This document shows, piece by piece, positions 1 to 36,326 of a DNA stretch of 36,326 nucleotides. Origin of the DNA: Clostridia bacterium (lineage in GTDB: Bacteria > Bacillota > Clostridia > JAQVDB01). Both the position numbers and the translations under genes were made by a program. The stretch is from contig JAQVDB010000017.1 of assembly GCA_028698525.1 (NCBI GenBank), forward strand, positions 1 to 36,326, read 5' to 3'. Position 1 is the first letter of the stretch. Each line of letters begins with the position of its first letter. The notes under the pieces were generated by a model. The model was not told the origin of the DNA, ran no database searches, and was given only the letters and a program-made list of their open reading frames with translations.

Positions 1-3000
1 CCAAATAGAGACAACTGGTTGGATTCTGGCAATCCCTTCAGGCAGCCATGATTTTTTAATACTTCTATTACAGTCTTGCTAACCCTGCTTCTGGTTACGA
101 TATCTTCAATAGAAATAAATTTCCCTTTTGCCCTGGCCTTTATGATATTCTCTGCGGCATTATTACCTACTCCCTGCAGACTGTTTATCGGAGGTAGTAT
201 ACCTTTTTCCGTTATCAAAAATTTTTTTGCATCTGATCTATATAAGTCAACCTTTAACATGTTGATGCCTCTTTGGTACATTTCTAATGCTACTTCTGAA
301 ATAGTGAGTAAGTTTTTTTCCTTTTGAGTCAGTTTAGAATTTGCACTTTCCAGCTCCTCTATCTTATTTTTTACTGCTTGTTTGCCACTGGATATCAAAT
401 CTGCATCAAAATCATCTGCACGCACAGTAAAATATGTAGCATAAAATGCTTCGGGATAATGAACTTTGAAATAAGCTATTCTAAAAGCCATAGTCACATA
501 TGCCACTGCATGCGCTTTAGGAAACATATATTTTATTTTTTTACATGAATCGATGAACCATTCCGGTACTTCTACTTGTCTCATTTTCTTTTCTTCATTT
601 TGATCAATGCCTTTGCCCTTTCTCACTTTCTCCATTATTTTAAATGCCAGGGTCGGTTCCATGCCTTTTTGGATAAGATAAGTCATTATATCATCCCTAG
701 TACATATTACTTCTTTCAATGTAGCTGTTTTATTTTTGATCAATATCTGAGCATTGTTCAACCACACATCTGTTCCGTGGGATAAACCGCTTATTCTGAC
801 CAGTTCAGCAAAGGTTTTAGGTTTTGTATCCACCAGCATTTGTCTAACAAATTTTGTACCAAACTCAGGTATGCCAAAAGTTCCAACCTCGCTATTTATA
901 TCTTCTTCATCTATGTTCAACGCTTTTGTAGACGAAAAGATAGACATAGTCTGCTCATCATCTAACGATATCTTTGTAGCATCGACGCCTGTCAAATCCT
1001 CCAGCATTTTTATTACAGTAGGATCATCATGACCCAGAATATCCAGCTTTACCAACCTGCTGCTTATAGAATGATAATCAAAGTGAGTAGTTATAATACT
1101 TGACCGTTTGTCATCAGCAGGATGTTGTATCGGAGTAAATTGATGTATATCCATATTTTTAGGAACTACCATGATACCACCTGGGTGTTGTCCTGTAGTT
1201 CTCTTTACCCCTGTGCATCCATCAATTAATCTATTCATTTCAGCATTGTGAATAACAAGACCATTGTCCTCACAATAATTTTTAACAAATCCGAAAGCGG
1301 TCTTTGTAGCAATAGTTCCTATCGTACCAGCCCTGAACACATGACCCTCACCAAACAATTCTTCTGTATACTTATGGGCAACCGGTTGATATTCCCCTGA
1401 AAAATTCAAATCTATATCCGGTACCTTATCACCTTTAAAGCCTAAAAAGACTTCAAATGGTATATTGTGACCATCTTTTTTTAGACCGGTTCCACATATT
1501 GGACAATGCTTGTCCGGCAAATCAATGCCGCAAGGATACTTGTTTAAATCTATATCAAAATCAGAATACTTACATTTAGGACATGAATAATGAGGAGGTA
1601 GAGGATTAACCTCTGTAATATTACACATAGTTGCAACAAAAGAAGAACCCACTGATCCTCTGGAGCCAACAAGATATCCATCATCAAGTGATTTTTTAAC
1701 CAGCTTATGTGCTATAAGATATAAAACAGCAAATCCATTGCTTATTATAGAGTTTAATTCCTTGTCCAATCTTCTCTTAACTGTTTCTGGCAAATCATCT
1801 CCATAAAGTTTTTTAGCATTGCATATTGCCATTTCTTTGATCTCTTTGTCTGCACCTTCTATTATAGGAGGATATAATTTATCAGGTATAGGTTCTATAT
1901 CCTCTATCATTTGATTGATTTTTAAAGTATTATCGATAACTACTTTTCTTGCAGTTTTTTCTCCAAGATAGCTGAACTCTTCCAGCATCTCTGAGGTAGT
2001 TCTTAGATAAAGAGGCGCTTGTTTATTTGCATCCTCAAAACCCTGTCCCCACATAAGTATCCTTCTAAAACATTCATCATTTTTATTTACAAAGTGCACA
2101 TCTCCTGTAGCCACTACCGGTTTATTGAACTTATCACCCAACTGAACAATTTTTTTGTTTAATTTCTTAAGTTCTTGGACATCTTTTACTTTTCCATCAC
2201 GAATCAAAAATTCATTATTTCCTAATGGCTGTATCTCAAAATAATCATAAAAATTAGCAATTTCCTCGATCTTTTGCATGTCCCATCTGTTTAATAAAGC
2301 TCTGTATAGCTCTCCGGACTCGCATCCCGTACTTATTATAAGTCCCTCTCTATACTTGTTAAATATGCTTTTAGGTATTCTAGGCCTTCTATAGTAATAC
2401 TTTAAATGAGATAGAGATATTAATTTATATAAATTTTTGAGGCCTTCTTGGTTTTTAACTAATATTACTGCATGATATGAAGGAACTTTTGCATAATTCA
2501 CTTCGTCTGCAAAACATTCGTTTATTTGACTTATATCTTTAATTCCCCTGTTTTTTAACTTTTTTAAGCATTTTAAAAATATCAGGGCAGTAGCCTTTGC
2601 ATCATCTACTGCCCTATGATGATTATCCAGTTTTATATTTAAGTGCTCTGCTACTTTATTTAGTTTATAGGTCTTTAGTTTAGGGTACAGCACTCGACTC
2701 AAAGCCAATGTATCTATAACAGGATTTTTGATTGCAATTCCCATCATATCACAACTTTTTTTGATGAATGCTGTGTCAAAAGATGCATTATGCGCCACTA
2801 TAGGGTTGTCAGATATAAATTTTAAAAAGTTCGGTAATATTTCTTCTATTTTAGGTGCATTTTTGACCATTTTATCATCAATACCCGTCAATTCAGTTAT
2901 TTTAGCAGGTATGCTTATTCCTGGGTCTATCATAGAACTAAATTCATCCACAATTTCACCGTTTTTTACTTTTACCGCACCTATTTCGATTATCCTATCT

Positions 3001-4214
3001 TCAGAAGGTTTCAATCCAGTTGTCTCTAAATCAAATATTATGAATTCGTCCTGTAATTGAGTGTTATCAGCATTGATAACTATATTTTCTCTGTCATTTA
3101 CTACATATGCTTCTACGCCATATAAGATTTTTATACCACACTTTTTGCCGGCATCAAAGGCTTCTGGGTATGCTTGGACAACTCCGTGATCTGTTACTGC
3201 AATTGCCGGATGTCCCATCTGTGCTGCTTTGTTTATCAAATTTTTAACTGGAGTTACTCCATCCATAGCGCTTAATTGTGTATGCGCATGTAATTCTACT
3301 CTCTTTTCCTCACAATCATCAGTTCTAACCTCTGGCTGAATCTTGATTATCTCATATGCAGTGATCACCAGATCTCTTTCATATTTATCATATTGGCAGT
3401 CTCCCTTGACTTTTACCCATGCTCCCTTTGATAATACATCAGTATTTTTTTTCTTCATAAAATATTTAATAGTTATAGAACTTTCAAAATCAGTAATATC
3501 AAATATTGCCAAAAATCTCCCACTTTTCAATTGCTTTAAGTCCAGTCTTATTATCTTTCCTTGACAGGATACAGTACCTGAATTAGAATCGATATCGCTA
3601 ATAGGTATAGTATCATCTTTTGTTAGCCTATTTTTTCTTGTTGTCTTTGGTTTTGATTTTTTTTGCTGATTCTGATTTAATGCAAATGCAACTAAATTTG
3701 CATCTTCTGCATTTTTTGCTTTTATATATTCTTCTGAATTAGCAGCAATAAAATTGTTTGATATCAATTTTATTGCTGCTTTTATCCCAAATTGTTCGTC
3801 AATGAGATTCTGCATGGATTGTTTCAACTTTTTTATATTTAACATTTGCAGGCTTGATTGGTCAGGAAGAATTATATATACACAATTATCTTTTATCTTA
3901 TAATAGCATTTTTTCGACCAACATTTAAATGAAGGTAATTTTTCTTCAGTATAAAATTTAATATTATTCCAGTATACTTTAAATAAATGTTCTAAACTAT
4001 CAAATTTGATATTATATCTTATTTTTATCTCAAAACTATCTAAAAAACTATACTTCTCTTTAATTCGCTTCTTTAGGGCATATACTTGATTGTAGTCAAT
4101 TAATTCATCTGATCTGATGTATAGTTTCCATGTTTTATCTTTTATATTCACTAAAACTTTTTGTATTTCAATATTAGAATTCATTCCCACAATATTTAAA
4201 AGACTTTTGTCCAT
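1..4214 (-). CDS. polC: DNA polymerase III PolC-type alpha subunit, 3' end off window
   Basis: Replicative DNA polymerase of low-GC Gram-positives, combining polymerase and proofreading exonuclease. I read one open frame of 1404 codons from the ATG at 4214 to the left edge. Order seen: N-terminal domain, OB-fold, PHP domain start (ELHAHTQLS, His near 309), inserted DnaQ-type exonuclease (DLETTG, Asp395; HHRAVDDA later), remaining PHP, a Cys4 zinc site (CPKC from 878, then CGIDLPDKHCPIC), and the polymerase palm with D933/D935 (DIDLNF) and D1058 (KLDILGHDD). The 125-residue spacing of the Asp pairs matches Bacillus PolC. The visible end reads LPESNQLSLF, the usual PolC terminus, but the next codon begins GG, so at least one glycine follows and the stop is not in view. 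Begins 5 bp after the glycosyltransferase gene stop. Identity is essentially certain. Confidence 0.97.
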   Translation of the reverse strand, partial: MDKSLLNIVGMNSNIEIQKVLVNIKDKTWKLYIRSDELIDYNQVYALKKRIKEKYSFLDSFEIKIRYNIKFDSLEHLFKVYWNNIKFYTEEKLPSFKCWSKKCYYKIKDNCVYIILPDQSSLQMLNIKKLKQSMQNLIDEQFGIKAAIKLISNNFIAANSEEYIKAKNAEDANLVAFALNQNQQKKSKPKTTRKNRLTKDDTIPISDIDSNSGTVSCQGKIIRLDLKQLKSGRFLAIFDITDFESSITIKYFMKKKNTDVLSKGAWVKVKGDCQYDKYERDLVITAYEIIKIQPEVRTDDCEEKRVELHAHTQLSAMDGVTPVKNLINKAAQMGHPAIAVTDHGVVQAYPEAFDAGKKCGIKILYGVEAYVVNDRENIVINADNTQLQDEFIIFDLETTGLKPSEDRIIEIGAVKVKNGEIVDEFSSMIDPGISIPAKITELTGIDDKMVKNAPKIEEILPNFLKFISDNPIVAHNASFDTAFIKKSCDMMGIAIKNPVIDTLALSRVLYPKLKTYKLNKVAEHLNIKLDNHHRAVDDAKATALIFLKCLKKLKNRGIKDISQINECFADEVNYAKVPSYHAVILVKNQEGLKNLYKLISLSHLKYYYRRPRIPKSIFNKYREGLIISTGCESGELYRALLNRWDMQKIEEIANFYDYFEIQPLGNNEFLIRDGKVKDVQELKKLNKKIVQLGDKFNKPVVATGDVHFVNKNDECFRRILMWGQGFEDANKQAPLYLRTTSEMLEEFSYLGEKTARKVVIDNTLKINQMIEDIEPIPDKLYPPIIEGADKEIKEMAICNAKKLYGDDLPETVKRRLDKELNSIISNGFAVLYLIAHKLVKKSLDDGYLVGSRGSVGSSFVATMCNITEVNPLPPHYSCPKCKYSDFDIDLNKYPCGIDLPDKHCPICGTGLKKDGHNIPFEVFLGFKGDKVPDIDLNFSGEYQPVAHKYTEELFGEGHVFRAGTIGTIATKTAFGFVKNYCEDNGLVIHNAEMNRLIDGCTGVKRTTGQHPGGIMVVPKNMDIHQFTPIQHPADDKRSSIITTHFDYHSISSRLVKLDILGHDDPTVIKMLEDLTGVDATKISLDDEQTMSIFSSTKALNIDEEDINSEVGTFGIPEFGTKFVRQMLVDTKPKTFAELVRISGLSHGTDVWLNNAQILIKNKTATLKEVICTRDDIMTYLIQKGMEPTLAFKIMEKVRKGKGIDQNEEKKMRQVEVPEWFIDSCKKIKYMFPKAHAVAYVTMAFRIAYFKVHYPEAFYATYFTVRADDFDADLISSGKQAVKNKIEELESANSKLTQKEKNLLTISEVALEMYQRGINMLKVDLYRSDAKKFLITEKGILPPINSLQGVGNNAAENIIKARAKGKFISIEDIVTRSRVSKTVIEVLKNHGCLKGLPESNQLSLF

Positions 4215-4219
4215 ATATA

Positions 4220-4849
4220 TCACCAACTGAAAACTATTTTAGCTATCTCCCAATACATTTTTAATCTTGCAGCAAATCCCCGGGAAAAACCTAGTTTTTC
4301 TTCCTTCATTATATGTGTAACATCTTCCAGTATAACTTCCTTCACGCATAAGCTATTTTTATTTGCATATCGTGTAAGTGCAACCTCCACTCCAAACTTT
4401 GAAATCTCCAAATCAGAAAGATTCTCTATCAGTTCTTTTCTCATGGCCCTTTGACCTGATAGAAAAGGTGCTATTTTCTGTGCAAAATCAGTTACCGGTC
4501 TACCTTTACAAAAAACACCTATAGTCATTTGGGCCTCATTATTTAATATCGGAGTAAGCAAATTATGTATATGGTGTGCTTTTAAACCTACTAGATCAGC
4601 ATCTAAAAAGAGCATTACATCAGAATTGCATTTCTCTACCCCGGCAAGCATAGCCCCACCTTTTCCCTTATTAGTCTCTAGTTCTATGACCTTGGCACCT
4701 GCTCTTTTTGACACATTTACTGTATCATCTGTAGAGCCATCGCTTACCACAATAATCTCATTTATCAACCTAGATACCTTCAACACATTAATTACATTTT
4801 GTATTGTTTTATCCTCATTGTAAGCAGGTATAATCGCTGCTATAGTCAT
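4220..4849 (-). CDS. Family 2 glycosyltransferase, soluble, substrate unknown
   Basis: GT-A fold sugar transferase of 209 residues. Seen: the N-terminal nucleotide-sugar fold IPAYNEDKTI, VVSDGSTDDT, NKGKGGAML, and the metal-binding FLDADL near residue 91. No transmembrane helices are apparent, unlike dolichol-phosphate or exopolysaccharide GT2 enzymes. The DADL motif and a later SGQRA stretch recall glucosyl-3-phosphoglycerate synthase-like and UDP-Glc-type GT2 members, but the acceptor cannot be assigned. I chose the ATG at 4849 (MTIAAIIPAYN) because AGGAAGG lies 6 nt upstream; a longer TTG frame from 4876 would overlap ispG and add a charged, unconserved tail. Sits between ispG and polC, 13 bp after ispG. 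Confidence 0.85.
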   Translation of the reverse strand: MTIAAIIPAYNEDKTIQNVINVLKVSRLINEIIVVSDGSTDDTVNVSKRAGAKVIELETNKGKGGAMLAGVEKCNSDVMLFLDADLVGLKAHHIHNLLTPILNNEAQMTIGVFCKGRPVTDFAQKIAPFLSGQRAMRKELIENLSDLEISKFGVEVALTRYANKNSLCVKEVILEDVTHIMKEEKLGFSRGFAARLKMYWEIAKIVFSW

Positions 4850-4862
4850 ACAATCCTTCCTC

Positions 4863-5933
4863 TCATTCGCTCTCAATGTCTAACAATTTGTGTACTTCAT
4901 AGACGAATTGTTCTACCATATCAGCCTCACTAACCTTTTTCAAAAACTCACCCTTTTTGAAGATTATGCCTTTCCCCCGCCCTCCTGCCAAACCAATATC
5001 AGCTTCCCTTGCTTCTCCTGGCCCGTTCACGACACAGCCCATTACCGCAATCTTTAAAGGCTTTTTTATATGTTTAAGCCTGGATTCTATCTGGTTTGCA
5101 GTATCTATTAAATCAATCTCACATCTCCCACAGGTAGGACAAGAGATAATTTCTACTCCTTCATCTAACATTCCAATGCTCTTTAATATCTGTCTACCTA
5201 CTTCAACTTCTTTTATAGGATCACCTGTAAGCGATACTCTGATAGTATCCCCTATTCCGTTCAACAAAAGGGCTCCAATTCCAATCGATGATTTTATGGT
5301 TCCCGACCATATTGTGCCTGATTCAGTAATGCCTACATGCAATGGATAATCAACTCTTTCAGAAATTTGTTTATATGCAGCAAATGTATCTATCACATCA
5401 GATGATTTAAGGGATAAAACTATATTGAAAAAATCATTTTCCTCAAGTAGTTTTATATATCTCAGCACACTTTCTACAAGAGCATCCACCGTAGGACCTC
5501 CGAATTTATCAAGTAAATCTTTCTCTACTGAACCGCTATTTACCCCTATACGTATAGCTACACCCCTTTTGTTTGCTTCATGTGCTATTGCTTCTATTTT
5601 TTGACGATCCCCTATATTTCCAGGGTTAATCCTTATCCCGTCAATACCTCTTTCTAAAGCCATTAAGGCAAGTCTATAATCAAAGTGTATATCCGCTACT
5701 AATGGTATACTTATCAATTCACGTATCTTATCAAGATTAGCAGCAGCATCTTTATCAGGTACTGCTACCCTAATTATATCACACCCAACTTCTTCAAGTC
5801 TCTTTATTTGATCAACTGTAGCATTTAAATTTCTAGTATCTGTATTTGTCATAGACTGAACAGTAATTCTGCTATTTCCACCTATGCTGATATTACCCAA
5901 CTTGATCCTTCTCGTATTTCTCCTACAAATCAT
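4863..5933 (-). CDS. ispG: 4-hydroxy-3-methylbut-2-en-1-yl diphosphate synthase
   Basis: Penultimate enzyme of the MEP isoprenoid pathway; reduces MEcPP to HMBPP with a [4Fe-4S] cluster. 356 residues. Seen: N-terminal TIM-barrel start with ITVQSMTNTDTRN, VADIHFDYRLA and IRINPGNIG; C-terminal cluster ligands C265 and C268 (in CPTCGRC), C300 (MGCVVNGPGE) and E307, which correspond to the three Cys and one Glu known for the family. The ATG at 5933 is preceded by AGAAGG. Follows rseP by 15 bp, in the same transcript as dxr, so two MEP enzymes are co-expressed. No oddities. Confidence 0.97.
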   Translation of the reverse strand: MICRRNTRRIKLGNISIGGNSRITVQSMTNTDTRNLNATVDQIKRLEEVGCDIIRVAVPDKDAAANLDKIRELISIPLVADIHFDYRLALMALERGIDGIRINPGNIGDRQKIEAIAHEANKRGVAIRIGVNSGSVEKDLLDKFGGPTVDALVESVLRYIKLLEENDFFNIVLSLKSSDVIDTFAAYKQISERVDYPLHVGITESGTIWSGTIKSSIGIGALLLNGIGDTIRVSLTGDPIKEVEVGRQILKSIGMLDEGVEIISCPTCGRCEIDLIDTANQIESRLKHIKKPLKIAVMGCVVNGPGEAREADIGLAGGRGKGIIFKKGEFLKKVSEADMVEQFVYEVHKLLDIESE

Positions 5934-5948
5934 TTTATTTTTCCTTCT

Positions 5949-6950
5949 TTATTTTAATCTTATAATATCTTTAAACGTAATGTATAGCATTAAAAGCATA
6001 AGCAAAGCAAATCCTGTAAAGTGCACTAGTCCTTCTTTGGTTCGATCGACTGGTTTTCTTCTTATACCCTCTATAATGAGGAAAATTAATCTGCCCCCAT
6101 CCAATGCAGGGAATGGTATAAGGTTTATTATTCCCAGATTAATAGTAATTATAGTAACCAGCCACAAAAGGTTAAATATACCTACTTGGGCCGCCTTACC
6201 CACTTCACTTATTATTCCAACAGGCCCTATAACATTTCCCATATCAGCCTTGCCAAATATCAATTGTCCTAACCCTTGAATCATTAAATATATCAAATTT
6301 ATTGTTTGTTTAAAACCATAGGTTATTGAATCATGCAAGGTATTTGTTACTTTGAAATTGATGCCAATTCTAGTCATTTGCAGTTCTTCGTCCCAAGTAG
6401 GAGTTAACTTTACATCCACTGTCTCTTGGCCTCTTTTTAAGCTCATTGTGATATCTTTGCCAGCATTATCATTTATTATTTTTCTTACATCATCAGCTGA
6501 CTTAACTTTTACAGAATTTACAGATATAAAACGGTCTCCTGGCTTTATTCCAGCTTGATAACCAGGCATACCCGGTTCTACCCCGTCAACCACAGGTATA
6601 GGAACTCCTAAATTATAGCCAATTATGCTGAGCACTATTATCGCTAGAATGAAATTCATTAAAGGCCCCGAAGCGATGGTTAGTATTCTCTTCCATACAG
6701 GTTGATTATTAAAAGCATTTTTATCGTTGGATTCTTCATCTTCTCCAGCCATTTTCACAAAACCACCGATAGGTAAAACTCTTAAAGAATAGAAAGTGTC
6801 CTTCCCCTTAAATTTAAATATTTTAGGTCCCATTCCTATAGAGAATTCATCTACCTTTATTCCAACTGATTTAGCTGCCACAAAATGGCCTAATTCGTGA
6901 AACATAATGATTATACCAAAACATAAAAGGGCAATCAAAACAGTAACCAT
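5949..6950 (-). CDS. rseP: RIP metalloprotease RseP/RasP (site-2 protease)
   Basis: Intramembrane zinc protease that clips membrane-anchored anti-sigma factors and signal-peptide remnants. 333 residues, the short clostridial form (Bacillus RasP is about 420). Seen: HELGH at 18-22 in the first membrane helix (zinc His18/His22, catalytic Glu19), a single PDZ domain roughly 110-185 (GVEPGMPGYQAGIKPGDRF), and the second active-site motif FPALDGGR near 280 in a late membrane helix. Lies between dxr and ispG, the classic uppS-cdsA-dxr-rseP order. Its substrate here is unknown; no anti-sigma gene is nearby. Confidence 0.95.
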   Translation of the reverse strand: MVTVLIALLCFGIIIMFHELGHFVAAKSVGIKVDEFSIGMGPKIFKFKGKDTFYSLRVLPIGGFVKMAGEDEESNDKNAFNNQPVWKRILTIASGPLMNFILAIIVLSIIGYNLGVPIPVVDGVEPGMPGYQAGIKPGDRFISVNSVKVKSADDVRKIINDNAGKDITMSLKRGQETVDVKLTPTWDEELQMTRIGINFKVTNTLHDSITYGFKQTINLIYLMIQGLGQLIFGKADMGNVIGPVGIISEVGKAAQVGIFNLLWLVTIITINLGIINLIPFPALDGGRLIFLIIEGIRRKPVDRTKEGLVHFTGFALLMLLMLYITFKDIIRLK

Positions 6951-6970
6951 TCAACTACACCATCCTAATT

Positions 6971-8107
6971 TCAAGATAAAGCATTCCTCACCATTTTATC
7001 AACGTTTAATATGTCATCTAAATCTGGGTCATATATTATCTGATGCTCAAGCATGGTTTTTTCTATAATTTCTCCTATCTGAGTAAATTTAATCTGTTCA
7101 TTTAAGAACAGATTAACTGCAACCTCATTAGCTGCATTGAGTACAGCAGGCATTGTATGGCCTATATCTAATGCTTGATATGAGAGTTTTAGACATCTAA
7201 ACGCTTCAAAATCCGGTTCTTCAAATGTTAATTTGCCATATTCAAAAAAATTTATACCCTGTTCCTTATTTTCTAATCTATCCGGATAGCTTAAGGCATA
7301 CATTATAGGGATTCTCATATCAGGAATACTCAATTGTGCAATTATACTGTTGTCTGAATATTCTACCATGGAATGTATGACACTTTCAGGGTGTATGATT
7401 ACTTTTATTTTATCGGAAGTCAAACCGAATAGATAGCTAGCTTCTATGACTTCTAATCCCTTGTTCATCATAGTGGCTGAATCTATAGTAATTTTATCTC
7501 CCATGTCCCAATTAGGATGCTTTAAGGCCTGGTTTACAGTAACATCCTCCAATTGTTTTTTATTGAATCCTCTGAATGGACCTCCTGAAGCTGTAAGCAA
7601 TATATTTTTAATGTGTTCTCTATTGTTACCCTGTAAACATTGGAAAATTGCTGAATGTTCGCTGTCCACAGGTATTATATTTACGTTTTCTCTTTCAGCA
7701 ATTTTATTTATGTAAGTTCCGGCAGCTACAAGGGTTTCCTTGTTAGCCAGAGCAATATTCACTTTGTTTTCTATAGCTTTTACTACGGGCATGAGACAAG
7801 CTATCCCTACAATTGCAGCAACAACGATGTCTGCTTTATAGTATTCTGTACAATTGACTATATTATCATATCCTGACAGTATCTCGGTTGAAGTCTGGTG
7901 TATTCTTTTTTTTAATTCTTCCGCTTTTGATTCATCCTCAACTACAGCTAATTTGGGTTTGAATAAGTTTATTTGTTGTTCTAATAAATCTATATTCTTC
8001 TTGCATGTCAGACATACTACTTCAAACTTGTCCAAATTATTTTTTATCACATCTAGTGTTTGAGTACCAACTGATCCTGTACTACCTAATACAATCACTC
8101 TTTTCAT
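6971..8107 (-). CDS. dxr: 1-deoxy-D-xylulose 5-phosphate reductoisomerase
   Basis: First committed step of the MEP pathway, DXP to MEP, using NADPH and a divalent metal. 378 residues, full length. Seen: N-terminal dinucleotide fold GSTGSVGTQTLDVI, the ALANKETLV segment, metal/substrate motif VDSEHSAIFQ, flexible-loop start TASGGPFR, HPNWDMG, and MNKGLEVIEA. Start ATG at 8107 overlaps the stop of the upstream AI-2E-family gene (TAATG), so the two are probably translationally coupled. Followed 20 bp later by rseP. Confidence 0.97.
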   Translation of the reverse strand: MKRVIVLGSTGSVGTQTLDVIKNNLDKFEVVCLTCKKNIDLLEQQINLFKPKLAVVEDESKAEELKKRIHQTSTEILSGYDNIVNCTEYYKADIVVAAIVGIACLMPVVKAIENKVNIALANKETLVAAGTYINKIAERENVNIIPVDSEHSAIFQCLQGNNREHIKNILLTASGGPFRGFNKKQLEDVTVNQALKHPNWDMGDKITIDSATMMNKGLEVIEASYLFGLTSDKIKVIIHPESVIHSMVEYSDNSIIAQLSIPDMRIPIMYALSYPDRLENKEQGINFFEYGKLTFEEPDFEAFRCLKLSYQALDIGHTMPAVLNAANEVAVNLFLNEQIKFTQIGEIIEKTMLEHQIIYDPDLDDILNVDKMVRNALS

Positions 8108-9180
8108 TAAGTATTATCACCTCTATACCTGAAAAATGGAAACAATCCGGTTTCCAAAGCACCTCTTATAATTATTAATATTAAAGGTCCTAGAAAAACT
8201 CCTATTACACCAAATAACTTCAATCCTACATACAGGGAAATTAAAGTAAGCAAAGGATGTAACCCTAATCCATTACTTATAATTTTTGCCTGGAGTACCT
8301 GTCTAAATACAAGCATACCTATAAATAATATCAGTAAACCGACAGCAAATAATGTATTCCCCATAAAAAAACTATAAGCAATCCATGGGATGAACACCAA
8401 ACTAGGTCCTAATATTGGAAGTAAATCTAATATTCCACATATAATACCCAAAGTCAAGGCATAATCCACCTTTAAAATGATAAACCCTACTATATCAAAA
8501 GCAGTAGTCAATAATATTAACGTAGCATGTGCCTTTATCAGCTCAAGCAAAGTATGCAATACATCTGTTTGAAATTTACGAACATAATCTCGCTTTTGGG
8601 GTGGAAATAACCTAATGACAAACTTAGAGATTTTATCCTTATCTTTGCTGAAAAAATATGATGCTATGAATATTATTATCAAAAAGAGCAATATTTCCGG
8701 TAAAGATGCTATCACCTTTACAATGTTATCCTTCAAAGAATTCATAATGCCTAATAGTGAAGTATATACATTTGCCATTCCCTCGTCTACTTTGGATAAA
8801 ACTTCTGGTGGAAGCCTATCATTGACTTGCTGCATATAAATTATAAAATCATTTATATATTTATTTATATTGTCATAGTATGATGGTAGCATATTTATTA
8901 TTTTTTTTAGCTCATACATAAATCTTGAAAAACAAACAAAAACTATTAAGGCAAAACTTATAAAAAAAATAGCTATGCTTAACAGCGAAGAAAACCATCT
9001 AGGTAACTTGGTCTTATTGTCCAAAAGCTTTACCAAAGGATCTATCAACAAAGCAATAAGTACTGCAACCAAAAATGGAGAAAAATATATTATTAAAATT
9101 TTAACTGCAATAAAAAATATTGCACAAACTCCAACAACTATAGCACTATTTATCAAAAATTTTAATGCAGTCTTCATCAT
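8107..9180 (-). CDS. AI-2E family (PerM-like) membrane protein
   Basis: Polytopic membrane protein of the AI-2E exporter/PerM superfamily, 357 residues. Seen: paired N-terminal hydrophobic segments (about 10-50), another at 60-85, a long hydrophilic loop with amphipathic helices (about 90-155), then clustered helices and the family-typical stretches PILGPSLVFIPW and VGLKLFGVIGVFLGP. Family members have been linked to AI-2 export, Na+/H+ antiport or sporulation (YtvI-type), so transported solute is not predictable. Tandem ATGs at 9180 and 9177 follow GAGGAG; the second has better spacing. It interrupts the common cdsA-dxr order. Confidence 0.85.
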   Translation of the reverse strand: MMKTALKFLINSAIVVGVCAIFFIAVKILIIYFSPFLVAVLIALLIDPLVKLLDNKTKLPRWFSSLLSIAIFFISFALIVFVCFSRFMYELKKIINMLPSYYDNINKYINDFIIYMQQVNDRLPPEVLSKVDEGMANVYTSLLGIMNSLKDNIVKVIASLPEILLFLIIIFIASYFFSKDKDKISKFVIRLFPPQKRDYVRKFQTDVLHTLLELIKAHATLILLTTAFDIVGFIILKVDYALTLGIICGILDLLPILGPSLVFIPWIAYSFFMGNTLFAVGLLILFIGMLVFRQVLQAKIISNGLGLHPLLTLISLYVGLKLFGVIGVFLGPLILIIIRGALETGLFPFFRYRGDNT

Positions 9181-9252
9181 AACTCCTCATAAAAACATTC
9201 TTGAAATTTGGATTAAATAAGCATATAACTTGATTAAAAATTGCACTGATTT

Positions 9253-10056
9253 TCAAAATACAAAAACCACTAAATAAAAATATACTAGGGTAGACGAAAC
9301 AATTATACTATCAAACCTATCTAAAATTCCGCCATGCCCTGGGAATATAGTTCCATAATCCTTGATACCACAATATCTTTTTATTTTTGAAGCTATTAAA
9401 TCACCTGTTTGACCAAAAATACCACATAAAAATCCAATTATCAAATAATTATACCACACAATATTATAATCAAATAAGTTATTTGTTATAATGCCAGTTA
9501 ATATTCCCATTACAACTGCTCCAATTATGCCCCCTATACTGCCTTCAACTGTCTTATTGGGACTTATATCAGGACAAAGCTTGCGTTTTCCCAATGCTTT
9601 CCCACTAAAAAAAGCAAACGTATCAGTGGACCATGTGAGAATAAATATAAGCCACATGTATACAATACTTTCGCTTTCCGGCGAACATCTAAGCTTTATC
9701 AATGTTATAAAAGGTAAAACTGGGTAAAAAATACCGGTAAAGCTTACAAAAATATCAATAATATCATGATTTTTACTAAAGGTAAAAATCATATAATAAA
9801 CTATCAAAAATAAAACAATACATATAATCGCAAGATGAGTTAAATTATAAATTGTAATACTAAAAATAAATAAGGCAAATAAATATCCGATTTTTATAAC
9901 ATTAACTCCCTTGGATTGAAAAGCATTATAAAATTCATAAAGTGCTAATAATGCAGCTGCCATTACTGAAAGATTGAAAAACCATCCTCCATAATGCACT
10001 GCAATTATCAAATAAACAATCCCGATTACAGCTGTGGTTATACGTTTTATCAACAA
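9253..10056 (-). CDS. cdsA: Phosphatidate cytidylyltransferase (CDP-diglyceride synthase)
   Basis: Makes CDP-diacylglycerol from phosphatidate and CTP in the membrane, the branch point to phosphatidylglycerol and cardiolipin. 267 residues with about eight hydrophobic helices. The family signature is near the C-terminus: SKIKRYCGIKDYGT followed by PGHGGILDRFDS with its Asp residues. SPNKTVEGS and a DTFAF(F)SGK segment are also typical. The start is TTG (10056; a second TTG follows at 10053), preceded by AAAGGTAGG about 11 nt away; no in-frame ATG exists near the conserved N-terminus. Follows uppS by 10 bp. Confidence 0.95.
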   Translation of the reverse strand: MLIKRITTAVIGIVYLIIAVHYGGWFFNLSVMAAALLALYEFYNAFQSKGVNVIKIGYLFALFIFSITIYNLTHLAIICIVLFLIVYYMIFTFSKNHDIIDIFVSFTGIFYPVLPFITLIKLRCSPESESIVYMWLIFILTWSTDTFAFFSGKALGKRKLCPDISPNKTVEGSIGGIIGAVVMGILTGIITNNLFDYNIVWYNYLIIGFLCGIFGQTGDLIASKIKRYCGIKDYGTIFPGHGGILDRFDSIIVSSTLVYFYLVVFVF

Positions 10057-10066
10057 CGTCCAGCAC

Positions 10067-10831
10067 CTACCTTTTGTTTATGCCTCCAAATCTTCTACTT
10101 CTTCCCTGATAGTCCTCTATGGCTTCTATGAGATGCTGCTTCCTAAAATCAGGCCACATTACCTCTGTAAAATAAAGTTCAGCATATGCGCTTTGATAAA
10201 GTAAAAAATTGCTCAGCCTTAATTCGCCCCCGGTTCTTATCAATAGATCGGGATCAGGCAGGTCTCGAGTATATAAATACCTTGAAAATAAACTTTCATT
10301 TATATCTTTGATCTCTAACTTTTTATCTGATATATCTTGGTAGATTTTTTTAGTGGCATTCACTATCTCATCTCTTCCACCATAGTTCAAAGCAAGATTT
10401 ACTATTAATCCATCATTATTAGCAGTCAGATGGATGGCATTTTTTACTTCCCTAAAGGCATATCCTGGTAATTGGCTTATATCGCCTGATGCGATTAATT
10501 TTACTCTTTGCCTGTTTAATTCTTTAACCTCTTTTTTTGCATATTCAACTAATAAGTTCATCAAAAAACTGACTTCTTCCTCAGATCTTTTCCAGTTTTC
10601 TGTTGAAAATGCGTATAGCGTTAAAACTCTTACACCCAATTGACTGCATGCCTTTATTATATCTCTCACAGATTCCATACCCGCTCTATGTCCTTGAGTT
10701 CTTGGCATATTGCGCCTTTGGGCCCATCTTCCATTCCCGTCCATAATTATTGCGATATGTTCAGGTGTATATTGTATATTTATTTGTTCTATGTCTTTAT
10801 CTTTTTTCTTGAATATATCTAAAATCCTCAT
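10067..10831 (-). CDS. uppS: Undecaprenyl diphosphate synthase (cis-prenyltransferase)
   Basis: Condenses FPP with IPP units to give the C55 carrier lipid for peptidoglycan and wall polymers. 254 residues. Seen: HIAIIMDGNGRWA with catalytic Asp and Asn-Gly-Arg, GHRAG, the FSTENWKRS motif, and the C-terminal RTGGELRLSNF and YAELYFTEVMWPDF blocks. ATG at 10831 follows GGAGAAG. It is separated from the upstream small gene by an apparent intrinsic terminator, so it may need readthrough or a promoter I could not identify in the 49-bp gap. Confidence 0.97.
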   Translation of the reverse strand: MRILDIFKKKDKDIEQINIQYTPEHIAIIMDGNGRWAQRRNMPRTQGHRAGMESVRDIIKACSQLGVRVLTLYAFSTENWKRSEEEVSFLMNLLVEYAKKEVKELNRQRVKLIASGDISQLPGYAFREVKNAIHLTANNDGLIVNLALNYGGRDEIVNATKKIYQDISDKKLEIKDINESLFSRYLYTRDLPDPDLLIRTGGELRLSNFLLYQSAYAELYFTEVMWPDFRKQHLIEAIEDYQGRSRRFGGINKR

Positions 10832-10860
10832 GTTTTCTTCTCCGATTCTTGATCTGTTTT

Positions 10861-10882
10861 AAAAAGCAGCCAAAGCTGCTTT
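10861..10882 (-). terminator. Intrinsic terminator after PASTA-like gene
   Basis: An 8-bp perfect stem (AAAGCAGC / GCTGCTTT, arms 10863-10870 and 10875-10882) with a 4-nt loop. On the minus strand it runs into TTTTT then AAAAC. The stop codon of the 64-residue gene is at the stem base. It may attenuate rather than end transcription, because uppS and cdsA follow with no clear promoter between. Confidence 0.7.
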
Positions 10883-11075
10883 ATTTATAAAAAAATGAAT
10901 ATGTAATTTCAAGGATGGAGCCGGAATACTTTTGTCTGATTACTCTTTTAACAAAAGTTTCTGTTTTTATGTTTTGGGGAGAGGCAGTCATATTCGTCTT
11001 ATATTCAATATTGTTCTCTTTAAGTATTTCTACACATTCCTCAAGTGTTAAACCGAGAAGGTCGGGAGATAACAT
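10881..11075 (-). CDS. Small PASTA-like protein of 64 residues
   Basis: Short protein between frr and uppS. The N-terminal half (PDLLGLTLEECVEILKENN, residues 4-22, then IEYKT) follows the PASTA pattern of P-x-LxG-x-(S/T)-x-EE-A-x-x-x-L. The second half (VKRVIRQKYSGSILEITYSF) resembles the PASTA strands, with VIRQK in place of VISQSP. No signal peptide or membrane segment is present, so unlike the PASTA repeats of Ser/Thr kinases and PBPs it should be cytoplasmic. GGAGG sits 7 nt before the ATG, a strong site. Function unknown; the fold assignment rests on pattern only. Confidence 0.7.
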   Translation of the reverse strand: MLSPDLLGLTLEECVEILKENNIEYKTNMTASPQNIKTETFVKRVIRQKYSGSILEITYSFFYK

Positions 11076-11077
11076 GT

Positions 11078-11647
11078 TTAAACCTCCATAATTTCCTGTT
11101 CTTTCTTTTCAACAATTTCATCTACTTTGCCGGTAAAATCATCTGTCAATTCCTGGACTCTTTCTTCCCCTCGCCTCTGGTCATCCTCAGTTATTTCGCT
11201 CTTTTTCTCCATTGATTTGAAAGTATCATTTACTTCTCTTCTTACCTGTCTTATGGCTATTTTAGCATCTTCACCATTTCTTTTGACAACTTTAACTAAC
11301 TCTTTCCTTCTTTCTTCAGTTAAAGCAGGAATAGCTAACCTTATCACCTTTCCATCGTTACTGGGGTTTAGACCTAAATCAGATTTTAAAATTGCCTTTT
11401 CTATAGCAGGAAGTACATTTGCATCCCAAGGAGAAATAAGCAAAAGTCTAGGTTCAGGAGCTGTTATGCCTGCTATTTGGTTTAGAGGCGTTAACACACC
11501 ATAATACTCAATTTTTATATTATCTAATAATGATGGGTTTGCTCTGCCTGCTCTTATAGAAGCCATATCTTTTTTTAATACATCTATAGTCTTTGACATC
11601 TTTTTTCTGGCTGTCTTTATATGATCGTCCATCTGTGGAATCATCAT
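11078..11647 (-). CDS. frr: Ribosome recycling factor
   Basis: Splits post-termination ribosomes together with EF-G. 189 residues against about 185 usually. Seen: the long-helix domain with MSKTIDVLKKDMASIRAGRANPSLL, the domain II stretch YYGVLTPLNQIAGI and RLLLISPWD, and C-terminal helices with RRKELVKVVK, EDAKIAIRQVRR and a charged EKKEQEIMEV end. Tandem ATGs at 11647 and 11644 follow GGAGGAGTA; the pyrH stop overlaps the first ATG (TAATGATG), giving the standard coupled pyrH-frr pair. Confidence 0.97.
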   Translation of the reverse strand: MMIPQMDDHIKTARKKMSKTIDVLKKDMASIRAGRANPSLLDNIKIEYYGVLTPLNQIAGITAPEPRLLLISPWDANVLPAIEKAILKSDLGLNPSNDGKVIRLAIPALTEERRKELVKVVKRNGEDAKIAIRQVRREVNDTFKSMEKKSEITEDDQRRGEERVQELTDDFTGKVDEIVEKKEQEIMEV

Positions 11648-12363
11648 TACTCCTCCTTCTTTATTATTGTACCAATATTTTCTCCCATTATGACTTTCAT
11701 AATATTGTCAGGATGCTTTAATCCGAAAACAATAATTGGTATCTTGTTATCCATGCATAGCGTTATAGCTGTGCTATCCATTACACCCAACCTTCTGTTT
11801 ATCACTTGTATATAGTCTAGTTTATCATATTTTTTGGCATCAGGGTTTATATTTGGATCGCTATCATACACCCCATCAACGTTTTTGGCAAGAAGTATAG
11901 CATCGGCTTCAACCTCAGCGGCTCGCAAGGACGCAGTCGTATCGGTGGAAAAAAATGGATTGCCTATACCTGAAGCAAATATTACTATCCTTCCTTTTTC
12001 CAGATGTCTTATAGCCTTCCTACGAATATACGGCTCTGCAATTTGTCTCATTTCTATAGCTGTCTGTACCCTAGTTTGAGCACCTTTCTTTTCAAGCGCA
12101 TCTTGTAGAGCCAAAGCGTTTATTATTGTCGCAAGCATTCCCATGTGATCAGCTGTTGTCCTGTCCATACCTATGCCATTTCTGCCCCTCCATATGTTAC
12201 CACCACCTACAACTATCGCCACATCTACACCGGCTTTTCGAACGCGTATAACTTCAGAAGCAATCGCATCTAAAATTTTGTTGTCAATACCATAACCTTG
12301 ATCTCCCGCTAAAGACTCACCGCTCAGCTTAAGTATTATCCGTTTAAAAGCAGGTTTTTCCAT
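11647..12363 (-). CDS. pyrH: Uridylate kinase (UMP kinase)
   Basis: Bacterial amino-acid-kinase-fold UMP kinase, making UDP for nucleotide and wall synthesis; usually activated by GTP and inhibited by UTP. 238 residues, standard length. Seen: [25 protein letters not shown], the [13 protein letters not shown] block, and [16 protein letters not shown] chose the ATG at 12363 (MEKPAFKR): AGGAGG lies about 10 nt upstream, while the longer frame from 12411 adds 16 unconserved residues reaching into the preceding terminator. Confidence 0.96.
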
Positions 12364-12396
12364 TAAAATAAAACCTCCTACAATATAATTCTTCTT

Positions 12397-12427
12397 AAAA
12401 AAGGGACACAAAAATTGTGTTCCCTTT
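12397..12427 (-). terminator. Intrinsic terminator between tsf and pyrH
   Basis: On the minus strand: AAAGGGA and CACAA pair with TTGTG and TCCCTTT across a 3-nt loop with one bulged A, followed by six T (12402-12397). It begins 7 bp after the tsf stop and ends 33 bp before pyrH. It fits a rho-independent terminator or partial attenuator separating rpsB-tsf from pyrH-frr. Confidence 0.78.
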
Positions 12428-12434
12428 ATAGTAG

Positions 12435-13085
12435 TTATTCCCCTTTAATTTGTTTTGCGACTTCTTCAGCGAGATTATCTTCTCTTTTTTCAAGGCCCTC
12501 GCCCATTTCATACCTGGTAAACCTTCTGATCTTTATGTTCTCGCCAATCTTTGCGATCTTCTCTTTTAAAATATCGCCTACTGTCTTATCTGTATCCTTA
12601 ATAAATGGCTGTTCTAAAAGGCATATTTCTTTAAAATACTTCTGTATCCTGCCTTCAACTATTTTTTCAGCAATCTTTTCGGGTTTACCTTCGTTTACTG
12701 CTTGTATTCTTAAAATTTCTTTTTCTTTTTGAATTAGGTCCTCAGGAACTTGTTCTCTCTCAATATATGTGGGGTTAGAAGCAGCAACCTGCATCGCCAT
12801 ATCCTTTACAAAATCCTGAAATTCATCGGTTTTTGCAACAAAATCAGTTTCACAATTAACTTCTATCAAAACACCTATTCTACCGCCGGCATGTATGTAC
12901 GAAGCTACTACTCCTTCAGCGGCTATACGACCTGCCTTTTTAGCAGCTGCAGCAAGTCCTTTCTCTCTTAACATCTCGATTGCTTTTTCGATATCTCCGC
13001 CTGTCTCAACTAGCATTTTTTTGCAGTCCATCATTCCTGCGCCTGTTCGCTCTCTCAACTCTTTTACAAGAGAAGCTTTGATCAT
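12435..13085 (-). CDS. tsf: Translation elongation factor Ts
   Basis: Nucleotide exchange factor for EF-Tu. 216 residues, the short form: Bacillus EF-Ts is about 290, so part of the core/dimerisation region is absent here as in several clostridial and thermophile EF-Ts proteins. Seen: N-terminal UBA-like domain with [36 protein letters not shown], the [14 protein letters not shown] exchange motif, and the C-terminal [12 protein letters not shown] block. ATG at 13085 follows AAAGGAGGTAG. Co-transcribed with rpsB, 73 bp upstream. Confidence 0.97.
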
Positions 13086-13117
13086 GAATATCTACCTCCT
13101 TTTATGCTAAAGATAAA

Positions 13118-13149
13118 GGGACGGCAATGAGTGATAACCCAACCATCCC
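13118..13149 (-). terminator. Weak hairpin between rpsB and tsf, possible attenuator
   Basis: Minus-strand GGGATGG pairs with CCGTCCC (seven pairs including one G-U) around an 18-nt loop, followed by TTTATCTTT. The T run is broken, so this looks like a processing or attenuation element rather than a full terminator. Confidence 0.4.
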
Positions 13150-13158
13150 CCTATAATA

Positions 13159-13863
13159 TTATTCTTGTTCTTCGGTCTGTTCACCCTGTTTTGCTTCTAA
13201 TACTGCATCTGCAATAATAGATGTAAGTAATTTTACTGCACGTATAGCATCATCATTCCCCGGAATCACATAATCCACTTCATCTGGGTCACAATTTGTA
13301 TCTACAATAGCTATTATAGGTATCCCTAATTTTTTAGCCTCATTAATAGCTATTCTCTCTTTTTTAGGGTCAACAATAAATACAGCACCCGGCAGCTGCT
13401 CCATCTCTTTTATACCACCGAGGTTTTTCTCTAATTTTTCTAACTCATGCCTTAAACCTATAACCTCTTTTTTAGGCAAAACATCGAATATACCGTCTTC
13501 TTCCATCTTTTTTAACTCATTTAACCTTCCGATCCTTTGCCTTATGGTTTTATAATTTGTAAGCATACCGCCCAGCCATCTTTGGCTGACATAAAACATG
13601 CCACATCGTTTCGCTTGCTCCTCTATTGACTCTTGAGCTTGTTTTTTTGTACCTATAAACAATATAGATTTACCACTGGAAACAACATCTTTGACAAAAT
13701 CATAAGCCTCTGAAATCTTTTTTACTGTCTTTTGAAGGTCTATGATATATATACCGTTCCTTGCAGTAAATATATATTTCTTCATCTTAGGATTCCATCT
13801 TCTAGTCTGATGTCCGAAATGAACACCTGCTTCTAATAATTGTTTCATAGTTACAATTGCCAT
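13159..13863 (-). CDS. rpsB: 30S ribosomal protein S2
   Basis: Small-subunit protein needed for S1/mRNA binding. 234 residues. Seen: N-terminal [38 protein letters not shown], the [14 protein letters not shown] block, and the [20 protein letters not shown] signature; short acidic C-terminal tail (EQTEEQE). ATG at 13863 follows AGGAGGTGA. Has its own promoter and a structured 5' leader. Downstream of the flagellar operon, as in Bacillus (sigD-swrB-rpsB-tsf-pyrH-frr). Confidence 0.98.
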
Positions 13864-13905
13864 AATTTCACCTCCTCAGTTATTCCTCCATTCCCATTCA
13901 TCCCT

Positions 13906-13939
13906 GTAGAAAACTGTCACTATAACAGCACCGTTCTAC
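13906..13939 (-). promoter_or_regulatory. Structured rpsB leader hairpin, candidate S2 autoregulatory element
   Basis: In the roughly 105-nt leader upstream of rpsB, GTAGAA (13939-13934) pairs with TTCTAC (13911-13906) and an inner CTGT pairs with ACAG (13928-13925 with 13917-13914), leaving an asymmetric internal loop (CGGTG). Ribosomal protein operons are often feedback-controlled by such leaders. The structure is seen; autoregulation by S2 is inference. Confidence 0.5.
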
Positions 13940-13972
13940 AAGTCAGGAAATGTGCGTTTTATCACCGTTAGT

Positions 13973-14001
13973 AGTATAACATAGTTGATTATATTAATCA
14001 A
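13973..14001 (-). promoter_or_regulatory. Sigma-A type promoter for rpsB-tsf
   Basis: TTGATT (14001-13996) and TATACT (13978-13973) are separated by exactly 17 bp, a good housekeeping promoter. The start point would fall near 13966, giving a leader of about 100 nt. A 6-bp inverted repeat (TTGATT/AATCAA, 13985-14001) overlaps the -35 region. The 43 bp upstream to the preceding gene stop contain no convincing terminator. Confidence 0.75.
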
Positions 14002-14044
14002 TAAAAAATAAAAGGAGATTGCATTAATATATTTGCCCAACTTA

Positions 14045-14413
14045 CTAAATAAGATTATTCAATTCCATAATTAACTTTACTTCTCCCTTTCCTTTACCTA
14101 ATATTTGGGCAATTTCATCTGTATTATATCCTTTTTTTATTAAAAGTCTGATGTGATTTACCTCATCCGTACCCGAATCCACCTTTTTTTCTGATCCGGG
14201 TTGTTGCATTTGTTCTTCTATGTGGTCTATCATTTCAGAATATGTTGCCCGTATATCTTTATAAAGCTGATTAGCCTCTTTTAAAAATAATCCATAATTA
14301 TCATATATTTTCTTATTTTCTTCCCATTGTATTTTTATCTTTCTAAAAATAGAATAAATAATTAAAACGCCCAGCAATGATATCAATGAAAATACTACAG
14401 CTACATATTCCAA
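14045..14413 (-). CDS. Small membrane protein at the swrB position (DUF6115-like)
   Basis: 122 residues: one N-terminal transmembrane helix (about 3-23, VFSLISLLGVLIIYSIF), a predicted coiled coil (about 28-72), then a C-terminal segment LIKKGYNTDEIAQILGKGKG EVKLIME (about 93-119) with a helix-turn-helix-like pattern. The layout and position just after sigD/fapA and before rpsB match Bacillus SwrB (YlxL), which activates the flagellar export gate; sequence similarity to SwrB itself is weak by eye. Start TTG at 14413 is preceded by GGGGGTG with 6-nt spacing; no ATG is available near the membrane helix. Role in motility is inferred from position. Confidence 0.7.
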   Translation of the reverse strand: MEYVAVVFSLISLLGVLIIYSIFRKIKIQWEENKKIYDNYGLFLKEANQLYKDIRATYSEMIDHIEEQMQQPGSEKKVDSGTDEVNHIRLLIKKGYNTDEIAQILGKGKGEVKLIMELNNLI

Positions 14414-14429
14414 TTTCTCACCCCCGTTG

Positions 14430-14765
14430 TCATATTTTTATATCCACATGCCTACCTTTTAAACTACAACAAAGTTCTTTCTGCTTATCCTCTTGTTGTT
14501 GTTGTTCTTGTTCTTGTTGTTCTTTAGCTTTCTCATTATCCCCACTATTTCTTTTATCTTTCCTTTTTTCATTGGTAGAAACTTTATTAAAGCTTGTGTT
14601 AAACGTATTTAAAACTTGATTCTCCTGTTTAGCCGCATCTTTTTGCAGAATCTGTGAAAATTGTTGCTGTTGAATATTGGGTCTTGTCTGCTCTGAAGCA
14701 GCATTTTTTGCCACTTCATATGCTTTCTGAACCACTATTTGCATGTCAACAGGCTTTATACTCAT
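14430..14765 (-). CDS. Conserved-looking hypothetical in the flagellar locus, Q-rich
   Basis: 111 residues, hydrophilic, no signal or membrane segment. The N-terminus (MSIKPVDMQIVVQKAYEVAK) and the C-terminal GRHVDIKI look structured, while the middle is low complexity: Lys/Glu-rich, then EQQEQEQQQQEDKQ (about 84-97) encoded by CAA/GAA-type triplets. Similar short proteins with an N-terminal KPxDxQ motif and a terminal (I/V)DI(K/R) occur between sigD and rpsB in other clostridial flagellar clusters (recalled, not searched). ATG at 14765 with AAGGG upstream, 17 bp after the FapA gene. Function unknown; perhaps an assembly cofactor. Confidence 0.65.
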   Translation of the reverse strand: MSIKPVDMQIVVQKAYEVAKNAASEQTRPNIQQQQFSQILQKDAAKQENQVLNTFNTSFNKVSTNEKRKDKRNSGDNEKAKEQQEQEQQQQEDKQKELCCSLKGRHVDIKI

Positions 14766-14782
14766 ACATATCCCTTCTCTGC

Positions 14783-16543
14783 TCAGATATTTTCATATGC
14801 AAGCACTTTTATATCGCCGTCCTGATTTTTAAAAGTAGAATATTTCATTTCATCTTTTACTTCATATACAGACTTTCCTATTACTATTTTTACTCCTGGG
14901 TATATTGTTTTCAATACGCTTACTTTACCCTTTGTCATGTTTTGGATCTTTTGTTCAGTTTGCGAAATCTTGTCCTCTAATTTTATAGATTCATTCATTA
15001 GAGATAACTTTGATTTTATAGCTTTTACTTTTACATCTTGCTTTGAGTTATCTAACCCAGCTTTTCGCTCATATTTATTCAATAAAGAAATGACTTTTTC
15101 CGCCTTTGCTATCTCAACTTTTTTTACCTTTAGTTGTTCTTTCATTTTATTATACTCTTCTCGTAACAAGGGATCACATCCCACTTCTATCTCGGTTCCA
15201 GTACACATGCTGGATCCGATTGATTTCGCCTTTATTCCGTTTAATGCTTTTACAACTCCTCCCACTATGATGCCTCTCTTTCCATCTAACTCTATTACAT
15301 CATTGCAATAAACATGGCTGTGTAATATGGCATCGGCCTTCATCTTGCCTCTTACCACTATTCTAGCGTTTTCCACAAATGAAGAAACTAAATTTCCCCC
15401 ACAATTAATCAACCCTAGATTTCTCCCTTGTACGCCTCGATGGATCTTTATATCTCCCTCAGCTTTTATGATAGCCCCTTCCACTGCTCCAAATATATCT
15501 ATATTCCCTCCTGCTTTGACTTCAAACCCAGTAAGCACATTCCCTTTTATAATTATATTGCCTATAAAATCAATATTCCCTGTTGAATTATCTACATCTC
15601 CATTCACTTCATATACCCTATACACATTTATCATATTTTTTATGATAGTAGCCTGACCGTTATCAGTTGCAATTATCTTGTTGCCTTCTAATTCAACATT
15701 TTTCCCCAATTTAATATTGATATTCTTTCCATCTTTAGCCTTAATGTTTTTTCCATAAACATTGGTTCCGTCTTGCCCTTTTGAAGCATGGGTTATTTCC
15801 GCAAGGCATTGTCCTTTTTTTATGTTTTCTACCAACCCAAGTTCGTGGTAGTCTACTCGACCATTCTCTAGTTCTTTAGGTTTTAGCTGTTTGTTCTTAT
15901 TGAAATAATATTTCACTTTTCCATCCTGACCATCAATAGGGGGGATACCATTGGCTATTATGAACCTTTGATTGAACTTTGATTCTTTTATGAAATTCTT
16001 TATATTTTCATGTTTAATGCCAAAAACTATTCCGTTCTGTTCTAATTGCTGTAAAACAGCATCATATTCGATCATTTTTCCTCCCAAAGGGGGAGATATC
16101 TCTGCATATGCAGTAAAAGCATCTTTATCAATCGTAATTGAAAGCTTAGCATCAATTTTTTTCTCCTGTTGTGCGGGAGCTATCTTCTCCCTGCACTCTT
16201 GGGTCGAGCTAATGGCATTAGCCAAAATTTCTTTATCAATATCATCTATTCTCTTTTCTATTATCTCTTTTATTAAATTGTTTTGATTTATAGGCTTACC
16301 TGCTCCTTTATGCGGATTGATTATCAAGTATACACCATCATCTTCAAATCTAATATCATAACTCCCGTCTTGTGAAGCTTGCCTTTCACCTATCTCAAAT
16401 TCATAGCTGGATTGAGTCAGGAACCCTTTTGTTTTTTTGATTAATTCTATGTCCACATCTTCTCTATTTAAATTTAGCTGTTTGAGCACCTTACCTACCG
16501 CTTGTTCATAGGACTTAGCACTTACCTTAATCGTTTTTTTCAT
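14783..16543 (-). CDS. FapA family protein (DUF342)
   Basis: 586 residues. N-terminal region (1-60) resembles a Jag-N/KH-linked domain (VSAKSYEQAVGKVLKQLNLNREDVDIELI); the central DUF342/FapA region (about 150-450) has repeated Gly-rich beta-helix turns such as GNIDFIGNIIIKGNVLTGF and KAEGDIKIHRGVQGR; a coiled coil covers about 465-540; and a short beta C-terminus follows. FapA proteins occur near flagellar genes in many bacteria and have been tied to polar targeting or assembly, with no known chemistry. I prefer the ATG at 16543 (MKKTIKVSAKS): AAGGTGAT precedes it with good spacing, and the GTG at 16552 is part of that site. Follows sigD directly. Confidence 0.88.
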   Translation of the reverse strand: MKKTIKVSAKSYEQAVGKVLKQLNLNREDVDIELIKKTKGFLTQSSYEFEIGERQASQDGSYDIRFEDDGVYLIINPHKGAGKPINQNNLIKEIIEKRIDDIDKEILANAISSTQECREKIAPAQQEKKIDAKLSITIDKDAFTAYAEISPPLGGKMIEYDAVLQQLEQNGIVFGIKHENIKNFIKESKFNQRFIIANGIPPIDGQDGKVKYYFNKNKQLKPKELENGRVDYHELGLVENIKKGQCLAEITHASKGQDGTNVYGKNIKAKDGKNINIKLGKNVELEGNKIIATDNGQATIIKNMINVYRVYEVNGDVDNSTGNIDFIGNIIIKGNVLTGFEVKAGGNIDIFGAVEGAIIKAEGDIKIHRGVQGRNLGLINCGGNLVSSFVENARIVVRGKMKADAILHSHVYCNDVIELDGKRGIIVGGVVKALNGIKAKSIGSSMCTGTEIEVGCDPLLREEYNKMKEQLKVKKVEIAKAEKVISLLNKYERKAGLDNSKQDVKVKAIKSKLSLMNESIKLEDKISQTEQKIQNMTKGKVSVLKTIYPGVKIVIGKSVYEVKDEMKYSTFKNQDGDIKVLAYENI

Positions 16544-16555
16544 TTTCATCACCTT

Positions 16556-17314
16556 TTAAAATAAATCATTTTTATATCTAGCAAGGCTGCCTCTCAATCT
16601 CAATAAGGATTTTGTATGGAGCTGTGATATTCTAGATTCAGATAAATTCAGTATGATTCCTATTTCTTTTAAAGTCAGCTCTTCATAATAATATAGCTGG
16701 ATTACTTTTCTTTCTTTAGCCGGGAGCCTATCTATCGCATTAGATAGTATTCTTTTTATTTCTCTATTTTCTAATTGTTCATGGGGTATTACATCTTTGT
16801 CAGTACTGATGGGCTCTACATATATGTTCTTCTCTAACATATCTTCTAGAGAGAAATTTATATAACTATCTATCCTTTTTATTATATCATTAAACTCACC
16901 TAATGGAATATTAAGATAATTAGCTACTTCTTCGTCAGTTATAGCTTTACAATGTTGAGATTGAAGTTGATTGTAAGCTTTTTCAATCATATTTGCTTTT
17001 TCACGTATGTTTCTAGGCACATAATCTTGTTTTCTTAGGTAGTCCTGTATTTCTCCTCTTATTCGCAAGTATGCATATGTTTTAAACTTAACCTTTCTAT
17101 CTATATCGTATTTTTCTATCGAGTCTATAAGTCCTATTATTCCAATGCTTACAAGATCATCGTAATCAACTTTCTTCGCAATGCTGGTAAAAATTCTTCC
17201 CGCTATTTGTTTTACCAAATAAGTATTTTTTAAAATAAGTTCATTTCTGATTGTATCAGAAGGATTTTTTTTATACGCTTTCCATAGCTTATCTTCTTCT
17301 ATTGAGTTTACCAT
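16556..17314 (-). CDS. sigD: RNA polymerase sigma-28 factor for flagellar/motility genes
   Basis: FliA/SigD-type sigma factor for late flagellar genes such as flagellin. 252 residues, close to Bacillus SigD (254). Seen: region 2 (YLVKQIAGRIF, DYDDLVSIGIIGLIDSIEKYD, VKFKTYAYLRIRGEIQDYLRK), region 3, and region 4 with KERKVIQLYYYEELTLKEIG and the LNLSESRISQLHTK helix-turn-helix. ATG at 17314 (MVNSIEEDKL) with AAAGGTG 8-9 nt upstream is better than the GTG at 17323, which lies inside that ribosome site. It closes the che block after cheC-cheD. Its anti-sigma factor FlgM is not in the window. Confidence 0.95.
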   Translation of the reverse strand: MVNSIEEDKLWKAYKKNPSDTIRNELILKNTYLVKQIAGRIFTSIAKKVDYDDLVSIGIIGLIDSIEKYDIDRKVKFKTYAYLRIRGEIQDYLRKQDYVPRNIREKANMIEKAYNQLQSQHCKAITDEEVANYLNIPLGEFNDIIKRIDSYINFSLEDMLEKNIYVEPISTDKDVIPHEQLENREIKRILSNAIDRLPAKERKVIQLYYYEELTLKEIGIILNLSESRISQLHTKSLLRLRGSLARYKNDLF

Positions 17315-17331
17315 AACCAGCACACCTTTTT

Positions 17332-17817
17332 TTATATTGTCTTGTCACCATAACCTATCGTTTTAATAAAAAGCCTTCCGTCTTCAGAATAAAACTCTAT
17401 TGTCCGTCCATAATTTCCACCTACATCTTCAGATATTATGGGAATTTTTAAATGATTCAGCACTTCTTTGCAAGCACTTATATTTCTTTCTCCTATATTT
17501 AAAAGATTGTTCGTATCGCTGATAGAAAACATCTGAGCGCCTCCTGCTAACTTTGCAGTAATTCTATTGATATTTGCTCCAGCTTTTGTCATCTTTTTAA
17601 TAAGCTCAATTATTGCTGTATCTGCAAATTTATATGGATTGTTGCTTTTCTTTGATTTAAAGCTATAAGGCAACATTATGTGGGCAAGACCTGCAAGCTT
17701 CCCTACAGAATCGTAAAGAGCTACACCTACACAGGATCCCAGTCCGAGTGTAACTAAAATATCCGGGTGTTTTGCTATATTTAGATCAGCCATTCCTACT
17801 TTAGTGACATTTTTCAT
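17332..17817 (-). CDS. cheD: Chemoreceptor glutamine deamidase CheD
   Basis: Deamidates receptor glutamines and, bound to CheC, regulates adaptation. 161 residues. The catalytic triad is visible: T23, C29 (LGLGSCVGVAL) and H46 (LAHIMLP). Later typical parts are AKLAGGAQMF, NIGERNI and the GGNYGRTIEF stretch. Start ATG at 17817 overlaps the cheC stop (ATGA) with AGGAG 10 nt upstream, so production is coupled to its partner CheC. Confidence 0.96.
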   Translation of the reverse strand: MKNVTKVGMADLNIAKHPDILVTLGLGSCVGVALYDSVGKLAGLAHIMLPYSFKSKKSNNPYKFADTAIIELIKKMTKAGANINRITAKLAGGAQMFSISDTNNLLNIGERNISACKEVLNHLKIPIISEDVGGNYGRTIEFYSEDGRLFIKTIGYGDKTI

Positions 17818-18437
17818 TTGCTATTTACTCCTAAAGCTTTTAAAATATTTTCAAAAGAATTTACATCTGGCACCAGTATAAAATCGCCCTGGATATATCT
17901 TTGACCCTCTATGAAATCAGTTTTTATAAATAATGCTTTATCGCTGATAGCGCCTAACTTGATCAAAGGTACGCTTAATATGGCTCCAGCCATATCAAAA
18001 GAAATAGATGGAATGCTGATTTTTATTTTTAGAGAAGTAAAAGCAGAAATAGCAGTTATATATGATGAACAAATAATATTTCCTAGTTCAGACAATGCTG
18101 ATTTATACATTTTTTCAGAAATGTCAACCTTGTCAATTTTTCCATCGAATAAAGCATCAATAATTTTATCTGTTGAATCCATGCTCAATATGAACAAGAT
18201 GCTTCCTTTTATGTCCCCAAATATATCCATATATATGCCGGTAACCGGTTCTTCTTCTTCCCCGATGGACTGTACTGCATCTTTAAAATCCAATACTTTT
18301 ACTTCAGGCACACTCATATCTATCCTTTTATTTACCATTTTAGACAATGAAGTAGCCGCATTGCCAGAACCTATATTGCCTATTTCTTTCAGTATATCCA
18401 TCAGCATATAGTTTAGCTCTTCTGTTCTAAAACTCAT
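17814..18437 (-). CDS. cheC: CheY-P phosphatase CheC
   Basis: Dephosphorylates CheY-P and binds CheD. 207 residues (Bacillus 209). Both phosphatase sites of the D/S-x3-E-x2-N pattern followed by a Pro about 22-23 residues later are intact: DILKEIGNIGSGNAATS, and SALSELGNIICSSY. That makes it a two-site CheC, unlike single-site CheX. Start 3 bp after cheW; overlaps cheD by 4 bp. Confidence 0.96.
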   Translation of the reverse strand: MSFRTEELNYMLMDILKEIGNIGSGNAATSLSKMVNKRIDMSVPEVKVLDFKDAVQSIGEEEEPVTGIYMDIFGDIKGSILFILSMDSTDKIIDALFDGKIDKVDISEKMYKSALSELGNIICSSYITAISAFTSLKIKISIPSISFDMAGAILSVPLIKLGAISDKALFIKTDFIEGQRYIQGDFILVPDVNSFENILKALGVNSK

Positions 18438-18440
18438 TAT

Positions 18441-18887
18441 CTACACCTCTTCTGATTTTTTATAGGTGTTATCATCAATTAAAGTTTTTTCATCCAAAAT
18501 CTGAAATAACTGATTGTCCTGCTTTATTATCCCTCGGATATTTTTTTGGTCATCAAAAAGTTGATCTGATGCTTGAACATCTTGCTGATCAACTTCTAAC
18601 ACTTGTTCAGCTTTATCCACTATAAATCCAAAATTTTCGTCCTTTATCTCAATAACCAAAATCCTAGTATCATGTTGATATTTTGTTTTGCAATTCGAAA
18701 TTTTGCAATTCAAATCAATTATGGGCAATATATTGCCCCTCAAGTTGATAATTCCTTCTACATAATATGGTGCATGAGGTACTTTTGTAAATTCAGTTAC
18801 CCTTTCAATAGATATTACATTATCTACATCGATTGCATAACTGCCTGACTGAAGCTTAAAAGTTAGAAAAACTTTTTTTGTATCCAT
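18441..18887 (-). CDS. cheW: Chemotaxis coupling protein CheW
   Basis: Adaptor joining chemoreceptors to CheA. 148 residues, a single CheW domain. Seen: FKLQSGSYAIDVDNVISIERV, the VPHAPYYVEGIINLRGNILPIIDL signature with the receptor/kinase-contacting Arg-Gly, and FGFIVDKAEQVLEV. Start ATG at 18887; its GGGGG ribosome site overlaps the cheA stop. In this window it is the only free-standing CheW; CheV is absent. Confidence 0.96.
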   Translation of the reverse strand: MDTKKVFLTFKLQSGSYAIDVDNVISIERVTEFTKVPHAPYYVEGIINLRGNILPIIDLNCKISNCKTKYQHDTRILVIEIKDENFGFIVDKAEQVLEVDQQDVQASDQLFDDQKNIRGIIKQDNQLFQILDEKTLIDDNTYKKSEEV

Positions 18888-18898
18888 CTGTCAACCCC

Positions 18899-20839
18899 CT
18901 AACATAAATAATTTGTATCCAAAATTAATGCCGGTTTTCCATCGCCTAAAATAGTAGCACCTGAAAAGATTTTTAGCTTTGAAAGATAGTTTCCTATTGA
19001 TTTTACTACAATTTCCTGTTCTTGAAGCAATTCGCTTATTACAAGTCCGTATAACTTTTTGTTTTTCTTAACAACTAACGCTATCATCTCATCATCGTAC
19101 ACTGTATCATCTATACCCAATAATCTATCAACATATCTCATAGGGATCAACCTGCCTCTTAATGAAAATACATCTGTATTATTAATGTTTTTCACATCAC
19201 TGGCTTTAATTGCTACTATTTCCTTTACAGAGTTTAATGGAATTGCATATTTCTGATTGCCTTGGTTTATCAATAAAGCTTGGATAATAGCCAAAGTTAA
19301 TGGCAAGCGTATTGTAAATTGAGTACCTGCATTATCTATGCTTTCAACTTCTACATTTCCTCCTAGTGTTTCAATTTTAGATTTTACAACGTCTAACCCT
19401 ACGCCTCTGCCTGATATGTCAGATACCTCATCCGATGTGCTAAATCCTGGTGCAAATAACATATCAACAATCTGATGTTTTGTGAGGGTTTGGGCATCGG
19501 ATTTTTCTATCAATCCTTTTTGTATTGCTTTTTTTAAGACATTTTCAGTTTCTATTCCTCCGCCATCATCACTGACCTGTATCACTACATCATTCCCCTC
19601 ATAGAAGGCATCTATTTTAATTTTGCCAACCTCGTCTTTGCCTAATTTAGAGCGTTTATCTGAAGATTCAATTCCATGATCTATTGAATTTCTTATTATA
19701 TGTATCAAGGGTTCACTAATAGAATCAGCAATTGTTTTATCTACTTCAGTATCAGCACCCTCTATAATAAGCTCCACCTTTTTACCGGTTTTTTTAGATA
19801 AATCTCTCACTGTTCTGGGAAATCTATTGAAAACTACATTAAGAGGGACCATTCTCAATTTCATCACTGAATCATGCATTACGGCAGTAAGATTTCCTAA
19901 TCTTTCTATGGTATCTGATATTGTGTCACCTCTACTAGTCAACTCTTCTATCCTATTTTTCACAATTATCAATTCGCTGACCTGGTTCATGATTGCGTCT
20001 AACCTGCTTATGTCTACCCTTATAGTATTGCTTATATTAATTTTGTTATCTCTGCTTTTTCCTGAGTTTTTTTCGGTTTTTATCCTTTCATTTTTAATTA
20101 ATTCTTCCTTTTTTATTTGAACTATATCTACATTTTCTATCTCTGAAATGTTGATAATTTGGTTCTTTATCTCTTTAGCAGTAAAGTCTTTATCTACAAT
20201 TATCCATAAATATAAATCCTGCTTATAGTTGCCTTTTTCAATTTCTTCTGTATCAGGGACTGTTTTTATTGTCTGGCTGTATTTTTCTATGTTTTTGAAT
20301 ATTAAATAAGCCCTTGCAGCTTTTAACTTACAATCTTTTTCAATAGTGATTTTTAATCTATAGCAATCCATGCCTTGTTCAATTGCTTTTTCTAAAACTG
20401 AAGTCTGATAATCATCTAAATCCATATCTAAATCATCTATATTGTCATCTATATCATTGCCTTTCGATTTAATTACTGCATCTAATCTCCCCAATAATTT
20501 ATTATCATTTTTGACTTCTGTGCTATTGTTGATGATGCTATTTAAATGAGTTTCCAATAAATCAAGACAATCAAACAGCAAATCTATAAGAGCGTCATCT
20601 ACCTTCACACTGCCATTTCTTATATTATCCAGCACATTTTCCATTGAATGTGTCAGCTTATTCATCTCTTTAAACTGCATAGAACCTGCCATTCCTTTTA
20701 AAGTGTGTGCCGCCCTAAACACTTCATCTACTATATCTTTATGGTCAGGCTGTTTTTCCAATACTAACAAGCAATCATTGATACGATCCAAGTTTTCTCG
20801 TGATTCCTGAATAAACATTTCAAGATATTTATCACTCAT
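18899..20839 (-). CDS. cheA: Chemotaxis histidine kinase CheA
   Basis: Autophosphorylates in response to receptors and passes phosphate to CheY. 646 residues. P1 HPt domain with His45 (AAHTLKGMAGSM); a P2 domain around 170-240; P3 dimerisation helices (TIRVDISRLDAIMNQVSELI); P4 ATPase with N box HIIRNSIDHGIES, G1 DDGGGI and G2 GRGVGLDVVK; P5 CheW-like domain at the C-terminus (QALLINQGNQKYAIPL, SLRGRLIPM). I chose ATG at 20839 (MSDKYLEMF) with GGGG 7 nt upstream; the longer frame to 20878 overlaps the PilZ gene. Two bp separate it from that gene. Confidence 0.97.
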   Translation of the reverse strand: MSDKYLEMFIQESRENLDRINDCLLVLEKQPDHKDIVDEVFRAAHTLKGMAGSMQFKEMNKLTHSMENVLDNIRNGSVKVDDALIDLLFDCLDLLETHLNSIINNSTEVKNDNKLLGRLDAVIKSKGNDIDDNIDDLDMDLDDYQTSVLEKAIEQGMDCYRLKITIEKDCKLKAARAYLIFKNIEKYSQTIKTVPDTEEIEKGNYKQDLYLWIIVDKDFTAKEIKNQIINISEIENVDIVQIKKEELIKNERIKTEKNSGKSRDNKINISNTIRVDISRLDAIMNQVSELIIVKNRIEELTSRGDTISDTIERLGNLTAVMHDSVMKLRMVPLNVVFNRFPRTVRDLSKKTGKKVELIIEGADTEVDKTIADSISEPLIHIIRNSIDHGIESSDKRSKLGKDEVGKIKIDAFYEGNDVVIQVSDDGGGIETENVLKKAIQKGLIEKSDAQTLTKHQIVDMLFAPGFSTSDEVSDISGRGVGLDVVKSKIETLGGNVEVESIDNAGTQFTIRLPLTLAIIQALLINQGNQKYAIPLNSVKEIVAIKASDVKNINNTDVFSLRGRLIPMRYVDRLLGIDDTVYDDEMIALVVKKNKKLYGLVISELLQEQEIVVKSIGNYLSKLKIFSGATILGDGKPALILDTNYLC

Positions 20840-20840
20840 A

Positions 20841-21479
20841 TTAAAACCCCTTTTCCAACAATTTTCTTTGCATCTCAAATATAAACTTTATTATGCTTTC
20901 TCTTTTTGTTGTATCAATATCTATAAATTTAAAAGCAGTCTCATAATAATGGTCATCGATTTTGTTGGAACGAATTACTTTTCCCTTAATCAATTCACCA
21001 TTCAAATGCTCTGTCTTTATATCACAAAAAACTATGCTATCTTGATCAAACTTTTGGTTTGATACAACCCTTATACCGCCTCCGCTTATATCTTTAGCAA
21101 CTGCTGATTTTATAAATTGTTTATCCTCTGAAAAAACTTCTACTTTTAAGTTAACATCCAATCTAAAGAACTTCCTTCTTTGTATTCTCCCTACTGGGCT
21201 ATCACTTTTTAATTTATATAAAACCAGCCCTTTTTTATTTATAATTTCTATTACTCGGCAAAAAAAATATAATTGCCCGCGCTGGCTATAATATATCAGC
21301 TTTAACTTTTGGTCTATTTTTAAGTGTAGCGGCTTTCTAGATAATATCGGTTGGGTTATAACATAATTTTGTTGCTCATCAACATCTTCTACCCTACTAA
21401 AATAACTATTCTGTTTTTTATTCAATGTAGTCAAAGGAAGAATTTCTATCTTTTCGCCAATTTTAGGTTTGTCATACAT
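20841..21479 (-). CDS. PilZ-domain, YcgR-like c-di-GMP receptor
   Basis: 212 residues. N-terminal YcgR-type split-barrel domain (about 1-95; KIGEKIEILPL, PLHLKIDQKLKLIYYSQRGQ) followed by a PilZ domain with both c-di-GMP binding motifs: RKFFR (RxxxR, near 103-107) and DISGGGIRV (D/NxSxxG, near 130). Members bind c-di-GMP and slow the motor (YcgR, YpfA/DgrA). Located between flhG and cheA, where Bacillus has cheB. ATG at 21479 is spaced 9 nt from GGTAGG; the TTG at 21485 would be only 3 nt away. Confidence 0.9.
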   Translation of the reverse strand: MYDKPKIGEKIEILPLTTLNKKQNSYFSRVEDVDEQQNYVITQPILSRKPLHLKIDQKLKLIYYSQRGQLYFFCRVIEIINKKGLVLYKLKSDSPVGRIQRRKFFRLDVNLKVEVFSEDKQFIKSAVAKDISGGGIRVVSNQKFDQDSIVFCDIKTEHLNGELIKGKVIRSNKIDDHYYETAFKFIDIDTTKRESIIKFIFEMQRKLLEKGF

Positions 21480-21489
21480 TGTCAAAAAC

Positions 21490-22359
21490 CTACCACCCTT
21501 TATTTGTTTTTAATAGCTTGCTAAAGAATGCTTTTATACTGCTTATGCTATCTTGTTGTTTTAGTTTTCTATTAACTAAATTACGGGCTATCAAATCAAT
21601 GCATTTTGAAGCATTGCAATTAGGATAAACTAGCGAAAAAGGCTGTTGTTTCTTAACCGCCTTACATACATAATCGTCATTCATAACATAGCCCAACTTT
21701 TCTAGCTTTACATTTAAAAACCGATTAACCACATTGCAGAATTGATCTAATACATTTCTTGCTTCAAGGGAATTAGTAGCTCTATTTACTACTAGATTTA
21801 TAGATCTGTCATAATTATGATTAGACAAAACTTTCACCATTGCATATGCATCGGTGACAGAAGTTGGTTCAGGGGTAGTGAGCAATATAATTTGATCAGA
21901 AGCATTGAGAAATGTTAAAACTATTTCTGATATACCTGCACCGGTATCGATCAATATTATATCTGCAATATTCTCCAGCTGTTCTATACCATTTACAAGA
22001 TTTTTCACATTGTCTATGTCAGGATCTATAAGCTCTTCTATACCCGATCCTCCAAATATTAACTTTATACCTTCAGGTCCTTCATATATAATTTCTTTTG
22101 CACTTTTATTCTTAAATAATAAGTCGGTTAAATTGTATTTAGGGATTATGCCCAGTAAAACATCTATGTTGGCCAAACCTATATCTGCATCAACAATTAC
22201 AGTCCTATATCCGAGTTGACTTAATTTAATGGCCATATTGACTGTGAAATTTGTTTTACCTACTCCTCCTTTTCCACTTGTTATAGCTATTATCCTGCAT
22301 CCTTTTTCTGTATTATCATCTTTAAATATCTCTCTTAATCCTTGCGCTTGATCCTTCAT
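21490..22359 (-). CDS. flhG: MinD-like ATPase FlhG (FleN/YlxH)
   Basis: Controls flagellar number and placement by activating the FlhF GTPase. 289 residues. N-terminal DQAQGLREIF contains the DQAxxLR motif known to stimulate FlhF. Deviant Walker A SGKGGVGKT (28-36), DADIGLANIDVLLG switch region, and IDTGAG. A membrane-targeting amphipathic helix is expected at the C-terminus (SSIKAFFSKLLK). Immediately follows flhF (6-bp gap). ATG at 22359 with GAGG upstream. Confidence 0.95.
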   Translation of the reverse strand: MKDQAQGLREIFKDDNTEKGCRIIAITSGKGGVGKTNFTVNMAIKLSQLGYRTVIVDADIGLANIDVLLGIIPKYNLTDLLFKNKSAKEIIYEGPEGIKLIFGGSGIEELIDPDIDNVKNLVNGIEQLENIADIILIDTGAGISEIVLTFLNASDQIILLTTPEPTSVTDAYAMVKVLSNHNYDRSINLVVNRATNSLEARNVLDQFCNVVNRFLNVKLEKLGYVMNDDYVCKAVKKQQPFSLVYPNCNASKCIDLIARNLVNRKLKQQDSISSIKAFFSKLLKTNKGW

Positions 22360-22365
22360 ATGCTA

Positions 22366-23385
22366 TTACCTCAACAAACTATCTATAAGTTTTTCCGGAT
22401 TAAACAACTCTATATCATCAGGCACATTTTGACCGGTAGCAATATATCTCAAAGGATGTGAGCTTATATAACAAGTGTTGAATATTATTCCATGCTTCTC
22501 TGTCTCGTCTAGCTTAGTAAATATAACTTTATAATCATCTATAAAATTATAACTTTGCAATAAATTTTTAATGCTGGAAAACCTAGTTACACAGCTTAAC
22601 ACTAGGAAAATTTCATTTGCTCCACTAGCAGCAATCAAATTATTTATTTCCATTATATTTTCTTGTTTATTCATATTTTTACCTGCTGTATCGATCATAA
22701 TTATTTCTTTACCATTGTACTTTTTTACCGCTTTTTCCATCTCCTGCGGAGAATAGACTACTTCTAGTGGGAGTCCCATTATATCTGCATAGGTCTTTAA
22801 CTGCTGTACTGCTGCTATTCTATAAGTATCAGCTGTAATCAATCCAACACTTTTTTTATATTTTATAGAATATATTGCTGCCAGCTTGGCCAATGTAGTT
22901 GTTTTTCCAACTCCTGTCGGTCCTAAAAATAGACAAATATTTTTATCCGCAGGCAAAAATCCAGATTGATATTTTAAATATGAATTAATAACTTTTTTAA
23001 TGCTTTCTTCCCTATCCCCCGGCATGCTTTCCGCTTGGGCTATTAAAGATTCAGCAATATGCTTTTCTACTTCATTGCTAATCAGCTTTTTATATATTTC
23101 ATCCTTATTATGTTGAATAGTAGGTTTATCATATTGGCTTATTCTGTTATCTATTTGGTACAATTTCTTCTCAATCTCATCTAACCTGGCATTTTTTGCA
23201 GGATTTGCAGCTGCGGATTGGTCTACGGCAGCAAGGATTTCCACCCAAGGTTTAGAAAAAAAGCCTAAAAAACCACCGGTCTTTATTTTACGCGTATTTA
23301 GAATGATTGCATCATTCCCCAGTTCCTTTTTCACTTTTTCCAGTGCTTCTTTATTAGTTTTAGCAAGATACCTTTTAATTCTCAT
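22366..23385 (-). CDS. flhF: SRP-type GTPase FlhF
   Basis: Positions new flagella at the membrane; third SRP GTPase with Ffh and FtsY. 339 residues (Bacillus 366). N-terminal basic B-like part (MRIKRYLAKTNKEALEKVKKE), an N domain, then the G domain from about 155: GPTGVGKTTTLAKLAA, DTYRIAAVQQLKTYADIM, IDTAGK, and TKLDETEKHG; final IATGQNVPDDIE is typical of this family. Follows flhA with a 1-bp gap; GGTGAA is a modest ribosome site. Confidence 0.96.
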   Translation of the reverse strand: MRIKRYLAKTNKEALEKVKKELGNDAIILNTRKIKTGGFLGFFSKPWVEILAAVDQSAAANPAKNARLDEIEKKLYQIDNRISQYDKPTIQHNKDEIYKKLISNEVEKHIAESLIAQAESMPGDREESIKKVINSYLKYQSGFLPADKNICLFLGPTGVGKTTTLAKLAAIYSIKYKKSVGLITADTYRIAAVQQLKTYADIMGLPLEVVYSPQEMEKAVKKYNGKEIIMIDTAGKNMNKQENIMEINNLIAASGANEIFLVLSCVTRFSSIKNLLQSYNFIDDYKVIFTKLDETEKHGIIFNTCYISSHPLRYIATGQNVPDDIELFNPEKLIDSLLR

Positions 23386-23386
23386 T

Positions 23387-25417
23387 TCAAATGTTCACCA
23401 TCCCTACTGCTTTGATTTCTATACCGGGCTCAATTTCATTATAAGACAAGACAGTTAATTCCGGATATACTTGTTCTATGATTTTTTTAAAATAAATCCT
23501 TACTATCGGAGAAGTTAAAATTATAGGGATTCCGGATAAAGTATTAAGTCTTTCAATTTGTTCAGCCAAATTATCGATAATCTTTTGTGTGATTTCAGGA
23601 TCCATTGAAAGATAAGACCCATGTTCAGTTTGCTTTATATTATCCATTATTTGCTGTTCTATTGCAGGGTTTAATGTAATTACCTCTGCAGTTTTACTAT
23701 CAATAAAATTTTTAGTGATATATCTGCTCAAGCTCTGCCTAACATATTCTGTTAGCATATCCACATCCTTCGTAATCGGTGCATAATCAGCAAGGGTTTC
23801 AAGTATAGTAACTATATCCCTTATCGGTACTTTCTCCCGGAGCAAGTTAGCAAGTACCTTCTGTATCTCCCCAAGGCTTAATAGTTTTGGAACAAGTTCT
23901 TCCACCAGTGAAGGATGAGTTTCTCTCACATTATCAATTAAATTACTCACTTCTTGTCTTCCTATCAATTCATGGGCGTGTCTTTTCAGTATTTCAGTCA
24001 AGTGAGTAGATATTACAGAAGGTGGATCAACAACTGTATATCCTAATATCTCCGCTTTTTCCCTATCTTTCTCTTCTATCCACTTAGCTGGAAGATTAAA
24101 GGCTGGTTCTATAGTATCTATACCATTTATTTCTTCTAAATTACCTGGACTCATAGCAAGGTATCGGTCAATCATCACCTCACCCCGTGCTACTTCTATA
24201 CCCTTTATTTTTATTAGATATTCATTAGGGTCCAATTGTATATTGTCGCGTAATCTGATTACAGGTACTATTAACCCCATATCTACTGCACATTGACGCC
24301 TTATCATAACCACCCTATCTAATAAATCTCCCCCTTGTCTGCTGTCTGCAAGAGGAATTATACTATATCCAAACTCTAATTCTATTGGATCCACTTTTAA
24401 CAGAGACATAACATTTTCAGGTTTCTTCATTTCATCAGCCTTTTCTTTTTGCTCTACTTGTTGCATTTCTGTCTCTGCTATTTTTATGTTTTTATTTAAA
24501 GTGATCCCCATATATATCATCAGTGCAGCAATAATATAGATGGGGATATGGGGTAATCCTTTTATACTGCCTATAATAAACAACAATGCCCCCGATATTA
24601 TCAGCACCAAAGGCTGAGACATCATTTGTTTTATTACATCTTGACTCATGTTGGAATCAGAAGCTGCTCTGGTTACGATAATACCAGTTGCTGTTGAAAT
24701 TAATAGTGCAGGCAGCTGGCTCACCAATCCATCACCTACTGTCAAGCGTGTATACTTGTCGAATATCTCTGCAATAGTCAGCCCGTCTCCAGACATGCTT
24801 CCTATGATCGCACCGCCTATGATATTGATCAAAGTAATTATTATTCCAACTACAGCATCCCCTTTGACAAATTTGCTGGCACCATCCATGGAACCATAGA
24901 AATCCGCCTCTCTTTGTATGTCCTTTCTGCGTTTTTTAGCTTCTATATCGTCTATCAAGCCTGCATTTAAGTCTGCATCTATAGCCATTTGCTTTCCAGG
25001 CATCGCATCTAATGTAAACCTAGCCGCTACTTCGGCTACACGTTCAGCCCCTTTTGTTATAACTATAAATTGTACTATTATAATTATCAGAAAGATTACA
25101 AAGCCAACTATTATATTATCCCCGATAACAAAACTCCCAAAAGTCTCTATTACACCCCCGGCAAAACCATCTCTCAATATGAGTCTTGTTGAAGAAATAT
25201 TTAAAGCAAGTCTAAACAAAGTGGTAATAAGTAGTAGCGAAGGAAAAACAGAAAATTCCAACGGTTCTTTAATGTATAATGTGAGTAATAATATCATCAA
25301 TGCAATGGACATATTAAAGGTTATCAATATATCCATAATGACAGAATTAAGTGGAATGATTATTAATAATATGATAAATACAATTACGACAGAAATTATT
25401 ATATCGCCAAACTTCAT
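23387..25417 (-). CDS. flhA: Flagellar export gate protein FlhA
   Basis: Largest export-gate component; its cytoplasmic ring docks chaperone-substrate complexes. 676 residues, standard. About eight N-terminal membrane helices (1-320) with the FHIPEP-type region FSVFPSLLLITTLFRLALNISSTR and the conserved loop FTLDAMPGKQMAIDADLNAG; then the soluble C-terminal domain (GYSIIPLADSRQGGDLLDR, DPPSVISTHLTEILKRHAHELIGRQ, PILTSPIVR). ATG at 25417 follows GAGGTG. Its internal frame is intact. Confidence 0.98.
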   Translation of the reverse strand: MKFGDIIISVVIVFIILLIIIPLNSVIMDILITFNMSIALMILLLTLYIKEPLEFSVFPSLLLITTLFRLALNISSTRLILRDGFAGGVIETFGSFVIGDNIIVGFVIFLIIIIVQFIVITKGAERVAEVAARFTLDAMPGKQMAIDADLNAGLIDDIEAKKRRKDIQREADFYGSMDGASKFVKGDAVVGIIITLINIIGGAIIGSMSGDGLTIAEIFDKYTRLTVGDGLVSQLPALLISTATGIIVTRAASDSNMSQDVIKQMMSQPLVLIISGALLFIIGSIKGLPHIPIYIIAALMIYMGITLNKNIKIAETEMQQVEQKEKADEMKKPENVMSLLKVDPIELEFGYSIIPLADSRQGGDLLDRVVMIRRQCAVDMGLIVPVIRLRDNIQLDPNEYLIKIKGIEVARGEVMIDRYLAMSPGNLEEINGIDTIEPAFNLPAKWIEEKDREKAEILGYTVVDPPSVISTHLTEILKRHAHELIGRQEVSNLIDNVRETHPSLVEELVPKLLSLGEIQKVLANLLREKVPIRDIVTILETLADYAPITKDVDMLTEYVRQSLSRYITKNFIDSKTAEVITLNPAIEQQIMDNIKQTEHGSYLSMDPEITQKIIDNLAEQIERLNTLSGIPIILTSPIVRIYFKKIIEQVYPELTVLSYNEIEPGIEIKAVGMVNI

Positions 25418-25436
25418 AATTTAACACCTCAAAATC

Positions 25437-26540
25437 CTACAACTTACCATTTTTTAAACCATATATATATGCAAGAATTTCAGCTACAGCTTTGTACAAT
25501 TCAGGAGGAATTTCACTCCCTATCTCTACGGTATTATATAACTCTCTAGCAAGCATTTTGTTTTCAATTATTGATACATTATTACTCTTTGCAACTTCTT
25601 TTATCTTTCTCGCAATATTATCTTTACCTTTTGCTACCACTACCGGAGCAGTGTAAGACTCCGGATCATATTTTAGTGCAACAGCATAGTGAGTAGGGTT
25701 TGTTATTATCACATCAGCCTTGGGAATCTCCTGCATCATTCTTTTCAACCCTATTTCCCTCTGTCTTTCTCTTATCTTTGACTTTATATACGGATCCCCT
25801 TCTGTTTGTTTTAGTTCTTGTTTTACTTCATACTTTGTCATCTTTATAGATTTCTCATATTCCATCCATTGAAAGAAATAATCAAATATAGCTATTGCAA
25901 TTATAACAGCAGCAGCCTTAATTCCTATTTTAACCGCATTTTCCTTTATAAATATCAAAGCATCATATATGCTTAAATTTACTAAATTAGGTATATCCTG
26001 ATAGTTTTTCAATAGTTCAGAATAAACGATATAAAGTATCGCAGTTAGCTTGACGAGCGCTTTTAACAATTCAACAAATGCTTTTTTTGAAAATATACGT
26101 TTAAACCCTTCAATGGGATTTAACCTATTTAAGTTAGGTGTAAGTGGTTTCGCTGTCAGTAAAAAACCTACCTGTGCATAGTTTAAAATCAACCCTGTTA
26201 AAAAAGCTGTGGCCATATAAGGTAATACGGCAACGCCCCAGGTTTTAAAGGAAACCAACATCACATCTCTAATGCCCGTAATAGTATATATATCATCGAG
26301 ATCTTTGCCGATTTGGAATATTTCTCTTGAATATTCTTTCAATGTATCCGCTGTAATTGATATAAATAGGCTCAATATTGCAAAGAAAAATAACAATAAA
26401 AAAGCTGAATTTAAATCATTGCTTCTTATGACCTGTCCTTCGCTTCGTGCCTCTCTCCTTTTTTTAGGTGTTGCCTTTTCTGTTTTCTCCTCTTCAGCAA
26501 ATAACTGCAAATCTATTCTGATATTAGAGTCTTTTTTCAT
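25437..26540 (-). CDS. flhB: Flagellar export switch protein FlhB
   Basis: Autocleaving gatekeeper for the hook-to-filament specificity switch. 367 residues. N-terminal charged segment (EEKTEKATPKKRREARSEGQV), four membrane helices (about 45-230), and the cytoplasmic domain with the autocleavage motif NPTHYAVAL (Asn281-Pro282). Overlaps the fliR stop by 4 bp (ATGA). The N-terminal DLQLFA preceding the EEKTEKAT motif is common in clostridial FlhB. Confidence 0.97.
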   Translation of the reverse strand: MKKDSNIRIDLQLFAEEEKTEKATPKKRREARSEGQVIRSNDLNSAFLLLFFFAILSLFISITADTLKEYSREIFQIGKDLDDIYTITGIRDVMLVSFKTWGVAVLPYMATAFLTGLILNYAQVGFLLTAKPLTPNLNRLNPIEGFKRIFSKKAFVELLKALVKLTAILYIVYSELLKNYQDIPNLVNLSIYDALIFIKENAVKIGIKAAAVIIAIAIFDYFFQWMEYEKSIKMTKYEVKQELKQTEGDPYIKSKIRERQREIGLKRMMQEIPKADVIITNPTHYAVALKYDPESYTAPVVVAKGKDNIARKIKEVAKSNNVSIIENKMLARELYNTVEIGSEIPPELYKAVAEILAYIYGLKNGKL

Positions 26541-27325
26541 CCCGGAATCATCCTCTTTATCACATTCCCTAAATCGTTAAGCATTTGCCCGAACACTCCA
26601 TCCAAAAAATATACAAAAAATGGGATGAAAAGCAATATCACTATAAGGCCTAAAATTATCTTTGCTGGAATACCAAGTATAAAAACATTCATCTGAGGTA
26701 TCGTTCTGGCGAATATGCCCATAGCAACATCAACTAATAAAGTTACAGCTACAACAGGTAAACTTATTTTTACACTTATTATCAAAACATGACTAAATAT
26801 ATCTATAATATCGTGTGCTGTATTGACGTCCAGCATAGCTTGGCCTAATGGTATATATTTATATGAATCAAACAAAGCTTTTATCAAGATATGATGACCA
26901 TTCAACGCAAAAAACACCAACAAAGCTATTATATTGTATAAATTCCCCACAATAGGCACCTGTATATTGTTCTGAGGATCGATTACATTTACTATTCCAA
27001 AACCAATTTGAGTATCAATAATTTGACCTGCAATGAAAAAGGCTGAAAAAAACAATGCAGTCACATAACCAATTGTCAATCCTATAAGTAATTCTTTCGC
27101 CACCATCAATGCCCATATATAAATATTGCTGATGTCATGGACTGCCTTAACATCAATCGTATTCAGAACTATCAAAGAACAAAAAAAGGCTATTCCAATT
27201 TTAAAATATGTAGGTAATGACCGACCACCAAAAATAGGTGATAATATAAAAATACCCGACATCCTAACTAGCACTAACAGGAACCCACTCAAATTCAACG
27301 AATAACTGCTTAATAATGTATCCAT
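26537..27325 (-). CDS. fliR: Flagellar export gate protein FliR
   Basis: Membrane component of the FliPQR core complex. 262 residues with about six to eight hydrophobic segments. Seen: FLLVLVRMSGIFILSPIFGGRSLPTYFK at the start, KELLIGLTIGYV, FAGQIIDTQIGF-like stretch (FIAGQIIDTQIGFG), and LNGHHILIKALFDSY and NVFILGIPAKIILGL. In order fliP-fliQ-fliR-flhB-flhA. Followed by the ATGA overlap with flhB. Confidence 0.96.
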   Translation of the reverse strand: MDTLLSSYSLNLSGFLLVLVRMSGIFILSPIFGGRSLPTYFKIGIAFFCSLIVLNTIDVKAVHDISNIYIWALMVAKELLIGLTIGYVTALFFSAFFIAGQIIDTQIGFGIVNVIDPQNNIQVPIVGNLYNIIALLVFFALNGHHILIKALFDSYKYIPLGQAMLDVNTAHDIIDIFSHVLIISVKISLPVVAVTLLVDVAMGIFARTIPQMNVFILGIPAKIILGLIVILLFIPFFVYFLDGVFGQMLNDLGNVIKRMIPG

Positions 27326-27335
27326 ATTCTCTCGA

Positions 27336-27605
27336 CTACTTTATAAAATTATTTATATTCATAAATAAATCTGTAGTAAATTTGATTAACTTGCTCAACA
27401 TCCAAGGCCCAAAAATTACCATTGCAGCCATCACAGCTAGTATCTTAGGTATAAAAACAAGAGTTTGTTCATGTATCTGAGTTACCGCCTGAAATATAGA
27501 TACAATCAATCCTACTATGAGACCAAATCCTATCATCGGTGCAGAAATTATTATTATTGTATACAAGGCATTTTGCGTAATTCTTATTACTTCAGCTTGC
27601 GACAA
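27336..27605 (-). CDS. fliQ: Flagellar export gate protein FliQ
   Basis: Small two-helix gate subunit; 89 residues with the chosen start, the usual FliQ length. Helices around 15-40 (TIIIISAPMIGFGLIVGLIVSIF) and 52-75 (IPKILAVMAAMVIFGPWML), joined by the conserved QAVTQIHEQTL. I start at TTG 27605 (M)SQAEVIRITQ: GGGGG at 27614-27618 is 8 nt upstream and the family N-terminus aligns here. The open frame to 27641 would add 12 residues that overlap the end of fliP. Confidence 0.95.
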   Translation of the reverse strand: MSQAEVIRITQNALYTIIIISAPMIGFGLIVGLIVSIFQAVTQIHEQTLVFIPKILAVMAAMVIFGPWMLSKLIKFTTDLFMNINNFIK

Positions 27606-27621
27606 TAGTTTAACCCCCTTT

Positions 27622-28392
27622 TTATCTAAACCCGGTAACAATTGTTCTGGAAATTAAATGCCAACCGTCCACCATCACAAATAATAATATCTTGAAAGGC
27701 AATGATATCAGTACCGGCGGAAGCATCATCATACCCATGGACATTAATGTGCTGGCAACTACCATATCAATAATTATAAAAGGTATGAAAATTAAAAAAC
27801 CTATCTGAAAAGCAGTCTTTAACTCGCTTATCATAAAAGCTGGAATCAATGTACTCATAGGCAAAGCATCGATACTCTCTATCTCGTCATTGTTAGATAG
27901 CTCTACAAATAATTGTAAATCTTTTTTTCTGGTTTGTTTAACCATAAACTCCCTTATAGGCTTTTGTGCATTTTCGATTGCTTGCTCTTGAGTTATGTCT
28001 TGATTCATATATGGCTGTATGGCATTTTCATTTATTTCGCTATATATAGGTGACATTATAAAAAAAGTTAAAAAAAGTGCTAATCCTATCAATACCTGAT
28101 TGGGTGGCATCTGCTGTGTGCCTAGTGCGTTCCTTATAAATCCCAACACAATTATTATCCTTGTAAAAGACGTCATCATCATAAGGATTGAGGGTGCTAA
28201 TGTTAGGATAGTTAATAGGAAGATAATTTGTAAACTCACACCTACATCTTCTGGCGTTTCGGCTGGTTCAACATTCACTCCTATTTTAGGGATAGGCAGA
28301 GGTTCAGCCCTTGCTGTAACATAATTTAAGCTGCATAATATCAAAACTGCAAATATTATAATTAAAAATCTATAACGCCTACTAGTATTCAT
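27622..28392 (-). CDS. fliP: Flagellar export gate protein FliP
   Basis: Five copies form the main export-gate channel. 256 residues. Cleavable-looking signal peptide (YRFLIIIFAVLILCSLNYVTARA, about 6-28), then helices: SLQIIFLLTILTLAPSILMMMTSFTRIIIVLGFIR with the conserved Arg-Asn-Ala-Leu-Gly, TQQMPPNQVLIGLALFLTFFIMSP, and later the KTAFQIGFLIFIPFIIIDMVVAS, SMGMMMLPP blocks. The ribosome site AGGAG lies ahead of the ATG at 28392. Longer than Bacillus FliP (221) because of the signal peptide and an extended periplasm-side loop. Confidence 0.97.
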   Translation of the reverse strand: MNTSRRYRFLIIIFAVLILCSLNYVTARAEPLPIPKIGVNVEPAETPEDVGVSLQIIFLLTILTLAPSILMMMTSFTRIIIVLGFIRNALGTQQMPPNQVLIGLALFLTFFIMSPIYSEINENAIQPYMNQDITQEQAIENAQKPIREFMVKQTRKKDLQLFVELSNNDEIESIDALPMSTLIPAFMISELKTAFQIGFLIFIPFIIIDMVVASTLMSMGMMMLPPVLISLPFKILLFVMVDGWHLISRTIVTGFR

Positions 28393-28407
28393 GAATATCC
28401 TATCTCC

Positions 28408-28860
28408 TCAACTTTGATGCCTGATTTTATCCAGCCTTCTTTTTATATCTTGGATGCTAAAGTCATCCGTCAGATCTTCTTTTCTTTGTTTGTTTTTATG
28501 CATAAATATGTCCATGTATTTACTAAATGGTGTCTGCTGTTTAAAATTGTTTTGATCATCGCAAATTTTTTCTAACTCATCAGCACTGAAACTATGTATT
28601 ATATTTATATTATTAGTTGTCACTCCTAACAAGAATATCTCTTTATTTATCTCAATAAGGAACAGCCATTTATCTTTCGATAATGGCATACGTTCAATAA
28701 TATTTATATGCTTGCTTTTTGTTATGTTGGTTGATTTTGTAGCTATAAATTTTGTTGTATAATAAGCAGCAATTATGATAAGTATAAAGGCTAGACCCAT
28801 ACCTATCGTGGTAAAAACAAGCTTCAATGTAGAGTTTTCTCTTAAAAGAAGTAATACCAT
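28408..28860 (-). CDS. fliO: Flagellar export component FliO/FliZ
   Basis: Assists assembly of the FliP ring. About 150 residues: one membrane helix (about 14-40, LVFTTIGMGLAFILIIIAAYY), then a FliO-type beta domain (INIIERMPLSKDKWLFLIEINKEIFLLGVTTNNINII) and a charged C-terminal tail ending DIKRRLDKI. Start is uncertain: the ATG at 28875 overlaps the cheY stop (ATGA), but AAAGGA is best spaced for the ATG at 28860, which I use. Position between cheY and fliP is standard. Weakly conserved family, hence called by pattern and context. Confidence 0.88.
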   Translation of the reverse strand: MVLLLLRENSTLKLVFTTIGMGLAFILIIIAAYYTTKFIATKSTNITKSKHINIIERMPLSKDKWLFLIEINKEIFLLGVTTNNINIIHSFSADELEKICDDQNNFKQQTPFSKYMDIFMHKNKQRKEDLTDDFSIQDIKRRLDKIRHQS

Positions 28861-28871
28861 CATTGTTCCTT

Positions 28872-29234
28872 TCATCCGATTACTTTTTTTACAGCCTCAA
28901 TTACTCTTTCGGCCTGAAATGGTTTTACTATAAAATCCTTTGCTCCTGCTTGTATAGACTCTATAACCATAGCTTGCTGACCCATAGCAGAACACATTAT
29001 TATGCTGGCATTTTTATCATAATTCATAATATCTTTTACTGCCTGTATTCCATCAACTTCCGGCATGGTGATATCCATTATCACAAGATCAGGTTCAAGC
29101 TCTTTATACTTATCAAAAGCCTTGGCGCCGTTTTCTGCTTCTCCTACTACATCATATCCATTTTTTGCGAGAATATCTTTTAACATCATCCTCATAAAAG
29201 CTGCATCATCTACAATCAAAATGTTTTTAGCCAT
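28872..29234 (-). CDS. cheY: Chemotaxis response regulator CheY
   Basis: Single receiver domain of 120 residues; CheA-phosphorylated form binds the switch. Acid pair D9/D10, phosphoacceptor D54 (VIMDITMPEVDG), S82 at the Thr/Ser position and K104 (IVKPF) are all in place. No output domain. Situated between fliY and fliO as in Bacillus. AGGAGG ahead of the ATG at 29234. Targets expected: FliM N-terminus; phosphatases CheC and FliY are encoded in the same operon. Confidence 0.97.
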   Translation of the reverse strand: MAKNILIVDDAAFMRMMLKDILAKNGYDVVGEAENGAKAFDKYKELEPDLVIMDITMPEVDGIQAVKDIMNYDKNASIIMCSAMGQQAMVIESIQAGAKDFIVKPFQAERVIEAVKKVIG

Positions 29235-29252
29235 AAAAATTCCTCCTGTAAA

Positions 29253-30320
29253 TCATAGTTTAATCCTGTTTTTCCTATTGATTATATCAATCAGTCTGAC
29301 ACCAAAATTCTCATCTATTACTACCACTTCGCCTTTTGCTACTATTTTACCGTTAATCAATACATCTACAGGCTCTCCTGCAAGTCTATCCAGCTCTACA
29401 ACAGAACCAGGAGACATCTGTAGTATTTCCTTTATGGTCTTTTGTGTTTTACCTAATTGCACAGTAACATTCAGCGGGATATCATATAATAGTTCAATTT
29501 TATTCGTCTGGTTGACGGCGTTTTCATTATCAAATTCCTGTAATTCTACAGGACTTACGTTTACAACTTTTTTTGTTGCTTTATCAGTTCCATCATCTTT
29601 TTTGTCTTGCATATCAGGTTTTTCCGTTTCTTCTAGCTGATCTTGAACCTGCTCTTCTTTTTCTTCATCCTCTGCGATCAGCAGCCCTCGGCTCATCTCT
29701 CGACCAAAATCCAAATCTAACAACTGCATTATTTCACTATCTATCAGCGTATCTACTTTCATATTGAACGCAGTTTTTATTATTTTTTGATCATCAGTAA
29801 AATATTTTCTAAGGTCTGCATCGAATTTGAACTCAAAGGCATTGGGCGGCGAAATATTTATATCTTTTTTTAACATGGATGATAAAGACGTTGCAGCAGA
29901 ACCTATCATCTGGTTCATAGCTTCTGCAATGGCACTTAAATGAAAATCATTTATTTCCTCATCTATATTGGTGCCATCCCCTCCCATCATAAGATCTGTA
30001 ATAATCTTTACATCCTCCTCCTTTATTATCAAAAGGTTTATTCCTTCCAAACCTTTTGTATATTTTACTCTTACTGCAATAAAGGGTATAGGATATTCTT
30101 CAATAAGCTTCCTTAAAGATGTTATTTCGACTCTAGGGGTTGTTATGGTAACTTTTTTCCCAAGTAAAGTAGATAATGTTGTTGCAGAAGTTCCCATGCT
30201 TATATTGCCAATCTCTCCTAGAGCATCTATTTCTTCATTCGTTAGAAGAGGGGGTTCTTTTTCAGAATTGTTTCCGTTTAAAAGGGCGTCTATTTCTTCT
30301 TGTGTTAATAAGTCGCTCAT
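29253..30320 (-). CDS. fliY: Flagellar switch protein FliY with CheC-like phosphatase domain
   Basis: Gram-positive/Thermotoga type FliN. 355 residues: N-terminal LLTQEEIDALL (CheY-P binding-type motif, 4-14); CheC-like region with both phosphatase sites intact (DALGEIGNISMGTSAT and SAIAEAMNQMIGSAATS, each with Pro 22 or so further on); an acidic linker about 220-260 (EDEEKEEQVQDQLEETEKP); C-terminal SpoA/FliN domain (YDIPLNVTVQLGKT, GSVVELDRLAGEPVDVLING, GVRLIDI). Overlaps fliM by 4 bp. It probably acts at the motor to clear CheY-P. Confidence 0.96.
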   Translation of the reverse strand: MSDLLTQEEIDALLNGNNSEKEPPLLTNEEIDALGEIGNISMGTSATTLSTLLGKKVTITTPRVEITSLRKLIEEYPIPFIAVRVKYTKGLEGINLLIIKEEDVKIITDLMMGGDGTNIDEEINDFHLSAIAEAMNQMIGSAATSLSSMLKKDINISPPNAFEFKFDADLRKYFTDDQKIIKTAFNMKVDTLIDSEIMQLLDLDFGREMSRGLLIAEDEEKEEQVQDQLEETEKPDMQDKKDDGTDKATKKVVNVSPVELQEFDNENAVNQTNKIELLYDIPLNVTVQLGKTQKTIKEILQMSPGSVVELDRLAGEPVDVLINGKIVAKGEVVVIDENFGVRLIDIINRKNRIKL

Positions 30321-31303
30321 GAAGTTTCATCCTCCTCGTATAAATTTTCGGCTATCTTGACTGCAGCATTATTATTTTTTTTGCCTATATAGCCTTTGAA
30401 TTTATTTCTTTTTCCAACTTGTACAATTACAGGTTCTCTGACTCTCGAGTTCAGCTTGATTACATCTCCCTCTTCTAGTTCCATTAGCTCCTCCAAAGTA
30501 ATTTCTGTTGAACCTAACAAAGCTCTTATTGTTGTCCTTACGTTTTTTAATTCTTTCTTTAACTCTTCACCATATTGTCCAACATCAGATGGCTTCTGTG
30601 AAGAAAACCAATATCTAGTACTTAGTTTTTCTTTGATGGGCTCAACAGTCACATGTGGAATACAAACATTTATTATTCCCTCTACATCAGCTATCTTAGA
30701 GTCCACCGTAATAAGTGCAATAGTTTCGTTAGGAGATATTATTTGTGCAAATTGTGAATTTGTCTCTATCTTTTCCAGCTTAGGATCTATCTCTACTACA
30801 TTTTCCCAAGCCTCCTTTTTAAAATCAAGAATTTTTAAAATCAACTTACGTAAAATAGTTATTTCGATATCAGTAAAGCCTCTGATCTCATCCATCTCTT
30901 TTCCCGGACCACCTAAAACTCTGTCTATAATCATATAGGAAAGATTAGGAGGAATCTCAAATATCATTATTCCATTCAACATATCTATTATAGATAACAC
31001 AACAGGGTCAGGCATAGAATTAATAAATTCATAATATGTCAGTTCCTCAACTGAAGCCACGTTCATCTCACAATATGTACGTAAATAACCTGACAAATAA
31101 GAGGACAAGAGCCTGGAAAGGTTTTCGTGTATTATTTGCAGAGTCCTCAACTGATCTTTTGCAAATTTGTTTGGTCTTCTAAAATCGTAAACTTTAACTT
31201 TTTTATTATTCTCATTTTGCTCTATGTCGGAAAGGTCAACTTGGCCGCTATCCAACAAATCGATTAATTCATCTATTTCATTTTGAGATAGTATATCAGA
31301 CAA
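30317..31303 (-). CDS. fliM: Flagellar motor switch protein FliM
   Basis: Switch C-ring protein, 328 residues (Bacillus 332). N-terminal CheY-P binding helix SDILSQNEIDELIDLL; middle domain with LLSSYLSGYLRT, YEFINSMPDPVVLSI, GGPGKEMDEIRGFTDIE; C-terminal SpoA domain TEITLEELMELEEGDVI. I start at TTG 31303, (M)SDILSQNEIDEL, with GGGGGAGGG 4 nt upstream and fliL ended just before; the open frame to 31369 overlaps fliL and adds 22 unlike residues. Confidence 0.96.
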   Translation of the reverse strand: MSDILSQNEIDELIDLLDSGQVDLSDIEQNENNKKVKVYDFRRPNKFAKDQLRTLQIIHENLSRLLSSYLSGYLRTYCEMNVASVEELTYYEFINSMPDPVVLSIIDMLNGIMIFEIPPNLSYMIIDRVLGGPGKEMDEIRGFTDIEITILRKLILKILDFKKEAWENVVEIDPKLEKIETNSQFAQIISPNETIALITVDSKIADVEGIINVCIPHVTVEPIKEKLSTRYWFSSQKPSDVGQYGEELKKELKNVRTTIRALLGSTEITLEELMELEEGDVIKLNSRVREPVIVQVGKRNKFKGYIGKKNNNAAVKIAENLYEEDETS

Positions 31304-31316
31304 ATTTCCCTCCCCC

Positions 31317-31733
31317 TTACTGCAGTACAAATTCACTAAAGTAAATATCTGTAATTTTATCAGTTTCAAAGACTTCTTTCAATCTAGACAATATCTCATT
31401 TTTCAGCGTTAATTGAATGTCACTCTTGTTAAAATCTTCCTCCTTCTTATTTCTCAAAATATAAATTATATTATCTTTTACTTTTGCGCTCTGATCATCA
31501 ATTTCCCTAAGTAAATCATTATCGGTAACTTGTATACTTACCTTAACTTTTATGAATCTTTGACTATCAAGCAAGTTTGTAACAAAACTATCCGGAATAT
31601 CGTAACAATAAGTTTCTACCTTCTCTTGCTTGTCCGCTTTTACATCTATAAAATTGATCAAAAACAATGATGCTATGATCAATATTCCTATAACCAATAT
31701 ACTCATAATAACATAAAACACCTTTTTAGCCAT
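31317..31733 (-). CDS. fliL: Flagellar basal body-associated protein FliL
   Basis: Single-pass membrane protein that supports stators at the motor. 138 residues (Bacillus 140). Membrane helix about 5-27 (VFYVIMSILVIGILIIASLFL), then the extracellular FliL fold: DSFVTNLLDSQRFIKVKVSIQVTD, and a C-terminal TLKNEILSRLKEVFETDKITDIYFSEFVLQ which is the typical end (F-x-x-(F/Y)V-x-Q). AAAGGTGATC before ATG 31733. 13 bp after motB. Confidence 0.94.
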   Translation of the reverse strand: MAKKVFYVIMSILVIGILIIASLFLINFIDVKADKQEKVETYCYDIPDSFVTNLLDSQRFIKVKVSIQVTDNDLLREIDDQSAKVKDNIIYILRNKKEEDFNKSDIQLTLKNEILSRLKEVFETDKITDIYFSEFVLQ

Positions 31734-31746
31734 CTTTAGATCACCT

Positions 31747-32469
31747 TTATTCTGTTCTAACTATTACTATATCTACCCTTCTATTTTTTGCCCTTCCTTT
31801 TACAGTCTTGTTACTTGCAACCGGCCTATACTCTCCATATCCTGATGGAGAAAAAATATCTGGTCTTATACTGCTGTTTTCTACAAAATATCTCACAACC
31901 TTAACTGCTCTAGCAGTAGATAATTCCCAGTTAGACGGGAAAAACTTGGTATTTATAGGTAAATTGTCAGTATGACCCTCTACCCTTACTAAGTTTATAT
32001 CACCTTGAAATTTATATATTCCGTCAGCTATATTATCCAATATTTCTTTTGCATCCTGCTTAAGGATTGCCTTTGCAGAATCAAATAAAACATTATCCTT
32101 AAACCTGATCAAAATTTCATTTTTCTGTTCCGACATAGATACTGTAACGTCTAGATCTTTAGTATCCATATATTTTTTTATGTCCTCATATAACTTATTG
32201 AACTTCACATCCTGCTCATCTGCTTCTTTAGCTATTTGATCATCTACTTGTCCTTGATTCACCATTTCTCCTTCATCTAAAGTTTTGCCTTCTTCCAACA
32301 CGCCAATGTTTCCAGTCAATGACTGTACTATAGCCTTCCATTTTACTGCATCAATAGAAGAAAATGAAAACAACAAAACGAAAAATGTAAGTAAAAGAGT
32401 TACTAGATCACTATAGGTTACCAGCCATGACTGGGTATTGTTTTTTTTTCTCTTATTTAATCTACTCAT
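31747..32469 (-). CDS. motB: Stator protein MotB
   Basis: Peptidoglycan-anchored stator subunit. 240 residues. N-terminal helix with proton/sodium-binding Asp21 (TYSDLVTLLLTFFVLLFSF), a linker containing the plug region, and an OmpA-like C-terminal domain (IRVEGHTDNLPINTKFFPSNWELSTARA, GYGEYRPVASN, NRRVDIVI). ATG at 32469 with GAGGG; it overlaps motA's end by 8 bp. The longer open frame (32490) is unlikely. Ion specificity (H+ or Na+) cannot be set from this view. Confidence 0.95.
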   Translation of the reverse strand: MSRLNKRKKNNTQSWLVTYSDLVTLLLTFFVLLFSFSSIDAVKWKAIVQSLTGNIGVLEEGKTLDEGEMVNQGQVDDQIAKEADEQDVKFNKLYEDIKKYMDTKDLDVTVSMSEQKNEILIRFKDNVLFDSAKAILKQDAKEILDNIADGIYKFQGDINLVRVEGHTDNLPINTKFFPSNWELSTARAVKVVRYFVENSSIRPDIFSPSGYGEYRPVASNKTVKGRAKNRRVDIVIVRTE

Positions 32470-33274
32470 CTTTAAAACCCTCATTACCATCTTGTAAATC
32501 GTCTTTTGGGTCAGTTGTACCTTTTTTAATGCTCTCTGCCAAAAAAGCCTTCAGTTTTTCTTCTATTATCCTGGGATTTTCCCCTGCCTGAATAGACAAA
32601 ATTCCTTCAATTATCATCTGTTTAGATAAGAGCTCCTCATCACTTCTGACTCTTAACTTCCCAGCTATAGGCGTAAAGAAAAGATTTGCTAAAATAGAAC
32701 CATAAAATGTCGTTACCAAGGCCACTGCCATGCTAGGGCCGATGGTATCGGGATCATTTAAATTCTTGAGCATGGCTATAAGGCCTATTAAAGTACCAAT
32801 CATTCCAAAACCAGGAGCATAACCTGCCATTGCTTCAAACATTCCCTGGCCTTCACTATGCCTAAACTCAATGTAGTCTAATTCAGTTTCCAGTATATTT
32901 TTTACTAATATCGGATCTGTACCATCAACGATTAAAAGAATACCTTTTTTAAGAAATTCATCATTTACTTCGAATGCTTCTTCTTCTAATGCAAGCAAGC
33001 CTTCTTTACGTGCAATATTTGCAAGCACAATAATTCTATCAATTATTTTTTTAGTATCGTTATCTTTTTTTATAAAAACATTTTTTGTAAGCTTAACCAC
33101 ATTGACTACTTTTTCTATAGGATAGTTTATGAAAACAGCACCTATAACACCACCGAACACTATTAGCATCGATGGTCCATGTATGAATTCAGATAAAGCA
33201 CTGCCATTTTGTGTTATTCCTAGGGCAATAAGCAATATACCACAGATAAGTCCAAGTAAAGTTGAAAAGTCCAT
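32462..33274 (-). CDS. motA: Stator protein MotA
   Basis: Inner stator subunit of 270 residues, four membrane helices. Seen: LGLICGILLIALGITQNGSAL, the cytoplasmic loop with charged residues engaging FliG (about 60-130), MFEAMAGYAPGFGMIGTLIGLIAML (conserved Pro in the third helix), and GPSMAVALVTTFYGSILANLFF, LRVRSDEELLSKQMIIEG. GAGGTG ahead of ATG 33274. Genes for MotA and MotB in one operon with the switch suggest balanced output. Confidence 0.96.
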   Translation of the reverse strand: MDFSTLLGLICGILLIALGITQNGSALSEFIHGPSMLIVFGGVIGAVFINYPIEKVVNVVKLTKNVFIKKDNDTKKIIDRIIVLANIARKEGLLALEEEAFEVNDEFLKKGILLIVDGTDPILVKNILETELDYIEFRHSEGQGMFEAMAGYAPGFGMIGTLIGLIAMLKNLNDPDTIGPSMAVALVTTFYGSILANLFFTPIAGKLRVRSDEELLSKQMIIEGILSIQAGENPRIIEEKLKAFLAESIKKGTTDPKDDLQDGNEGFKDE

Positions 33275-33302
33275 TCATTACACCTCGCAAAATACAGACC
33301 CG

Positions 33303-33500
33303 TTATTTATATATTTTTTTCTTATATTCTATTACTTTTTTGATTACTTCATCTATTTTTTCAGCAACTATGACTTTATTGCCAGTATTTAAGCTTATAA
33401 CAGTATCAGGGGTTTCTTCCATGAATTCTATCATCTCTGCATTGACAACAAATTCTTTTCCATTCAGTCTTTTTAATTTGATAATATCAATCACTTCCAT
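33303..33500 (-). CDS. flbD: FlbD/SwrD family flagellar protein
   Basis: Small (about 60-65 residue) protein of the FlbD family; Bacillus SwrD promotes flagellar power, probably through stators, which fits its place just before motA-motB. Family core seen: KLKRLNGKEFVVNAEMIEFMEETPDT, ISLNTGNKVIVAEKIDEVI. The ATG at 33500 has no ribosome site and sits 5 nt after a 14-bp inverted repeat. Other family members begin with M-I-(K/R/V)-L-x-RLNG, which would place the start at the ATT at 33485, 8 nt after GGAAG in GGAAGTGAT. So start is uncertain: ATG 33500 or AUU 33485. The product is otherwise normal. Confidence 0.85.
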   Translation of the reverse strand: MEVIDIIKLKRLNGKEFVVNAEMIEFMEETPDTVISLNTGNKVIVAEKIDEVIKKVIEYKKKIYK

Positions 33501-33504
33501 TTAT

Positions 33505-33544
33505 ATCGGAATACAAACTTGTTTTACAATGTTTGTATTCCGAT
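33505..33544. repeat. Perfect 14-bp inverted repeat between flgE and flbD
   Basis: Arms 33505-33518 and 33531-33544 are exact reverse complements (ATCGGAATACAAAC), and the loop TTGTTTTACAAT can add four more pairs with one bulge and a 3-nt loop. In the minus-strand transcript the hairpin starts 15 nt after the flgE stop and ends just before the flbD ATG, with no U-tract, so it is not a classical terminator. It may protect the flgE 3' end or shape flbD translation. Confidence 0.85.
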
Positions 33545-33559
33545 TCTTTCTAAAACAGA

Positions 33560-34873
33560 TTATCTTTTGAGGTTTACAAGCTCTTGAAGCATTTCATCAG
33601 AGGTCGTTATTATCCTTGAGTTGGCTTGGAATCCTCTTTGAGCAATTATCATATCTGTAAATTCACGTGAAAGATCCACATTGGACATCTCTAAAGCCTT
33701 TGTATTTAACACTCCTCTTCCATCCACACCTGGAACACCAACGATGGGATTCCCAGAGTTAGTAGAGTTCTGGAACATGTTTTCCCCTACTTTAGAAAGG
33801 CCTGATGGGTTAGAAAACCTAGCTAATGCAATAGTTCCAAAATGTTGCTGCATTCCATTAGTAAACATCCCAATCAATCTTCCCATAGCATCAATTTCCA
33901 CATTCTCTAGGTCTCCTGGAGGATAGCCTCCTATTTCATTTACCTTTACAGTAGTATTTGACGAAGTCTGTGTGAATTTATCAGGGGAAAAAAGTATATT
34001 TTCAGTATTAATAATTATATCCTCTGCTCCTGTTTTATCAGGATCAAGACTCAATACAATGTTAGGCACCTGTCCTTTATCACCTTGGAGTTTTCCGGTG
34101 GATCCATCAAAAACAAGATACCCATGTGCATCATCTATATTTACCCCTTCATATACAAAACTCTGTGTCGGTGTTCCTACTGCCAAATCAGGATCATCAC
34201 TGCTCACAGTCCATGACCATATATTGTTAGAAGTATCTACTTTTTTAAAATGAAAAGTTATCTGGTGCTGTCCTCCTAAACTATCATACACCAACACATC
34301 ATAATCCACCTCATTGTCCTTTGGCAAATCAGAATCCAGATTTCCCTCAAAGACTATCCTATCCGTGGCCTTCCCATTCATTCTTATGTTAGTCATGTTT
34401 ATTGCCTGTAAGGCACCTGATGTATCCACTACACCGTCTTCTCCCATCCAACCTAGAACATAGTGTCCGTTAGCTGTAGTCAGGTTGCCAAAACTGTCTT
34501 TTCTGAAATTTCCTGCCCGTGTATACTTTATGCTTGTCCCATCAGATACTACAAAAAATCCTTCCCCTTCTATAGCTAGGTCTGTTGCAACATCAGTCCT
34601 CTGCACACTGGTGCCACCGTGTATAACATCAACGGAACCTGTGCTGACCCCTAGCCCAACTTGTTGAGGGTTTATTCCTCCCCGTCCCATTCTTCCTCCA
34701 GCCTGTGAAGGAGCAGCTGCTGGCTTTAACATTTGATTATACATCTCTTGAAAAGTTACCCTGCTGGACTTGTATGCTACAGTATTTACATTTGCAATGT
34801 TATTGCCTATGACATCCATCATCAGCTGATGGGCTCTAAGACCAGATACACCAGAAAACATAGATCTCATCAT
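33560..34873 (-). CDS. flgE: Flagellar hook protein FlgE
   Basis: Major hook subunit, exported before the filament. 437 residues. N-terminal rod-like signature MFSGVSGLRAHQLMMDVIGNNIANVNTVAYK; middle D1/D2 domains with LAIEGEGFFVVSDG and GNLTTANGHYVLGW; C-terminal LEMSNVDLSREFTDMIIAQRGFQANSRIITTSDEMLQELVN. It is considerably longer than Bacillus FlgE (264) and more like 400-residue hooks. GGAGG about 10 nt from ATG 34873 (tandem ATG). FlgF/FlgG-type proteins share both termini, but length and flgD neighbourhood support hook. Confidence 0.95.
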   Translation of the reverse strand: MMRSMFSGVSGLRAHQLMMDVIGNNIANVNTVAYKSSRVTFQEMYNQMLKPAAAPSQAGGRMGRGGINPQQVGLGVSTGSVDVIHGGTSVQRTDVATDLAIEGEGFFVVSDGTSIKYTRAGNFRKDSFGNLTTANGHYVLGWMGEDGVVDTSGALQAINMTNIRMNGKATDRIVFEGNLDSDLPKDNEVDYDVLVYDSLGGQHQITFHFKKVDTSNNIWSWTVSSDDPDLAVGTPTQSFVYEGVNIDDAHGYLVFDGSTGKLQGDKGQVPNIVLSLDPDKTGAEDIIINTENILFSPDKFTQTSSNTTVKVNEIGGYPPGDLENVEIDAMGRLIGMFTNGMQQHFGTIALARFSNPSGLSKVGENMFQNSTNSGNPIVGVPGVDGRGVLNTKALEMSNVDLSREFTDMIIAQRGFQANSRIITTSDEMLQELVNLKR

Positions 34874-34904
34874 AACAAAAATGCCTCCTTTTTTTGAACC
34901 GCTA

Positions 34905-34955
34905 AATTCCTTCGTTCATTCAGGAATTATCAGCCTCCTCAAAAGAGGTCCGGCT
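34905..34955 (-). promoter_or_regulatory. Two small stem-loops in the leader of flgE
   Basis: In the 80-bp gap before flgE, the first (34932-34955) pairs AGCC/GGCT and CCTC/GAGG across TTTT and contains the preceding stop codon; the second pairs AATTCC/GGAATT (34905-34910 with 34923-34928). No T-tract follows either. This is the longest gap inside the flagellar operon, and I see no convincing sigma-28 or sigma-A promoter in it. Confidence 0.4.
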
Positions 34956-35346
34956 AGACTATAACGGCTCCATCAATATTTGTAATAATATTTTCCTTTA
35001 AATTGTCTTTATCAATCACTGTTATTACAGTATGGTTTTTTACACTCACTATGAAAGCCTTATCCTGCATGATTATAAGTGAATCACTAACACCCTTGTT
35101 TTTCGCTTTATTTACCGCATTTTCTATCTTGTCTATATCGCTACGGGTTAACTTTATCTGTCTCATATTCATCCTTTCGATGGAATGCTTGGAAAACTTT
35201 ATCCCTTCTTTATTAGACGAAGATAATTGTTTTAATATGTCTTTAAATGATGTGTCAGCCGACTTGCTTTTATCTTTATAAGTTTTATGTATAAAAGTTT
35301 TCCCTGTAGTTATTATATTGGGTTTTATATATGTTTTATCATGCAT
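34954..35346 (-). CDS. TIGR02530-type flagellar operon protein
   Basis: 130 residues. Small protein found between flgD and flgE in Gram-positives with large fla operons. Seen: disordered, basic N-terminus to about residue 40, then KFSKHSIERMNMRQIKLTRSDIDKIENAVNKAKNKG and the C-terminal SLIIMQDKAFIVSVKNHTVITVID, which are the family's hallmarks. No signal peptide or membrane helix. Precise role unknown; presumed hook assembly. ATG 35346 (MHDKTYIKPN) is spaced about 8 nt from AGGGTGAT; the upstream ATG 35355 and GTG 35358 lie inside or next to this site. Overlaps flgD's end. Confidence 0.88.
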   Translation of the reverse strand: MHDKTYIKPNIITTGKTFIHKTYKDKSKSADTSFKDILKQLSSSNKEGIKFSKHSIERMNMRQIKLTRSDIDKIENAVNKAKNKGVSDSLIIMQDKAFIVSVKNHTVITVIDKDNLKENIITNIDGAVIV

Positions 35347-35761
35347 CGGACTCATCACCCTGATTTATCACTTGTTTTATATCTTCAACAGGGACATCTA
35401 CTCCGTCTACTTCCACATAATAATAACCATCATTGGTTATTTTAGCACTATTTACTATACCCTCAATCCTTATTAAAGCTCCATTATACGGGTCTTGTGT
35501 TTGGGCTACAATCTTTTTCCCTACCATACTCACCGCATAATTCATGTTGAAAGTATTGTTTAAGTTTTGTATCTGTTCTAATGTTGAAAACTGCGCCATC
35601 TGAGCTATAAACTCCCTATCCTCAATAGGGTTTAAAGGGTCTTGGTTTTTTAGTTGAGCGATTAAAAGTTTTAAAAAATCATCTTTCCCTAAAATATTTT
35701 TGTTGCCTTCTATTTTACTTGTTTGTTGAGTATATGAGTTGCTGATATTTGTTACATTCAT
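35339..35761 (-). CDS. flgD: Flagellar hook-capping (scaffold) protein FlgD
   Basis: Caps the growing hook and is needed for FlgE polymerisation. 140 residues with the chosen start, the same as the short Bacillus form that lacks the large C-terminal Ig/Tudor module. Seen: LGKDDFLKLLIAQLKNQDPLNP, EFIAQMAQFSTLEQIQNLN, and AVSMVGKKIVA. ATG 35761 follows AGGGGGTG with 6-nt spacing; GTG at 35770 is part of that site. Sits between fliK and the hook gene. Confidence 0.95.
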   Translation of the reverse strand: MNVTNISNSYTQQTSKIEGNKNILGKDDFLKLLIAQLKNQDPLNPIEDREFIAQMAQFSTLEQIQNLNNTFNMNYAVSMVGKKIVAQTQDPYNGALIRIEGIVNSAKITNDGYYYVEVDGVDVPVEDIKQVINQGDESDA

Positions 35762-35776
35762 ATTTTTCACCCCCTA

Positions 35777-36326
35777 TCATACAAGATAATTTATGTATCC
35801 GATATTTAAATAATCGTCGTATTTTTTTATGGCACTCGAATTTCCAGATACATCCTTTATGTTCGGTCTTTTAAGATTTGTTTTTGTTTGCCTCTTATCT
35901 TTATAGTATTCAAATCCCTTGCTATCTCCAGTGTTTACCGATACACTTAAGTTTGAAATTCCCATTCCTTGATCTGCCAAATTTTGTTTTAACAATGGCA
36001 AGTTAGATTCGATTATATTTTTTACTTCCTGATTTTGCGTCACTATCCTTGCAGTTAAAACACCCCTTTCAAAAGTAACCTGTATATTAATTTTTCCTAA
36101 TGAAGGTGGCTTGAGCTGTATAATTGCCTCTTGTGTATCTTTGCCTTTAACTAAAAACTCTATCTTTTCCGATATCTGATTGACAAGATAGCTATTGATA
36201 GATGTATTACCTTGAAGTATATTTCCCATTTTACCAAGAGGAGTATATATACTTGTATCTTGTATGACAAGGTTATTATTAAATTTGTCATTTTGTTTTT
36301 GGCTGATAATATCTATTAAATCTTTC
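35777..36326 (-). CDS. fliK: Flagellar hook-length control protein FliK, C-terminal part
   Basis: Molecular ruler that ends hook growth and flips FlhB specificity. The frame is open to the right edge (no stop between 36229 and 36326), so the internal Met at 36229 is not the start; 182 codons plus stop are visible. Seen: Flg_hook C-terminal domain with EAIIQLKPPSLGKINIQVTFERGVLTARI, IIESNLPLLKQNLADQGMGISNLSVSV. The Pro-rich/long N-terminal ruler lies outside the window. 15 bp upstream of flgD. Confidence 0.9.
   Translation of the reverse strand, partial: KDLIDIISQKQNDKFNNNLVIQDTSIYTPLGKMGNILQGNTSINSYLVNQISEKIEFLVKGKDTQEAIIQLKPPSLGKINIQVTFERGVLTARIVTQNQEVKNIIESNLPLLKQNLADQGMGISNLSVSVNTGDSKGFEYYKDKRQTKTNLKRPNIKDVSGNSSAIKKYDDYLNIGYINYLV

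Follow-up and report, generated by a model that had tools for sequence, protein, structure and literature searches.

A hairpin is found directly after the hook gene flgE, ahead of flbD, in very distant bacteria, and its position is conserved while its sequence changes. The persistence of a hairpin at one junction across several phyla as the sequence turns over points to selection on the hook-gene mRNA itself. With a probability of about 0.6, we read the hairpin as an intercistronic RNA element at which a stable flgE message ends, acting as a stabiliser or a processing boundary. It is an unusually widespread, newly described case of known stabiliser stem-loops; no earlier description of a flgE-flbD hairpin was found in the open literature searched. 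For the question of how a cell obtains its flagellar parts in widely differing amounts from a single very long operon, the hairpin offers a directly testable case.

The window analyzed here, a stretch of 36,326 nt from a Clostridia bacterium, carries the flagellar operon on its minus strand (Table 1). The hairpin begins 15 nt after the flgE stop codon and leaves the flbD ribosome-binding site clear. As the preliminary description had claimed, the arms of the inverted repeat are exact reverse complements of 14 bp each, separated by a 12-nt spacer; its remark that the loop is extendable also proved correct, with 4 further bp (TTGT/ACAA) formed around an AAA loop, and no U-tract follows the stem on the mRNA strand, again as stated. 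This strand folds into 14 pairs plus the 4 apical pairs at -21.3 to -25.4 kcal/mol (z -5 to -7), and none of 200 shuffled sequences folded as well. The 59-bp gap reported earlier holds for the distance from the flgE stop to the flbD ATG at 33500. Position 1 of PF06289, the canonical FlbD N-terminus, corresponds to an ATT codon (33485..33483) that lies 8 nt past a good ribosome-binding site, so the real flgE-flbD gap may be 74 nt. It is likely that flbD uses a rare AUU start or that the assembly contains an error here, the only upstream ATG having no ribosome-binding site.

Table 1. Features around the hook gene in the window, in the order of transcription
Feature	Position	Strand	Remarks
TIGR02530 / PF12611 protein, 134 aa, directly upstream of the leader	34954..35358	-	stop codon overlaps hairpin 1 of the leader
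flgE leader RNA element, model R1	34899..34957	-	hairpin 1 GCC-GGA-CC..GG-A-GGC; hairpin 2 with conserved 12-nt loop TGAATGAACGAA
flgE ribosome-binding site, just downstream of the leader	34884..34889	-	AGGAGG, read from sequence
flgE, flagellar hook protein, 437 aa	33560..34873	-	stop codon 33560-33562
Hairpin 5' arm in the flgE-flbD mRNA	33531..33544	-	ATCGGAATACAAAC
Hairpin spacer	33519..33530	-	4 further pairs and AAA loop, one bulged A
Hairpin 3' arm	33505..33518	-	GTTTGTATTCCGAT; then ATAAATGG, without U-run
Probable flbD ribosome-binding site, outside the hairpin	33490..33498	-	GGAAGTGAT, read from sequence
flbD (PF06289)	33303..33500	-	in-frame ATG at 33500 without ribosome-binding site

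Strong hairpins were found at only two of the window's 39 gene 3' ends, those of flgE (z -6.9) and rpsB (z -4.7). The latter, in the rpsB-tsf gap (about 13110-13155, minus strand), is the only other strong intercistronic hairpin of the window and has no U-run directly after its stem. Another inverted repeat, at 3741-3780, is located inside a long coding frame (polC-like). The 3' hairpin of flgE has no covariance-model match in Rfam 15 at the curated gathering score.

The comparison set contains no order-level relatives of the window's lineage, so the flgE-flbD junction was compared more widely. Genes were found with profile HMMs in an evenly drawn sample of the class (class set, with each new genus represented by one locus); within the 90 nt after each stop codon the best hairpin was scored against dinucleotide shuffles, with z < -3 counted as strong. 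In the class set 41 out of 54 genera carry a strong hairpin after flgE vs 8 out of the 327 remaining junctions in these operons (Fisher p 2e-35). When only gaps of 30-200 nt are considered, the counts are 38/43 for flgE-flbD and 4/129 for other junctions. Other classes of the phylum gave a similar picture, with 41/63 after flgE vs 5/227 elsewhere (p 3e-28); the phylum set was made up of the 30 best-scoring loci and 40 loci picked to cover further families. Among the named loci, which were located with an alignment of the FlgE C-terminus and come partly from the same genomes, the hairpin follows flgE in 21/25 Clostridia (other junctions 1/155), 8/12 Bacilli (4/82), and 12/23 Actinomycetota (6/91). 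An Acetivibrio locus (L053) is among those with the hairpin. The sets are phylogenetically not fully independent. A strong hairpin is absent from 13 of the 54 class genera, many of them with gaps under 45 nt, and from 22 of the 63 loci of other classes. Arms and loops are unrelated between genera, and no shared hairpin sequence was detected.

Covariation was analyzed in 9 sequences of a single genus other than the window's own lineage (L008, L012, L125-L133), in which 97.2% of the cells are paired and 21 double-change cells were counted vs 0-1 with the partners slid. Compensatory changes occur at 6 of the 17 pairs in this genus, and all the one-sided changes that preserve pairing are G-U or U-G alongside G-C/A-U. 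The retention of G-U pairs favors an RNA on the coding strand over a DNA palindrome; a strand test over all hairpins counted 12 isolated G-U vs 7 A-C mismatches, which does not clearly separate the strands. The perfectly palindromic arms would be expected of an operator, a promoter part, or a small mobile or repeat element acting as DNA, and we consider such an origin extremely improbable. In the 2.18-Mb genome matches to the arm sequence equal the control level, i.e., the arms are single-copy, and promoter-like matches are no more frequent than in shuffles. The single copy and the sequence turnover between genera largely refute the DNA palindrome, and the absence of multiple copies also led us to reject a dispersed palindromic repeat of the REP/MITE type.

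The lack of a U-tract extends to the relatives. In the class set, 2 of 54 cases have four or more consecutive T no farther than 4 nt from the stem, no excess over the background of 4.7%, and this absence across relatives fits a stabiliser or processing element, not a terminator. A Rho-independent terminator was rejected, the stem of the window not being directly followed by a U-rich tract, and the hairpin was not picked as terminator-like. It is unlikely, given these observations, that the element mainly serves as a partial transcription terminator that reduces the expression of flbD, motA, motB, and later genes. Under a looser rule a T-run is present near the stem in 15 of 111 hairpins, and some hairpins of this minority with short U-runs may therefore partly terminate, as do U-poor stem-loops after the 5' genes of ABC operons in cellulolytic clostridia (PMC9045158).

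The location of the stem bears on translation. In the class set it starts at a median of 11 nt after the flgE stop and ends at a median of 27 nt before flbD. Masking of the flbD ribosome-binding site was ruled out, the stem end being generally well upstream. A translation insulator that keeps ribosomes from passing directly from flgE to a new start at flbD, or that tunes flbD initiation, would be expected between the flgE stop and the next start, where the hairpin indeed lies, and 4 nt separate the window's stem from the ATG at 33500; we nevertheless regard this role as very unlikely, since the stem generally leaves the flbD ribosome-binding site free and that of the window is outside the hairpin. 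A CsrA site in the hairpin loop was also ruled out (GGA in 2/111 loops).

The hairpins have a median of 16 predicted pairs, which would suit a substrate of RNase III whose duplex cut separates flgE from the downstream message and possibly frees a small RNA. Against this proposal, full RNase III activity calls for longer stems, and the arms and loops have no sequence in common between genera, so that a conserved small RNA is unlikely. A main role as a substrate of this enzyme appears quite unlikely.

For the stabiliser or processing boundary that we prefer, the following course of events can be envisaged. An endonuclease, probably RNase Y or RNase III, would cleave the long fla operon mRNA at the hairpin or downstream of it. 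The flbD-motA-motB-fliL part beyond would decay, and 3'-to-5' exonucleases would halt at the hairpin. The flgE mRNA would then outlive the stator and switch genes, and the hook gene would be represented more than the genes after it. The hook requires about 120 FlgE copies per flagellum (PMC4032328). The preliminary description had offered stabilization of the flgE 3' end or an RNase site as the role of the repeat, to be judged by conservation and covarying arms among relatives. This is partly supported, with the hairpin position kept in three sets of loci, compensatory changes found within one other genus, and the U-tract generally missing in relatives; the description overlooked the conserved structured RNA leader that precedes flgE and the probable use of ATT as the flbD start codon.

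The closest known counterparts are the SRPS stem-loops of Ruminiclostridium cellulolyticum (cip-cel operon and others), which are likewise intra-operonic, located 3' of a gene needed in excess, and formed by a stable stem with no or a short U-tail. These stem-loops direct nearby cleavage and shield the preceding cistron at its 3' end (PMC4423207, PMC10311766), and the SRPS operons predicted in this organism include the flagellar biosynthesis operon 1018, for which the genes are not named (PMC8219983). The flgE hairpin displays the SRPS hallmarks of a stable stem-loop in an operon gap after the upstream gene, no or a short poly(U) tail, and conserved position with compensatory changes. The SRPS stem-loops have been validated by RNA data, whereas the case for the flgE hairpin comes from the conservation of where it lies and how it pairs, at one specific gene junction in different classes and phyla. 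In E. coli, hairpins without U-tracts are located at the 3' ends of stabilized operon segments, and the malE-malF structure and other differential-decay hairpins resemble the present one in marking the 3' end of the more abundant cistron (PMC5927463); the genes involved are different, and only 19 nt separate E. coli flgE and flgF. The Campylobacter jejuni sRNA CJnc230 (FlmE) is also an RNase-processed structure just 3' of the hook gene (PMC11187230), but it is a conserved small RNA downstream of flgE, in contrast to the unconserved sequence followed by flbD described here.

The gap upstream of flgE is mildly but consistently structured, with median z of about -1.2 to -1.4 (p 4e-10, 7e-7). The consensus of this leader consists of hairpin 1 (NNGCY-GGA-CC..GG-A-RGCNN, with invariant CC/GG), hairpin 2 with the 12-nt loop NGANYGANNGAN, and then the flgE ribosome-binding site. 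Over 50 sequences 93.6% of the cells pair, double changes occur at 13 of 15 pairs, and 233 compensatory cells were counted vs 76 on average in shuffles and no more than 64 with the partners slid. The covariance model R1 combines the window's copy with 31 class-set and 18 phylum-set loci; the named loci were not entered into it, though some are from the same genomes. In the window's genome R1 finds one significant copy, the one listed in Table 1 (E 1e-11), and elsewhere, too, the leader occurs once per genome. Among the named loci the leader ends at a median of 24 nt before flgE (45 loci), and those bearing R1 include Riflebacteria, Zixibacteriota, and actinomycetote MAGs. Rfam 15 gave no match to the leader at gathering scores, nor, for the stretches searched with a looser limit, at E up to 1-5, and no earlier description was found in the open literature searched. 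Within this scope, the leader is a new conserved RNA family.

The leader is closely associated with TIGR02530. In 146 class genomes R1 and TIGR02530 were each found in 59, both together in 58, each alone in 1, and neither in 86. The two exceptions are G112, with TIGR02530 but no R1 match and a divergent leader, and G100, with an R1 match at chance level (E 0.0097) but no TIGR02530. The RNA directly follows the TIGR02530 gene in the class genomes for which placement was listed. Among 80 named loci the two coincide in 45 out of 45 cases, and in the phylum set R1 is present in 28/29 TIGR02530-flgE loci and in 0/5 flgD-flgE loci. As in the window, 26 of the 45 named loci have a TIGR02530 stop codon that overlaps hairpin 1. 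The 3' hairpin is more common with TIGR02530 (54/76) than without it (4/13, p 0.009), and it is not tied to this gene: many Actinomycetota have the hairpin and no leader.

The protein has invariant residues S56, H58, R62, G89, and T113 and a nearly invariant R66. Its AlphaFold model (pLDDT 82) contains a confident beta-alpha-alpha-beta-beta-beta core with pLDDT of about 90 or more. Weak matches to the DUF4258 profile in 27 of 42 members (best E 0.0024) and a weak best PDB match to the mRNA interferase YafQ (E 0.22) suggest a RelE-like, RNA-interacting fold. The near one-to-one co-occurrence with the leader makes TIGR02530 a candidate RNA-binding regulator of hook synthesis. Searches of the open literature for TIGR02530 likewise yielded no earlier description. 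The leader gives this widespread orphan flagellar family its first concrete hypothesis of function, namely that its partner RNA would be encoded immediately 3' of its own gene.

Taken together, the hook cistron may be a self-contained RNA regulatory unit, a proposal that we rate at somewhat under an even chance. In this scheme the TIGR02530 protein would bind the leader right after its own stop codon and set flgE translation or cleavage according to hook assembly, and the 3' hairpin would define and stabilise the excised flgE message. If true, this would be the hook counterpart of flagellin control by CsrA-FliW, in which a major flagellar subunit is also controlled post-transcriptionally via its mRNA leader (PMC6529632). 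The flgE leader differs in being a distinct two-hairpin RNA linked to another protein family, its predicted binding partner.

A few loci in the comparison deserve mention. In the Actinomycetota loci L067, L074, L100, L102, and L109 a strong GC-rich hairpin follows fliL at the fliL-fliM junction, which is hairpin-free elsewhere. Locus L119, on a contig with the title Vibrio cholerae strain 35D, contains a high-GC flgE-flbD operon of actinobacterial type and is probably a mislabelled genome or contamination. In four loci of one family (L009, L010, L140, L153) the stretch after the flgE hairpin is conserved in sequence (TGTTGTTAYRTATAGG), possibly as a cleavage site or other signal.
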